Shown here in pieces: positions 1 to 64,000 of a stretch of DNA of 64,000 bases. The notes beneath the pieces are model-generated. The model saw only the letters and a list, made by a program, of their open reading frames with translations. It was not told the origin of the DNA and made no database searches. The stretch is from Acidobacteriota bacterium (GTDB lineage: Bacteria > Acidobacteriota > Blastocatellia > Pyrinomonadales > Pyrinomonadaceae). Both the position numbers and the translations under genes were made by a program. The stretch is taken from positions 1-64,000 of the forward strand of contig QHXN01000036.1 in assembly GCA_003222975.1 (NCBI GenBank). The letters run 5' to 3'. How positions within the stretch are numbered: position 1 is the stretch's first letter; every line of letters starts with the position of its first letter.

Positions 1-46
1 TCTTCGCAAGCAGGAACGCACCCGAAAAAGAAAAGGAATGAAATAA

Positions 47-73
47 GGCTCTTGAGCAAAAAGCCCAAGAGCC
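47..73 (-). terminator. Hairpin GGCTCTTG...CAAGAGCC, likely nrdJ terminator
   Basis: 8-bp perfect stem about 80 nt past the nrdJ stop; minus-strand product continues into TTATTT. Confidence 0.5.
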
Positions 74-152
74 TGATGTATACCCTAACTTATGGTATCC
101 GTCTCCGCCTATTCTACTTAGACCATAGAGGGGATACACTTTTTAAAACCCG

Positions 153-2774
<2,622 letters not shown>

Positions 2775-2985
2775 CTCTTGTTTTGCCTTTCCCGCGCTCG
2801 TGGGGGGCGCGAGGCGACGTGAAAAAACTGTCCCAAAAAGAGTGCGGCGCTCAACGCGCGCCGTCTTGAATATATCTTCAGATACTGCGGCTGGCTGCCG
2901 GCTCTGGAGGGCGAGAAAATCCCTGGCCCGCGGCGGCTCCCGGCGTCGCCCGCCGCTCGTCTCGTTCCCTTCCCAAGCGGCGCGC

Positions 2986-3014
2986 AGTATACATTCTTGG
3001 TCGGGGGCTGTCAA
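2986..3014 (-). promoter_or_regulatory. Sigma70-type promoter for nrdJ (TTGACA-17-TATACT)
   Basis: Minus strand TTGACAGCCCCCGACCAAGAATGTATACT, consensus -35 and near-consensus -10 with 17-bp spacer. Confidence 0.7.
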
Positions 3015-3022
3015 TAAGTATA

Positions 3023-3038
3023 ACACAATATATTGGGC
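3023..3038. promoter_or_regulatory. NrdR-box-like palindrome ACACAATATATTGGGC
   Basis: 14/16 match to ACACAATATATTGTGT, immediately upstream of the nrdJ -35. Confidence 0.55.
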
Positions 3039-3106
3039 ATGTCCTTTCGTTCGCTCCAATAGAGCGCACATGTTGAGGTTTTACCTGAAGAAAGCCACTT
3101 GCCGCT

Positions 3107-4198
3107 TTGTCGTCCAGAAGACGTGCGGATTACCGCGCCGGCGGGCCGCCTCTGGTTCGTGTTGCCCGACTCCTCAGAGGCGGTGTGAAGGCAGTAAGCG
3201 GCGGCGGTTTTTCATCTAAAGCCTCTGGTATCTTTGGCCGAAAATGGGAGAGGGGTGAGACGTTGAAGGAGACTAGAAACGGACACGGCGACACGCTGGT
3301 GTGCGCGACCGCAGCCGACGGTCGCATCCGCTGTATGGCGGCGGTGACGACCGACATAGTCGCGGAGGCGGCGCGGCGTCACCGGACTTCGCACACGGTC
3401 TCGGCGGCGCTGGGCCGGACGCTGACGGGCACGCTCCTGCTCGGCGCGGGGCAGAAGGAGTTCGACCGCCTGACCGTGCAGATCGAGTGCGACGGCCCCG
3501 TCGGCGGCATCACCGCCGAGACGAACGCGCGCGGGCAGGTGCGCGGCTACGTGCGCAACCCGGAGGCGGATGCGCCGCTCAATGCCGCGGGCAAGTTCGA
3601 CGTGGGCGCGGTCGTCGGGGGCGGGATGTTTTACGTGACCTACGAGTCGGGTTTCCGTATCGGACTCTACCGCGAGCCGTACCGCGGCGCGGTGCCGATT
3701 GCGTCGGGCGAGATCGGCGAGGACTTCGCCTACTATCTCGCGAAGTCGGAGCAGATTCCATCGGCGGTGGCGCTGGGCGTTCTGGTGCGCGCGCGCGAGT
3801 CGGGCGAGACGTTCGTCGAGGCCGCGGGCGGGTTGATGATCCAGGTGATGCCGGGCGCGGACTCCGCGACGGTCGCCGCCGTCGAGCGGGCGGTCAGCCA
3901 TAACCCGCACACGACGACGCTCATCCGCGAGGGCGCGCGGCCCGTTGACATGCTGCGCTCGGCGCTCGGCGACGTGCCATTCGAGGTGCTGGAAGAGCGC
4001 GAGGTCGGCTTCGCCTGCACGTGCTCTTACGAGCGCGCGGCGTCGCTCGTCTCCTCGATTGAGGCGGGCGAGTTGGAGGCGATGCTGCGCGAGGACAGGG
4101 GCGCGGCGCTCACGTGCCACTTCTGCAACGAGACCTACCGCATTGACGAGCCGTCGCTCGCCGGGATGGTCGAGAAGAGCAGGAACGGGCGCGCGTGA
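3107..4198 (+). CDS. hslO: Hsp33 family redox-regulated chaperone
   Basis: Hsp33 fold sequence and C-terminal CTCSYER...CHFCNETY zinc motif; true start probably near 3250-3270. Confidence 0.9.
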   Translation: MSSRRRADYRAGGPPLVRVARLLRGGVKAVSGGGFSSKASGIFGRKWERGETLKETRNGHGDTLVCATAADGRIRCMAAVTTDIVAEAARRHRTSHTVSAALGRTLTGTLLLGAGQKEFDRLTVQIECDGPVGGITAETNARGQVRGYVRNPEADAPLNAAGKFDVGAVVGGGMFYVTYESGFRIGLYREPYRGAVPIASGEIGEDFAYYLAKSEQIPSAVALGVLVRARESGETFVEAAGGLMIQVMPGADSATVAAVERAVSHNPHTTTLIREGARPVDMLRSALGDVPFEVLEEREVGFACTCSYERAASLVSSIEAGELEAMLREDRGAALTCHFCNETYRIDEPSLAGMVEKSRNGRA

Positions 4199-4269
4199 AT
4201 TAATCAACGTCCGTTTAGGGCGGGCTTGAGCAAGCCTCTAAAACGGCATCGGGTGGCGGGAGAAATGAG

Positions 4270-4296
4270 AGAGGCCGGACGCGACGCCCGGCCTCT
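4270..4296. terminator. Bidirectional hairpin AGAGGCCGG/CCGGCCTCT
   Basis: 9-bp perfect stem between convergent hslO and the 4322..5185 gene. Confidence 0.5.
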
Positions 4297-4321
4297 TCTT
4301 CGTTTGCAGCTTTTCTCCGAG

Positions 4322-5185
4322 CTACTTCGCCGAGGTCGTGCCCGAAGAGGGGAGCAGGTCGAGGTGGCCCAGCTCGCGGTTGTGGCTGTCGAGGACGCCC
4401 ATCACGTCCGAGGTCTCTTCGAGCATCTGCTTGGTCATCGCGATGGAGTCCGAAAGCTGCTCGAAGTCGAGCGAGGAGACGCGCTCCGGGGTAGGGAGCG
4501 TGACGACCTGGTCGTTGACGAGGCCGAAGAAGTTCTCGATGGATTGGAGCTGGCCCTCGACGAGCTTGACCGAGCGCTCAAGCTCGCTGAACTGCGCGAG
4601 GCGGCGCTTGAGGATTTCGGCGTTGGCCTGCTGGATGCGGCGCGAGCGGTCGTCGGGCGCGCTCTCGACGGCGCGCTCGGCCTGCGTCAGTTGGTTCTGC
4701 ACGGCCTGGCGGTTGATCGAGCGGATGTGGTGCTTGCGCCGGCGGTACACGTCCAAGAGGTCAACGAAGTCCTCCCAGCGCTGGTCGAGGCTCTTGATAT
4801 TCGTGGGCGGCTCCTTCGCGCCGGTGAACTTGACGTAGTTGTCGAAAATCTTGTTCTTGAGCCACTTCAGATAAAGCACGGCCTCGCGCTCGCGCGGGTC
4901 GAAGGCCTCGATCATGCGCTCGCGCTGCTTGGTGCGAAGCTCGGCCAAGCGCTTGCGGTTGCGACCGTCAACGAGGCGGCGGTAGAGCGTGCTCGCCGGG
5001 ACGGTGGCGAGGTACGCGCCCTCGGCGACGAGCGCGGCGGCGAGCGGGATGGGCGACCAGGTGTAGGCCGCGGCGACGGCGAAGCCCGCCATGCCCCAGA
5101 AGTTGACCGGCTCCATCACCGCTTCTTTCAGGTATTCGAGACTGATCTTTCTCTCCGCCATAACGACCACTTCGGATGAAGACAC
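4322..5185 (-). CDS. Hypothetical protein, N-terminal TM segment and coiled-coil-like body, downstream of pspA
   Basis: 287-aa ORF 15 nt downstream of pspA stop; alternative start at 5161 (MAERKISLEY). Confidence 0.75.
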   Translation of the reverse strand: MSSSEVVVMAERKISLEYLKEAVMEPVNFWGMAGFAVAAAYTWSPIPLAAALVAEGAYLATVPASTLYRRLVDGRNRKRLAELRTKQRERMIEAFDPREREAVLYLKWLKNKIFDNYVKFTGAKEPPTNIKSLDQRWEDFVDLLDVYRRRKHHIRSINRQAVQNQLTQAERAVESAPDDRSRRIQQANAEILKRRLAQFSELERSVKLVEGQLQSIENFFGLVNDQVVTLPTPERVSSLDFEQLSDSIAMTKQMLEETSDVMGVLDSHNRELGHLDLLPSSGTTSAK

Positions 5186-5199
5186 TTGAACGTGAAGCT

Positions 5200-5967
5200 C
5201 TACGGGTTCTGTTCGCCCGACCCGGCGGCGGGCAGCGCAGGCGCTTCCTTCTCGCCGCCGCCGAGCAGGCCCATCCCGCGTTTGTATTCGAGCAGCTTGT
5301 CCTGCAACTGCATGTCCATCGCCTCGCGCTCGATCTCCTGCATCTGCGTGTCCACGCTCGTCGAGCCGAGTTGCAGCTTGGCCTCGGCGGTGGCGGCGCG
5401 GCGGTCTATCTTCTCGCGCATCTCCTCGAAGGTCGAGGCGTCGTCGCCGAGCTGGAACGAGGCCATCGTCTGCGCAATCTGCTCCTGCATCCGGGCCTGC
5501 TTCGACTGGCTGACGAGGCGCGTCGCTTCCGCCGCGCGCTGCTCCAACTGGAGCTTGTAGCTGTCGCGCAGCTTCAGAGCCTGCTGTGATGCGCGCGAGG
5601 CGTACTCAAGTTGCTGTGCGGTGTGCTGGAGGTCGCGCTGCGCCTGCTGGAGCTGCCCGATGTAGGCGGTGGCGATGTCGTCGCGGTTGGCCCGCACTGA
5701 AGCCTTGATCTTCGAGTCGAGGTCAACGACCTGCTGTTCGAGCCGCTCCTTGCTCTTGGCGAGCAGGCGCTCGTTCGCCATCACCTGCGCGACGTTGTTG
5801 TTCAGTTCCGGCATGCGGTCGCGCATGTCGCGGATGGTCTGCTGTAGGATCAGCTCGGGGTCTTCGGTCTTCTCGATGATGCCGCCGAACATCGCGCGCA
5901 AGCTTCGCTTGAACCTCGCCCAGACTCCCATCTTCTTCTCGCCCTCCGAACCCCGCGGGCCGTTCAC
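5200..5967 (-). CDS. pspA: PspA/IM30 family protein
   Basis: GVWARFKRSLRAMFGGIIEKTEDPELILQQTIRDMRDRMPELNNNVAQVMA... characteristic of PspA; start possibly internal (MGVWARF). Confidence 0.9.
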   Translation of the reverse strand: MNGPRGSEGEKKMGVWARFKRSLRAMFGGIIEKTEDPELILQQTIRDMRDRMPELNNNVAQVMANERLLAKSKERLEQQVVDLDSKIKASVRANRDDIATAYIGQLQQAQRDLQHTAQQLEYASRASQQALKLRDSYKLQLEQRAAEATRLVSQSKQARMQEQIAQTMASFQLGDDASTFEEMREKIDRRAATAEAKLQLGSTSVDTQMQEIEREAMDMQLQDKLLEYKRGMGLLGGGEKEAPALPAAGSGEQNP

Positions 5968-6147
5968 GCGCCGCCCGGCGGGTGCTCACAATCTTTCTGC
6001 CCGAAAACTTTAGGCGTCCCCGTGGCCGCAACATTGTACGTCGGTTCGCGCCGCCGGGTTCACCCGCCCTCGAAAGTCCGAAAACCCTCTCTCGCCCGTG
6101 AGTATAACAAGGCTTCCGCGTCCTCGCCAGAGCTAAGAAGACAGGAG

Positions 6148-6268
6148 GCAGACGGCAGGAGCAGGAGGCAGGGGGCAATCGCAGCCGCAGTCGAAGCCGT
6201 TGCCGATTCGTGATTCAAGAACTAACGACTGAGAGTCGCTTTTACTGCCTCCTGCTCCTGCCGTCTGC
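6148..6268. repeat. Intergenic inverted repeat, GGCAGGAG word family
   Basis: 24-bp perfect arms GCAGACGGCAGGAGCAGGAGGCAG (6148-6171; complement 6245-6268), partial pairing out to the purD stop. Confidence 0.9.
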
Positions 6269-6292
6269 CCCTGCCTCCTGCTCTCTGCCTTC

Positions 6293-7582
6293 TCAAAATC
6301 TTCCGATGTCGCGCCTGAAGTGCATGCCGTCCCAGTTGATGTGCGAGGCTGACTCGTAGCAGCGCGCGAGCGCCTGATCGAGCGTCGCGCCCGCGGCGGT
6401 GACGCCGAGGACACGACCGCCGGCGGTCAGGTACGAGCCGTCTTCGGCGCGGGCCGTTCCCGCGTGGAAAATCTGGACGGAGGGGACGCGCGACGCTTCT
6501 TCGAGGCCGCCGATGCGCGCGCCCGTCTCCGGCTTTTCCGGGTAGCCGCGCGCGGCGAGCACGACGCAGGCCGAGGCGTCCGTGCTCCACTCGACCTTCG
6601 TCTCGCCCAGACGCCCGCGCGCGACCGCGTCGAAAATCTCCGCGAGGTCGCCCTGCAAGCGCACGAGTATGGCCTGCGCTTCGGGGTCTCCGAAGCGGAC
6701 GTTGTATTCGAGCACGCGCAGGCCCTCGTCCGTGAGCATCAGGCCGACGAAGAGCACGCCTCGGAAGTCGAGGCCGTCGGCGCGCGCGCCCGCGAGCGTC
6801 GGCTCGACGATCTCGACGACCGCCCGCCGCAGAGTCTCTTCGTCGAGGACGCCGGGCGCGGTGATCGCGCCCATGCCGCCGGTGTTCGGCCCCGTGTCGC
6901 CCTCGCCCACGCGCTTGTGGTCGCGCGCGGTCGGCATCAGGCGGTAGTCGCGCCCGTCCGTCCACAGAAGCAGCGAAGCCTCGCGCCCCGCGAGCGCCTC
7001 TTCGAGAAGGACGCGGCGCGCGGCCTCGCCCCCGACGCGCCCGCCCTCCATCATCTCGACGACCGACGTTTCGGCCTCCGCCGCGTCGCGCGCCACGACG
7101 ACGCCCTTGCCCGCTGCGAGTCCTTCGGCCTTGACTACGACGGGCGAGCCGGCGTCTCCGAACTCGCCGCCGCGCAAGATATCTCGCGCCTCTTCGACTG
7201 AGGCGGCGACGCGGTAGCGCGCGGTCGGAACCTTGTGCCGGAGCATGAAGTCTTTGGCGAAGACCTTACTCGATTCGAGCCGCGCCGCCTCGCGCCTGGG
7301 GCCGGCGACCGGGAGGCCGCGGCGCGCGAACTCGTCGGCGAGTCCGGCGGCGAGCGGCGCTTCGCCGCCGACGATTGTCAGCCCGACCCGCTCGCGCTCC
7401 GCGAAGTCTGCGAGCGCCGCAACGTCCGTGGCGCTCAAGGGGACGCACTCGGCCTCCTCGCCGATGCCCGCGTTGCCGGGCGCGCAGAAGAGTCGCAGGT
7501 GCGTGCCCTTCTGCGCGCCCCGCCTCAGTGCCCGGCAGAGCGCGTGCTCGCGCCCGCCGGAGCCGATGACAAGCACCCTCAT
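6293..7582 (-). CDS. purD: Phosphoribosylamine--glycine ligase
   Basis: MRVLVIGSGGREHALCRALRR..., ATP-grasp GARS motifs. Confidence 0.95.
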   Translation of the reverse strand: MRVLVIGSGGREHALCRALRRGAQKGTHLRLFCAPGNAGIGEEAECVPLSATDVAALADFAERERVGLTIVGGEAPLAAGLADEFARRGLPVAGPRREAARLESSKVFAKDFMLRHKVPTARYRVAASVEEARDILRGGEFGDAGSPVVVKAEGLAAGKGVVVARDAAEAETSVVEMMEGGRVGGEAARRVLLEEALAGREASLLLWTDGRDYRLMPTARDHKRVGEGDTGPNTGGMGAITAPGVLDEETLRRAVVEIVEPTLAGARADGLDFRGVLFVGLMLTDEGLRVLEYNVRFGDPEAQAILVRLQGDLAEIFDAVARGRLGETKVEWSTDASACVVLAARGYPEKPETGARIGGLEEASRVPSVQIFHAGTARAEDGSYLTAGGRVLGVTAAGATLDQALARCYESASHINWDGMHFRRDIGRF

Positions 7583-7750
7583 GGCGTGAGAATTCTCCGG
7601 TTCGGCTTTCGACTCGGCATTCGAGAAAGATAAATTCGGCGCTCGACGATGACGGTTCAAGTGCGCGGCGATGATGCCGACGCGTCGGCGGGACTGTCAA
7701 GCGGCTCGTCGTAACGTTGGGATTGACCTGCCGCCCGCATGAAGCATCCA

Positions 7751-7791
7751 ATGCTATCAGGGAAGACAACGACGAAAGGTATGCTATCAGG
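7751..7791. repeat. Pair of 11-bp direct repeats ATGCTATCAGG (30-bp period)
   Basis: Copies at 7751-7761 and 7781-7791 at the edge of the AT-rich methyltransferase region. Confidence 0.6.
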
Positions 7792-7836
7792 CGGTCAGGT
7801 CGAATGACTCGTCGGTCGCTGGCCGTATATTCAAAG

Positions 7837-9462
7837 CTATTTTAGAATTGATGAGAACGCATCATTCAGCACCATTAACGCATCTACGTTCGGCTGTGAG
7901 CATAAAACAGATTCCCTGTAGCTTTCGTAAGCATCCCGAATCAGACGTTCAGTTTTTGAGTCAATGACCTCTAAGTCCACAACTTTGGCCTTATTCAAAT
8001 CGTTAGGCTCAAATTTGTTCAGCCCGCCGCCATACTCTCGCCGATTATCGTTTAAGATTTCCTTTGAAATATCAGAAAGAAAATAAGCCATTAATAGATC
8101 AACTTTTACCGCGGCAAACATATTCAGATAAATAGCATGAAAGCAGGTGAGGTTTCGCACGCCGGCTTCATTTCTGACGAAACGCAATCCGGTGCGGTTG
8201 AAAACCGTGACGAGGATGGGGGCGGGCGGGCGATTTTCAATCGCGTACCAAGGGGTTCTATGCTTCGTTAAATATCTTTCGTTGACCCCCGATCTTTCGC
8301 CAAGCTCGATGTACTGTTTGACGGCCTTGTCTGTTAAGTCCGAAGCATCGAAGAGAAAAACCCTGCTCCCTTTCGTGCGTAAACTATCGTACCCGATTTG
8401 AGTGAAGAAGTTGGTGCCAGCGTGTACGGCTTTCGTAAGACACGGAAGTAAATATTTGTCTTTAATCCTGTACTCTGCCTTCTTCTTTTCATCGAAGGTG
8501 AAATAGTCGTTATCACCTGTCGCAATGCCTCTCACAACTTTGCCGTAGGTTGAAAGCGTGACTAAATTTTTGAACTTTTCGCCGCCCTGTTTTTGGTAAT
8601 AGCCGCGCCATTTCACATCAGGGTTCAAGTCTGAACGGTGAACACTTTTTCCAACAGCCTTACTATTAGGGTAGGAGGCAATCTGCTCGAAAATGGCCGG
8701 CAAGTCTTCTGCCCGTTGAGCGTCGAGGAATGTTACGGCTTCCGACTTATCGTCATTGGCGAAAAGAAGAATACAGGATGTGGTCAGCGCGTTAGTAAAA
8801 ACATTTTCTTTCGAGTTAAAGAGAATTACATAACGTAGAGTTTCACTTTCGAGTAAGTGCTTCTTGATAACTGTTCCGTAATCGGCATTCAAGAACTCGA
8901 AAGGCACAAGGTAAGCCGCCCGCCCCTGCGCGGTCAGTTGTTTGACCGACTTTAATATGAACATCGTATAGATGTTGGTGAACCCGCTTAAATTCATATT
9001 CAAGCGGGATTGAAATTCTTCGAGGCTGGCCGCGCGATTTTTATAATCCTGAAACTTGAAATAGGGTGGGTTACAGATGATCCCGTCATACCTCCTAAGC
9101 CAATCGTTGAACAGATAATCCTTGATCTTCAATTCAGTATTGGTGTGACTAAAATTAGTGAATAAAGATTTAGCTTCAACCAAAACTTTTGGGTCAATGT
9201 CATAACCTGTAAATTTATAACCGTTCTGCGGTTTGATTTGGCTGATGACACGAAAGAAAATTCCTAAGCCGACTGCCGGGTCAAGGATAGTTTGACAAGC
9301 CGGATTGCCCGTAATCCATTTCGCCATGAATTCGGCTACCGGAAGGGGGGTGAAAAATTGGCCGAACTTTTTCCGGTGGCTTGCGGAAACCGACGCGGTA
9401 TAAGCCGATTCGGGGGCGTTCGTTAATAACGCTTCAGATGTGGCGGTGGGCTTCAAAATCAT
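7837..9462 (-). CDS. N-6 adenine-specific DNA methyltransferase (Eco57I/TaqI-like)
   Basis: HRKKFGQFFTPLPVAEFMAKWI...LDPAVGLGIFF...GIICNPPYFKFQ motifs; ORF extends to 9513, start uncertain (9462 or 9480). Confidence 0.88.
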   Translation of the reverse strand: MILKPTATSEALLTNAPESAYTASVSASHRKKFGQFFTPLPVAEFMAKWITGNPACQTILDPAVGLGIFFRVISQIKPQNGYKFTGYDIDPKVLVEAKSLFTNFSHTNTELKIKDYLFNDWLRRYDGIICNPPYFKFQDYKNRAASLEEFQSRLNMNLSGFTNIYTMFILKSVKQLTAQGRAAYLVPFEFLNADYGTVIKKHLLESETLRYVILFNSKENVFTNALTTSCILLFANDDKSEAVTFLDAQRAEDLPAIFEQIASYPNSKAVGKSVHRSDLNPDVKWRGYYQKQGGEKFKNLVTLSTYGKVVRGIATGDNDYFTFDEKKKAEYRIKDKYLLPCLTKAVHAGTNFFTQIGYDSLRTKGSRVFLFDASDLTDKAVKQYIELGERSGVNERYLTKHRTPWYAIENRPPAPILVTVFNRTGLRFVRNEAGVRNLTCFHAIYLNMFAAVKVDLLMAYFLSDISKEILNDNRREYGGGLNKFEPNDLNKAKVVDLEVIDSKTERLIRDAYESYRESVLCSQPNVDALMVLNDAFSSILK

Positions 9463-9996
9463 TGCTTTACTCAAGCTCATAAGGCATTTGGAGAAGACTA
9501 TAGAGAGTGCCAAGATTCAGATAGGCTTCCCCGCCCTCGAACGTTACATGAAGCGGACTCTGGGTGCGTTAAAATTGACGATACTTGTAGGTACTTGTTG
9601 TGTTAACCGATCTATCGTGTCCTTATTAAGTCACAAATGATTATTGCCTTCCTAAGTTTCCATACGGCGAATGTAGAAACGCATTATTAAAAATCGTTCG
9701 TGATTTAAGCAAGCTGTGTTCACCCCTTCAGAATAGGCGAAGCGTCCAACCTTCATCTTCGCCCTTGACACATTTTTGTGATATGTATACCGTGCTGAGT
9801 CACAGGAGGGGCGGGGAGCACCGGGACGGTGTAGCCGGGTCGTGCTTCTCGTCCGAAGTTTTACCCTCGCTGAATTTTCCGTCGCACCCGTCGCGGGCCT
9901 CCGAGGCTCGACCACAGTTCCCTCGTAGCAGCCATAAAGGACTCGACTCCCGGCGGCGGTCTCACCCACACTGAGGCCGGGAGCTTTTCACAAGGG

Positions 9997-10389
9997 ATGG
10001 GCAACATGTCACAGGTTCAGACAGCGGAGATTTCCCCGGCGCAGACCAACGCGGAGTGGGAGCAGGCCGAGATGGAGTTCCAGGATCGCGCGATCATGTG
10101 CGTGGACTGCGGCCAGGAATTCGTCTGGACGGCGGGCGAGCAGCTCTTCTTCCACGACAAGGGTCTGAAGAACGAGCCGAAGCGCTGCAAGCCCTGCAAG
10201 CAGGCGAAGAACGAGCGGCTCGCGGCCATCGCCAACGCGCAGGCGTCGGGCGTGCGCCAGCGCATCGAAGTCTCCGTCCAGTGCGCGCAGTGCGGCCAGA
10301 CGACGACCGTCCCGTTCTACCCTTCGCAGGGACGGCCCGTCTATTGCCGCTCGTGCTTCATCGCCAGCCGCGACGCGGACGACTACTAA
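9997..10389 (+). CDS. Zinc-ribbon domain protein (two CxxC pairs per half)
   Basis: MCVDCGQEFVWTAGEQLFFHDKGLKNEPKRCKPCKQAK and CAQCGQTTTVPFYPSQGRPVYCRSCF. Confidence 0.85.
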   Translation: MGNMSQVQTAEISPAQTNAEWEQAEMEFQDRAIMCVDCGQEFVWTAGEQLFFHDKGLKNEPKRCKPCKQAKNERLAAIANAQASGVRQRIEVSVQCAQCGQTTTVPFYPSQGRPVYCRSCFIASRDADDY

Positions 10390-10485
10390 GCCGCGGGCAA
10401 ACAACAAACCCGACCCCGCCGCACTTCACGCCGCGCGCCCTCCCCCGGTGCACGTCGCCACACAGGGATTACTCCGCTCAGAAGA

Positions 10486-10591
10486 CGTAAACCGTGAACC
10501 GTAAACCGTGACAAGTGGTTTCCGCCTTAGCACGGTTCACGGGTTCTGTCTCGCAGTTTTTCTTGTCACGGTTTACGGTTCACGGTTTACG
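10486..10591. repeat. Intergenic inverted repeat, GTGAACCGTAAACC family copy 1
   Basis: 30-bp perfect arms CGTAAACCGTGAACCGTAAACCGTGACAAG (10486-10515; complement 10562-10591). Confidence 0.97.
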
Positions 10592-10602
10592 ACTTTTAAT
10601 TC

Positions 10603-12996
10603 TCACTCGTCACCTTCTCGCCCGCGCGACTGCGCGCCGAACTGCTTAAGCACTTCCCGGCGCTCCTTGCCGTGCAGGTCTGTGTCGAGGCGCGAGAGCG
10701 CGACCACGACCACATCGCGGTGGTGGACTTCGGCCTCGCCGCCCTCGCGCGTGACTTCGAGCCAGAGGCGGTGGATGAGGCCCACGTCCGCCTCCGACAG
10801 CTCCGGCGCGTGCGCGCCGAGGTAGAAGTCGTGCGCCGTGCCTTCGGGGTCTATGACGCGGAACGAGACTTGTCGGCTCGGCTTGTGCGGCAGCGCCTCC
10901 CACGCCTCGCCGAGCAGATGCGCCTGCTCTTCGGGCGTCATCACGGAGGAACGGCCCGCGATGATCTCGGAGGATTCGAGCTGCGCGGCGGTGTGCGCGA
11001 TGGCCTGGAAGACGTTCGACGAAGGCACAACGAGCAGGTCAACGTGCTTGCCCGCTTTTTCCGCCAGCGCCACGACGCGGCTGAAGAGCAACTGCTCGTA
11101 GCTGGTGAAGAGGTGTTGCTCGCCGATGTCCTCGTAGCCGGTGTCGGGGCCTCTGAGGAGTTGCACGGTCATCATCACCAGGTCGCGCTTGCCCGTGTGC
11201 GTCAGCTCCAGCGCCTTGCGGACGTGTTCGAGCGTGTTGTAGTCGCGCACGAGGCAGAGGGTGTTGCCGGGGCGCACCTCGACTGTCTCGTTCGAGACGG
11301 TCTCCTGTGTCGAGACGCGGAACTGATCTACGGCGGTGCGGTGCGCCTCCTCGCCGCGCCGGCGCTCGTTGACACGCTCGGAGACGGAGAAGACCGTGAA
11401 GAAGACGAGCGTGAAGGCGATGCCGCTGACGGTCGCCACCTGTTTGGTGGCGAGGTTGACCGCGGCGACCGAGAAGAGGATCAGCATGATCAGGCCCAGG
11501 CCGACCGGAATCTCCGTCGAGCCGACGCGCAGGTTGAGCGGCACCTTCCACTCGCGCCGCTCCTTGCGCTGGAAGCGCAGCACCGTCATCGAGAGCGAGT
11601 TGAAGAAGAAAGACCAGATGACGCCGAAGGCGTAGGCCTCGCCGAGCACGAAGGTGTTGCCGCGCGAGCCGATGATCGCGACGAGTTGCAGTATCGCGAT
11701 CAGGTTAATCATGCGGAAGGTCGTGCCGTAGCGCTTGTGCGGCGCGCGGAACCAGTCGGTCATCACGCCGTCCTCCGAGACGCGGTTCAGCACTCCGTTC
11801 GCGCCGATGATCGAGGTGTTGATCGCCCCGGCGAGCATCAGGAAGCCGACGATGACGATGAACGCCTGGAACAGGAGCCTCAAGGGGAGCGGGCCGATCA
11901 GGTACATCGAGATGCCGCTGATGAGGTTGTTGAAATACTGCGGGCGCACAGAGTCGGGGATGATGGCGTAGGCGAAGAACGAGACGAGCGAGGTGAACAA
12001 AAGCGAATAGAGGAAGATGACCATGCCCGCCTTCATCAGGTTCCTGTGCTTCGGGTACTCCAGCTCGCGGTTGACCTGCGCGAGAGATTCTTCGCCCGAC
12101 ATGGCGAGGAACGAGTGGCCGAACGCCATCAGGATGCCGATCAGGCCGATGAGCGCGCCCGCGTTCGGCACGATCTTGTAATGCGTGCTCCGCTCGACGC
12201 CCGCGCCTCCGGCCTCCGCCCCGCCGGTCAGGTTGCCCTCGTCGAGCGCGGCGGACTCTTCCGCGGTGACTTTGCGCAGTTCACCGGGGATGAGCCGCGG
12301 CATCCAGCCGACGGCGTCCTCGTTGAAGGTCAGGTTGCGCGGGGCGGGCGCGGGCGGCAGGCGCTGCGCCGCGGGCTTCGCCAGAATAGTGAGACCGCAC
12401 CAGGCGATTAAGAGCACGACCATGACGGACGTGACGTACATGATCTTCAGCGCGTCGTCCGACGACTCGTGAATGCCTTTCGTGTTGCGCCACCAGAAAT
12501 AGACCGTGATGAGCACGGCTATCCCGGCGGCGAAGTAATTAATCGTGTCGGGCGACGGGTTCATCGGGTAGCCGAAGTAAGTCGCGGTCTGCGCGACCAG
12601 CCCGACGATGTACTGCCCCGCCGACACGCCCGAAATCGGCCCCGTCAAAATGTAGTCGAACATTAGGGCGGAGACCGACAGCTTCGCCAGCGTCCCGCCC
12701 ATCGCCTCCTTCACCACGCGATAGACGCCTCCGCGCGTGAACATCGCGCAGGATTCCACATAGACGGCCCTCACGGCGTAGGAGAAAAGCATCACGCCGA
12801 GGATGAACCAGGGGGCGGCCCGGCCCACGGCCTGCTCGGCGATGCCTCCGACGTAGTAGGCCGAGGAGCCGAGGTCGTTCAAGACTATTGCCGCCGCCCG
12901 CCAGAAGGAGATGAACGACAGCATCACGGACGTGGCGACGATGACCTTCGCCTGCCGCCCGCCCTGCCCGTTCGCCAAAGAGTCAGCCACACTCAT
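10603..12996 (-). CDS. APC family amino acid/polyamine-type permease with C-terminal USP-like cytosolic domain
   Basis: Many TM segments, MSVADSLANGQGG...; AGGAGG Shine-Dalgarno 6-7 nt upstream of 12996. Confidence 0.85.
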   Translation of the reverse strand: MSVADSLANGQGGRQAKVIVATSVMLSFISFWRAAAIVLNDLGSSAYYVGGIAEQAVGRAAPWFILGVMLFSYAVRAVYVESCAMFTRGGVYRVVKEAMGGTLAKLSVSALMFDYILTGPISGVSAGQYIVGLVAQTATYFGYPMNPSPDTINYFAAGIAVLITVYFWWRNTKGIHESSDDALKIMYVTSVMVVLLIAWCGLTILAKPAAQRLPPAPAPRNLTFNEDAVGWMPRLIPGELRKVTAEESAALDEGNLTGGAEAGGAGVERSTHYKIVPNAGALIGLIGILMAFGHSFLAMSGEESLAQVNRELEYPKHRNLMKAGMVIFLYSLLFTSLVSFFAYAIIPDSVRPQYFNNLISGISMYLIGPLPLRLLFQAFIVIVGFLMLAGAINTSIIGANGVLNRVSEDGVMTDWFRAPHKRYGTTFRMINLIAILQLVAIIGSRGNTFVLGEAYAFGVIWSFFFNSLSMTVLRFQRKERREWKVPLNLRVGSTEIPVGLGLIMLILFSVAAVNLATKQVATVSGIAFTLVFFTVFSVSERVNERRRGEEAHRTAVDQFRVSTQETVSNETVEVRPGNTLCLVRDYNTLEHVRKALELTHTGKRDLVMMTVQLLRGPDTGYEDIGEQHLFTSYEQLLFSRVVALAEKAGKHVDLLVVPSSNVFQAIAHTAAQLESSEIIAGRSSVMTPEEQAHLLGEAWEALPHKPSRQVSFRVIDPEGTAHDFYLGAHAPELSEADVGLIHRLWLEVTREGGEAEVHHRDVVVVALSRLDTDLHGKERREVLKQFGAQSRGREGDE

Positions 12997-13025
12997 CAGA
13001 GACCTCCTCGCCGCGCGCCGACCGT

Positions 13026-13063
13026 AAAAAGGGCGCGGAAGCACGCACGTTGCTTCCGCGCCC
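13026..13063 (-). terminator. Intrinsic terminator in leader of APC permease (riboswitch expression platform)
   Basis: Minus strand GGGCGCGGAAGCA-ACGTGCG-TGCTTCCGCGCCC-TTTTT: 13-bp perfect stem, 7-nt loop, T5 tract, 29 nt before ATG. Confidence 0.85.
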
Positions 13064-13084
13064 TCTAGAGTTCCGAGCCGCGGC

Positions 13085-13265
13085 GGTGTCCTTCCCTTGA
13101 AGCCTGCGAGGTTAGCTGTCGGGCTAGAACGTGGAAGTGTTCTACGCGCGCCGCGAAAAGTCCCGGCGGACTCTCCGACAACCGTGCGCGATTCGCCCCG
13201 TGCCGCGCCACCCATGGCGGCGTCGGCGTCGGTTCCCCCGCGCTGCCCCTCCCGCGCCCCTTGCC
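13085..13265 (-). ncRNA. ydaO-type c-di-AMP riboswitch aptamer (boundaries approximate)
   Basis: Minus strand contains CGGGGGAACCG (13230-13240), GGGGCGAATCGC (13188-13199) and CCCGACAGCTAACCTCGCAGGCTTCAAGGGAAGGAC (13088-13123), matching conserved ydaO segments in order. Confidence 0.85.
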
Positions 13266-13338
13266 CGGACGCCGTGAGCAGCTTCGGCAGACGATTTGTC
13301 AACGCGTGGAATCTTACGCCCGCCCCCGCCCCAAGGCA

Positions 13339-13472
13339 ATTGCGGAGCGGCGGATTTCGGATTGCCGATTTGAGGAGGCGTGACGCTGATCAAATACGCC
13401 CCGAACTCCGGCGCGGCGCTGACGAATGACTTCGAGAGGCAGCGCGGCCCCGTCAATCCGCCGCTCCGCAAT
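13339..13472. repeat. Intergenic inverted repeat, ATTGCGGAGCGGCGGATT
   Basis: 18-bp perfect arms 13339-13356 / 13455-13472; arm ends 5 bp from the stop of the adjacent permease. Confidence 0.92.
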
Positions 13473-13476
13473 CGCG

Positions 13477-15462
13477 TTAGCCGCCGACGTGCACGGCGGG
13501 GCGGCGATCCGGGTCGCTCTCGACCTGCCGCAGAACCTCGCGCGTGACCGGCGCGGTGTCGCCCTCGCCGAAGAAGATGTATTCAAAGATGTGGGCGACG
13601 GGGTTGCCCTCAGTCCAACTGAAGTAGGCGTGCGGCAGCTTGCCCGTCGTGTCGCGGACGTGGAGCAGGAAGGCGGCGATGGAGTTCGGCACGGTCGAGC
13701 TTTCGGCGCGGAGCACGTGGTAGCCGCCGACTTCGACGCCCTTGATCTCCATCACGTCTGTAAACTCCGAGGCGTCGCACACCTTCACCTCAAGGAACAA
13801 GACCTTCTCTTTTTTCGGGATGTGGTTGTCCTCGCGCTGCTCTTTCTCTTTCAACCTGTACTCCCCGACATCGCCGCGCCCCGGCCGGATGGCGATGATG
13901 TGTATCTCGCCTCTGCCAGCCTCGCGAATGAAAGACTCGGCGGCCTCGTCCATCTCTATCCGCTCGACGCGCAACTCGGTCGTGCGCCACACCCTCGACA
14001 GGAACGACGCGACGACGATAGCCCCGATGAAGATGGAAGCGATCTTGATTCCGTCGGTGCGCTCGACGACGTTGACCACCGTCGTGTACGCGAAGACCAG
14101 CGCGATGAGGGCGAAGGCGAACGTCCGCGCGCGCCAACCCTTCCGCCTCAACTCCGAAAGAGTCACGGCCACCGCCGCCGAACTCATCAGGACGAGCACG
14201 CCCGTCGCGTAAGCCCCGCCCTGCGCGTCAACGTCCGCCTTGAAGATGACCGTCACCGCGAAGGCCACCGACGTGAAGACCAGGACGAGCGGGCGCGTCG
14301 CCTTCGCCCAGTTCGGGGCCATCCCGTAGCGCGGCAGGTAGCGCGGCACGATGTTCAGCAGCCCGGCCATCGCCGACGCGCCCGCGAACCAGAGGATCAG
14401 GATTGTGCTCACGTCGTAAACGGTGCCGAAACCTTCGCCCAGGAATTTGTGCGCGAGGTAGGCGAGCGCGCGACCGTTCGCCGCGCCGGCCTGCTGATCT
14501 TCGGTCGCCGCCCGAAATGCTTCGGCAGGAATCAGGGTGGTCGTCACGAAACTGCTGGCGATCAGAAAGACGCTCATGATGAGCGCGGCACTGAGAAGCA
14601 GTTTGCGCGTGTTGCGCACGCGGCCCGCCGGATTCTTATCCGTGTCCGCCTTGTCGCCTTTAATCAGCGGCATCACGGCCACGCCGGTCTCGAACCCCGA
14701 AAGTCCGAGCGCGAGTTTGGGAAAGAGCAGGAGCGCGACGCCGATCATCAACAGAGGGTTCCCGTGGACTCTGGGCGCGGCGAAGAGCGCGTCCTTCCAG
14801 CTCGGCACGACCTCCGGGTGGAGCGCTATCTGATAGACGCCGAAGCCGAGCACGACGAGGTTGAGCAGGAGGTAAGAGGCGACGAGGATGACGGCGATGC
14901 CGATGGCCTCCTTAAAGCCTTTGAGGAAGATTCCGCCGAGCAGCGCGACCAGCGCGAGCGTGACGACGACTTTGTATTCGTGACCGAGAAAACTGCGCAC
15001 GAAAGGGTTCTCGATGACGTGCGCCGTCGCGTCCGCCGCCGAGAGCGTGATGGTGATCACGAAGTCGGTGGCGACGAACCCGAGCAGCATCAGCACGAAC
15101 AGCTTACCCTTCCACCAGGACAGAAGGTGTTCGAGCATCGAGATCGAGCCTTCGCCGTGCGGGCTTTCGGCGGCGACGCGGTTGTAGATCGGGAGCGCGC
15201 CGAAAAGTGTCAACAGGACGAGGATCAGCGTGGCGATGGGCGAGAGCGCCCCGGCGGCCAGGAAGGCGATGCCCGGTTGGTAACCGAGCGTCGAGAAATA
15301 ATCTACGCCCGTCAGGCACATCACCTTCCACCACGGGTGCTGTTGGTGATGCCCCTCGCGCTCGTGCGGCCCCTCTATCTCTTGGGTCTGTCCCTTGAGC
15401 AGCCAGCGCCTGAACTTCCCTACCTTTCTCTCCTCAGTTCGCGGGATTGCCGTCTCGGCCAT
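13477..15462 (-). CDS. APC family permease (second copy, divergent from the first)
   Basis: [17 protein letters not shown]...[72 protein letters not shown] before 15462. Confidence 0.85.
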
Positions 15463-15508
15463 CTGCCCCTCCTGCCCGGAGGACGGGAGCGCCGCCCCGC
15501 TCACTTCA

Positions 15509-15540
15509 CCGCGCCCGCCGTTCGCGAACGGCGGGCGCGG
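15509..15540. repeat. 32-bp perfect palindrome CCGCGCCCGCCGTTCG|CGAACGGCGGGCGCGG
   Basis: Zero-spacer palindrome 47-78 nt upstream of the 15462 start. Confidence 0.9.
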
Positions 15541-15923
15541 GGCGTCTAGCCCCGTCGTACCCTCTCAGTACGGATTGGACTTATTGCTTGTCAGGATTTG
15601 TACCAAACCGCCTCTCACAAATCAATCTTCTTTCACCGCCCGTCAAGTCGCGTGCCTCTCGAACGGGGAAGCGGTGCGCGGTGGCGTTGATCGGCATTTG
15701 TAGTGAAGGCCGGGCGCGTGCGGCCTTCGCTCAAATGCTCAATGCTTACTGTCTTCTGTTTTCCCCGGCGGTGTGTTAAAGTCTGGAACTGACAAACCTT
15801 TGGCAGTGTCCTGAAGGGTGCGAGTTCCAGCAGGCGAAGCACACTTCTTCCAGCCGCCGCGACAACAGTACAAGCAGCAGAGCGCCCGACACGTCTCTCA
15901 CGGCGGAGCGAGCAATTGGCCGT

Positions 15924-18900
15924 ATGATTTCACGTTCGCAGAAAGGGAACGCCGAGGCCGGCGAGCGTGCGCCGGGCGGCGCGGGGTCGCGCGTCGTTCG
16001 CATAGACAGCGGGGGGCGCGCGGGCCGCGGCGGCTCGTCGCCTCCGGCCTCGCTCGACCAGCAGCTCGAAGAGACGCGCGAGCTTTTAGACCGCGGCCTG
16101 CCGACCGCCGCCGAGGCGCGACTGCGCCAGATCATCGCGGCGGCGCGGCGCGACCCCGCGGTGCTCGCCCGCGCGCGCCGCCTGCTCTCGGTCACGCTCG
16201 GAATGCTCGGACACTACGGCGACTCTCTCGAAGCCGTACAGATGTACGAGTCAGCCGACCCTGCGGGCGCGCTCGACGCGGAGGCCGCGACGGGCATGCG
16301 CGTCCAGCTCGGCCTCGCGTATAACTACATGGGCGACCACCCGAAGGCCATCGCCATCCTCAACGCGGAGCTTCGCACGGCCTCGGAGCGCGGCGGCTCC
16401 GACGCGCAGCTCGGCGACATCTACGCGGCGCTGGCGCGCGTCTATCGCTCGATCAACGAATACTCCATCGCGCGCGACCACTCGAACAAGGCGCTCGAAC
16501 ATTACCGCCGCACGGGCGACTGGCGGGGTCTGGCCGAGGGCTACTTCGGCCTCGCCAACGCCGACTCCCACGAGGGACTCTACGAGCGCGCGCTGGAGAA
16601 CTTCGAGCAGGCCATACAGCTCGTCGGCGAGCGACCCGCGGCGGCCCTGCTCGGCAGGATTTACAACAACATCGCCGGCTCCCTCTGGTTCCTCAAGCGC
16701 CCGCACGACGGCATCCGCGCGCTGGAGAAGGCCGTCACCTATTACGAGACGACCGAGCACAAGGACAACGCCGCCAGCGGCTTCAATAACCTCGGCATCA
16801 CCCTCATGCTCATCGGCGAGTGGGATCGCGCGCACGCGGCCCTCAAGCGCGCGCTCGAACTCGCCATGGAGATTGACGAGCACGCCGCGCCCACCTCGAT
16901 GATCTTCGACTCGCTCGGCGAGCTGAGGATGTACCGCGGCGACCTCGAAGGCGCGCGCGGCTACCTGGAGCGCGCCGTCGAGACCGCGACGCGCCACGGC
17001 AAGAACTGGTACGCCGCCCAGGCCATGCGCACCGCGACGCGCTGCTACATCGCGCTGGGGCTGACCGACAAGGCTCTGGCGATGGGAGAGAGGGCGCACG
17101 CGCTCGCCGAGAAGATCGGCGACCGCCAGGCGGTCTGCGAATCGAACCTCCTGCTCGCGGAGGCGCGATTGCAGAACGGCGAGCCTGAGACTTGCGTGGC
17201 GCTCCTGGAAAAAGTCTCGGAAGGGATCGCCGACTCGGCCACGGACATCGCCGTCGCGGGCGAGGCGCAGCGCGTCTATGGCCTGCTCGCGCTGGAGCAG
17301 GGGGACGCCGCGCGCGCCGCCTACCACTTCGGGCGCTGCCTCTCGATCTCGGAGCTGATCGGCGACCGCTACCGCACGGCCCGCGCGCACTACCTCCTGG
17401 GCCGCGCCCACGCCGCCGCCGCGCAATCAGAGCGCGCCGCCGAGCACCTCGGCCTCGCCGTCCACACCTTCCGCGAGCTGGGCGCGAAGCTCGACCTGGA
17501 GCGCGCCGAAGAGTTCCTCGAAGAGTTCGAGAGCGTCGCCGCCCGTGAGCACGCCGAGCCGCCCGCGCCCGCGCAGCTCCTGACGCTCAGGCTGGCCGAG
17601 GCCGTGGCCTCGCGCGAGCTTCTGCTGCGCGAGCTGGCTGCGGTCATCCACCAGGAGACGCGCGCGGCGCGCGTCCTCGTCGCGGAGGCGGGCGAGGACG
17701 ACCACACGAAGGTCGTCATCTCCCACGGCTGCACCCCCGCCGAGGCCGCGCAAGTCTCAGCCGCGCTCGAACGCGCGCGGACGGAGGAAGAACGCGAGCG
17801 CCTCTCGTCCGAAGAGGACGCGAGCCTCGTCGTGCTGCGCCCTTCGAGCGCTCCGCCCGCGACGCTCTTCGTCTCGCCGCGCGCCGCCTGCGCGCTGCCC
17901 GCGGGCCAGCCTTTGGAGCCGCTGCTGAGAGTCGTCGAGTTGGGGATGGACGTGTGCGCCCTGCGCACGCGCGCGCGCACAGGGGCCGGTCCGCAGGCGC
18001 CGGACTCGCTCGCCGGCGCTTCGCTCATGCCCGGCTTCATACACTCCAGCCCGGCCATGACGCGGCTCGTCGAAGAGGTTCACAAGATTCGCTCGTCGGA
18101 CGTGACGGTTCTGATCACGGGCGAGTCGGGCACGGGCAAGGAACTCGTCGCGCGCGCCATCCACGCGCTCTCCTCCCGACGCGGCAAGGTCTTCGTCCCC
18201 TTCAACTGCACCGCCGTGCCCAAGGAATTGTCTGAAGGCTACCTGTTCGGCTACCGCCGCGGCGCGTTCACGGGGGCCGTCCACGACTCGCAGGGCGTCA
18301 TCCGCACCGCCGCCGCCGGCACGCTCTTCCTCGACGAGATAGGCGACCTGCCCCTGGACGTGCAGCCCAAAATTCTGAGGTTCTTGCAGGAGGGTGAGAT
18401 TCAGCCGCTCGGCGAGCAGCGCCCGCAGAAGGTTGACGTGCGCATCATCACGGCCACCAACACAGACCTTGAAGGGATGGTCGCCGACGGTCGCTTCCGC
18501 GAAGACCTCTACTACAGATTGAACGTCATACGCCTGCGCGTGCCGCCTCTGCGCGAGCGGCGCAGCGAGATTCCGACCATCGTCAACTACTACATCAACC
18601 ACTACTCGGCCAAGTTCGGGCGGCGCGACATCACCGTCACGCCGCAGACGCTCGACCTCCTGATGGTCTGCGACTGGCCCGGCAACGTCCGCCAGCTCAC
18701 CAACGAGATTCAGCGCATCATCGCGCGCGCCGAAGACGGCACAATCATCACGCCCGACCACCTCTCGCCGGAGCTGCACCGCGTCGCCCCCTTCGCGCAG
18801 AGCGCCGCCGCGCCCGCGCCGCTGGGCCACGCCTCAAGCCTCGCCGCAGCCGCCGCCACCGACGCCATCGCGCAGGGACTCACGCTCGCCGACGCGATGG

Positions 18901-19040
18901 CCGAGCTTGAGCGGCGCATGATCGCCGAGGCGCTCAGGAAGCACAAAGGCAACATCTCGCGCGCCGCGCGCGAACTCGGATTGACGCGCCGCGGCCTCTA
19001 CCTCAAACTCGGTCGCTACGACCTCAGCGCCAGCGCCTGA
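15924..19040 (+). CDS. TPR-containing sigma-54-dependent transcriptional activator (AAA+ and Fis-type HTH)
   Basis: TPR N-terminus; GESGTGKE Walker A, GAFTGA loop, GTLFLDEIGD Walker B, C-terminal HTH (ISRAARELGLTRRGLYLKLGRY). Confidence 0.92.
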   Translation: MISRSQKGNAEAGERAPGGAGSRVVRIDSGGRAGRGGSSPPASLDQQLEETRELLDRGLPTAAEARLRQIIAAARRDPAVLARARRLLSVTLGMLGHYGDSLEAVQMYESADPAGALDAEAATGMRVQLGLAYNYMGDHPKAIAILNAELRTASERGGSDAQLGDIYAALARVYRSINEYSIARDHSNKALEHYRRTGDWRGLAEGYFGLANADSHEGLYERALENFEQAIQLVGERPAAALLGRIYNNIAGSLWFLKRPHDGIRALEKAVTYYETTEHKDNAASGFNNLGITLMLIGEWDRAHAALKRALELAMEIDEHAAPTSMIFDSLGELRMYRGDLEGARGYLERAVETATRHGKNWYAAQAMRTATRCYIALGLTDKALAMGERAHALAEKIGDRQAVCESNLLLAEARLQNGEPETCVALLEKVSEGIADSATDIAVAGEAQRVYGLLALEQGDAARAAYHFGRCLSISELIGDRYRTARAHYLLGRAHAAAAQSERAAEHLGLAVHTFRELGAKLDLERAEEFLEEFESVAAREHAEPPAPAQLLTLRLAEAVASRELLLRELAAVIHQETRAARVLVAEAGEDDHTKVVISHGCTPAEAAQVSAALERARTEEERERLSSEEDASLVVLRPSSAPPATLFVSPRAACALPAGQPLEPLLRVVELGMDVCALRTRARTGAGPQAPDSLAGASLMPGFIHSSPAMTRLVEEVHKIRSSDVTVLITGESGTGKELVARAIHALSSRRGKVFVPFNCTAVPKELSEGYLFGYRRGAFTGAVHDSQGVIRTAAAGTLFLDEIGDLPLDVQPKILRFLQEGEIQPLGEQRPQKVDVRIITATNTDLEGMVADGRFREDLYYRLNVIRLRVPPLRERRSEIPTIVNYYINHYSAKFGRRDITVTPQTLDLLMVCDWPGNVRQLTNEIQRIIARAEDGTIITPDHLSPELHRVAPFAQSAAAPAPLGHASSLAAAAATDAIAQGLTLADAMAELERRMIAEALRKHKGNISRAARELGLTRRGLYLKLGRYDLSASA

Positions 19041-19188
19041 CCTTCAGGACGAAAAGGATGAAGGCTAAAACCGCCTCCTCTCATCCTGCGTATCTTATCC
19101 GTCTATGCTAATTTTTCTTTCGCCTGACTCGTACCAATCCTGTGCCCCGATTCAGTCGGTGCGCTCCCGATAGAAAGGGCGACGAAGA

Positions 19189-19884
19189 ATGACGACCGCC
19201 ACCGACGTTAACGAACCCGCGCGACCGCGACGGCGCAGACGCGTGCTCGCCGTCGCCGCCGCCCTCGTCCTCGCCCTGCTCGCGTGGGTCGCTTACGACC
19301 TTTACGCGCCGCGCCACACGTCGCTTCGCGACTTCAACCCCGACGAGGTCGCGCGCCTTGAGACGGCGATGTGGCGCTCCTACTACAGCCGTGAGCGCCT
19401 GCGTCTCTTCGCGCAGATGTCCGAACTCCTGCGCACGCAGTACCGACTGCCGCTCTGGCGCTCGAACGCCGTGGCCTATCAGGCCGCGCGCGCCGCCTTC
19501 GTCTTCAAGGACGGCCACACGCGCAGCGACTACGAGCGGGCGCTCCCGAACCTCGTCAGCTTCTACAAATCAATCCGCGAAGTCTCCGACACGGGCTTCG
19601 ACCCGGAGCGTGCCGCGCGCCTCGAACTCGAATGGTGGATCGTCCACCGCGAGCGCTCCGAGCACGCGCCCGGCGACCTCGACCGCGCGCTTGCCGCCCT
19701 CGCCTCGGAAATCTACCGCGTCCCCGCCGAGAGGCTTTTGGAGCACGCGCGCCTACGCGCCGAGGCGATGGAGATACGCGACCGACAGGCCGAACAGGGC
19801 GGCGTCACCGAAGAAGACTGGCGGCGCATTGACGAACTGCTCCACCAGTCCTGGCGCTCCCTCCATCAAGCGGTCAACCCCTGA
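19189..19884 (+). CDS. Hypothetical membrane-anchored protein
   Basis: 231-aa ORF with N-terminal TM (VLAVAAALVLALLAWVAYDLY). Confidence 0.7.
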   Translation: MTTATDVNEPARPRRRRRVLAVAAALVLALLAWVAYDLYAPRHTSLRDFNPDEVARLETAMWRSYYSRERLRLFAQMSELLRTQYRLPLWRSNAVAYQAARAAFVFKDGHTRSDYERALPNLVSFYKSIREVSDTGFDPERAARLELEWWIVHRERSEHAPGDLDRALAALASEIYRVPAERLLEHARLRAEAMEIRDRQAEQGGVTEEDWRRIDELLHQSWRSLHQAVNP

Positions 19885-19891
19885 AGGGCAA

Positions 19892-22129
19892 TCAGTATTC
19901 CTCGTTGTTCGTGAAATAGACCTGCAAGTCCCTCTCGCCGGTGATGAGCCAGCGCCCGCCGTTGTTCGTGAGCGTGAGCTGCTGGCGGACGGAGCCGGTC
20001 GCGTGACGAGAGTCCGACTCGAAGTCCCAAGCCTTGTTGAAGGTGGCGGAGGCGCGCGCGCCCGTCGGGTCGGGCGTGATCTGAATGTCGCTGAGGGTCA
20101 CGTCCATCGAGTCGTAGTGCGCGAAGGCGCGCGAGCGGTCGGAGCGCACCTGCGAGGCCGGGACGTTCTGCTTCGCGTAGTAGGTGTCGAGCGTGTCGGC
20201 GTAGTGGCTCATGTGCGCGGCGATGTCGCGCTCGCGCAATGAGGCGGCCCAGCCTTCGAGCGCGTCGGCGACTTCCCTTCTCACCGTCGCCGGGTCGGAA
20301 GGCGCGGACGCGGTCGCGCCTCCTTCCTCGAACGACTTGAGAAGGTCGGCGTTGGCGCGGTCGTTCGCCGTGAGCACACGCTCGCTGAAGTCCGCGCGCG
20401 GGCGATACCAGGGGCGGCTCTGGAAATAGCTTTGCAGGTCGGGCGACTGAAAGACGCGACCGTAGCGCGCGAAGACGGCGTTGCGCAGGACGCGTAGCTG
20501 CGCAGCGGAGAGTCCCGCGAGGTCGTCTCTCGTCAGCAGAGCGCCCGCGACGATCTTCTGCTCGGCGCGCTGCATCGCGTCGGAGGCCGCGAACGCCGGC
20601 GCGGCGTTCGCATTCCCCTCACCCGCGTTCACGTTGGCCGCGCTCGCGTTCGTGCTGGTCGCGTTCCTGTTGAAGTTGTTCTGCGCGGGCGTCCGGTTAG
20701 TGTTGACGTTGGCGACCGCGCCGCCCCCGCCTCTGCTTCCGAGATAAACCAGGCCGGCCACGCCGAGTATTCCCAGCCCGGCGAGCAGAAGGACGAGCAG
20801 GCCGACGACGAGCGGCGCGCGCGACTTGCGCTGTGGCGCGTTGTAAGTCTGCTGCGGCGGGGCCTGCGTGTAGGCGTGCTGCGGGAACGGCTGCGGGTGA
20901 GTCTGTGCGGCGTTGCCTGCCGCGGCTGTGTGGCTCGTGTCCGCAGCGACGGCGGGCGGCGGAGGCTCGGACGGCGTGGTCGCAGGCGGCGCAGGCGCTA
21001 CGGGCGTCGGCGTCAAAGGCGTCGCCTCGACGGGCATCGGCTTGACCGGCGCGGGCTGCGTCGTCGCGGGGAATATCTGGACGGTCGGCTGCTGGTTGAG
21101 CTTCGCCGTCGCGGGCGAGAGCGCGGCCTGTATGTCGCGCGCGAACTCGGTGGCGTCGCGCTGCCGCCCTTCGGGGTCTTTCGAGAGCGAGCGCGCGATG
21201 GCCTCTTCGAGCGCCGGGGGGACGCGCAGGTCTTGCGGCACGGGCGGCGGCGGCTCGCTGACGTGCTTGAGGATCACGCCGGAAATGTTCGCGGCGGTGA
21301 AGGGCGGCGAGCCGGCGAGCATCTCGTAGAGCAGCGCGCCCAGGGAGTACACGTCGGCGCGCGCGTCCAGCGGCTCGCCCTTGCACTGCTCAGGCGACAT
21401 GTAGTGCGGCGTGCCGACGACCGCGCCCACGTGCGTCAGCGCTCCCTCGGCGGCCATGTCGCGCAGCTTGGCGATGCCGAAGTCCACGACCTTGACGCGC
21501 TCCGCCGACTCATCCTCGTCCGGCGGGATGACGATGATGTTGTCCGGCTTGATGTCGCGGTGGACGATGTCGCGGCGGTGGGCCGCGCCGACGCCCGCGC
21601 ACACGCCGCGCATCAATGCGACGGCGCGCCCCGCCTCCATCCTGCCCTCTCGCCGCAGGAGGTCGCGCAACGACTCGCCGCGGACGAGTTCCATGACGAT
21701 GTAGGCGAACCCCGCGGGGCCGCGCGCCTCGCCGTAGTCGTGTATGGTCACGACGTTCGGGTGGTTGAGCTGCGCGGCGGCGCGCGCCTCCCGGCGGAAG
21801 CGCTCGACGAGCGTCTCGTCATTAACGAACCTCGTGTGCAGGACTTTGACCGCCACCTCGTCGCCGATGAGCACGCGGCGTGCGAGATAGACCGCGCCCA
21901 TGCCACCCGCGCCGAGCTGCGCGACGATCTCGTACTTGCCGTCGAGCACGCGACCGGCGAGCGGGTCAGCCGCGACGACGGTCGGCGAAGTCGAGTCGGC
22001 CTCGGCGCGCTCGACGGTCGGGACGGACTCTGAGAGAGAGTCCGCGCGCCCGCGCACCGTGCGCGACCCGCAGCGCGTGCAGAACTGCGCGCCCTCGCGC
22101 AAGGGCTGGTGGCATTGAGGGCAATTCAT
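19892..22129 (-). CDS. Ser/Thr protein kinase with N-terminal zinc ribbon, TM and C-terminal YARHG domain
   Basis: MNCPQCHQPLREGAQFCTRCGSR; kinase motifs HRDIKPDNI, DFGIAKL; TM; LRNAVFARYGRVFQSPDLQSYFQSRPWYRP. Confidence 0.93.
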   Translation of the reverse strand: MNCPQCHQPLREGAQFCTRCGSRTVRGRADSLSESVPTVERAEADSTSPTVVAADPLAGRVLDGKYEIVAQLGAGGMGAVYLARRVLIGDEVAVKVLHTRFVNDETLVERFRREARAAAQLNHPNVVTIHDYGEARGPAGFAYIVMELVRGESLRDLLRREGRMEAGRAVALMRGVCAGVGAAHRRDIVHRDIKPDNIIVIPPDEDESAERVKVVDFGIAKLRDMAAEGALTHVGAVVGTPHYMSPEQCKGEPLDARADVYSLGALLYEMLAGSPPFTAANISGVILKHVSEPPPPVPQDLRVPPALEEAIARSLSKDPEGRQRDATEFARDIQAALSPATAKLNQQPTVQIFPATTQPAPVKPMPVEATPLTPTPVAPAPPATTPSEPPPPAVAADTSHTAAAGNAAQTHPQPFPQHAYTQAPPQQTYNAPQRKSRAPLVVGLLVLLLAGLGILGVAGLVYLGSRGGGGAVANVNTNRTPAQNNFNRNATSTNASAANVNAGEGNANAAPAFAASDAMQRAEQKIVAGALLTRDDLAGLSAAQLRVLRNAVFARYGRVFQSPDLQSYFQSRPWYRPRADFSERVLTANDRANADLLKSFEEGGATASAPSDPATVRREVADALEGWAASLRERDIAAHMSHYADTLDTYYAKQNVPASQVRSDRSRAFAHYDSMDVTLSDIQITPDPTGARASATFNKAWDFESDSRHATGSVRQQLTLTNNGGRWLITGERDLQVYFTNNEEY

Positions 22130-22147
22130 AGCTCAAAAAAAGAATTT

Positions 22148-22230
22148 AGGGGAAAAGGGTAAAGGGGTAAAGGGTGAAAAGGGGTTTCGTTCGTCCCCTC
22201 TTCCCCCTTACCCCTTTACCCTTTTCCCCT
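22148..22230. repeat. Intergenic inverted repeat, GGGTAAAGGGG family copy 1
   Basis: 23-bp perfect arms AGGGGAAAAGGGTAAAGGGGTAA (22148-22170; complement 22208-22230). Confidence 0.95.
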
Positions 22231-22272
22231 TCTCGTCTTTTGTCCCGTCACGCGGGACTCAAATTAGCCTTA

Positions 22273-23439
22273 TCAACCCTCGACGGCGGCCATGACGCTC
22301 GTCGCCTTCTTCTCATAGGCGGCGATGGTCGCGGCATTCTGGCGCTCGACGGCGGTCAGCGCGGCGTCCGTATAGTTCGGGTTGGGCTTGTACCAGTCGA
22401 AGCTGGCGAAGTATTTCTGGAGCCACCTGTCTTTGAAGACGCGACCGTGGCGCGCGTAGATTTCGTTGCGGAGCTTGCGCGCGTCTTCGAGGAACATGCC
22501 TTCGAGCAGCCCCGGCGTGATCGGCTGCGCGCTCAGGCTGTCCTTGAGCTTGCGCTCGTAGGCGACGATGGTGTCAATGTTCTTCCTCTCGGTGGCTGAA
22601 AGCTCCGGCTCGCCCTTGTCGTCGCGCGGGTAGTACCAGGGCTGGCTGTAGAAATACTGCGAGAGCCACTCGGTCTTGAACTGGCGGCCCCGGCGCGCGT
22701 AGATTTCGTTTCGCAGGAGACGCAACTCGTAGAGGCTGAGGCCGCGGAGCATGTCCTCGTTGACGAGACGGTTCTCGAACAGCTCCATGTCGCCGGGCGA
22801 GATGGCGGCGTGGCGCTGCTGGCGCTGCGCGGCCTCGATGGCCGAGAGGTTGTGCCGCTCGGTCGCGCTGAGGCTGTGCGGGTTGTAGGCGGGGTCGGGC
22901 TTGTACCAGTAGCGGTCTTCAAAATACTGTTGGAGCCACGGCTCGCCGTCGAAGCTCTTGCCGTGGATGGCTTCGACCTCGGCGCGCATGACGTGCCACT
23001 CTGCCGAAGAGTGCGTGCCGAGTTTCTCCTCGGTCATCTCGCGCGCCTGCCACCAGCGCAGGTCGCCCGGCTCGATCTGGTCGTGCTTGTCTGCTTCAAG
23101 CTCGCGTATCAGGTCGAGGTTCGCGCGCTCGGTTTCGTTCAGGGCGGAGTTGCTGAAATTCGGGTCGGGCTTGTACCAGGGTTGATCCTTGAGATACGCC
23201 TGTATGTCCCGTTCTTTGAAGACGCGACCGTGGCGACCGAAGACGACGCCGCGCAGGAGCGACAAGTCCGACAGTTCCAAGTCCTTCAACTCGTCGCGCG
23301 AGACTTTCTGCTTCGAGAAGTCAACGGCTTCGAACTTCTTGAAGGCGTCCGAGTCCTGCGCGGCGACGGATGCGGCGGCGACGAGGACGAGCGCGAGCGC
23401 GGCCAGCGCGCGTCCGAGTTTCGCTGTTGTGTTCGACAT
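22273..23439 (-). CDS. Secreted protein with four tandem YARHG-type domains
   Basis: Signal peptide MSNTTAKLGRALAALALVLVAAASVAAQ followed by four LRxExxARHGRxF...YF...WYKP...L...ER.N units. Confidence 0.88.
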   Translation of the reverse strand: MSNTTAKLGRALAALALVLVAAASVAAQDSDAFKKFEAVDFSKQKVSRDELKDLELSDLSLLRGVVFGRHGRVFKERDIQAYLKDQPWYKPDPNFSNSALNETERANLDLIRELEADKHDQIEPGDLRWWQAREMTEEKLGTHSSAEWHVMRAEVEAIHGKSFDGEPWLQQYFEDRYWYKPDPAYNPHSLSATERHNLSAIEAAQRQQRHAAISPGDMELFENRLVNEDMLRGLSLYELRLLRNEIYARRGRQFKTEWLSQYFYSQPWYYPRDDKGEPELSATERKNIDTIVAYERKLKDSLSAQPITPGLLEGMFLEDARKLRNEIYARHGRVFKDRWLQKYFASFDWYKPNPNYTDAALTAVERQNAATIAAYEKKATSVMAAVEG

Positions 23440-23492
23440 GGGGGAACGCTCCTTTAAGCGGGCCTGGCCTCCGGCCTGGGCCGTCAACGAAA

Positions 23493-24269
23493 TCAATTCT
23501 TTCTTCCCTGCGTGTTCGTGCGCGTCGGGCCGACGAAGCGCGTGACCCCGTCGGCGATGGCCTCGGCCATGCGTTGCTGCCCGGCCTCGGCCTTGATGAA
23601 CTGTGCATCCTGCGGGCTGCTGAGGACGACCATCTCGACGGTGACGACCGGCACGTCCGAGAAGATCGAGCCGGTCAGCGCGCCGCCCTGCTCGCGCCCG
23701 ACCTTCGTCTGCATGTCTGTCCGCACGCCGTTGTCGTTGAGCGCGCCGCCCAAGTCGTCGGCCAACGCGGCGTGGACGGCCTCTGCCGCGCGCCGGCTCT
23801 CGTCAATCACGCCCTGCGAAGGGCCGGTCGTCCCGTCCTTGGCGCGACCCTGGCGGTCGGGGTAATAGACGGCGTAGCCGCGCTCCTCGCTGGCGTCGCA
23901 GTGGAGGCGAATCATCAGCGCGGCGCGGGCGCGGTTGGCGACGAGCGCGCGGTCTTTGTTCCGCACAAGCTCGTCCTCCGACCCCTTCGTCAGTACGACC
24001 GTGTAGCCCCTGGCTTCGAGCAGGTCGCGCAGCTTCGAGGCGACGGCCCAGTCCACGTGCGCCTCGCTCGTCCCGTTCTGGACGTTCTTGCCGCTGGCGA
24101 CCTCCGAGGGGTGGCCGGGGTCTATGCAGACGACCGTGCGCGCGGGCGCTTCGCCTGCCTTCGGCGCGGGCGTCGGCGTCGCGCTTTTCGAGACGGCCTT
24201 TTTGACCTGGGCCGCGGGCGCGCAGAGTTGTAAAGCGAGCAGGAGGACGACGGGTGTCAGCAACTTCAT
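23493..24269 (-). CDS. N-acetylmuramoyl-L-alanine amidase (Amidase_3)
   Basis: VVCIDPGHPSE...SKLRDLLEARGYTVVLTKGS...RLHCDAS...VTVEMVVLS. Confidence 0.88.
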   Translation of the reverse strand: MKLLTPVVLLLALQLCAPAAQVKKAVSKSATPTPAPKAGEAPARTVVCIDPGHPSEVASGKNVQNGTSEAHVDWAVASKLRDLLEARGYTVVLTKGSEDELVRNKDRALVANRARAALMIRLHCDASEERGYAVYYPDRQGRAKDGTTGPSQGVIDESRRAAEAVHAALADDLGGALNDNGVRTDMQTKVGREQGGALTGSIFSDVPVVTVEMVVLSSPQDAQFIKAEAGQQRMAEAIADGVTRFVGPTRTNTQGRKN

Positions 24270-24448
24270 CTTCAGTCTTTGCCGCGCGGCTCTGTTCACG
24301 AAAGAGTTTTGATGGTACAAACGCGCCTGTGGAATCCGAACGCCGCCGACCGTGGAGAGGGCGCGACGAATTATTCGACGCCGCCGCACCCGATGTCAAA
24401 CTTCAAGTCTGAACTTCCGTCGGCGCGCCGGTCGTAAGAGAACGAAGC

Positions 24449-25243
24449 ATGACGAGCCGTTTCATAGACCGACTCTCCATCCGCCGTTCCCCGCCTGGGC
24501 TGCCACTCATGCGCCAGTGGTGGGGCAAGCTCCTTTTCATGCACTGGCCCGTCTCCCCGGCGCTCTTGCGCCCGCTCGTCGCGCCGCATCTCTCGATTGA
24601 CACATACGAGGGGCAAGCCTGGGTCGGCGTCGTGCCGTTCTCGATGTGGGGCGTGCGCCCGTACTTCGGGCCGCCCGTGCCGGGCTTGAACTCTTTCCAG
24701 GAGCTGAACGTGCGGACTTACGTGCACTACGACGGCATCCCCGGCGTCTGGTTCCTCTCGATGGACATCAACAGTCCCGTCGCCCGCTGGGGCGCGCGGC
24801 AGTTCTTCTTCCTCCCTTACTACGACGCCGAGATGAGCCTCAGGCAGCAGGGGCGGAAGATCATCTACAGCTCGCGCCGCACCTCGAAGGAGACGCCGCC
24901 CGCCGACTTCGACGCCGCGTGGACGTTCGGCGAGCCGCTGCCCGCCACCGAGCCGGACTCGCTCGACTTCTTCCTCACCGAACGCTACTGCCTCTACTCG
25001 GCCTACAAAGAACAACTCTACCGCTGTCGCATTTTCCACCAGCCCTGGCCGCTCCGGCGCGCCGAAGTCTCGGCCCACGACTCGACGCTCCTCGAAGCGC
25101 TCGGCCTCCCCGAACCGACCGGCGACCCGCTCCTGCACTACGCCGAGGAACTCAAGGTTGACATCTGGCCGCTCCGGCGCGTCGTGAAGGGCGCGCGCGC
25201 GTCCGCGCTCGAAGCGGCCAACGCCTCGGAATCCCTCGGCTGA
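24449..25243 (+). CDS. DUF2071 (YqjF-like) domain protein
   Basis: WGKLLFMHWPVSPALLRPLVAPHLSIDTYEGQAWVGVVPFSMWGVRP...ELNVRTYV. Confidence 0.88.
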   Translation: MTSRFIDRLSIRRSPPGLPLMRQWWGKLLFMHWPVSPALLRPLVAPHLSIDTYEGQAWVGVVPFSMWGVRPYFGPPVPGLNSFQELNVRTYVHYDGIPGVWFLSMDINSPVARWGARQFFFLPYYDAEMSLRQQGRKIIYSSRRTSKETPPADFDAAWTFGEPLPATEPDSLDFFLTERYCLYSAYKEQLYRCRIFHQPWPLRRAEVSAHDSTLLEALGLPEPTGDPLLHYAEELKVDIWPLRRVVKGARASALEAANASESLG

Positions 25244-25308
25244 AGCGGCGATGATTTTAGCGGCCATCGGCAACGCGATATGGCGGGTCACAATCAGGCG
25301 TAGCTCGC

Positions 25309-25369
25309 GTTTAGAGTTCAGCCTTCAGGCCACTGCTTTGTCAGGCACGTTAAAACGTGAACTCTAAAC
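25309..25369. repeat. Intergenic inverted repeat GTTTAGAGTTC
   Basis: 11-bp perfect arms 25309-25319 / 25359-25369. Confidence 0.7.
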
Positions 25370-25452
25370 AGGCAATGCCAGTGGGAGCGTGAGCCGGTCG
25401 CTCCGGGCGCGGGGCCTCAAAATTGCTCGTAAACTGCGCCGGAAAAAAGTGC

Positions 25453-25482
25453 TTGACTCGCCCTCGGCGACTGACCTATTTT
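25453..25482 (+). promoter_or_regulatory. Candidate promoter TTGACT-18-TATTTT for porin/cytochrome pair
   Basis: Sequence match only. Confidence 0.35.
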
Positions 25483-25781
25483 CTTACCGCTTTCGCACAC
25501 ACTGACGATTCAAGAGTCGCAAGAGTCGGGGCCTGCTCTTCCCCGCTCAATCTTTGAAAGCCTCGGCGACGCGCATCGAGCATTTCCCGATGCCGTCTCG
25601 CACGGTTTCGACCCCTCCGAACGGGACGGGGCGGGCGCTCGGCGAGGCGAAGCCACACCAAGCCCGTCCTCCACGCGGTGCGCAGGCGGCGGGCCACCTG
25701 CCTCTCGACACGCGGCCTTGAAGCTTTTCCGAATGCAGTCATCATTCGACGGCCTTTGACAACCAACAGGGACGGTTAGTA

Positions 25782-27668
25782 ATGACACGCTTGCAATTTC
25801 GCTCTACGGGTCGCCGACGGCGTTGGGCCGCGCTCTTCGTCGCGCTCTTCCTCCTGCTCCAGACTTCGGCGCTCCCCGCGTTGGCCGCCTCCGCGGGCGC
25901 GGACGACGAAGACGCGCCGCCCTCGAAGGCGGAGGAGAACGAGGCGCTCGTCGAGTCGCTCATAAACTTCTTCTTCGGGCAGGCGAAGCCCGCGGCCACC
26001 CCGCAGGCGACGCCGCAGCCTTCGCCCGCGCCCACGCAGACGCCCGCCGCTCAGACGCCGCCAGCCGGCGAAGGCGCGGGCAAGGCGGGCGAGTCGAAGA
26101 AGGCCGAGTCGAAGCCTTTGCAATACCCCCTGCCCGACTGGACGCCGCTCGGACACGCCGGGAAGAAGACCGTGGAGTCGAAGGACGAGTCGAGCGAGGA
26201 GTTCATCCCGATGCCCGACCGCTGGCGCTTCCCCTTCCCGCGCCACAACCGCTACAAGCCGACGATGGAGACGCCGTGGGTGACGGGCAGCACATTCGAT
26301 CCTTACAACCAGAACGTTTTGAAGGCCGACTATCCGGTCTTCGGCAACCACACGTTCCTCAACCTGAACTTGCAGAGCGCGAGCGCCATCAACCCGCGCG
26401 TCGTCTCGGCGGGCGGGCGCAAAGAGCAGTTCTTCACCAACCAGAACTTCGTCATGGGCGCGGAGATTTTCAAGGGCGACACCGTGTTCCAGCCCAAGAG
26501 CTGGGCCGTGCGCGTCACGACGGTCGCCAACGTCAACTTCCTCGCCAACAACACGCTCAACCCCTTCGACTCGAAGCGCGGAACCGCGCGCCTCGCCGTC
26601 GAGGAGGCGTTCGTCGAGAAGCGCCTCGCCGTCGTCAGCCCGAACTTCGACTTCCTCAGCGTGCGCGTCGGGATGCAGAACCTCAACTCGGACTTCCGAG
26701 GCTTCCTCTTCCAGGACAACCAGCTCGGCGTGCGCCTGTTCGGAACTCTGAACTCGAACCGCGACCAGTACAACCTCGCCTACTTCTCGATGCGCCAGCG
26801 CGACATCACCTCGCAGCTCCACAGCTTCGACAACCGCCATCAGAACGTCTTCCTCGTGAACTGGTTCCGCCAGGACTTCGGCAAGAAGGGCTACACGGCG
26901 CTCTTCAACTTCGTCTTCAACAACGACAATGGCCGCTTCACGGGAGACCGCCACACCTTGAACGTCGCCTACCTCGGCTTTCACGGCGACGGCAAGTGGG
27001 GCAAATTGAACGTTGACCACGCCTTCTACTGGGCGCTCGGCCACGACGACTTCAACCGCCTCGCCGCGCGCCCGCAGAGCGTCAACGCGCAGATGGGCGC
27101 GTTCGAGGCCGCGATTGACCGCGACTGGGTTCGCTGGCGCGCGTCGTTCTTCTACGCGTCGGGCGACGGGAACTTGAACGACGACAAGGCGACCGGCTTC
27201 GACATGATCCAGGACAACCCGAACTTCGCGGGCGGCCCGTTCCAGTTCTGGACGCAGCAGCAGACGGTGGTCGCCGGCCCCGTCGGTTTTTTGAAGAACA
27301 AGTTTTCCTTACTCCCGAACCTTCGGAACAAGTTCGACAACCGCTCGAACTTCGTCAATCCGGGGCTGCTGCTCTGGAACATCGGCGCGGACTTGAGGGT
27401 GACGCCGAAGCTCAAGATGGTGACGAACCTCTCTTACATCAGGTTCGCGCGCGCCGGGATTCTCCAACAGATCGCGCACGACCCGGCGATTAACGGCGGC
27501 GTCGGCACAGACCTGAGCGTCGGCGCGAAGTTCCGCCCGTTCGAGAACGAGAACCTCTTTATCGTCACCGGCGCGGCGGTGCTCTTCCCGCAGGGCGGCT
27601 ACGGGCGCTTGATACAGAGCACGCGCCCGCTCGTCTCGCCGACCTTCGCCTTCCAGGTGGCGTTCTAG
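25782..27668 (+). CDS. Predicted outer-membrane beta-barrel (porin-like) protein
   Basis: Signal peptide, Pro/Thr-rich linker, amphipathic alternating strands through to C-terminal PTFAFQVAF. Confidence 0.75.
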   Translation: MTRLQFRSTGRRRRWAALFVALFLLLQTSALPALAASAGADDEDAPPSKAEENEALVESLINFFFGQAKPAATPQATPQPSPAPTQTPAAQTPPAGEGAGKAGESKKAESKPLQYPLPDWTPLGHAGKKTVESKDESSEEFIPMPDRWRFPFPRHNRYKPTMETPWVTGSTFDPYNQNVLKADYPVFGNHTFLNLNLQSASAINPRVVSAGGRKEQFFTNQNFVMGAEIFKGDTVFQPKSWAVRVTTVANVNFLANNTLNPFDSKRGTARLAVEEAFVEKRLAVVSPNFDFLSVRVGMQNLNSDFRGFLFQDNQLGVRLFGTLNSNRDQYNLAYFSMRQRDITSQLHSFDNRHQNVFLVNWFRQDFGKKGYTALFNFVFNNDNGRFTGDRHTLNVAYLGFHGDGKWGKLNVDHAFYWALGHDDFNRLAARPQSVNAQMGAFEAAIDRDWVRWRASFFYASGDGNLNDDKATGFDMIQDNPNFAGGPFQFWTQQQTVVAGPVGFLKNKFSLLPNLRNKFDNRSNFVNPGLLLWNIGADLRVTPKLKMVTNLSYIRFARAGILQQIAHDPAINGGVGTDLSVGAKFRPFENENLFIVTGAAVLFPQGGYGRLIQSTRPLVSPTFAFQVAF

Positions 27669-27693
27669 TTAAGACCTTCTTCGGACAAACAAC

Positions 27694-30600
27694 ATGAAGA
27701 CCGTCAGCAATCATCCACGCACGAAGCGGCAGCAGTTGATCAGTCTCTTCGCGGCCCTCGTCGTCTTCGGCGTCGCCGCCTTCGCCCTCTTCCCCGTCCA
27801 CTCCGCGGGCGTCGCCACGAATGCGACGAAGCCCCCGGAGCAGCCCGCCGCGACCGAGTCAGCCGACGAAGGCGACAACGCCCCGGCAGAGACGGACGTG
27901 CACCAAGAGGGCGACAAGCCGCCCGCGCCTTCCGACGGCTGCGTGAAGTGCCACACCGGAGTCGGCGACCCGCACCAGACGAAGCTCAGAAACGGCCCCT
28001 CGTGCGTTGACTGTCACGGCGGCAACGGCGCGGCGACGACCAAGAGCGAAGCGCACACGGCCAAGCCGAAGCACCCGGAGAAGTGGCGCAGCTCGGCCAA
28101 CCCCGAAGAGACCTTCACGCTCCTCAACAACGAGAACTGGGACTGGATTCGCTTCGTCAACCCTTCAGACCTGCGCGTCGCGATGACGACCTGCGGCAAG
28201 TGCCACGAGTCTTACATCAAGAGCCTGCAAAAGAGCGCGATGACCAACAGCCCGCAGGTCTATTCGACCGCGCTCTACAACAACGGCTCGCTCCCGACGA
28301 AGTACGCGCTCATCGGCGAGAACTACAGCCCTTCGGGCGAGCCGCAGATCGCGCGCACCATCCCGCCGCCCACCGACAAGGAGATACGCGAGAAAGGCAT
28401 CCTGCCCTACCTCTTCCCCTTCCCGCGTTTCGAGATCGGCCAGCCCCTCTCGGTCGCCTTCTGGCGTCCGTTCGAGCGCGGCGGCGGGCCGAAGTCCGAA
28501 CTCGGCAACCCGAACGGCCAGGACGTGCCGGGCCAGCCCGACGTGTCTCTCTCGAACCGCGGCTACGGCACGCAGGCACGCGTTGACCCCGTCATCCTCG
28601 GCGCGCAGAAGGTTCGTTTGAACGACCCCGTGATGTCCTTCATGGGCACGAACAACGCGCCCGGCGACTACCGCAATTCGGGCTGTGCCGCCTGTCACGT
28701 CGTCTATGCGAACGACCGCTCGTACTACAACTCCGGCCCGTATGCACGTTTCGGCAACCGCGGCTACACCGCGCCCGACAACCCCGACCCGAACATCCCG
28801 AAGGGCGAGTCGGGCCATCCCTTGGAGCACAAGTTCACCAAGTCAATCCCTTCGAGCCAGTGCATCACCTGCCACGTCCACAACGGCAACGGTTTCATCA
28901 ACACCTACCTCGGCTACATGTGGTGGGACGAGCAGACCGACGGCGAGTTCATCTATCCCAAGCAGCAGCACAACCCGACGCCCGCAGAGTTGGACAAGGC
29001 CGGCAAATTCAACCCGGAAGAGGCCGCCGCGCGCGGCAAGTGGAGCGACCCCGAATTCCTCTTCGAGGTCAGCAAGCTCAACTCGCAGATGCGGCACATG
29101 CAGGTCTCGGACTACCACGGCCACGGCTGGATGTTCCGCCGCGCCTACAAGATGGATCGCAAGGGCCAGTTCTTGGACAAGGACGGAGGCGTCATCTCCT
29201 ACGACGACCCAGACCTCTACGAGCACGACAACAAGCCCGGCAAGGCCGTCCACCTCAAAGACATCCACCTTGAGAAGGGCATGCACTGCGTTGACTGCCA
29301 CTACTCGCAGGACATGCACGGCACGGGCAAAATCTACGGCGACCGCCGCGCCGTCATCGAGGTCGCGTGCGAGGACTGCCACGGGACGGTCGCGAAGCGC
29401 GTCACGGCCACGACGATTCGCACCTCCGGCTTCGGCGCTCCCGACGGCGGCAACTCGATGAACCACCCGGCGCGCGGCAACCCCTTCAACCGCGCTCGCT
29501 TCGTCGAGCGCGACGGCAAGCTCTTCCAGCGCTCGATGGTCGAGCAGAACGACCCCGCCACGGGCAAGATTATGGAGTGGGAAGTGACGCAGGTGTTGGA
29601 CACCATCACGCCCGGCAACCCGCACTACAACCCGAAGTCGGCGCGCGCCAAGACCATCATGCGCGACAACGAGACGTGGGGGGCCGTGCCCGCGGACGCC
29701 AAGCAGCTCGCGCACGACAACTCGCGCGTCTCCTGCGTCGCCTGCCACTCGTCCTGGGTGACGAACTGCTGGGGCTGTCACCTCTCGGCTGCCGTCAACA
29801 CCAAGAAGCCGATGCTCCACGAGGAGGGCGACGAGTCGCAGGTCTATCCTTCTTACAACCCGCAGGTCTTGCGCACCGACGGCTACATGCTCGGCATTGA
29901 CGGCTCGGTGCAAGGCCACAAGGTCATGCCCGTCCGCTCTTCGAGCGCCGTCACGGTGAGCGTCACGGACGGCACGCGCGGCGTCGCCGTCAACCACGCG
30001 CCGACCATCTCTTCTGCCGGGTACAACGGCAACGCCTTCAACACGCACCCGCCGCACACGGTGCGCGCCACCGAGACGAAGGGCTGCACCGACTGCCACG
30101 TCTCGAAGAACAACGACAACAACTCCTGGATGGCCTCCGTCCTCATGCTCGGCTCCAATCAGGTCAACTTCATGGGCCGCTACATCTACGTCGCCGAGGG
30201 CAAGGACGGACTCTCCGCGACGATGGTCGCCGAGCAGACCGAGCCGCAGGCCGTCTTCGGCAGTCACCTCCACCAGATCGCCTACCCCGACTGGTTCGCC
30301 AAACACCAGGCGCGCGGCGGCAAGCTTGAAGAGAACTACGCGCACCGCGGCTCTGAAATAAATCAGGTGCAGCAGTACGGCGAATTCCTTCTCGCCGCCG
30401 CCGGAAAGAACGGCTTCGTCGTTTACGACATCGCCAACGTCGCCGACAAGGACTTCAGCCAGCGCATCGTTGACTCGCCCTTCTCGCGCATCGGCCAGAA
30501 GCTCTACGTCCGCACGAAGGACGCGACCGGAGTGGCCGTCGGCTCGCCTGCCCCGCTCGACCCGCGCCGCAACCCCGGCCAGACCGAAGACCAACGGAAG

Positions 30601-31641
30601 TGGCTTGAGCTGAACGAGGAGCAGCCCGTCGCGCCGCTCTACGGCTACGCCTTCATCTCCGACCGTCAGGAGGGACTCGTCACCGTCAACATCGAGACGC
30701 TCACCGACGGCGTCAACACCAACAACCATCTGAAGCGCGGCGCGACCTACAACCCTGAAGGGCGTCTGACGAACGCGCGCAACGTCCAGATAGTCGGCAA
30801 CTACGCATACATTCTGACCGACCACGCCCTTGAAGTGGTCAACATCTCAGACCCCTTGAACCCGCGCTGGGCGAGCGAGGTCGCTCTGCACGACCCGCGC
30901 TCGCTCGCCGTGCAGTTCCGTTACTGCTTCCTGACGGACGCCGAAGGCATGAAGGTGCTCGACGTGACCGACCTCGAACACCCGCAGCCCGTCGCGGGCG
31001 CGACCGTGCCTCTGCACAACGCGCAGGGCATCTATCTGGCGCGCGAGTACGCCTACGTCGGCGACGGCGTGGACGGCCTCGCCATCGTGGACATCGAGCG
31101 CCCGGAGCAGCCCAAGCTCGACCAGCTCTTCAACGACGGCGGCAAGATGAACGACACGCGCGACGCCAAGCTCGGCATGGCCTACGCCAGCCTCATCGCC
31201 TACGTCGCCGACGGCAAGAACGGCCTGAAGGTCGTCGAGCTGACGAACCCGAACAGCGTGCCCGGAAACCTCGGCTACAGCCCCCGGCCCGCGCCGCGAG
31301 TCGTCGCCTACTATCCGACGAAGGGGCCTGCCGCGCAGGTCTCCGAGGGCTACCGCCGCGACCGCGCGGTTGACGAGAGCGGAAACCAGGTCGCCATCTT
31401 CGGTCGCCGCGGCGCGCGCCCCTTCAACCTCGAAGAGCAGCGCCGCATGTACCTCCACGACGGCAAGCTCTACACCGTCACGGACGAGCCGGGCCAGCCC
31501 ACCGCCGGCAAGACCGCGCAGGCAGGCACTTGGATTCAGTCGCTCTCGAAGCTCTTCGGCTTTAGCTTCGGATGGCTCGGCCTCGCCGCCGTCTTCCCCG
31601 CCGCCCTCGTCTGGCAGCGGAAGCGACGCGTGCGCAAATAA
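27694..31641 (+). CDS. Decaheme c-type cytochrome fused to LVIVD-type repeats with C-terminal TM-KRKRR tail
   Basis: Ten CxxCH motifs (CVKCH, CVDCH, CGKCH, CAACH, CITCH, CVDCH, CEDCH, CVACH, CWGCH, CTDCH) then repeats such as AYVGDGVDGLAIVDIERPEQPKL. Confidence 0.9.
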   Translation: MKTVSNHPRTKRQQLISLFAALVVFGVAAFALFPVHSAGVATNATKPPEQPAATESADEGDNAPAETDVHQEGDKPPAPSDGCVKCHTGVGDPHQTKLRNGPSCVDCHGGNGAATTKSEAHTAKPKHPEKWRSSANPEETFTLLNNENWDWIRFVNPSDLRVAMTTCGKCHESYIKSLQKSAMTNSPQVYSTALYNNGSLPTKYALIGENYSPSGEPQIARTIPPPTDKEIREKGILPYLFPFPRFEIGQPLSVAFWRPFERGGGPKSELGNPNGQDVPGQPDVSLSNRGYGTQARVDPVILGAQKVRLNDPVMSFMGTNNAPGDYRNSGCAACHVVYANDRSYYNSGPYARFGNRGYTAPDNPDPNIPKGESGHPLEHKFTKSIPSSQCITCHVHNGNGFINTYLGYMWWDEQTDGEFIYPKQQHNPTPAELDKAGKFNPEEAAARGKWSDPEFLFEVSKLNSQMRHMQVSDYHGHGWMFRRAYKMDRKGQFLDKDGGVISYDDPDLYEHDNKPGKAVHLKDIHLEKGMHCVDCHYSQDMHGTGKIYGDRRAVIEVACEDCHGTVAKRVTATTIRTSGFGAPDGGNSMNHPARGNPFNRARFVERDGKLFQRSMVEQNDPATGKIMEWEVTQVLDTITPGNPHYNPKSARAKTIMRDNETWGAVPADAKQLAHDNSRVSCVACHSSWVTNCWGCHLSAAVNTKKPMLHEEGDESQVYPSYNPQVLRTDGYMLGIDGSVQGHKVMPVRSSSAVTVSVTDGTRGVAVNHAPTISSAGYNGNAFNTHPPHTVRATETKGCTDCHVSKNNDNNSWMASVLMLGSNQVNFMGRYIYVAEGKDGLSATMVAEQTEPQAVFGSHLHQIAYPDWFAKHQARGGKLEENYAHRGSEINQVQQYGEFLLAAAGKNGFVVYDIANVADKDFSQRIVDSPFSRIGQKLYVRTKDATGVAVGSPAPLDPRRNPGQTEDQRKWLELNEEQPVAPLYGYAFISDRQEGLVTVNIETLTDGVNTNNHLKRGATYNPEGRLTNARNVQIVGNYAYILTDHALEVVNISDPLNPRWASEVALHDPRSLAVQFRYCFLTDAEGMKVLDVTDLEHPQPVAGATVPLHNAQGIYLAREYAYVGDGVDGLAIVDIERPEQPKLDQLFNDGGKMNDTRDAKLGMAYASLIAYVADGKNGLKVVELTNPNSVPGNLGYSPRPAPRVVAYYPTKGPAAQVSEGYRRDRAVDESGNQVAIFGRRGARPFNLEEQRRMYLHDGKLYTVTDEPGQPTAGKTAQAGTWIQSLSKLFGFSFGWLGLAAVFPAALVWQRKRRVRK

Positions 31642-31663
31642 CGACGCGTCAATCCGCAAACAT

Positions 31664-31701
31664 GAAGCGGCGCGGCTGAAGTGTTTCAGCCGCGCCGCTT
31701 C
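31664..31701 (+). terminator. Hairpin GAAGCGGCGCGGCTGAA/TTCAGCCGCGCCGCTTC downstream of cytochrome
   Basis: 17-bp perfect stem, 4-nt loop, about 20 nt past the stop. Confidence 0.7.
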
Positions 31702-31730
31702 CCTCTTTCCGCGAACGGCACGACGCGTTT

Positions 31731-31802
31731 CAGAACCACGAGCGGCGCGAGCGGGTCATGTCATCGTAAAGTCGAACCCGCTCGCTACCGCTCGCGGTTC
31801 TG
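31731..31802. repeat. Imperfect inverted repeat CAGAACCxCGAGCGGxxxCGAGCGGG
   Basis: Arms of about 25 bp: 31731-31755 and 31777-31802. Confidence 0.75.
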
Positions 31803-31873
31803 ACTGTTTCGTCGGCCTCGTTGCTAGACTTTCAAACATCAATACTTTAATCTCACTTGCTCATAACAACGCC

Positions 31874-31955
31874 GCCGGGGTGGCGTAATTGGCAGCCGCG
31901 AAGGTCTTAGGAGCCTTTGCCGAAAGGCGTGCGGGTTCGAGTCCCGCCCCCGGCA
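31874..31955 (+). tRNA. tRNA-Leu (anticodon TAG)
   Basis: GCCGGGG/CCCCGGC acceptor, AAGGT-CTTAGGA-GCCTT anticodon arm, long variable arm, GGTTCGAGTCC T-arm. Confidence 0.95.
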
Positions 31956-31968
31956 TCATTCAAGAAAC

Positions 31969-32044
31969 GATGAATGCGGAATGATGAATGATGAATGAGA
32001 AGCAGGCCGGTCTTTAATTCATCATTCATCATTCCGCATTCATC
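31969..32044. repeat. Intergenic inverted repeat, GATGAATGCGGAATGATGAATGATGAAT family copy 1
   Basis: 28-bp perfect arms 31969-31996 / 32017-32044. Confidence 0.97.
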
Positions 32045-32068
32045 ATTTCTTTACGAGAGGCGGGATTC

Positions 32069-33511
32069 GTGTTTATGAAGACTGAAGTGGTTGACACGTC
32101 CGAGACGCGCAAGGAGATCAAGATCGAGATCGGGGCCGACGAGGTGCGCGCCGAGTTCGACCGCGTGGCCGAGGAGTACGCGCGCGCCGTGAACGTGCCC
32201 GGCTTCCGCAAGGGGCACGCGCCCGTCGCGGTCGTGCGGACGCGCTACAAGAAGGACATACAGGGCGACGTGCTCAAGCGGCTCGTCCCCGAAGCGGTCG
32301 AGCGGGCCATCACGGAGAGCGGCCTCGAAGTCATCGGCCAGCCCGACGTGCACCTCGACAACGAAGGGCTAGAGAAGTTCGGGCAGGAGGCGATCTCCCT
32401 GCACGCGCACGTCGAGGTGATGCCAGAGGTGACGCTCGGCGAGTACCGCGGGCTAGAGGCCGCGCGCCGCACCCGCCCCGTGGACGAAGAGGCGGTCGAG
32501 CGCGTCATCGAAAATCTGCGCGAGGCTTCGGCGTCGCTCCAGCCCGTCGAAGACCGCCCCTCGCAGGAAGGCGACACGGTGACGGCAGACATACAGGGCC
32601 GTTACGTCGAGCCTCCGTCGGACGAGGACATCAACGTCGCTGACGTTGACGTGGTGCTCGGCGGCGAGGGCGTGCTGCCCGCCTTCAACGAGAACCTGAC
32701 GGGCGTGCGCGCCGACGAGGTGAAGACCTTTACCATCGAGTACCCGGCGGACTTTAACGCCGAAGGGTTGGCGGGCAAGACCATCGAGTACACGGCGACC
32801 GTCTCGGCGGTGCGCCGCAAGGAAGTGCCGGAGCTTGACGACGAGTGGGTGAAGAGTCTGGGCGAGGACGGCGTCGAGACGGTCGAACGTTTGCGCGAGC
32901 GCGTGCGCGAGAACCTGTCCAGATCAGCCGAGCACGAGTCGGAGCACCGGCTGCGCGACGAGGTTCTGGGCCGGCTCGTCGAGCAGCACCGCTTCGAAGT
33001 GCCGGAGACAATCGTCTCGTACCAGGCGAACCAGATTCTCCAGTCCATGTTCCGCGACATGATCGCGCGGGGGCTTGACCCGCGCCGGGAGGAGATCAAC
33101 TGGGAGGCGATGCGCGACGTTGTGCGCGAGCGCGCGGGCGACGACGTGCGCGGCTCTCTGCTGTTGGAGCGAGTGGCCGAGGCCGAGAATATCGAGGTCT
33201 CGGACGAGGAGGTCGAGGCCGAGATTCAAGTGATGGCCGAAGGCTCGCGGCAGTCGGTTGAGCAGGTGCGGGCCGCCTTGACAAAGCAGGGGGGCGAACG
33301 TAGCATCGCCGACAGGTTGCGCAACCGCAAGGCGCTCGACTTCCTCGTCCAAAACGCGAACGTGCGCGAAGAAGAATGGCGCGACGAGGGATTTGAAATT
33401 TCAAATGAGAGTTTGGAGTTTCGGGTCTCCAATTTTGGTTTGAGGGGCAACTCTCGCCGCCCGTCTCCCCGGCGGCGGGAAGTTTTTCGAGAGAAGTTTC
33501 GGAGAGGTTAA
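32069..33511 (+). CDS. tig: Trigger factor
   Basis: [56 protein letters not shown] start at 32069 or ATG at 32075. Confidence 0.93.
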
Positions 33512-33513
33512 AG

Positions 33514-34152
33514 ATGACTCGCATTCCAAGTCTCGTCGAAGAGTTCACGCAGACGCCGCGGCAGTACATTCCCAACCCGACCGTCTTCGAGCAGACGCCG
33601 CGCGGCGAGCGCTACTCGGACGTTTACTCGCGGCTCCTGCGCGACAACATAGTTTTCTTGGGCACGCCGATTGACGATACGGTCGCCAACCTCATCATCG
33701 CGCAGCTCCTCTTCCTCGAAGCCGAAGACCCGGAGAAGGACATCAACCTCTACATCAACTCTCCGGGCGGCTCGATCACCGCGGGCATGGCGATCTACGA
33801 CACGATGCAGTTCATACGCCCCGACGTGGTGACGATCTGCCTGGGCCAGTGCGCCTCGATGGGCGCGCTCTTGCTCGCCGCGGGCAGCAAGGGCAAGCGG
33901 TTCGCGCTGCCGAACTCGCGCATCCTCATCCACCAGCCCTCGGTCTCCGGCATCGGCGGCCAAGCCACAGACATCCGCATCCAGGCCGAAGAAATCTTGC
34001 GCATGCGCGAGGTCACGTCGCAGATTCTCTCCAAGCACACGGGCCAGCCCTACGAGGCCATCGAGAAGGACGTGGAGCGCGACCGCATCATGTCGGCCAT
34101 GCAGGCCAAAGAATACGGCCTCATTGACGAGGTCATCACGCACCGGCAGTAG
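33514..34152 (+). CDS. clpP: ATP-dependent Clp protease proteolytic subunit
   Basis: [45 protein letters not shown]. Confidence 0.97.
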
Positions 34153-34377
34153 CCGCGGCGGGACTCGCGAGAACGAGCGCCCCTGCCTCACGGATGCGCC
34201 GCGGCGCCCGTTCTGTGATACATTAAAAAGCGGAGCCGGGCGCGGGAGAGCGCGCCGGGCGTTGACATCCCTCGGCATTCGTCGTAGAAGACTTGCTGCA
34301 GCGCGCGCCGCGCGTGCTCTGAACCCCTCAGATTTCACCCGTTAGTCGGACGCAAAAGTTCCGCCCCCGAAAAACCT

Positions 34378-35619
34378 ATGGTACGCCGAACTGATGACAC
34401 TTTGCGCTGCTCGTTCTGCGGCAAGTCGCAGAACGAAGTCAAGAAGCTGATCGCCGGCCCCACGGTCTATATCTGCAACGAGTGCATTGACATCTGCAAC
34501 GAGATCATCACCGACGACCAGCAGGCCGAGGCCGTCGCCTCGCGCCCGCCGCTTCCGAAGCCAGCCGAAATCAAGTCGTTCCTCGACGAGTACGTCATCG
34601 GGCAGGAGGAGACTAAAAAGCGCCTCGCGGTCGCCGTCTATCAGCACTACAAGCGCATTGAGCTGACGCGCCGACGCTCGGACGTTGAGATTCAGAAGTC
34701 CAACATCCTGCTCATCGGCCCGACGGGCACGGGCAAGACGCTCTTGGCGCAGACGCTCGCGCGCATGCTCTCCGTCCCCTTCACCATCGTTGACGCGACG
34801 ACCCTGACCGAGGCCGGCTACGTCGGCGAGGACGTTGAGAACATCATCCTCAAACTCTTGCAGGCCGCCAACGGCGACGTGGAGCGCGCGCAGCAGGGCA
34901 TCATCTACATTGACGAGGTTGACAAAATCTGCCGCAAGGACGAGAACCCGTCCATCACGCGCGACGTTTCGGGCGAGGGCGTGCAGCAGGCCTTGTTGAA
35001 GATTTTGGAAGGCACGGTCGCCAACGTCCCGCCGCAGGGGGGCCGCAAGCACCCGCACCAGGAGTTCTTCCCCGTTGACACGACCAACATCCTCTTCCTC
35101 TGCGGCGGCGCGTTCGTCGGGCTGGAGAAGGTCGTCGAGCGCCGCATGCGCAACAAGTCGCTCGGCTTCCACGCGCAGGTCAAATCTTCGGGCACTCGCT
35201 ACTCGGAGGCGCTCGCCGCCGTGCAGCCCGAAGACCTCGTCAAGTACGGACTGATCCCGGAGTTCGTCGGGCGTTTGCCCGTCACGGGCGTGCTGCACGA
35301 ACTCGACGAGGCCGCGCTCATGCGGATACTCACCGAACCGAAGAACGCGCTCATCAAGCAGTACCAGAAGAAGTTCGAGTACGACAACGTCAAGCTCCGC
35401 TTCACCGAGGACGCACTCAAAGCCATCGCGCACCAGGCTGTCGAGCGCAAGGTCGGCGCGCGCGGCCTGATGATGATCATGGAGGAGCTGCTCTTGGACG
35501 CCATGTACACGATGCCCTCGCAGAAGCGCATCAAGGAGTTCGCCATCACCCGCGAGATGGTCGAACGCCGCCGCGCCCTGCCCGGCGAGCTTCTCACGGG
35601 CGTTGACGAGGCGGCCTGA
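34378..35619 (+). CDS. clpX: ATP-dependent Clp protease ATP-binding subunit ClpX
   Basis: N-terminal zinc finger [50 protein letters not shown]. Confidence 0.97.
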
Positions 35620-35625
35620 CTCAAA

Positions 35626-35700
35626 GGCGAAAGTAAAAAGGCGAAGGGCAAAAGAGAGGGCCGTTCCACTTCTTTTGCCCTTCGCCTTTTTACTTTCGCC
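35626..35700. repeat. Intergenic inverted repeat GGCGAAAGTAAAAAGGCGAAGGGCAAAAGA
   Basis: 30-bp perfect arms 35626-35655 / 35671-35700, starting 7 nt past the clpX stop. Confidence 0.97.
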
Positions 35701-35825
35701 TCCCCTGTGGCGCGGTCGCGCGAAATGTTTTAGAATTGAGTTCGACAGGGACGCGGCGAGTCGGGCGCGAATGGCTCGCCCTTTGTTCCTTCAACAGGTC
35801 TTCGGAGAACAGCCCTTTTACAGTT

Positions 35826-38264
<2,439 letters not shown>

Positions 38265-38277
38265 AATAGAAAAGAGG

Positions 38278-38309
38278 TTCAGAGTTCAAGCTAAAGCTTG
38301 AACTCTGAA
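38278..38309. repeat. Intergenic hairpin TTCAGAGTTCAAGCT/AGCTTGAACTCTGAA
   Basis: 15-bp perfect arms, 2-nt spacer, 14 nt past lon stop. Confidence 0.9.
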
Positions 38310-38529
38310 CTCTGCTTTCATTGCAATCCATATAATTTCATCCGCGTGCGGTTGACAGCCGGAGCGTCACGCCTGTAAAGTTCGCTTTCCCGGCGTCTCA
38401 TTCCAGCAGGCAGCATCGAGGCATTTGAGGAATCCCGGCTGTTCCCTCGCGTTCCTTTGCCGCCTCGGCCCGCAAGACTCGCCAGAAACGAATCGCCGTT
38501 CCGCAATCAATTCCCGAAGGAGACATTCA

Positions 38530-38991
38530 ATGACGGACAAAGCCAAAAGCGCCGAGCTGATAATGAAGCTCTACGACCTGCGCCGCGAGGAGGTCATGCG
38601 CCAGGCGCGCAACTGGTTCTTCGGCTTCAACCCCGAAAGCATCGAAGACATCCAGCGTGCCGGGATGGGCGAGCACAGCGCGTATTACCGCATGGTCACG
38701 ACCTACTGGGACATGGCCTGCTCGTTCGTCAACCACGGCGCGATTGACGCCGAGATGTTCGCGGACGCGACGGGCGAGCAGGTGCTCGTCTTCACCAAGA
38801 TTCAGCCCTTCCTCGAACAGCTCCGCGCGACCATAAGCCCGGCCTATATGCAGCACCTCGAAAAGCAGGTCATGAGTATGCCCGGCGCGGAAGAGCGCAT
38901 CGCGCGTGTGCGCGAGATGTTGAAACGCTTCGCGCAGGCGCGCGCCGCCGCCTCTTCAGAACAGACCGGGGCGGATGCCGCCAACGCTTGA
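38530..38991 (+). CDS. Conserved-looking hypothetical protein
   Basis: MTDKAKSAELIMKLYDLRREEVMRQARNWFFGFNPESIEDIQRAG..., AGGAG SD before 38530. Confidence 0.75.
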   Translation: MTDKAKSAELIMKLYDLRREEVMRQARNWFFGFNPESIEDIQRAGMGEHSAYYRMVTTYWDMACSFVNHGAIDAEMFADATGEQVLVFTKIQPFLEQLRATISPAYMQHLEKQVMSMPGAEERIARVREMLKRFAQARAAASSEQTGADAANA

Positions 38992-39006
38992 AAGTCTGGG
39001 GTCTGG

Positions 39007-39085
39007 AGTCCGAAGTCTGAAGTCAGGACAGAGCACGAGGGCCGTCTGGTTTTGACTCCACATTCCACACTCCCGACTTCGGACT
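39007..39085. repeat. Degenerate intergenic inverted repeat AGTCCGAAGTC word family
   Basis: 11-bp perfect arms 39007-39017 / 39075-39085 flanked by degenerate GTCTGGAGTC/GACTCC words; right arm abuts the engB ATG. Confidence 0.65.
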
Positions 39086-39086
39086 T

Positions 39087-39698
39087 ATGAAAGTCAACAG
39101 CGCGAAGTTCGTCCTGAGCGCGTTTGAGGAGTCGCAGTGGCCGCGCGACCGCCGGCCCGAAGTCGCCTTCATGGGGCGCTCGAACGTGGGCAAGTCGAGC
39201 ATGATTAACTCGCTGCTGCGCGTCAAAGGTCTGGCGCGCACCTCTTCGACGCCGGGGCGGACGCAGAGCTTGAACTTCTTTTTGATAAACGAGCGTTTCT
39301 ATTTCGTTGACCTGCCGGGCTACGGTTTCGCGCGCGCGCCGCGCGAGGTGCGCGAGTCGTGGGGGGACCTGGTCGCCGATTACCTTGCCAAGCGCGACTC
39401 GCTTGTGCTATCAATTCATATCGTAGACTCGCGTCACGAACCCACGACATTGGACTTGCAGCTCCGCGAATGGCTCCTCGCCAACGGGAAGCCTTTCCTG
39501 ACGGTCGCTACCAAGTCTGATAAGCTCTCGCAGAACGAGTCGCACAAAAACCTCGCGCGCGCCCGAAAAGTTTTGGACGCCGTGGGACGTGGCGCAGGCG
39601 GAGAGCTTCTGGCTTACTCCGCCACGACCGGACGAGGGCGCGAACGCGTCTGGCACGCTATCGAAGAGGCAGTGGCCGCCTCACAATCCCCCTCTTGA
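39087..39698 (+). CDS. engB: YihA/YsxC/EngB family ribosome biogenesis GTPase
   Basis: EVAFMGRSNVGKSSMINSLL, DLPGYGFA, TKSDKLS. Confidence 0.95.
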   Translation: MKVNSAKFVLSAFEESQWPRDRRPEVAFMGRSNVGKSSMINSLLRVKGLARTSSTPGRTQSLNFFLINERFYFVDLPGYGFARAPREVRESWGDLVADYLAKRDSLVLSIHIVDSRHEPTTLDLQLREWLLANGKPFLTVATKSDKLSQNESHKNLARARKVLDAVGRGAGGELLAYSATTGRGRERVWHAIEEAVAASQSPS

Positions 39699-40050
39699 GT
39701 ATTGAAATCGTCGAAAGTTTTTTGGCGCAACTGCGCGGGCGCTGCCGTCATCCAAACGAGTACGGTGAAACCCGCTACGGTCTTAAGAGGTCAACTCGGA
39801 CGCACAGGTGTTTGCTTCGTGTGGACGTGAGACCGCCCGCGCCGCACGACACGGTAGCAGTTCCCTTCCACGAGCGCGTCTTTGCGAAGCGCGCCTTGAG
39901 AGGCAACATTCCCGACACGTTATCGGCAATAATTTCAACCACATTCCAAACGCACGACGGAGGCGCGGCCCCCGCTTCACGCGGGCCACACGCGCCGGAG
40001 ATTGATTTGAAAGCGCACCCCCGCGGGTGCTGAACGAGAGAAAACCTGAA

Positions 40051-41484
40051 ATGTCACGAGAACGCACAACACGCACAACACGCACCAGCCGCGTCAGCAC
40101 GAACGGCGCGGCAGACAGGGACGCTGGCAAGTCCGCAGCCGCCACCGCCGACATCCTGCCCGACATCGAGGCGGAGGCCGACGTGTACGAGGCCGCCGAC
40201 GAGGCGTCCAACTTCCGCGAGGGCGGCGGCGAGACCTTCAACCTCGCCACGCTCAAGGAGATGTCAATCTCCAACCTGACGCAGATCGCCAAAAGCCTCG
40301 ACGTGCCCGGCGCGACGGGGATGCGCAAGCAGGAACTCATCTTCAAAGTCCTCGCCGCGCAGACCGAAAAGAGCGGTCTCATCTTCTCGGAGGGCGTCCT
40401 GGAAACCTTGCCCGACGGCTTCGGCTTCCTGCGCGCGCCCGAGTACAACTACCTGCCCGGCCCCGACGACATCTACGTCAGCCCTTCGCAGATCAGGAAG
40501 TTCGACCTGCGCACGGGCGACACCGTGTCGGGTCAGATTCGCCCGCCCAAGGAGGGCGAGCGCTACTTCGCGCTCATCAAGGTCGAGGCCATCAACTTCG
40601 AGGCCCCCGACATGGCGCGCGAGAAGGTCTTCTTCGACAACCTGACGCCTCTCTACCCGGAGGAGCAGCTCAGGATGGAGACCGCGTCGGAGGGCATCGT
40701 CGGTCGCGTGATTGACCTCGTCACGCCGCTCGGCAAGGGACAGCGCGGCCTGATCGTCGCGCCGCCGCGCACCGGCAAGACGATGATGCTCCAGGCCATC
40801 GCCAACTCGGTCTCGCAGAACCACCCGGAGGTGACGCTCATCGTGCTCCTCATTGACGAGCGCCCCGAAGAGGTCACGGACATGCAGCGCTCCGTCCAGG
40901 GCGAGGTCATCTCCTCGACCTTCGACGAGCCGCCGACGCGCCACGTCCAGGTCGCCGACATGGTCATCGAGAAGGCCAAGCGCCTCGTCGAGCACAAGCG
41001 CGACGTGGTCATCCTGCTCGACTCTCTGACGCGTCTGGCGCGCGCGCACAACGCGGTCGTCCCGCCGTCGGGCAAGATTCTCTCCGGCGGTATTGACGCC
41101 AATGCCCTCCAGCGCCCGAAGCGCTTCTTCGGCGCGGCGCGCAACATCGAGGAGGGCGGAAGCTTAACGATCATCGCCACCGCACTCATTGACACCGGCT
41201 CGCGCATGGACGACGTGATCTTCGAGGAGTTCAAGGGCACGGGCAACTCGGAAATCCACCTCGACCGACGCCTCTCCGACAAGCGTCTGTTCCCCGCGAT
41301 TGACCTCCAGCGTTCGGGGACGCGCAAAGAGGAACTGCTCATCTCGAAGGAAGACCTCAACCGCATCTGGGTCATGCGCCGGGTCTTGAACCCGCTCTCG
41401 CCCGTCGAGCAGATGGAGGTCGTCCTCGAACGCCTCGGCAAGACCAAGAGCAACTCCGAGTTCCTCGCGTCAATGCAGAGCTAA
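40051..41484 (+). CDS. rho: Transcription termination factor Rho
   Basis: [63 protein letters not shown]. Confidence 0.97.
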
Positions 41485-41486
41485 GA

Positions 41487-41566
41487 GCCGTGAACCGTAA
41501 ACCGTAAACCGTGACAAGTGAAGAACAGTTTTTTCTTGTCACGGTTTACGGTTCACGGTTCACGGC
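41487..41566. repeat. Intergenic inverted repeat, GTGAACCGTAAACC family copy 2
   Basis: 32-bp arms with one mismatch (41487-41518 / 41535-41566), starting 3 nt after the rho stop. Confidence 0.97.
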
Positions 41567-41578
41567 TTTTCCCCTTTC

Positions 41579-41607
41579 TTGACAAAAACAGCGCGGCTTC
41601 GCATAGT
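41579..41607 (+). promoter_or_regulatory. Candidate promoter TTGACA-17-CATAGT upstream of glgA
   Basis: Consensus -35, weak -10. Confidence 0.45.
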
Positions 41608-41684
41608 ATTCCTAGTTCTAGCAGTTAAGTTTGCGTCCGTCTTTTGCGTCTCCTCTGGGGGCGTGGTGTCGGTAAAAGGCTCCG

Positions 41685-43109
41685 TTGCGCATCGCTTTTC
41701 TGTCGTCTGAGGCTGTGCCTTTCGCCAAGACCGGCGGGCTGGGCGACGTGGCGGGCGCGCTTCCCAAAGCGCTGGCGGAAGAGGGCATTGACGTTTCGCT
41801 CATCCACCCGCTCTACGACACGACGGACAGGCATCTGCTGCGCGAACAGGTCTTTGATAACCTTGAGGTGGACTGGCTCGGGCATCGCCGCAGGGTCTCC
41901 GTCTGGCTGAGCGAGGCGGCGGGCGCGCCCGCGTTTCTGATTGACGCGCCGGAGTATTTCTCGCGCGGTCGTGTTTACGGCGAAGGGGACGACCACTACC
42001 GCTTCGCCTTCTTCAGCAAGGCCGCGCTCTCCCTCCTGGGCCGGCTCGGCCAAGCGCCCGACGCGGTTCACGGCAACGACTGGCCCTGCGGCTTCGCCGT
42101 CGCTTGGCTCCGGGCGGGGCGCGCGTGGGGAGGATTCCTCGCGCGGACGCGGACGCTGCTCTCGATTCACAACCTCGCCTACCAGGGACTGTTCGACGCG
42201 AACGACCTCTGGCGCATCGGCTACCGCCACGGCGAGGAGATGAACGTCTTCATGTCGAACGGCGCGGCCTCTTCGCTGAAGGCCGGCCTGATGACCTCGG
42301 ACGCCATCTCGACCGTCAGCCGCCGCTACTCCTTCGAGATTCAGGGGCCGGAGCAAGGGCACGGCCTCGACTGGCTTCTGCGCCAGCGACAGGACAGGCT
42401 CATCGGCATCACGAACGGCGTTGACTACGACGTGTGGAACCCCGCGACGGACAGGCACCTCGCGGCGCACTTCTCGGCGGACGACCTGCGCGGCAAGCGC
42501 GCCTGCAAGCTCGACCTGCTGCGGCGCTTCGGCCTGCCGGAGGAGCTTGACCGCCCGGTCATCGCGACCATCTCGCGCCTCGTCGCGCAGAAGGGTTACG
42601 ACCTCATCGAGCAGGCCGCCGGGCAGATTCTGGAGGCGGGTGCGTTCTTCATCGCGCTGGGTTCGGGCGAGAGCCGCTACGAGAATTTCTTGCAGGCGCT
42701 GAAGGATCACGCGCCCCGCCGCGTCGCCGTCTATAAGGGCTTCAACGAGCCGCTGGCCCACCAGATCGAGGCCGGGGCCGACATCTTCCTGATGCCCTCG
42801 CTCTACGAGCCGTGCGGCCTGAACCAGATGTACTCGATGCGCTACGGCACCGTCCCCGTGGTGCGCGCCACGGGCGGCCTAGACGACACGGTCGAGCAGT
42901 TCGACCCCGCGACGGGCGAGGGCACGGGCTTCAAGTTCGAGCACTACTCGGCGCAGGCCCTTTCGGACAAGATACGCGAGGCGCTCGTCTGGTACGCGCG
43001 GCCCGCGGCGTGGCGCAGGATTCAGCGGAACGGGATGAGAGTTGACAACTCGTGGCAGGCCGCCGCGCGCAAGTACGTGAGGGTCTATCACGCGCTGTTC
43101 GACCTGTAA
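41685..43109 (+). CDS. glgA: Glycogen synthase
   Basis: TTG start; MRIAFLSSEAVPFAKTGGLGDVAGALPKAL; HNLAYQG; EPCGLNQMYSMRYGT. Confidence 0.95.
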   Translation: MRIAFLSSEAVPFAKTGGLGDVAGALPKALAEEGIDVSLIHPLYDTTDRHLLREQVFDNLEVDWLGHRRRVSVWLSEAAGAPAFLIDAPEYFSRGRVYGEGDDHYRFAFFSKAALSLLGRLGQAPDAVHGNDWPCGFAVAWLRAGRAWGGFLARTRTLLSIHNLAYQGLFDANDLWRIGYRHGEEMNVFMSNGAASSLKAGLMTSDAISTVSRRYSFEIQGPEQGHGLDWLLRQRQDRLIGITNGVDYDVWNPATDRHLAAHFSADDLRGKRACKLDLLRRFGLPEELDRPVIATISRLVAQKGYDLIEQAAGQILEAGAFFIALGSGESRYENFLQALKDHAPRRVAVYKGFNEPLAHQIEAGADIFLMPSLYEPCGLNQMYSMRYGTVPVVRATGGLDDTVEQFDPATGEGTGFKFEHYSAQALSDKIREALVWYARPAAWRRIQRNGMRVDNSWQAAARKYVRVYHALFDL

Positions 43110-43131
43110 TATCCGGTCGCGGGGCGAAGGA

Positions 43132-43200
43132 GGTTCGGAGTTCAAGCTTTAGCTTGCCGTCGCCGCGCCAAAGAGCAAGCTAAAGCTTGAACTCCGAACC
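43132..43200. repeat. Intergenic inverted repeat GGTTCGGAGTTCAAGCTTTAGCTTGC
   Basis: 26-bp perfect arms 43132-43157 / 43175-43200; shares GAGTTCAAGCT with the 38278 element. Confidence 0.97.
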
Positions 43201-43319
43201 CTCCCCGTCGAAATCCGGTGCAGGTCGCCCGCGGGCAACCGTTATTCATCAAAAGGTTGCGGGTCGAAAATTTATTATTCAACTCGCAGTGATCGAGGCA
43301 ATCGGAGGAGATTTAAAGC

Positions 43320-43667
43320 ATGAGTGAACACGTCAAGGATGTGAGCGACAGCAGTTTCGAGTCGGACGTTTTGAAGTCCGACAGGCCCGTGCTCGTGGAC
43401 TTCTGGGCGCAGTGGTGCGCGCCGTGCCGCATGCTCGCGCCGACGGTCGAGGCCGTCGCCGAGAAGTACGCCGGGAGCGCCACGGTCGTCAAGTTGAACG
43501 TGGACGACAACCCGGCAGTCTCGCAGCGCTACGGCATCAAGGGCATCCCGACGCTCATCCTCTTCAAGGACGGCAAGGAGGAGGAGCGCATCGTCGGCGC
43601 GACCTCGAAGGAGGGCATCGCGCGCATGATTGACAAGCACGTCAGCAGCGGCGCGGCCAGCGCCTGA
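43320..43667 (+). CDS. trxA: Thioredoxin
   Basis: VDFWAQWCAPCRMLAPTVEAVAEKY (WCAPC active site). Confidence 0.97.
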   Translation: MSEHVKDVSDSSFESDVLKSDRPVLVDFWAQWCAPCRMLAPTVEAVAEKYAGSATVVKLNVDDNPAVSQRYGIKGIPTLILFKDGKEEERIVGATSKEGIARMIDKHVSSGAASA

Positions 43668-43727
43668 AATCCGCCGACGGGCGCGCGGCGCGAGCGTTGT
43701 TTTCAGTAGAAACGCGCGTGTCCTTTC

Positions 43728-44222
43728 ATGTGCCTGACTGAGAGCCGGCAGTGGTCGGCCACGCTTTCCGGTTCGCGCGCCCCGTCGGCGGCGCGGGCCA
43801 CGGCGGGTCAGTCGCGACTGATGAAACCAACCCCAGCCAGACGCGCCGCGCAGCGCCGCTCGTTCGAGGAGCGCTTGACCGCCAAGCGCGCGCGCGCCGT
43901 CGAGGACGCCAAGTTCCGCGCGCGGCAGGCGCAAGGGAAGCTCCGCCGCTTCGTCCGCATACGCTTCCGCCGCGAGGAGGTCGTCGAGGCGCTCGCGCTC
44001 CGGCGCGGCGACTGCAACCGCTGCGGCGCGTGCTGCGAGATACTTTTCAAGTGCCCGTTCCTCAAGAAGCACCGCGACGGCACGACCTCCTGCGGCATCT
44101 ACGAAGACCGGCCCTCGCAGTGCCGCCTCTTCCCCCTCGACCGCCGCGACCTCGCAGAGGTGCGCGGCACGTGCAGCTTCTACTTCATCGAGAAGCCCAT
44201 CAAGCTGGAAAAGGCCAGTTGA
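43728..44222 (+). CDS. YkgJ family cysteine-cluster protein
   Basis: CNRCGACCEILFKCPFL...CGIYEDRPSQCRLFPLD. Confidence 0.88.
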   Translation: MCLTESRQWSATLSGSRAPSAARATAGQSRLMKPTPARRAAQRRSFEERLTAKRARAVEDAKFRARQAQGKLRRFVRIRFRREEVVEALALRRGDCNRCGACCEILFKCPFLKKHRDGTTSCGIYEDRPSQCRLFPLDRRDLAEVRGTCSFYFIEKPIKLEKAS

Positions 44223-44223
44223 A

Positions 44224-44308
44224 TTTTTGATTTGCGATTTTTGATTTTTGATTTCCGCGGGATGGCGGCGCAGCCTTCTCCGGCAAATCAAAAATCGCAA
44301 ATCAAAAA
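44224..44308. repeat. Intergenic inverted repeat TTTTTGATTTGCGATTTTTGATTT
   Basis: 24-bp perfect arms 44224-44247 / 44285-44308; fills the gap between YkgJ stop and purA start. Confidence 0.97.
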
Positions 44309-44320
44309 TCGCAAATGCTT

Positions 44321-45640
44321 ATGTCGAGAGTCGTAGTCATCATCGGCGCGCAGTGGGGCGACGAGGGCAAGGGCAAGGTCGTTGACCTCCTGGCCGAGCG
44401 CTTCGACGTGGTGGCGCGCTACCAGGGCGGGCACAACGCGGGCCACTCCGTCAAAGTCGGCGAGAAGGCTTACGCGCTGCACCTCATCCCTTCGGGCATC
44501 ATCCATCCGGGCAAGACCTGTGTGCTCGGCAACGGGATGGTCATTGACCCCATCGCCTTCTTCGCCGAGGCCGACCGCCTCTCTGCCCAGGGGCTTCAGG
44601 TCACGCCCGAACGTGTGAAGGTCAGCGCGCGCGCGCATCTCATACTCCCCTACCACCGCGCCCTCGACCACACGAGCGAGGAGCGGCTCGGCAACGAGAA
44701 GGTCGGCACGACCCTGCGCGGCATCGGCCCCGCCTACGAAGACAAGGCCGGACGCCGCGGCATACGCGTCGCCGACGCCGTCAACCCGGAGCTGCTGCGC
44801 TCGCGCATCGAGCGCAACATCGAGGACGCGAACCTCGTCATTCGGCGCTACCGCGGAACGACCTTGGACGCCAAACAGGTCTTCGAGGAGATCGCCCCGC
44901 TCGCCGAGCGCCTCGAACCGTTCATCACGGACACGACCGCTTATCTTAACAACGCCTTGCGCGAAGGCCGCTCCGTCTTAGTCGAAGGCGCGCAGGCGAC
45001 GCTCCTCGACGTAGATCACGGCACTTACCCTTTCGTCACCTCTTCGAGCACCACGTCGGGCGGCGCGTGCGCCGGACTCGGCCTCGCGCCGCAGAAGATC
45101 AGCGGCGTGCTCGGCATCGTCCGCACCTACACGACGCGCGTCGGCGAAGGCCCCTTTCCGACCGAGATGTTGGAAGGCGAGGCCGAGATCGGCCAACTGA
45201 TACGCGAGCGCGGACACGAGTACGGCGTCTCGACCGGAAGGCCACGCCGCTGCGGCTGGTTCGACGCCTTCGCCACGCGCTACGCCGCCGAGATCAACGG
45301 CTTCGACTCGGTCGCGCTCACCAAGCTCGACATCCTCGACACGCTCGACGAGATCAAGGTCTGCACCGGCTACCGCCTGCGCGGACGCGCGTGCGAGTCG
45401 TTCCCCGCCGTCTCGCAGGAGCTGCGCGAGGTCGAACCCGTTTACGAGACGCTGCCCGGCTGGAAGTCTTCGACCGAGGGCGTCACGGAGTTGGACAAGT
45501 TGCCCGCGGCGGCGCGCGACTACGTCCGTTTCATCTCCGAACGGATCGGCGTCGCCGTCGGCCTCGTCTCGACCGGCCCCGAACGCGGCCAGACCATCCT
45601 CGTCCGCGACTCCGCGCTCGACCAGTGGCTCAACCCCTGA
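44321..45640 (+). CDS. purA: Adenylosuccinate synthetase
   Basis: MSRVVVIIGAQWGDEGKGKVVDLLAERFDVVARYQGGHNAGH. Confidence 0.97.
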   Translation: MSRVVVIIGAQWGDEGKGKVVDLLAERFDVVARYQGGHNAGHSVKVGEKAYALHLIPSGIIHPGKTCVLGNGMVIDPIAFFAEADRLSAQGLQVTPERVKVSARAHLILPYHRALDHTSEERLGNEKVGTTLRGIGPAYEDKAGRRGIRVADAVNPELLRSRIERNIEDANLVIRRYRGTTLDAKQVFEEIAPLAERLEPFITDTTAYLNNALREGRSVLVEGAQATLLDVDHGTYPFVTSSSTTSGGACAGLGLAPQKISGVLGIVRTYTTRVGEGPFPTEMLEGEAEIGQLIRERGHEYGVSTGRPRRCGWFDAFATRYAAEINGFDSVALTKLDILDTLDEIKVCTGYRLRGRACESFPAVSQELREVEPVYETLPGWKSSTEGVTELDKLPAAARDYVRFISERIGVAVGLVSTGPERGQTILVRDSALDQWLNP

Positions 45641-45731
45641 GCGTCGGGCGGCCCGGCGTCGGCGCGGGGCCTGCGACTTCACCCTGCGCGCCTCCCCCTG
45701 CGCGCCGCCCGCGCTGTGCTAAACTTTCGCC

Positions 45732-46061
45732 GTGAGAAGAGGCCGCAGAAAAATCGTGCGCGTGCCCGCCTCGCTGCCCGTCGAGTGGGGGCTGACGAAG
45801 AAGTACCAGTACCACGGTAAGATCACGAGCCTGAGCGCCGGCGGCTGCCTGCTTGAGACCAACGCGATTCAACCCCTCTACGGCAAGACGCTCTACATAC
45901 GTGTCCCGCTGCCCGACCGGGAGTGGTGGGAGGTGCAGGGCGAGGTGCTCTACTACGTGCGCGAAGTCGGCTTCGGCTTGCAGTTCTCCGAGATGACCGA
46001 CGACGACCGGAGCACGCTCCGGCAACTCATGCAGCACTACCGCGAAAATCCACCCGCGTGA
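45732..46061 (+). CDS. PilZ domain-containing protein
   Basis: RGRRKIVRVPASLPVEWG...KITSLSAGGCLLET...GFGLQFSEM. Confidence 0.8.
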   Translation: MRRGRRKIVRVPASLPVEWGLTKKYQYHGKITSLSAGGCLLETNAIQPLYGKTLYIRVPLPDREWWEVQGEVLYYVREVGFGLQFSEMTDDDRSTLRQLMQHYRENPPA

Positions 46062-46082
46062 CTCGTGCCGCTTTGCTTCAGA

Positions 46083-46111
46083 TTGAATAATTGAATGGCG
46101 ATTACTATAAT
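46083..46111 (+). promoter_or_regulatory. Promoter of tRNA-Lys (TTGAAT-17-TATAAT)
   Basis: Near-consensus -35, consensus -10, 17-bp spacer, 14 nt before the tRNA. Confidence 0.8.
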
Positions 46112-46125
46112 CACTCCACTCCCTG

Positions 46126-46198
46126 GGGCCGTTAGCTCAGTTGGTAGAGCATCCGGCTTTTAACCGGAGGGTCGCAGGTTCGAACCCTGCACGGCCCA
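46126..46198 (+). tRNA. tRNA-Lys (anticodon TTT)
   Basis: GGGCCGT/ACGGCCC acceptor, CTTTTAA anticodon loop, GGTTCGAACC T-arm. Confidence 0.96.
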
Positions 46199-46210
46199 TT
46201 CAGGCTGTTA

Positions 46211-46250
46211 AGAATCGAGGGCCGCTCTCGCGAGAGCGGCCCTCGATTCT
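46211..46250 (+). terminator. 40-bp perfect palindrome terminator of tRNA-Lys
   Basis: AGAATCGAGGGCCGCTCTCG|CGAGAGCGGCCCTCGATTCT, zero spacer, followed by TTCC. Confidence 0.75.
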
Positions 46251-46269
46251 TTCCTGACCTTCTAAAATG

Positions 46270-46770
46270 TCAGCGCCGGTCGCAGGCGAGCGCCGCCTGG
46301 AGTTGATTCAGCGCGCGGTTGACCGACTCAAGCGCCTCTTCGCGGTGGCCGTGGAAGTCGTGCGCCGCGTGCTGCAAGTCGTTCCGCGCACGCTCAAGCG
46401 CGCGAATCCCTTCCCTTATCTCCGGGTGACGCTCCCTACGGTCGGCGGACGCGGGCATCGTGTAAGCGGCACGCTCGAAGGAGAAGCCGGGCGGCATTGA
46501 CCCCGGCAAGCTCAGGCCGGCGCGGTCGCTCTCAAGCGCGAGGCGCAGTTGGCGTATGGCGTTGTCGGTCGCCTCGATGGCTTCCGCCTTGTGGCCGCAG
46601 AAGTCGTGCGCGGCCTCTTGCAGTTCCCCCTTCGCCCTTTCGAGCGCGCCGATGGCCTTGCGGATCATCGGGTGGCGTTCGCGCTCCGCGGCCCGCGCGT
46701 TCGTGGCGGTCGCCGCCAGGGCGCACATCAACGTCAGACAACTCAAGATTGCTGTCAGTCTCTTCGTCAT
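46270..46770 (-). CDS. Secreted hypothetical protein with two tandem copies of a 54-aa HDF/GH module
   Basis: Signal peptide, then RERHPMIRKAIGALERAKGELQEAAHDFCGHKAEAIEATDNAIRQLRLALESDR and RERHPEIREGIRALERARNDLQHAAHDFHGHREEALESVNRALNQLQAALACDR. Confidence 0.8.
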   Translation of the reverse strand: MTKRLTAILSCLTLMCALAATATNARAAERERHPMIRKAIGALERAKGELQEAAHDFCGHKAEAIEATDNAIRQLRLALESDRAGLSLPGSMPPGFSFERAAYTMPASADRRERHPEIREGIRALERARNDLQHAAHDFHGHREEALESVNRALNQLQAALACDRR

Positions 46771-46960
46771 ACTCATCCTCCTCGTTATTATTTTCGGGTA
46801 TGGGAGAGACAAACTCGACCGTGGCCGGAGTCCCGAGGCAGGAGGAACGTCCGAGCGCCGCTTCGGCGCACGGCCACAATCGAGCGGAGGGGCGAACGCA
46901 GTTTAAGACGCGCGGCGCGGCGGAAAAGTCGAATGAATTTACGCGCCGCGGCTGTCCGAC

Positions 46961-47755
46961 TCAGGCCGCGACCGCACGCGGCACTTCGGCGAGCACGGAG
47001 CGCATCCCGACGTGCTTGAGGAGGAGTTCGAGGTAGCAGGAGAAGCGGTGTAGGAAGAGGCGCGCGCCGCCGAACCGTTGGGCCGCTTTGAAGTCTTCGA
47101 CGAATGACAGGCAGGCGTCCGAGTCTTTCTGCATCAGGTACTGCATGCTCCCCTCGCGGAAGTCTTCGAGCCGCTCGGCGAACAGCCACTGCGACGCGGG
47201 GTCGCTGCGCCAAAGGGCGTGTCGTGCGCTGCGGAGCAGTGCGCCCAAGTCTTCGTAAAGCATGAGAGAGTTGTCACGCTTGGCCCGGATGTCTTTGAAG
47301 AGTTGCGCGCCGTCCAGCCCCGGCTCGAACAAGCGGGCGAGGTTGATGGTGGACTGCTGGAAGCAATTGCGCAGAAGGTCGTGCGCATCCTTGAGGCGTG
47401 AGTGCGTCTCCGCACGGCCTTCGGCGTCTTCGAGGCCGGGCAGACTCCTCTCAAACACAGTCCTCAGTTCATGCCTCAGTGCGAAGCCGGTTCTCTCCAG
47501 CTCCTCGGAAAGATCGCCGGGCAGTTCGAGGCCGGCGCAACTTGAGTCCAGGCCGCATGCCGTCGCCAGCCCTTCCGAGCGGACGACATCGAGGAGAAAC
47601 AGCGCCTCGTCCGCCGGCCCGCGGAGGCGGACTGTCGTCCCCACGCCGTCCAGGTAGCCCAGAAGGCGGTTGAGGTCGGAGAAGACTCCGCACAGGAGTT
47701 CACTCACTTCTCTGTTTTCGATTCCCGCGACGATTGCGCGCAGTTGATGTTGCAA
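46961..47755 (-). CDS. Hypothetical protein
   Basis: 264-aa ORF, no recognised domain. Confidence 0.6.
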   Translation of the reverse strand: MQHQLRAIVAGIENREVSELLCGVFSDLNRLLGYLDGVGTTVRLRGPADEALFLLDVVRSEGLATACGLDSSCAGLELPGDLSEELERTGFALRHELRTVFERSLPGLEDAEGRAETHSRLKDAHDLLRNCFQQSTINLARLFEPGLDGAQLFKDIRAKRDNSLMLYEDLGALLRSARHALWRSDPASQWLFAERLEDFREGSMQYLMQKDSDACLSFVEDFKAAQRFGGARLFLHRFSCYLELLLKHVGMRSVLAEVPRAVAA

Positions 47756-48103
47756 GACAGGAAACCTCCGTTCTTGGGAGAATAGATAGGTTCGTCCCCC
47801 TTGCTGAAGTCCCTTGCTCGAACTGATGTGCTTGGCGTGAAGAACCCTTCGGATAGGTGTTTCGGGGCCGCCCGCTTGGAAGGTTGCCGGAGGTCGGACG
47901 ACCCGACCGGCGTGGGCTAAATTGAACTTAGCACTTGCGGGCCGGTTGAGACAAGCAATTTTTTAGCCGGGATGTCTGAAAGGCTGTTCGGAAAATATAA
48001 AGACCTTACCGAAGCCGAAGGTGCTAACATTGATCGAAAAGAGAGAGGCGGCGACCATCGCCGGTTAAAGACCGCCGCCGTTTGAGGAGCAAGCGAGACG
48101 AGT

Positions 48104-48675
48104 TTGCGAAAGGTCAAGCCTCATTTGAGCGTGGCGGAGTACCTTGCGGGCGAGCGCGACAGCGACGTGCGCCACGAATACGTTGATGGTCAGGTTTACG
48201 CGATGGCGGGCGCGAGCGACCGTCACAACCGTATCGCCTTAAACATCGCATCGCGCCTGAACGAACATCTCGTGAACGACGAGCGCGAGGCGTTCGTGTC
48301 CGACATGAAAATCAAGGTTGAAGAGGCGCTTTACTATTACCCGGATGTTGTCGTGCGTGCGACCCGCCCGGCGGCGATGCGTACTTTCGGACTCAACCGC
48401 GCCTGATAGTCGAAGTCACCTCGCCCTCGACCGAGCGCGTTGACCGCCACGAGAAACTGCACGCGTACAGGCGCATCGAGAGCTTGCAGGAATACGTCCT
48501 GGTGTCGCAGGACGCGCCGCCGATCGAAGTTCACCGGCGCGGCGCACGTGTCGAATGGTCGCGCGAAGTCCTGACCGAGCCGCTCGAACAACTTGCGCTC
48601 GCCTCCGTCGGCCTCACACTCAGCCTGAGTGACGTTTCTCGCAACGTGAGGTTTGACGAAGCGGGCGAAACTTAG
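48104..48675 (+). pseudogene. Uma2/DUF820 family endonuclease, frameshifted
   Basis: Frame 1 HLSVAEYLAGERDSDVRHEYVDGQVYAMAGAS...YYPDVVV then, after apparent 1-nt loss near 48354, ACDPPGGDAYFRTQPRLIVEVTSPSTERVDR in another frame to 48675. Confidence 0.82.
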
Positions 48676-48750
48676 CCGCGGGTGTGCTAATTGGGAATTA
48701 ATGCCTCTTCATTGCGTGAGAAAGACAAGCGTTGAAGGGTGTCCTTAGGC

Positions 48751-48963
48751 TCAAGGTTCGGCTTCCGCCTCGTCTCTCTTCCTGGTCCACATATCCGCCA
48801 TGTGTTTGGCCTCGGCCTCGGTCAGGTTGTCGCAGGCGACTTCGGCGCTGCCCTCTTTGACCTCCACCACCTCCCAGTCGGGTGCGTCCGGGTCGAGTCC
48901 GGGGCAGCCCGGCGTCACTCTCACTTCATAGGTCTCTGTATATTTTTTCGTGCTGTCATCCAT
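48751..48963 (-). CDS. Small hypothetical protein
   Basis: 70-aa ORF. Confidence 0.5.
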   Translation of the reverse strand: MDDSTKKYTETYEVRVTPGCPGLDPDAPDWEVVEVKEGSAEVACDNLTEAEAKHMADMWTRKRDEAEAEP

Positions 48964-49034
48964 AAGGCCGCTTCTCCGAAGAAAGGCGCGGGGCGGGTTT
49001 CCAAAACTCCGCCCGCGCGCGTCTCAATTAAAAC

Positions 49035-49604
49035 CTACGTGCACCGGCACTGATTCCTCGTCGGAGCGCCGACGGGTGTGAGGCCGCGCCCGTCCCAGCG
49101 GTATTGCGTGACCTCCGTGTAGTCGCAGCGCTGCCCGCTCCCGTAGACGCGCTCGACCGTGAGCATGCCGTCTTCGATCTTTATGTAGTGGTCTAGCTGG
49201 CAACTGGACCCTTCGGCCACGGGCAGAGTCGCGAGCAGCACGGCCTGCCCGTTCCGCAGCGTGTAAACGCGGGCCTCAGCCGTGCCGGGGCCGTTGACCT
49301 GGCCGTAGCGTAGGACGAAAGCCTCCTCCTCTTTCTTGTCGCCCGTCAGGTCGCCGTAATACGGGCCGTCCACGAGGCCCAGGCCCCACTGCACGCCCGG
49401 CGCGACGTTCTCCGCGTAGAACCCGTCTATGAGCTTGTAGGATTTACCGTCCAGAGGGAACGTGTAGTTCCTGAAGTCTATCTGATGGATGGTGATGATG
49501 GACGGTAGGGGCGGCGCGGAAGCACGCCGCTTGTTACGGGATTGCGTCGAGCCGCTCATCGCAAACAAGACCAGCAACACAAAGGCCGTGACGAGTCGCT
49601 TCAA
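49035..49604 (-). CDS. Secreted hypothetical protein
   Basis: Signal peptide MKRLVTAFVLLVLFAMSGSTQS. Confidence 0.7.
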   Translation of the reverse strand: MKRLVTAFVLLVLFAMSGSTQSRNKRRASAPPLPSIITIHQIDFRNYTFPLDGKSYKLIDGFYAENVAPGVQWGLGLVDGPYYGDLTGDKKEEEAFVLRYGQVNGPGTAEARVYTLRNGQAVLLATLPVAEGSSCQLDHYIKIEDGMLTVERVYGSGQRCDYTEVTQYRWDGRGLTPVGAPTRNQCRCT

Positions 49605-49791
49605 TACCTACCAACTCCTTTTAATGATTGGTTCGTCGTCTGCCTGAATTAATAAGCGAAGTCGGCCCACTTTACAAGTCGCGAACCGTTCAATCCGCCC
49701 GCGGCAGACAATTCGCCGCGGTTTGCGGCCTGCCCGCCGCACGCTTACCTGCGGACGGGCGCACGCCGCCGCCGCGTATTATGATGCGCGT

Positions 49792-50526
49792 ATGAACTAC
49801 CCCCTCTTCGCACTCGGCCTCGGATTCCTGCTCGGCCTGAAGCACGCGACCGAGGCCGACCACCTCGTCGCCGTCACGACGATTGTCAGCGAGCAGCGCT
49901 CGGTCTCCCGCTCGGCGCTCGTGGGCGCGATGTGGGGCGTCGGCCACACGGCGGCGCTCTTCGCCGCGGGCGTCGTCGTCATCCTGCTCGAAGTCACGAT
50001 CCCGGAAAGGGTCGCCGCGGCTCTCGAGTTCGGCGTCGCGCTGATGATTATCTTCCTCGGCAGCCGCGTCCTCTTCCTCACGCTCCGCCGACGCCGACGC
50101 GTGCACGCCCACGCGCACACGCACGGCGGGCGCACGCACACGCACCTGCACTTTCACGAAGACGTTGACGCGCACGCCGCGACCGACGAGCACGCGCCCC
50201 CGCACGAGCGACACGGGGGCTTGGTGGGCTGGAGGCCCTTGGCCGTCGGCGCGGTTCACGGGCTGGCGGGGTCGGCTGCGCTGACGCTGCTCGTGCTGGC
50301 TGAAGTGTTGAGGAACGGCTCGCGCACGCACGGCCTCGCCTACCTGCTCATCTTCGGCGTCGGCTCAATCGGCGGGATGATGCTGATGAGCGCGCTCATC
50401 TCCTTGCCCTTCGTCTTCACCGCCTCCCGCTTCCAGAGGATAGACGCGCCCGTCCGCCTGCTCACGGGATTCGTGAGCGTCGCCTTCGGACTCTACTACG
50501 CCTGGGAGACTGCCGGAGGACTCTGA
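49792..50526 (+). CDS. NiCoT/UreH-like nickel/cobalt transporter family protein
   Basis: LGFLLGLKHATEADHLVAVTT, GHTAALF, His-rich HAHAHTHGGRTHTHLHFHEDVDAHAATDEHAPPHERH loop. Confidence 0.82.
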   Translation: MNYPLFALGLGFLLGLKHATEADHLVAVTTIVSEQRSVSRSALVGAMWGVGHTAALFAAGVVVILLEVTIPERVAAALEFGVALMIIFLGSRVLFLTLRRRRRVHAHAHTHGGRTHTHLHFHEDVDAHAATDEHAPPHERHGGLVGWRPLAVGAVHGLAGSAALTLLVLAEVLRNGSRTHGLAYLLIFGVGSIGGMMLMSALISLPFVFTASRFQRIDAPVRLLTGFVSVAFGLYYAWETAGGL

Positions 50527-50553
50527 ACAGAAACGCGGGCGGGGCAAAGAAAG

Positions 50554-50630
50554 GGATGAAGGCGGAAGGATGAAGGATGAAGACAAAGCAGAGGGATGAG
50601 GGCCGTTCCCTCATCCTTCCGCCTTCATCC
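50554..50630. repeat. Intergenic inverted repeat GGATGAAGGCGGAAGGATGA
   Basis: 20-bp perfect arms 50554-50573 / 50611-50630. Confidence 0.93.
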
Positions 50631-51021
50631 TTGCTCTTACACCTGCCTGCGGCTCTGTTTTCTTCCGCCGGCAGCCGCCCTATTTTTTTTCCCACAAACT
50701 TCAAACCGTTATGCTAGGATAAAATTCGTGGGCGTTGCCGCTTTCGCCACGTGCGATTCTCTTCCCGCGGCAAGCTCGGACACGCCCCGGCTCACAGCCC
50801 CTTTGATAGACCGACTCACCAAAGCCCCGTCTGTCAGATTGCTTGACCTTTAATCGTCATACTGACCGAAGAAGGCAGCGACACTTGAAGTGCCTTTCCG
50901 CCTTAACGGCTTTTTCGCCGGATATTTAAGGCGACGCGCCGGCGCGGTCTCTGGCACCGGAGTTGACTTGGGACGGCGGGAGCGGCAGGCGAGAGAGGCC
51001 GCCGGACAAAATATCCCTCGA

Positions 51022-53523
51022 ATGAACACGACAATGGAAATAGTGGAAGGCCAGCGTTTCCCACAGCAGTTCGTCCGCACGCTCTTCGCCTTGGGTGCGT
51101 GCGTGGTGCTCTTCACGCTCTTCCGGCTGCCGTTCGCGCAACTCAGTTTCACAGTCCTGCTCCTCGCGCTCCTCGCCGTCCAGGTCTCCTCGCGCTTCGA
51201 CCGCCGGACGTTGGCGCGCGACGGCTGGCACTTTCCCACAGCCTCAGCCTTCGCCTTTCTCGCGATGCTGCTCTTCGACGGCGAGGTCGCCGTGCTGCTG
51301 GCCGCGCTGGTCGCCGCCTGCGCGGCGCTCTCGGAGAAGAAGGGCGCGGAGGCGACGGCCTTCCGCTCGGCCCTGGCGGCCACCGCGACCTTCGTCGTCG
51401 TCTGGGCGCTGCGGCTCTCCTCCGGCGTCATCACGGACATCCCGGCAGGCAGCCTCTCGCACGCGGCGCTCAACGCGGTCTGCGTCGCCGTGCTCGTCCT
51501 CTCCTTCATCCGCGCGGCGGTGACGACCGTCGGCGTCTCGTACCGCATCAACCAGTCGCCGTGGCGCGAGGGCGCGCGCTCCTTCTTCTGGCAGCTCGTC
51601 GGCAACTTCGCGGCCTTCGCCGCCGCGCTCGTGGCCGCCGCCGGCGTCCGTTTCTTCGGCGCAAACGTCTCGGTCGCGGGCGTCGCGGTCGCGTGCCTGC
51701 TCTTCTCCGTCGTCGCCCGCGCGTTGCTCTCCGGCGAGAAGCCCGCGACGCCCGCGACCGAGGCGCGCGACAAGGTCAGCGAGAACGACCGCTTCCGCAG
51801 CGCCTTCGACTACGCGGCCATCGGCATGGCGCTGGTCTCGACCGAGGGGCGCTGGCTCCAGGTCAACCACAGCCTCTGCCAGATACTCGGCTACACCGAG
51901 CGGGAGCTGCTCACCACCGACTTCCTCGCCGTCACGCACCCGGACGATTTGCCGACCGCACTCTCGAACATCGGCCAGTTGCTCCGGGGCAAGGTGCAGG
52001 CGTCGCAGATGGAGAAGCGCTACGTTCACAAGTCCGGGCACGAGGTCTGGGTGCACTGGAGCGTCTCGGCGGTGCGCGATCAGTACTCGAAGTCCGTCCA
52101 CCTTATCTTCCAGATTCAGGACATCACCGACCGCAAGCTCGCCGAGGAGCAGCTCCACCACGACGCCTTCCACGACGCGCTGACGGGCTTGCCGAACCGC
52201 GCGCTCTTCATGGATCACCTCAAGCTCTCCATCGCGCGCGCGCGCCGCAACGAGAGCCAGAAGTTCGCCGTCCTCTACCTCGACCTCGACCGCTTCAAGG
52301 TCATCAACGACTCCTTGGGCCACACCATCGGCGACCAGCTCCTCGTCGGCATCGCCGACCGGCTCAAGGAACACCTGCGGCCCGGAGACACCGTGGCCCG
52401 CCTCGGCGGCGACGAGTTCGTCATCCTCATCGAGGACATCGCCGAGGAGACCGAGGCCGTGCAGGTCGCTGAGCGCATCCAGCAGGAGCTGAGTGTGCCC
52501 TTCACCCTGAGCGGGCGCGAGGTCTTCACCACCGTCAGCCTCGGCATCGCGCCTTCGGCCACGGGCTACGAGCGCGCCGAGGACATCCTGCGCGACGCCG
52601 ACACCGCCATGTACCGCGCCAAGTCGGCGGGCAAGGCGCGCTACGAAATCTTCGACCGGGCGATGCACGCGCGCGCCATCAACCTCCTCCAGATGGAGAC
52701 CGACATGCGCCGCGCCCTGGAGCGCGATGAGTTCCTGATCCACTACCAGCCCATCGTCGCGCTCGACAACTTCCGGCTGCGCGGCTTCGAGGCGCTCGTC
52801 CGCTGGCAGCACCCGGAGCGCGGGTTCATCTCGCCGATGGACTTCATCCCCATCGCCGAGGAGACCGGCCTCATCGTGCCGCTCGGCGAGGTCGTCCTGC
52901 GCGAGGCGTGCGCGCAGATGCAGCGCTGGCAGATGATGTTCCCCGTCGAACCGCCCCTCTATGTCGCTGTCAATCTGTCGAGCAAGCAATTCAGCCAGAG
53001 CACACTCATTGACAAGGTCGCCGCGATCCTGAAGGAGACCGGCGTCAACCCCAACAGCGTCAAGCTGGAGATCACCGAGTCGCTCGTCATGGAGAACATA
53101 GACACGGCGACCGACATGCTGCGCCAACTCCGCGCGCTCGGCATCAAGCTCGCCATAGACGACTTCGGGACGGGCTACTCCTCCTTGAGCTACCTCCACC
53201 GCTTCCCCATTGACACCCTGAAGATTGACCGCTCGTTCGTCACGCGCATGAGCGAGAACAACGAGAACACGGAGATCGTCCGCACCATCGTCGTGCTCGC
53301 GCAGAACCTCGGCATGGACGTGGTGGCCGAGGGCGTCGAGACGAACGAGCAACTGGTGCTGCTGCAAAAGCTCGGCTGCGAGAACGGTCAGGGCTACTTC
53401 TTCTCGAAGCCCGTGGGCAGCGACGGCGCGGAGAGAATCATCACCGAAACCTACGGCGCGCTCGTCTCGCCCCTGCGCCGCATGAACGCGCAGTCCAACG
53501 GCAAGCGCGTCCTCGTCGCTTAG
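51022..53523 (+). CDS. Membrane PAS-GGDEF-EAL protein (diguanylate cyclase/phosphodiesterase)
   Basis: N-terminal TM segments; PAS; ARLGGDEFVILIEDI; GFEALVRWQHP; DDFGTGYSSLSYLHRFPIDTLKIDRSFV. Confidence 0.95.
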   Translation: MNTTMEIVEGQRFPQQFVRTLFALGACVVLFTLFRLPFAQLSFTVLLLALLAVQVSSRFDRRTLARDGWHFPTASAFAFLAMLLFDGEVAVLLAALVAACAALSEKKGAEATAFRSALAATATFVVVWALRLSSGVITDIPAGSLSHAALNAVCVAVLVLSFIRAAVTTVGVSYRINQSPWREGARSFFWQLVGNFAAFAAALVAAAGVRFFGANVSVAGVAVACLLFSVVARALLSGEKPATPATEARDKVSENDRFRSAFDYAAIGMALVSTEGRWLQVNHSLCQILGYTERELLTTDFLAVTHPDDLPTALSNIGQLLRGKVQASQMEKRYVHKSGHEVWVHWSVSAVRDQYSKSVHLIFQIQDITDRKLAEEQLHHDAFHDALTGLPNRALFMDHLKLSIARARRNESQKFAVLYLDLDRFKVINDSLGHTIGDQLLVGIADRLKEHLRPGDTVARLGGDEFVILIEDIAEETEAVQVAERIQQELSVPFTLSGREVFTTVSLGIAPSATGYERAEDILRDADTAMYRAKSAGKARYEIFDRAMHARAINLLQMETDMRRALERDEFLIHYQPIVALDNFRLRGFEALVRWQHPERGFISPMDFIPIAEETGLIVPLGEVVLREACAQMQRWQMMFPVEPPLYVAVNLSSKQFSQSTLIDKVAAILKETGVNPNSVKLEITESLVMENIDTATDMLRQLRALGIKLAIDDFGTGYSSLSYLHRFPIDTLKIDRSFVTRMSENNENTEIVRTIVVLAQNLGMDVVAEGVETNEQLVLLQKLGCENGQGYFFSKPVGSDGAERIITETYGALVSPLRRMNAQSNGKRVLVA

Positions 53524-53544
53524 TACACCTAACTAACAGACCTT

Positions 53545-53606
53545 AACCACAGAGGCACGGAGGCGCAGCTCTCATCTTTGAGCTGCGCCTCCGTGCCTCT
53601 GTGGTT
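53545..53606. repeat. Intergenic inverted repeat AACCACAGAGGCACGGAGGCGCAGCTC
   Basis: 27-bp perfect arms 53545-53571 / 53580-53606. Confidence 0.97.
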
Positions 53607-53664
53607 TACTCACGTCGCGGCGTGCTTTACCGGCGCTGACACGCCCCCGCATTTTGCGCGCCGT

Positions 53665-54351
53665 TTACTGCCCCGCAGGCTCGACGATGACGGTCTCGCC
53701 GACGAGACGTTTGGCGCGCAGCCGCGCGGCGAGTCGGGTCGCGTCCTCGCGCGTCGCGAAGCGCCCGCTGCGAACCTGGTAGCGGAAGCGCGTGGCCGCG
53801 CCGGACTCTTCGACGCGCGCGTCAAACCCCGCCGCGCGCAGGCGCGAGACCTGCTCGTTCGCCTGGCTCAGGTCGTCGAACGACCCGACCTGCACGGAGA
53901 AGGCCCCCTGCCCCGCGTCGCCGCCCGGCGTTAGCGCCGACGGCGCGGCCTCCGTCTCGCCCGCCCCCGGCTCCGCCCGCACGGCCCCGCCGCGCGCCGC
54001 ATTCGCGTTCGTCTTCGACTCCTGCGCCCCTGCGCGCGCCTCCCGCGCCGGCGGCTGGTTCGTCGCCTCGTTCCTAAAAACCTCGCCGCCCGCTTCGCCC
54101 GACTTTCCGACGGGGCGCGACGCCCAACTGAAGAAGAGCAGGGCGAGCACGAACCCCGCGACACACAGCAGAATCCACGCGGGCGCAATCTTCAGGACGC
54201 GCCTGCCGACCGCGTAGCCGTCGTAGCCCGGCGCGCCGCGTCGCGGCGCGGGCGTGATGGCCGCGCCGCACGTCGCGCAGACGGGCGTGCCCGCCCCCTG
54301 TTCTTTACCGACCTCATTTGCTGAGCCGCAGTGCGGGCAAGTCAATTCCAT
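53665..54351 (-). CDS. Zinc-ribbon, TM and SPOR domain protein
   Basis: MELTCPHCGSANEVGKEQGAGTPVCATCGAA; TM; C-terminal FSVQVGSFDDLSQANEQVSRLRAAGFDARVEESG...YQVRSGRFATREDATRLAARL. Confidence 0.85.
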   Translation of the reverse strand: MELTCPHCGSANEVGKEQGAGTPVCATCGAAITPAPRRGAPGYDGYAVGRRVLKIAPAWILLCVAGFVLALLFFSWASRPVGKSGEAGGEVFRNEATNQPPAREARAGAQESKTNANAARGGAVRAEPGAGETEAAPSALTPGGDAGQGAFSVQVGSFDDLSQANEQVSRLRAAGFDARVEESGAATRFRYQVRSGRFATREDATRLAARLRAKRLVGETVIVEPAGQ

Positions 54352-54402
54352 CAGGCAGGAGTGTGAACGCGACGCGTGCGAGAATCAAGAGGGCAACTCG
54401 GC

Positions 54403-54486
54403 AAATGATGAATGCGGAATGATGAATGATGAATTAAAAGAGTCAGGTCGCTTCTCATTTCATTCATCATTCCGCATTCATCATTT
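54403..54486. repeat. Intergenic inverted repeat, GATGAATGCGGAATGATGAATG family copy 2
   Basis: 26-bp perfect arms 54403-54428 / 54461-54486, ending 5 bp from response-regulator stop. Confidence 0.97.
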
Positions 54487-54490
54487 CCTC

Positions 54491-55171
54491 CTATCCCGTG
54501 AACTTGTAGCCGACGCGGTGGACGGTGATGATGTGGCGCGGGTCGGAGGGTATGTCCTCGATCTTCTGCCGGAGCTTGGCGATGTGCATGTCCACGGTGC
54601 GCGTCAGCGGCAGGCCCTCGTAGCCCCACACGTGGTCGAGCAGTTGGTCGCGCGTGACGACCTCGCCGCGATGCTCGGCGAAATACTTCATCATCTTGAA
54701 CTCGCGCGGGCTGAGTTCAATCGTCTGCCCGCCCTTCGACGCCTCGAACGTCTTGAAGTTGATCTCCACGTCGCCGAACTCGACCCGCTCGACCTGCTCC
54801 GTGGCCTTCGACGCGCGGCGCAGCACGGCCTCGACGCGCGCCATCAGCTCCAGGAAGCTGAACGGCTTGGTGACGTAGTCGTCCGCGCCGGTCTTCAGGC
54901 CGAGCACCTTGTCTATCTCCTGCCCGCGCGCCGTGAGCATGATGACGGGCGTGTCATTGCCGGCGCTGCGGAGCTGGCGGCACACGTCGAGGCCGCTCAT
55001 GCGCGGCAGCATCACGTCGAGGATGACGAGGTCGTGACCCCGCTCCCTCGCGAGTTGCAGCCCCGTCGCGCCGTCGCGCGCCACCTGCACCGTGTAGCCC
55101 TCGTAGCTGAAGCCGTCGCGCAGCGCGACCGCCATCGCCTGATCGTCTTCTACGATGAGAACTTTTCGCAT
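54491..55171 (-). CDS. OmpR/PhoB-family response regulator
   Basis: [19 protein letters not shown]...[12 protein letters not shown]...[10 protein letters not shown]; winged-helix [31 protein letters not shown]. Confidence 0.95.
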
Positions 55172-55182
55172 AGGTTAAAAGT

Positions 55183-55291
55183 CGTGAACCGTAAACCGTG
55201 AACCGTGAACCGTCATTGTGTGACGCGCCGACTTGGATGAGACACCGGAAATTTCAACGTCGCTTTTTCTTGTCACGGTTTACGGTTCACG
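55183..55291. repeat. Intergenic inverted repeat, GTGAACCGTAAACC family copy 3
   Basis: 19-bp perfect arms CGTGAACCGTAAACCGTGA 55183-55201 / 55273-55291. Confidence 0.95.
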
Positions 55292-55304
55292 GTTCACGCG
55301 GGTT

Positions 55305-56990
<1,686 letters not shown>

Positions 56991-57075
56991 CAAAGACTCT
57001 TCGACCCCTTCGGAAACTTCCCGGCGCATACGATACAACGGAACGCGCGCCCGCGTCTCTCCCCGGCGGGCCGCT

Positions 57076-57131
57076 TTTACAGGCCCTTTACAACTTTTTA
57101 CCTCTCTTTACGCGCGTGTGATGACATTTAC
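57076..57131. promoter_or_regulatory. Phased TTTAC direct-repeat array in divergent promoter region
   Basis: TTTAC at 57076, 57087, 57097, 57107 and 57127 (spacings 11, 10, 10, 20). Confidence 0.65.
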
Positions 57132-57199
57132 ACGCCGCACGCCTACATTAACGGCGACCTCGCACGGCGACGACTTAGATGGGAAGTGGGGCTTCCGAG

Positions 57200-57460
57200 A
57201 TGAAGATCAAGCGTTGGAAGATGATTGCCTTCGCCGCCTGCCTGACGGCGTTCACGGAGTTCGCCTGCCACGCGGCGGCGCACTCATACGCGGGGCGCGC
57301 GCGCGGGCCTTGCACGAAAGAGGCCGTGATCCGCGGCGAGGGACTCATGCGCGTCGGCGGCTACGAGCTGAACGTGAGATTCACGCCCGAAGGCCGGCTC
57401 GTCGGCTTCGACATCAGCGCCATGCCCTTGAAGAAGCCCGCTTCGGGCGCGGGGGCTTAG
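57200..57460 (+). CDS. Small secreted hypothetical protein
   Basis: MKIKRWKMIAFAACLTAFTEFACHAAAHSYAG signal peptide; ORF extends from 57179. Confidence 0.6.
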   Translation: MKIKRWKMIAFAACLTAFTEFACHAAAHSYAGRARGPCTKEAVIRGEGLMRVGGYELNVRFTPEGRLVGFDISAMPLKKPASGAGA

Positions 57461-57492
57461 TCAAGACTTGAACGTCCTGCAAAGAACAATTA

Positions 57493-57579
57493 ACCACCGC
57501 AGGCACGGAGGGCACGGAGACGGCACAGAGTTTTTGAATTTCTCTGTGAAACCTCCGCGCCCTCTGCGCCTGCGGTGGT
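57493..57579. repeat. Degenerate intergenic inverted repeat ACCACCGCAGGC...
   Basis: 12-bp perfect outer arms 57493-57504 / 57568-57579, imperfect continuation inward (ACGGAGGGCACGGAG / GCCCTCTGCG). Confidence 0.85.
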
Positions 57580-57593
57580 AAGAAGCCTGAGCC

Positions 57594-58556
57594 TCACGGA
57601 ATCAGAACGATCTTGCCGTAAGCACCCGGCTTCAAGACCTCTTCGTGCGCGCGCGCGGCGGAGGCTATCGGCAACTCGCGGCCCACGACGGGGCGGAGCG
57701 TCCCCGCTTCGAGGCCGGCGACCAAGCCCGCGTGAACACTTTCGAGTTCCCGCGGCGACGCGTTGAAGAGCATCATCCCTAAGACGGTTGCGTCGCGCGC
57801 CATCGCCAGGCGCGGGTTGATCTCGACCGCGCCGCGCGAGCCGATGACGACGACGCGCCCACCCTTCGCAATCACGCCGAGGTCTTTGTTCAGGTTCACG
57901 TTGGCGAGCATTTCCAGGATCACGTCCGGCCCGCGCCCGCCCGTGAGCTTTGTCAACTCGTCGAGGTAGCCGGGCGCGTGGTGGTCGAGCACGTATTGCG
58001 CGCCCTGCTCGGCGACGAGCCTGCGGCCCTCGTCTGTCCCGCCCGTGCCGATGACTGTAAAGCCCGCGGCGCGCGCAATCTGCACAGCCGCCGTGCCGAC
58101 GCCGCCGCTCGCGCCGTGCACAAGCACGGTCTCGCCCGCCACACCGTGCGCGCGCTGGAAGAGGGCGCGGTATGCGGTCGCGTAAGGCGTGCTCACGCCG
58201 GCCCCTTCGGCGAACGAGATACGCTCCGGCAGCGCGTACACCTGCGCCTCGTCGCACAGCGCAAGCTCAGCGTAAGCGCCGCTCAAGCTCCCCGCCGTGT
58301 AAACCCTGTCGCCCACGCGCACGCGCTCGACTCCTTCGCCCACGGCCTCGACCGTGCCCGCCGCGTCGAGTCCCGGCGTGAAGGGGAGTTGCGGCCTGAC
58401 GGCGTGGCCGCCCCCGCGGATGTACGTGTCCACGGGGTTGACGCCTGCGGCGCGCACGCGCACGAGCACCTGCCCCGCGCCGGGCCGCGGGTCCGGCACG
58501 TCTTCCAGGCGCAAGACCTCCGGCCCGCCGAACTCGTGAACTCGAATCGCTTTCAT
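57594..58556 (-). CDS. Zinc-type alcohol dehydrogenase-like / quinone oxidoreductase
   Basis: MKAIRVHEFGGPEVLRLEDVPDPRPGAGQVLVRVRAAGVNPVDTYIRGG; VLVHGASGGVGTAAVQIA. Confidence 0.93.
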   Translation of the reverse strand: MKAIRVHEFGGPEVLRLEDVPDPRPGAGQVLVRVRAAGVNPVDTYIRGGGHAVRPQLPFTPGLDAAGTVEAVGEGVERVRVGDRVYTAGSLSGAYAELALCDEAQVYALPERISFAEGAGVSTPYATAYRALFQRAHGVAGETVLVHGASGGVGTAAVQIARAAGFTVIGTGGTDEGRRLVAEQGAQYVLDHHAPGYLDELTKLTGGRGPDVILEMLANVNLNKDLGVIAKGGRVVVIGSRGAVEINPRLAMARDATVLGMMLFNASPRELESVHAGLVAGLEAGTLRPVVGRELPIASAARAHEEVLKPGAYGKIVLIP

Positions 58557-58567
58557 CGTTCCCTCCT

Positions 58568-59431
58568 TCATTCGCCCTTGAAAGCCTGCGCGTAGTCGCG
58601 CGCGAAACGGTCGAAGGTGGTCGGCTCTTTTTTGCCGACAGTGCGGACGTGGTCGGTCACCTCGGCGGCATAGCCCGCGGCGAAGATTTCGTTGAGACGT
58701 TCGAGCGCGCCGACGAGCCATTCGGGCAGGCCCGCCGCGAGCGCGCCCTGTCGGAACTGCTCCGGCGTGATGGCGACGTAAGTGATCTCCCTGCCGGTCG
58801 CGTCCGAGAGCTTCGCGGCCACTTCGCGGTACGAAAGCGCCTCCGGCCCAGTGAGGACGTAAGCCTGGCCCTCATGCCCTTCTTCCGTGAGCGCGCGCGC
58901 GGCGACCGCGGCGATGTCGCGCACGTCTATGAAGCTCGCCCTGGCGTCGCCGACCGGCTGGTAGATGCGGCCCTCGGCGTTGATCTGCTGCGCCTGGCCG
59001 AGAAGGTTCTGCATGAAGAAGTTCGGCCTGAGCATCGTCCACGAGAGGCCGGACTCTTTCAAGTAATCTTCGGCCTGACCGTGCCATTTGCCGAAGCCTT
59101 CGTGTGCTGCGGAGTCAGCCCCGATGGCCGAGAACTTCACGACGTGGCGCACGCCCGCGCGCTTCGCTGACTCGATGAAGTCGCGCTGTTGCTCGAACGT
59201 CTGCGGCGAGGGCGGCGTCAAAAGCAGCGCCCGGTTAACGCCTTCGAGCGCGGCGTCCAGAGTCTCCGGCCTGTCGAAGTCGCCCTCGACGGTCTCGAAC
59301 CCCGCGTCGCGTATGAACGAAGCCTTCGCGGGGTCGCGCACGAGAGCGCGCACGCCCGTCGCCCCTAGCTCCCGGAGCTTGCCTATGATTTCCCTTCCGG
59401 TCGTCCCCGTAGCGCCTGTGACTAGAATCAT
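58568..59431 (-). CDS. NmrA-like NAD(P)-binding protein
   Basis: MILVTGATGTTGREIIGKLRELGATGVRALVRDPAKA. Confidence 0.9.
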   Translation of the reverse strand: MILVTGATGTTGREIIGKLRELGATGVRALVRDPAKASFIRDAGFETVEGDFDRPETLDAALEGVNRALLLTPPSPQTFEQQRDFIESAKRAGVRHVVKFSAIGADSAAHEGFGKWHGQAEDYLKESGLSWTMLRPNFFMQNLLGQAQQINAEGRIYQPVGDARASFIDVRDIAAVAARALTEEGHEGQAYVLTGPEALSYREVAAKLSDATGREITYVAITPEQFRQGALAAGLPEWLVGALERLNEIFAAGYAAEVTDHVRTVGKKEPTTFDRFARDYAQAFKGE

Positions 59432-59550
59432 CTCTCTTCTCCTCTGTTCGTCTCAATGCAAGACTTTACGTTTTGCGAGGCCATTTGGCTAACTCTCAAG
59501 TAGCTCTCGGCGTGAGCACCTGCACGGCCCGGCGCGCGCCGCGCCGTCCG

Positions 59551-61914
59551 TCAAGGATGCCGTCCGGGCGGCGAAAGGTCGAGCGTGCGCCTGACTACCG
59601 TGGTGTCGCTCGTGCGGTAAGAGGGAGCAGGCATCGCGTCGTCCGGCCTCAGTCGGAAAGTTTGGCCGGGCACTTCGGGGAGGCCGTAGGAGAGGTCTTC
59701 GACGACGAGGCGGACGGGCGCGTCGGCGCGCGTCTCAAGCAGCAGCTCAAGACCTTCGGGCGGCGGCGCGGCGAAGGAGACGCGCAGGCCGTTCTTCGAG
59801 TCTCCGGTCGCGCGCGACGCTTCGTCGAGGAGGGCGCGTCCGTCGAGCGACGCGCGACGCACGTCGGCCCCCGGCTCGACGTAGAAGAGGAGCATCGGCG
59901 CGCGGCGCGCGGAGGCGAGCCGGAGGCGCAGCGTCCGCGCATCGCCCTCAGCCCGATCTTCGAGAACCTGCACGTCGGGCGCTGGCAGCGCAGCGGCGGG
60001 CGCTTCCGCCCCGCGGGCTTGTTGTGGCATCCACGGGAAGACCGCCGCGAGACTCTCTTTCCCCGCGCCCGCCGGGACGAACTGCGAAGTCCACTCGTCG
60101 GGCGCGGCGTCCGTGCTCACAAAGCGCGCCCGCACCGCGTCGGCGTCGAGCAAATAGAAGACACTGTCCGTCTTCCGGTGGCGTGCGTCGAAGCTCGCGC
60201 GGGCGAGGCCCGCGGCGACGAAGCAGAGACCGGCGAGCGCCGCGGCTGCCGGCACGAGCCAACGCCTTCGGGCTGTGAGCGCGCGGAAGTGCGGGACGAG
60301 CAGCCCGCAGAGCAGCACGACGAGCAGCATGAAGAAGCCGCCGAGGTCGAGGCCGAGCATGAAGAAGAACATCCAGACGAGCGGCGCACAGATGACGACG
60401 CCCGGCGCGGCTGCGAGCGCGGCCAACGTCAGCCCCTTCGCAGACTCGAAACTCCCCTCGCCCGACGTGAGAAGAAATGCGAAGCATGCGAGCGCGAAGA
60501 GGAGCGGCCACGCGAACAGGAAGCTGCCGAGCGGCAGGAGCGCCGTCGTCAGAATCAGCAGCGCGAGCCAGCACAGGAGTGCGCCCGCAGAGAGGTTTGC
60601 CGCGCTCGTCTTCCTGAACAGAAACGCGTGGACGGCTGCGAACACGGCGACCGTCAGAAAGATGAAGCCGAGGACGTAAGGCCAGATGTCGTAAGGTGTC
60701 TGCCAGGGGAGGAGCGTGTAGCCCGCGTGCAGCCCGCGCGCGACGCGCCAGACTCCGGTCGTTACGAGAACGGCGAGACAGGCGGCAAAGGAGAACGCGA
60801 CGACGCCCGCAGCCATGCCGCCGAGCGACAGCCGACGCCTCTTCAGCCCCGCGAGAACGACGCCAGCGAAGAGGAGGCAGACGAGCAAAGTGAGCGGCAC
60901 GACCCATGACTCGGAGTAGTGCACGAAGACGGGGCCGAGCGCGTTGAAATAGACGGCGTCGCGCGACTTCAGATTGCCGAGGTCGAGATCACCGAAGCGG
61001 CGCGCGAGCGCCAGCGCGTATAAGCCGTGATGTTGCAGGCTGCGCTCATCCAGCTCGTCGGCGCTGTCGAGCGCGGTGTGGTAGCTCGTGATGCGGTCGG
61101 CGTAGGCGAAGTTCAGGCCCGCCGCGCTCGCGCGCTTGAAGACGGTCATGTCCGTGTCGTTCGGCAGGCGCTTATAGACCGCGTACATGAGCGAGTTGGC
61201 GACCGCGTGCGGCGCTGCCGCCGCCAGCCCGCGGATGAGCGTGCCGTTGCCCTCGCTCGTCTCGAACATCAGCGAGGGGCCGCCCGCGCCGCGCGCCTCG
61301 AAGTTGAGAACCAGCCCTACGTCGCGCATCCACGGGTGCTCGTCGGCGAAGCCGCGCGCGCCGACGAGTCCGAGTTCTTCGGCGTCCGTGAAGACGAGGA
61401 TAAGGTCGTTTTTGAGCGGCGGGCCGGACTTCAGGGCGCGCAGGGTTTCCAGAAGCGTGGCGACGCCCGCGCCGTCGTCCGACGCGCCCGGCCCCGTCGG
61501 CACTGAGTCGTAGTGTGCGGCGAGCATCAAGGCTCTGCCGCCCGCAGTCCCCGGCACGCGCGCCACGATGTTCTGGACGCGCGCCGCGAGGACGGGCCAG
61601 CCCGCCGACGCCTGACGCGGCACGACCTCGACGGCCTGCACTTCGGCGACCACGCCGAGCGCGGCCAACTCGCCGAGGATGTAGCGGCGCACGCGCTCGA
61701 TCTCCTCCGACCCGGTCGGGTGCGGCTTCTGCGCGATGGCGCGCACGTGCCTCAGCGCGCGCGCCGACGAGAACTCCGATGCGGGCGCGCCCTCCGGCAC
61801 GGCGCGCGGCGGCTCGACGAGCGCGATGCTCACCCAGGCCAGCGCCGCCAGAAAAAGAAAAGCCGCCAGGGCCGTGGCGGCGTTCGTCTTCGCGTCGGGG
61901 GAATTGTGGTGCAC
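59551..61914 (-). CDS. M28-family membrane metallopeptidase
   Basis: LMLAAHYDSVPTGPGASDDGAGVATLLETLRAL...VFTDAEELGLVGARGF; multiple C-terminal TM segments. Confidence 0.9.
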   Translation of the reverse strand: MHHNSPDAKTNAATALAAFLFLAALAWVSIALVEPPRAVPEGAPASEFSSARALRHVRAIAQKPHPTGSEEIERVRRYILGELAALGVVAEVQAVEVVPRQASAGWPVLAARVQNIVARVPGTAGGRALMLAAHYDSVPTGPGASDDGAGVATLLETLRALKSGPPLKNDLILVFTDAEELGLVGARGFADEHPWMRDVGLVLNFEARGAGGPSLMFETSEGNGTLIRGLAAAAPHAVANSLMYAVYKRLPNDTDMTVFKRASAAGLNFAYADRITSYHTALDSADELDERSLQHHGLYALALARRFGDLDLGNLKSRDAVYFNALGPVFVHYSESWVVPLTLLVCLLFAGVVLAGLKRRRLSLGGMAAGVVAFSFAACLAVLVTTGVWRVARGLHAGYTLLPWQTPYDIWPYVLGFIFLTVAVFAAVHAFLFRKTSAANLSAGALLCWLALLILTTALLPLGSFLFAWPLLFALACFAFLLTSGEGSFESAKGLTLAALAAAPGVVICAPLVWMFFFMLGLDLGGFFMLLVVLLCGLLVPHFRALTARRRWLVPAAAALAGLCFVAAGLARASFDARHRKTDSVFYLLDADAVRARFVSTDAAPDEWTSQFVPAGAGKESLAAVFPWMPQQARGAEAPAAALPAPDVQVLEDRAEGDARTLRLRLASARRAPMLLFYVEPGADVRRASLDGRALLDEASRATGDSKNGLRVSFAAPPPEGLELLLETRADAPVRLVVEDLSYGLPEVPGQTFRLRPDDAMPAPSYRTSDTTVVRRTLDLSPPGRHP

Positions 61915-61934
61915 TTGAATTAGAAGAGAAGGGC

Positions 61935-62022
61935 TAAGGGGAAAAGGGGAAGAGTGTAAAAGGCGAAAAGGTATAAGGCGTCGCTCCCTTTTACCCTTTT
62001 GCCCATTTCCCTTTTCCCCTTA
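61935..62022. repeat. Intergenic inverted repeat, GGGTAAAGGGG-like family copy 2 (degenerate)
   Basis: 14-bp perfect arms TAAGGGGAAAAGGG 61935-61948 / 62009-62022, further imperfect pairing inward. Confidence 0.85.
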
Positions 62023-62027
62023 TGTCC

Positions 62028-62384
62028 TTACCCGACCAGCGGCTCGCCGTCATAGACGACCGACCAGCCGTTCTTGCGGCTCGTGGCGAGGCTGCGCGCG
62101 AACCACTTGCGGGCTTCCGTCTCACTCTCGTAGCTCTGCATCGAGGGCAGAGACTCGCGCGGGTCGAAGCGCACGATCTGGCCGCCGGAGTCGCCCGCCT
62201 TCAGGGAGAGCAGCGCGAGCATGTCGTTCTTCTTGAGCAGGGCGGTGCGGACGACCATCGAGTCGTCCTCTTCTTCATCCTCGTCGTCGAACTCGTCGGC
62301 CTCGTCAGTGTATTCCAAGTCCTCGGCGTCCGTATCGTCGCCAACGTCTATGATGTCGTCGAAAAAGTCGTTGTGATCTTTCAT
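62028..62384 (-). CDS. Hypothetical protein with highly acidic N-terminal half
   Basis: MKDHNDFFDDIIDVGDDTDAEDLEYTDEADEFDDEDEEEDD... Confidence 0.75.
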   Translation of the reverse strand: MKDHNDFFDDIIDVGDDTDAEDLEYTDEADEFDDEDEEEDDSMVVRTALLKKNDMLALLSLKAGDSGGQIVRFDPRESLPSMQSYESETEARKWFARSLATSRKNGWSVVYDGEPLVG

Positions 62385-62509
62385 CTTCCTATCTCTTTCT
62401 CCAAAATTCTTCCCTTTGATGAGGTCGCCGAAACCGCCCCATGCCCGAAACCTTTCGGCGTATATTACACTCTCGCGGGACGCCGGACAAAGGAGCGTGG
62501 CGAAAAATA

Positions 62510-64000
62510 ATGGGCGACTTTGTGCTCTCGATTGACCAGGGGACGACGGGCACCACCGCGCTCGTCTTCGACCGCGACTGTCGGGTGCGCGGGCGCGGCT
62601 ACTCGGAGTTCACGCAGCACTACCCGCGACCGGGCTGGGTCGAGCACGACGCGGAGGAAATCTGGCGCGTGAGCCTCCGTGCCGCCCGCGAGGCGCTCGC
62701 TGGCGCGGGCGTCGGGGCGCGTGAGTTGCGCGCCGTTGGCGTCACGAACCAGCGCGAGACCGTCCTCGCTTGGGAGCGAGCGGGCGGCGCGGCGGTCGGG
62801 CGCGCGATTGTCTGGCAAGACCGTCGGACGGCTGCGGCCTGCGACGAGTTGAAATCGCGCGGGCTGGAAGACGTGATCCGCGAGAAGACGGGTCTGGTGC
62901 TCGACCCCTATTTTTCCGGCACGAAGATCAAGTGGCTGCTCGACAACACACCCTCTTTGCGCGAGCGCGCCGCGCGGGGCGAGGTCGTCTTCGGCACGAT
63001 TGACTCTTGGCTCGTCTGGAAATTGACGGGCGGGCGCGCGCACGCGACCGACTGCTCGAACGCCTCGCGCACGCTCCTCTTCAACGTCAACACCCTCGAA
63101 TGGGACGACGAATTGCTCTCGCTCTTCGGCGTGCCGCGCGAGGCACTCCCTGAAGTCAAAGCCTCGTCGGGCTTCTACGGCGAGACAGACCCGTCCGTCT
63201 TCTTCGGCGCTTCCGTCCCCGTGGCCGGAGTCGCGGGCGACCAGCAGGCCGCGCTCTTCGGACAGGCGTGCTACACAGAGGGGATGGTGAAGAACACCTA
63301 CGGCACAGGCTCGTTTCTTCTGATGAACACGGGCCGCAAACCCGTGCCGAGCCGCAAGGGGCTTCTGACGACGGTCGCGTGGCAGATCGAAGGCGAGGCG
63401 GCGGAATACGCCCTCGAAGGCTCGATCTTCATCACGGGCGCAGCGGTGCAGTGGCTCCGCGACGGCCTACAGATAATCTCGCGCGCCGACGAGACCGAAG
63501 CGCTCGCGCGCACGCTCGACTCGAACGAGGGCGTCTATTTCGTGCCCGCGCTCGCGGGGCTGGGTGCGCCACACTGGGACGCATACGCGCGCGGCGCAAT
63601 CGTCGGCTTAACGCGCGGCACGACGCGCGCGCACCTCGCCCGCGCCGCGCTTGAGAGCATGTGCTACCAGACGCGCGATGTGGTCGGAGCGATGGAGCGC
63701 GATTCGGGGATTGAGTTAAAGGAGGTGAGAGTTGACGGCGGCGCGGTCGCCAACTCGTTCCTCATGCAGTTTCAGGCCGACATCCTCGGCGTGCCAGTCG
63801 AGGTTCCCGAAGTGACCGAGACGACCGCCGCGGGCGCGGCCTACCTCGCCGGCCTCGCCGTCGGCTTCTGGCGCGACCGCGAAGAGGTCGCCGCGCGCTG
63901 GAAGGTCGCGCGCCGCTACGAGCCGCGGATGAAGGAGGACGAGCGCGAGCGCCTGCACCGCCGCTGGCTCCGCGCCGTCGCACGCGCGCGCGACTGGGAG
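62510..64000 (+). CDS. glpK: Glycerol kinase (truncated by window end)
   Basis: [52 protein letters not shown]; open to window end, so missing from supplied ORF track. Confidence 0.95.

Follow-up and report, generated by a model that had tools for sequence, protein, structure and literature searches.

A ydaO-type c-di-AMP riboswitch with an intrinsic terminator lies upstream of an APC-superfamily permease gene in an acidobacterial genome

We analysed a stretch of 64,000 nucleotides from an Acidobacteriota bacterium (assembly GCA_003222975.1, contig QHXN01000036.1, positions 1 to 64,000 of the forward strand), referred to below as the window. On its minus strand, a gene for a membrane protein of 675 residues is followed by a promoter-like element, an aptamer of the c-di-AMP riboswitch family, an intrinsic terminator, a Shine-Dalgarno-like sequence and the gene for an APC-superfamily permease of 797 residues (Table 1).

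Table 1 Features of the riboswitch locus, with positions in the window
Feature	Position	Strand	Basis
675-aa membrane protein, APC-like by eye, without Pfam match	13477..15504	-	upstream neighbour of permease
Promoter-like pair TTGCCT-17-TAAGAT, 8/12 to consensus, ending 11 nt before the aptamer	13311..13339	-	recurrent position in relatives
c-di-AMP (ydaO/yuaA) riboswitch aptamer, RF00379	13086..13299	-	57.7 bits against a gathering cut-off of 38 bits; model positions 1-134
CUUCC, loop strand of the aptamer pseudoknot	13133..13137	-	partner of the 3' tail; also present in crystallised ydaO RNA
GGAAG, 3' tail strand of the aptamer pseudoknot	13091..13095	-	pairing with the loop CUUCC 13137-13133
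Intrinsic terminator: 13-bp GC-rich stem, 7-nt loop, U5	13026..13063	-	sequence and folding
Shine-Dalgarno-like GAGGAGG, 6 nt before ATG	13003..13009	-	sequence
APC-superfamily permease, 797 aa, AA_permease_2 and a C-terminal region without Pfam match; predicted regulated gene	10603..12996	-	domain search

The presence of a ydaO-type aptamer in this leader was examined with cmscan against Rfam. The RF00379 match, with an E value of 9.3e-11, covers the entire model and scores well over the gathering cut-off, an outcome in favour of the original prediction. The conserved ydaO blocks that this prediction had read in the minus-strand leader are all present. The aptamer starts 34 nt upstream of the interval first proposed for the element, 13026-13265, and the stretch missing from that interval includes the 5' strand of P1 (GCC, 13288-13286). 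The TAGAAC/GTTCTA hairpin described at the same time is real and occupies 13144-13139 and 13130-13125. The loop and the 3' tail can form the pseudoknot that belongs to RF00379, and folding of the entire leader gives a z-score of -3.3. Judged by its sequence, the element is a genuine and ordinary member of the known ydaO-type class of c-di-AMP riboswitches.

Downstream of the aptamer, the two arms of the terminator, GGGCGCGGAAGCA and TGCTTCCGCGCCC (13063-13051 and 13043-13031), pair over exactly 13 bp and are followed by TTTTT at 13030-13026. The ATG is at 12996, and 29 nt separate it from the last of the five uridines, in agreement with the original prediction. The hairpin has a folding energy of -30.7 kcal/mol and a z-score of -7.3 against dinucleotide shuffles, and a permissive scan, run without a shuffled control, placed a terminator candidate downstream of the aptamer in 45 of 56 leaders. 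The putative expression platform precedes the AA_permease_2 gene. With the Shine-Dalgarno-like sequence located after the terminator and ahead of the ATG, the layout fits a transcriptional, not a translational, control.

A generic promoter scan with a threshold of 9/12 returned nothing; the 8/12 pair listed in Table 1 emerged from its recurrent position in relatives. In 37 of 54 leaders, a distance of 10-12 nt separates the end of the best -10-like hexamer from the start of the Rfam match, and the scores exceed those of shuffled sequence (mean 7.8 vs 6.5). The leaders compared are related by descent, so that the recurrence of position is a support and not a proof. These data suggest that the switch has a promoter of its own, with a putative transcription start near the first base of the aptamer.

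The assignment of the downstream gene to the APC permeases was right, the 797-residue product having an AA_permease_2 domain (E value of 2.4e-47). No PDB relative of this protein was found by sequence or by family profile, and its match to the KimA homologue of its own genome is short and weak (E value of 6e-4 in a single comparison). Sequence similarity thus does not place it among the KimA K+ transporters. A search of the genome collection for the permease yielded 39 loci, mostly from Acidobacteria and Elusimicrobia, and the permease is present in 8 of 40 relatives, its own genome counted. RF00379 lies directly upstream of the permease orthologue in L075, L085, L095, L098, L099 and L110, where L075 is apparently the same place as the G020 riboswitch locus. 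Apart from the present genome, the riboswitch occupies this position in several Elusimicrobia and in two genomes of Acidobacteria. Most of the other orthologues at the loci retrieved in this search have no detectable RF00379. The association of riboswitch and permease is therefore patchy, but it recurs in two phyla.

The original prediction had also offered a possible antiterminator, in which the aptamer would be intact and would bind c-di-AMP while antitermination would proceed through pairing of the ACTTCCAC loop with the 5' arm of the terminator. In the window, CUUCC is indeed complementary to the GGAAG of the terminator arm over 5 bp. However, this loop has a partner in the aptamer's own 3' tail, and across 56 leaders loop and tail change in a compensatory way (CTTTCA/TGAAAG, CTTCTC/GAGAAG, CTTCCA/TGGAAG and CTTCTTCG/CGAAGAAG). 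The loop-tail pairing reaches a mean of 6.3 Watson-Crick pairs, compared to 5.2 with shuffled tails and to a maximum of 5.6 in 200 shuffles, and the same pairing strands, CUCCUUCG and CGAAGGAG, are present in the crystallised ydaO RNA (PMC5393176). In contrast, the complementarity of the loop to the terminator arm in the relatives barely exceeds that of shuffled sequence (3.90 vs 3.69, with 13 of 300 shuffles as high). Considering the compensatory changes together with the strands of the crystallised RNA, the ACTTCCAC loop is, on comparative grounds, a strand of the known pseudoknot of the aptamer itself and not a conserved antiterminator, which leaves antitermination through this loop quite improbable. 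The best alternative helix with the 5' arm of the terminator varied in location across relatives, so that a consistent antiterminator was not found. In the same way, when the aptamer was folded together with this arm, the partners of the arm were scattered, lying for the window mainly in the spacer, and no conserved antiterminator helix emerged. As the alternative helices have no consistent location and the folding partners are scattered, we do not claim an antiterminator.

A different reading concerns the target rather than the mechanism. The riboswitch could be a relic, or it could have been displaced from its natural target, the upstream gene for the 675-residue protein, behind which it lies here. 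In eleven leaders of relatives, RF00379 stands immediately upstream of orthologues of this gene with 61-74% identity, and in the window a search before this gene, extended to degenerate copies, found no RF00379. Nevertheless, the riboswitch, the terminator, the Shine-Dalgarno-like sequence and the promoter-like element are all present in full and lead into the permease gene, and the placement before the permease orthologue recurs in other genomes and in another phylum. We consider displacement from the upstream gene very improbable, even more so than antitermination through the loop, and retain the permease gene as the predicted target. The 675-residue protein has no match in Pfam or NCBIfam, and no PDB relative of it was found. 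In a Chloracidobacterium (L074, 1085-9240), a gene of the 675-residue type and a permease of the 797-residue type are followed by RF00379 and a kimA-like gene. Because of this gene order and of the eleven leaders, the transporters of the 675-residue, 797-residue and kimA-like types seem to share a c-di-AMP theme, with the placement of the switch differing between genomes.

The genome holds three copies of RF00379, of which the two besides the permease copy share one contig. One of these precedes a gene whose product matches KimA (PDB 6s3k, E value of 2.6e-156), and the other precedes kdpA, which is followed by kdpB- and kdpC-like open reading frames, the latter two identified by eye. The kimA-like and kdp riboswitch loci (L034, 5482-7845 and 10086-15883) have KdpD/KdpE-like two-component genes between them. 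The search for a DAC-domain cyclase that the original prediction had named as a check came out in its favour, with one diadenylate cyclase in the genome, a protein of 297 residues of the CdaA type with a DAC domain at 140.7 bits and a weak CdaA_N match. By eye, a YbbR/CdaR-like open reading frame follows its gene. The genome thus encodes the capacity to make c-di-AMP. Counting the present genome, RF00379 was found in 34 of the 60 genomes searched, most of which belong to the same family.

What we observed is the family match of the aptamer, its terminator, the order of the genes, the presence of a cyclase and an association that recurs in relatives; ligand binding, the direction of control and whatever competes with the terminator are inferred. 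We put at about 0.93 the probability that the element is a standard ydaO-type c-di-AMP riboswitch working as a transcriptional OFF switch. In other bacteria, a high c-di-AMP level corresponds to a K+-replete cell. Transcription would start near 13300, just ahead of the aptamer, and at high c-di-AMP two molecules of the ligand would lock the aptamer together with its P1 and its loop/tail pseudoknot. The 13-bp terminator would then form and transcription would stop before the permease ATG, while upon a drop in c-di-AMP the polymerase would read through and the AA_permease_2 transporter would be made. The direction, OFF with ligand, is most likely by analogy with the riboswitch before kdpFABC of Bacillus thuringiensis, in which binding of c-di-AMP promotes termination (PMC6488665).

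The leader shares with that of Bacillus subtilis ydaO (kimA), also RF00379, all the conserved blocks, the core, the pseudoknot strands and an intrinsic terminator downstream. Unlike the B. subtilis element, it has longer GC-rich variable stems, with 214 nt for the aptamer against 134 positions in the model, and the gene that it would regulate encodes another AA_permease_2 transporter, only weakly similar to KimA. As in B. thuringiensis (PMC6488665), the 5' UTR of a transporter gene holds the aptamer and, after it, an intrinsic terminator, whereas the target there is a K+ ATPase and here a separate copy of RF00379 precedes the kdp genes.

Riboswitches of this class are well known, as is the way in which they work, and the locus adds a probable acidobacterial example of control by c-di-AMP, well supported by sequence comparison. 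The uncharacterised permease family and the neighbouring membrane protein are likely members of a c-di-AMP potassium/osmolyte regulon. Tentatively, and at somewhat less than even odds, the 797-residue permease may represent an uncharacterised APC family of Acidobacteria and Elusimicrobia that is repeatedly under c-di-AMP control, perhaps a carrier of K+ or compatible solutes. The same cell would then have three uptake routes controlled by c-di-AMP, the other two being KimA and Kdp.

Elsewhere in the window, the minus-strand stretch 7837-9513 has an NPPY motif and resembles a restriction-modification gene for an adenine-specific DNA methylase, with a GC content that by eye is below that of its surroundings.

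Follow-up and report, generated by a model that had tools for sequence, protein, structure and literature searches.

An AlgE-like barrel and an ExtM-related decaheme-propeller cytochrome: a candidate outer-membrane respiratory module in about ten bacterial phyla

We analyzed a 64,000-nucleotide stretch of DNA from an Acidobacteriota bacterium (the window) that carries adjacent genes for a predicted outer-membrane beta-barrel and for a secreted decaheme cytochrome fused to an LVIVD beta-propeller, and found that the two are co-encoded in about ten phyla. Given this spread, and the electron-transfer genes that usually accompany the pair, it looks like the terminus, at the outer membrane, of a respiratory chain in which the cytochrome would be a multiheme oxidoreductase and the barrel its gate or docking partner, a reading that we favor with a confidence stopping just short of an even chance. 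A further, less probable reading is that of a new outer-membrane respiratory module in about ten phyla, most of them uncultured: electrons would leave a cNMP-regulated Fe-S/cytochrome b complex and reach an extracellular acceptor by way of the AlgE-like barrel and a decaheme-propeller oxidoreductase of ExtM type, whose active site would hold Cys or Ser (Sec in relatives).

The barrel-cytochrome pair is apparently undescribed. Searches of open-licence papers for LVIVD with cytochromes or heme, or for porin-multiheme systems in these phyla, turned up no account of it, and neither the barrel nor the decaheme-LVIVD fusion has a family model of its own in Pfam or NCBIfam. The pair and its partner module are present in hundreds of soil, sediment and groundwater genomes; were they respiratory, Acidobacteriota, Planctomycetota, Rokubacteria, Zixibacteria and others would have a capacity for anaerobic or extracellular redox reactions that escapes current porin-cytochrome searches, which use MtrB, OmbB, ExtB/E and ExtI models (PMC7399161).

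The gene pair and its products

The open reading frames, their lengths and the 25-nt gap between them agree with those given in an earlier note on this DNA (Table 1). A strong hairpin, with no T-run after it, lies directly 3' of the cytochrome stop codon and is likely the transcript end of a two-gene unit. The flanking genes are housekeeping genes unrelated to the pair, encoding a DUF2071 protein and, by sequence, trigger factor followed by ClpP, ClpX and Lon. Elsewhere in the window, at 22273-23496, a gene for a protein with four YARHG domains adjoins a serine/threonine kinase gene.

Table 1. Features of the barrel-cytochrome locus, in window coordinates
Feature	Position	Strand	Basis
Outer-membrane beta-barrel protein, 628 aa	25782..27668	+	ORF; AlphaFold2 model; Foldseek AlgE E 3e-16
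Barrel strands, aa 191-627	26352..27662	+	DSSP on model
Secreted decaheme c-type cytochrome fused to LVIVD beta-propeller, 1315 aa	27694..31641	+	ORF; CxxCH count; PF08309; model
Sec-type signal peptide, ~aa 1-38	27694..27807	+	Sequence; simple hydropathy
Heme domain, ten CxxCH (aa 83-802), Geobacter ExtM homologue	27940..30099	+	Motif scan; hhalign E 2.8e-29
Ser751 codon	29944..29946	+	Cys/Ser in cytochrome family; Cys or in-frame TGA in ExtM relatives
LVIVD beta-propeller, ~aa 830-1207	30181..31314	+	PF08309; model; propeller fold matches
C-terminal TM-basic tail (FGWLGLAAVFPAALVWQRKRRVRK), lineage-specific	31567..31638	+	Sequence; 6/80 homologues
Hairpin, 17-bp stem	31664..31701	+	-37.7 kcal/mol, z -5.6

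The first protein had been taken for a beta-barrel in the earlier note, and structure prediction, which could have overturned that assignment, returned an 18-stranded barrel (AlphaFold2, 65-homologue alignment; mean pLDDT 78, core mostly >90) preceded by a disordered N-terminus. The protein consists of a signal helix, a low-complexity Pro/Thr linker and the C-terminal barrel, the linker replacing a CarboxypepD_reg domain that is found in most relatives. The top fold match in the PDB (Foldseek) was the alginate export porin AlgE, followed by OprD-type and other porins; none of the 50 matches listed was an MtrB-type structure. Given that AlgE- and OprD-like folds are those of solute channels, the model supports a porin-type gate. 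The likeness to AlgE lies in the 18-stranded fold, whereas identity is 12-13% and no alginate genes lie nearby. At an E cut-off of 1, neither Pfam nor NCBIfam matched the barrel protein, so that it has no MtrB-family match, and PDB sequence searches gave no usable relative of either protein.

The cytochrome contains exactly ten CxxCH motifs and no further Cys pair, the number claimed previously, with the last motif ending one base beyond the 30098 that had been given. All ten are retained in 70 aligned homologues, and the third (window aa 167-171) occurs as CX2CH, CX3CH or CX4CH among relatives, so that the set is not a product of chance. Fourteen non-motif His residues are conserved in at least 90% of the 70 homologues; 13 of them lie in the heme region, a number that would suffice to give each of the ten hemes bis-His ligation. 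A hydrophobic N-terminal stretch is found in 75 of 80 homologues by simple hydropathy. The model of aa 70-1269 (AlphaFold2, 70 homologues; pLDDT 84, pTM 0.89) comprises a helical heme domain followed by a beta-propeller; both AlphaFold2 models are of single proteins without hemes. Foldseek with the whole cytochrome returned propeller matches only and none for the heme fold, which is therefore not placed. The protein belongs to the LVIVD family (PF08309) by score (71 bits against a gathering threshold of 20.2, E 4e-20) and by the propeller seen in both the model and the fold matches. Three LVIVD stretches pass singly, fewer than the about five repeats counted earlier.

The C-terminal TM-basic tail that had been reported is indeed present in the window cytochrome, but it was rejected as a defining or core feature of the family given that it occurs in only 6 of the 80 homologues. 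This tail, together with an exosortase encoded in the window's genome, is consistent with a barrel that exports or anchors the cytochrome, through an AlgE-like exit and with the propeller as a plug, and that stands outside any passage of substrate or electrons. The best fold match being an export porin is consistent with the same role, as is the N-terminal CarboxypepD_reg-like domain of the barrel relatives. However, the rarity of the tail speaks against it, and a folded multiheme protein of 1300 aa would be too large for an 18-stranded pore; we consider such a role very unlikely.

Linkage, spread and partner genes

In a survey of 119 genomes of the window's family, 44 encode the cytochrome (G028, with a weak and only partial match, was left out). 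The barrel is encoded in 43 of these 44 and in none of the 75 others (Fisher 9e-32, a value that ignores kinship), and in the sole exception the locus ends at a contig end. A scan of 84,980 species genomes gave 393 relatives, the best 80 of which, a sample biased to near relatives, were analyzed. In 77 of these 80 loci the barrel gene immediately precedes that of the cytochrome on the same strand; two of the remaining three are cut by contig ends, and in one the barrel is divergent. The pairing suggested in the earlier note stood or fell with such linkage, and the two genes proved to be almost always linked.

The best 80 of the 393 relatives come from Acidobacteriota, Planctomycetota, Verrucomicrobiota, Rokubacteria, Nitrospirota, Binatota, Zixibacteria, Ignavibacteria/Chlorobi, Calditrichota, KSB1 and one delta-proteobacterium now in Myxococcota. 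Two loci labelled Pseudomonadota sit within Acidobacteriota in the tree and are probably mislabelled bins. The window copy lies apart from the typical Pyrinomonadaceae clade, grouping with two other family genomes and with a Vicinamibacteria locus (61% identity; support 100) that carries a full electron-transfer module. The window's genome also holds a second barrel and decaheme-LVIVD pair (L042, 12708-19566, contig C23), which belongs to the typical clade of the family and adjoins a gene of the neighbour family N2 described below.

Clustering of the neighbours at the cytochrome loci gave recurrent families N2 to N8, which form an electron-transfer module of cNMP/Fe-S protein, membrane b-type cytochrome, and membrane and periplasmic multihemes. 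N2 proteins are secreted and have tandem HbpS-like domains; in roughly half of the loci their gene adjoins that of the barrel (e.g. L110:4102-5871). N3 combines 2Fe-2S, 4Fe-4S and cNMP-binding domains; N4 has a TM segment and ten hemes; N5 is cytochrome c554-like; N6, a b-type cytochrome of the membrane, has two conserved pairs of His; N7 comprises nonaheme cytochromes; and N8 is NuoE/F-like. Most of these genes lie in one run at Ignavibacteria, Zixibacteria and Chlorobi loci. Among 20 genomes of various phyla with N3 unlinked to the pair, 16 encode N3 relatives elsewhere in the genome.

The window's pair stands alone, which counts against reading it as part of such a module; the module is found on another contig of the same genome (C114; L133, 5791-15284), where an N3-N6 fusion is encoded together with an FHA-heptaheme protein, an Fe-S flavoprotein, a tetraheme and two nonaheme (N7) cytochromes. 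Of the 44 cytochrome genomes of the window's family, 43 encode this fusion, as do 4 of the 75 others (1.5e-26, again ignoring kinship). Direct search found no N4, a nonaheme/decaheme membrane cytochrome, in the window's genome, and the FHA-heptaheme protein seems to take its place.

In the favored reading, electrons from NAD(P)H or quinol would enter the Fe-S/cytochrome b unit and pass to the membrane multiheme and then to the periplasmic multihemes, from which the decaheme protein of the outer membrane would receive them. The flow might instead run inward, with the pair oxidizing an external or periplasmic donor in lithotrophs and feeding NuoEF/NuoG-like proteins by reverse flow. Consistent with this, NuoE/F-like and NuoG-N-like proteins occur in many of the clusters, and the carriers include Rokubacteria and Nitrospirota; but no sequence feature fixes the direction of the electrons, and we regard inward flow as unlikely.

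Homology to ExtM and the Cys/Ser/Sec site

Profile comparison indicates a clear homology between the heme domain and ExtM of Geobacter (hhalign probability 99.8, E 2.8e-29, 493 columns), and the NCBIfam ExtM model (NF040943) scored 82 bits on the cytochrome, below its equivalog cut-off of 800. The possibility that the match was mere multiheme background was rejected, as the profile alignment is collinear. ExtM is encoded within extHIJKLMNOPQS, the porin ExtI of which is required to convert selenite and tellurite, an ability lost in the ExtI mutant, whereas Fe(III) citrate is reduced without it (PMC5877670); the extHIJKL part adds to metal reduction in certain backgrounds (PMC6148476).

The Ext cluster (PMC5877670) resembles the window-type module in its cytochrome b, Fe-S proteins and further multihemes, and at least one genome has the ExtM gene immediately after that of ExtI, which matches the gene order of the barrel-cytochrome pair. 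ExtM is, however, a 12-heme cytochrome, whereas the window protein has ten hemes and a fused LVIVD propeller, and the Fe-S/cNMP partners also differ. Comparisons gave no detectable relation between the barrel and ExtI, of the Porin_O_P type, and ExtI homology was rejected; any transfer of function from the Ext cluster is therefore carried by the cytochrome only.

Between hemes 9 and 10 the cytochromes share the motif R-S-x-[C/S]-A, with Cys in 36 and Ser in 34 of 70 aligned rows; the window protein has Ser751. This position pairs with Cys467 of Geobacter ExtM in the profile alignment. Six further ExtM relatives from Desulfobacterota were read, and five of them (L157-L161) have an in-frame TGA at this codon, in the context TPG*QDF or VPG*QDF and with more hemes downstream. 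SelB was found in all 23 tested genomes with such relatives, and a small hairpin with weak shuffle support follows the TGA by about 16-21 nt. The TGA thus probably encodes selenocysteine. A single position held by Cys, Sec or Ser, for which a pure wire would have no need, suggests catalysis rather than conduction alone; the Ser at the presumed catalytic site of the window cytochrome counts against the catalytic reading there. Through the link to ExtM and the Cys/Ser/Sec site, the chemistry lends itself to direct tests.

Comparison with MtrAB-type systems and the role of the pair

As in the MtrAB and OmaB-OmbB systems, an outer-membrane barrel gene adjoins the gene of a multiheme c-type cytochrome, yet the barrel differs in fold, size and family and the cytochrome belongs to another family. 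Those systems also have a separate surface decaheme lipoprotein (MtrC/OmcB type), which was found neither in the window nor as a recurrent neighbour. By its barrel family and locus content the pair thus does not qualify as an MtrAB-type conduit, and the earlier statement that the architecture departs from MtrAB holds. The proposal of an extracellular conduit, made in the same note, is supported only in part: the barrel and the gene linkage stood.

In such a conduit the cytochrome would thread or dock on the barrel and hand electrons on directly to minerals, humics, electrodes or partner cells. A porin-multiheme gene pair with a conserved inner chain would suit this role, as would the contribution of Ext clusters to Fe(III)/Mn(IV) oxide reduction in Geobacter (PMC6148476) and the first description of LVIVD repeats in cell-surface proteins (PMC2447325). 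Against it, the barrel is AlgE-like rather than of the large MtrB type, the locus has no MtrC-like partner, the Cys/Ser/Sec site suggests chemistry, and a protein with about 72 aa per heme would not resemble the compact wire of MtrA type; inside an 18-stranded barrel, an 80-kDa heme domain would probably find no room. We therefore hold a conduit, the main rival reading, to be possible but doubtful, and a porin-fed terminal oxidoreductase to be at least as likely.

In the terminal-oxidoreductase reading, the decaheme protein would most likely act on a substrate that enters through the barrel or is met at it, a route modelled on the one put forward for ExtI and the Geobacter Ext cytochromes, and the propeller would dock to the barrel or the envelope. 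Porin-multiheme clusters of Verrucomicrobia, proposed to transfer electrons to humics (He et al. 2017, PMC5615132), likewise pair a porin with a multiheme cytochrome; as described, they differ from the window pair in that their periplasmic cytochrome has eight hemes and their porin at least 20 strands.
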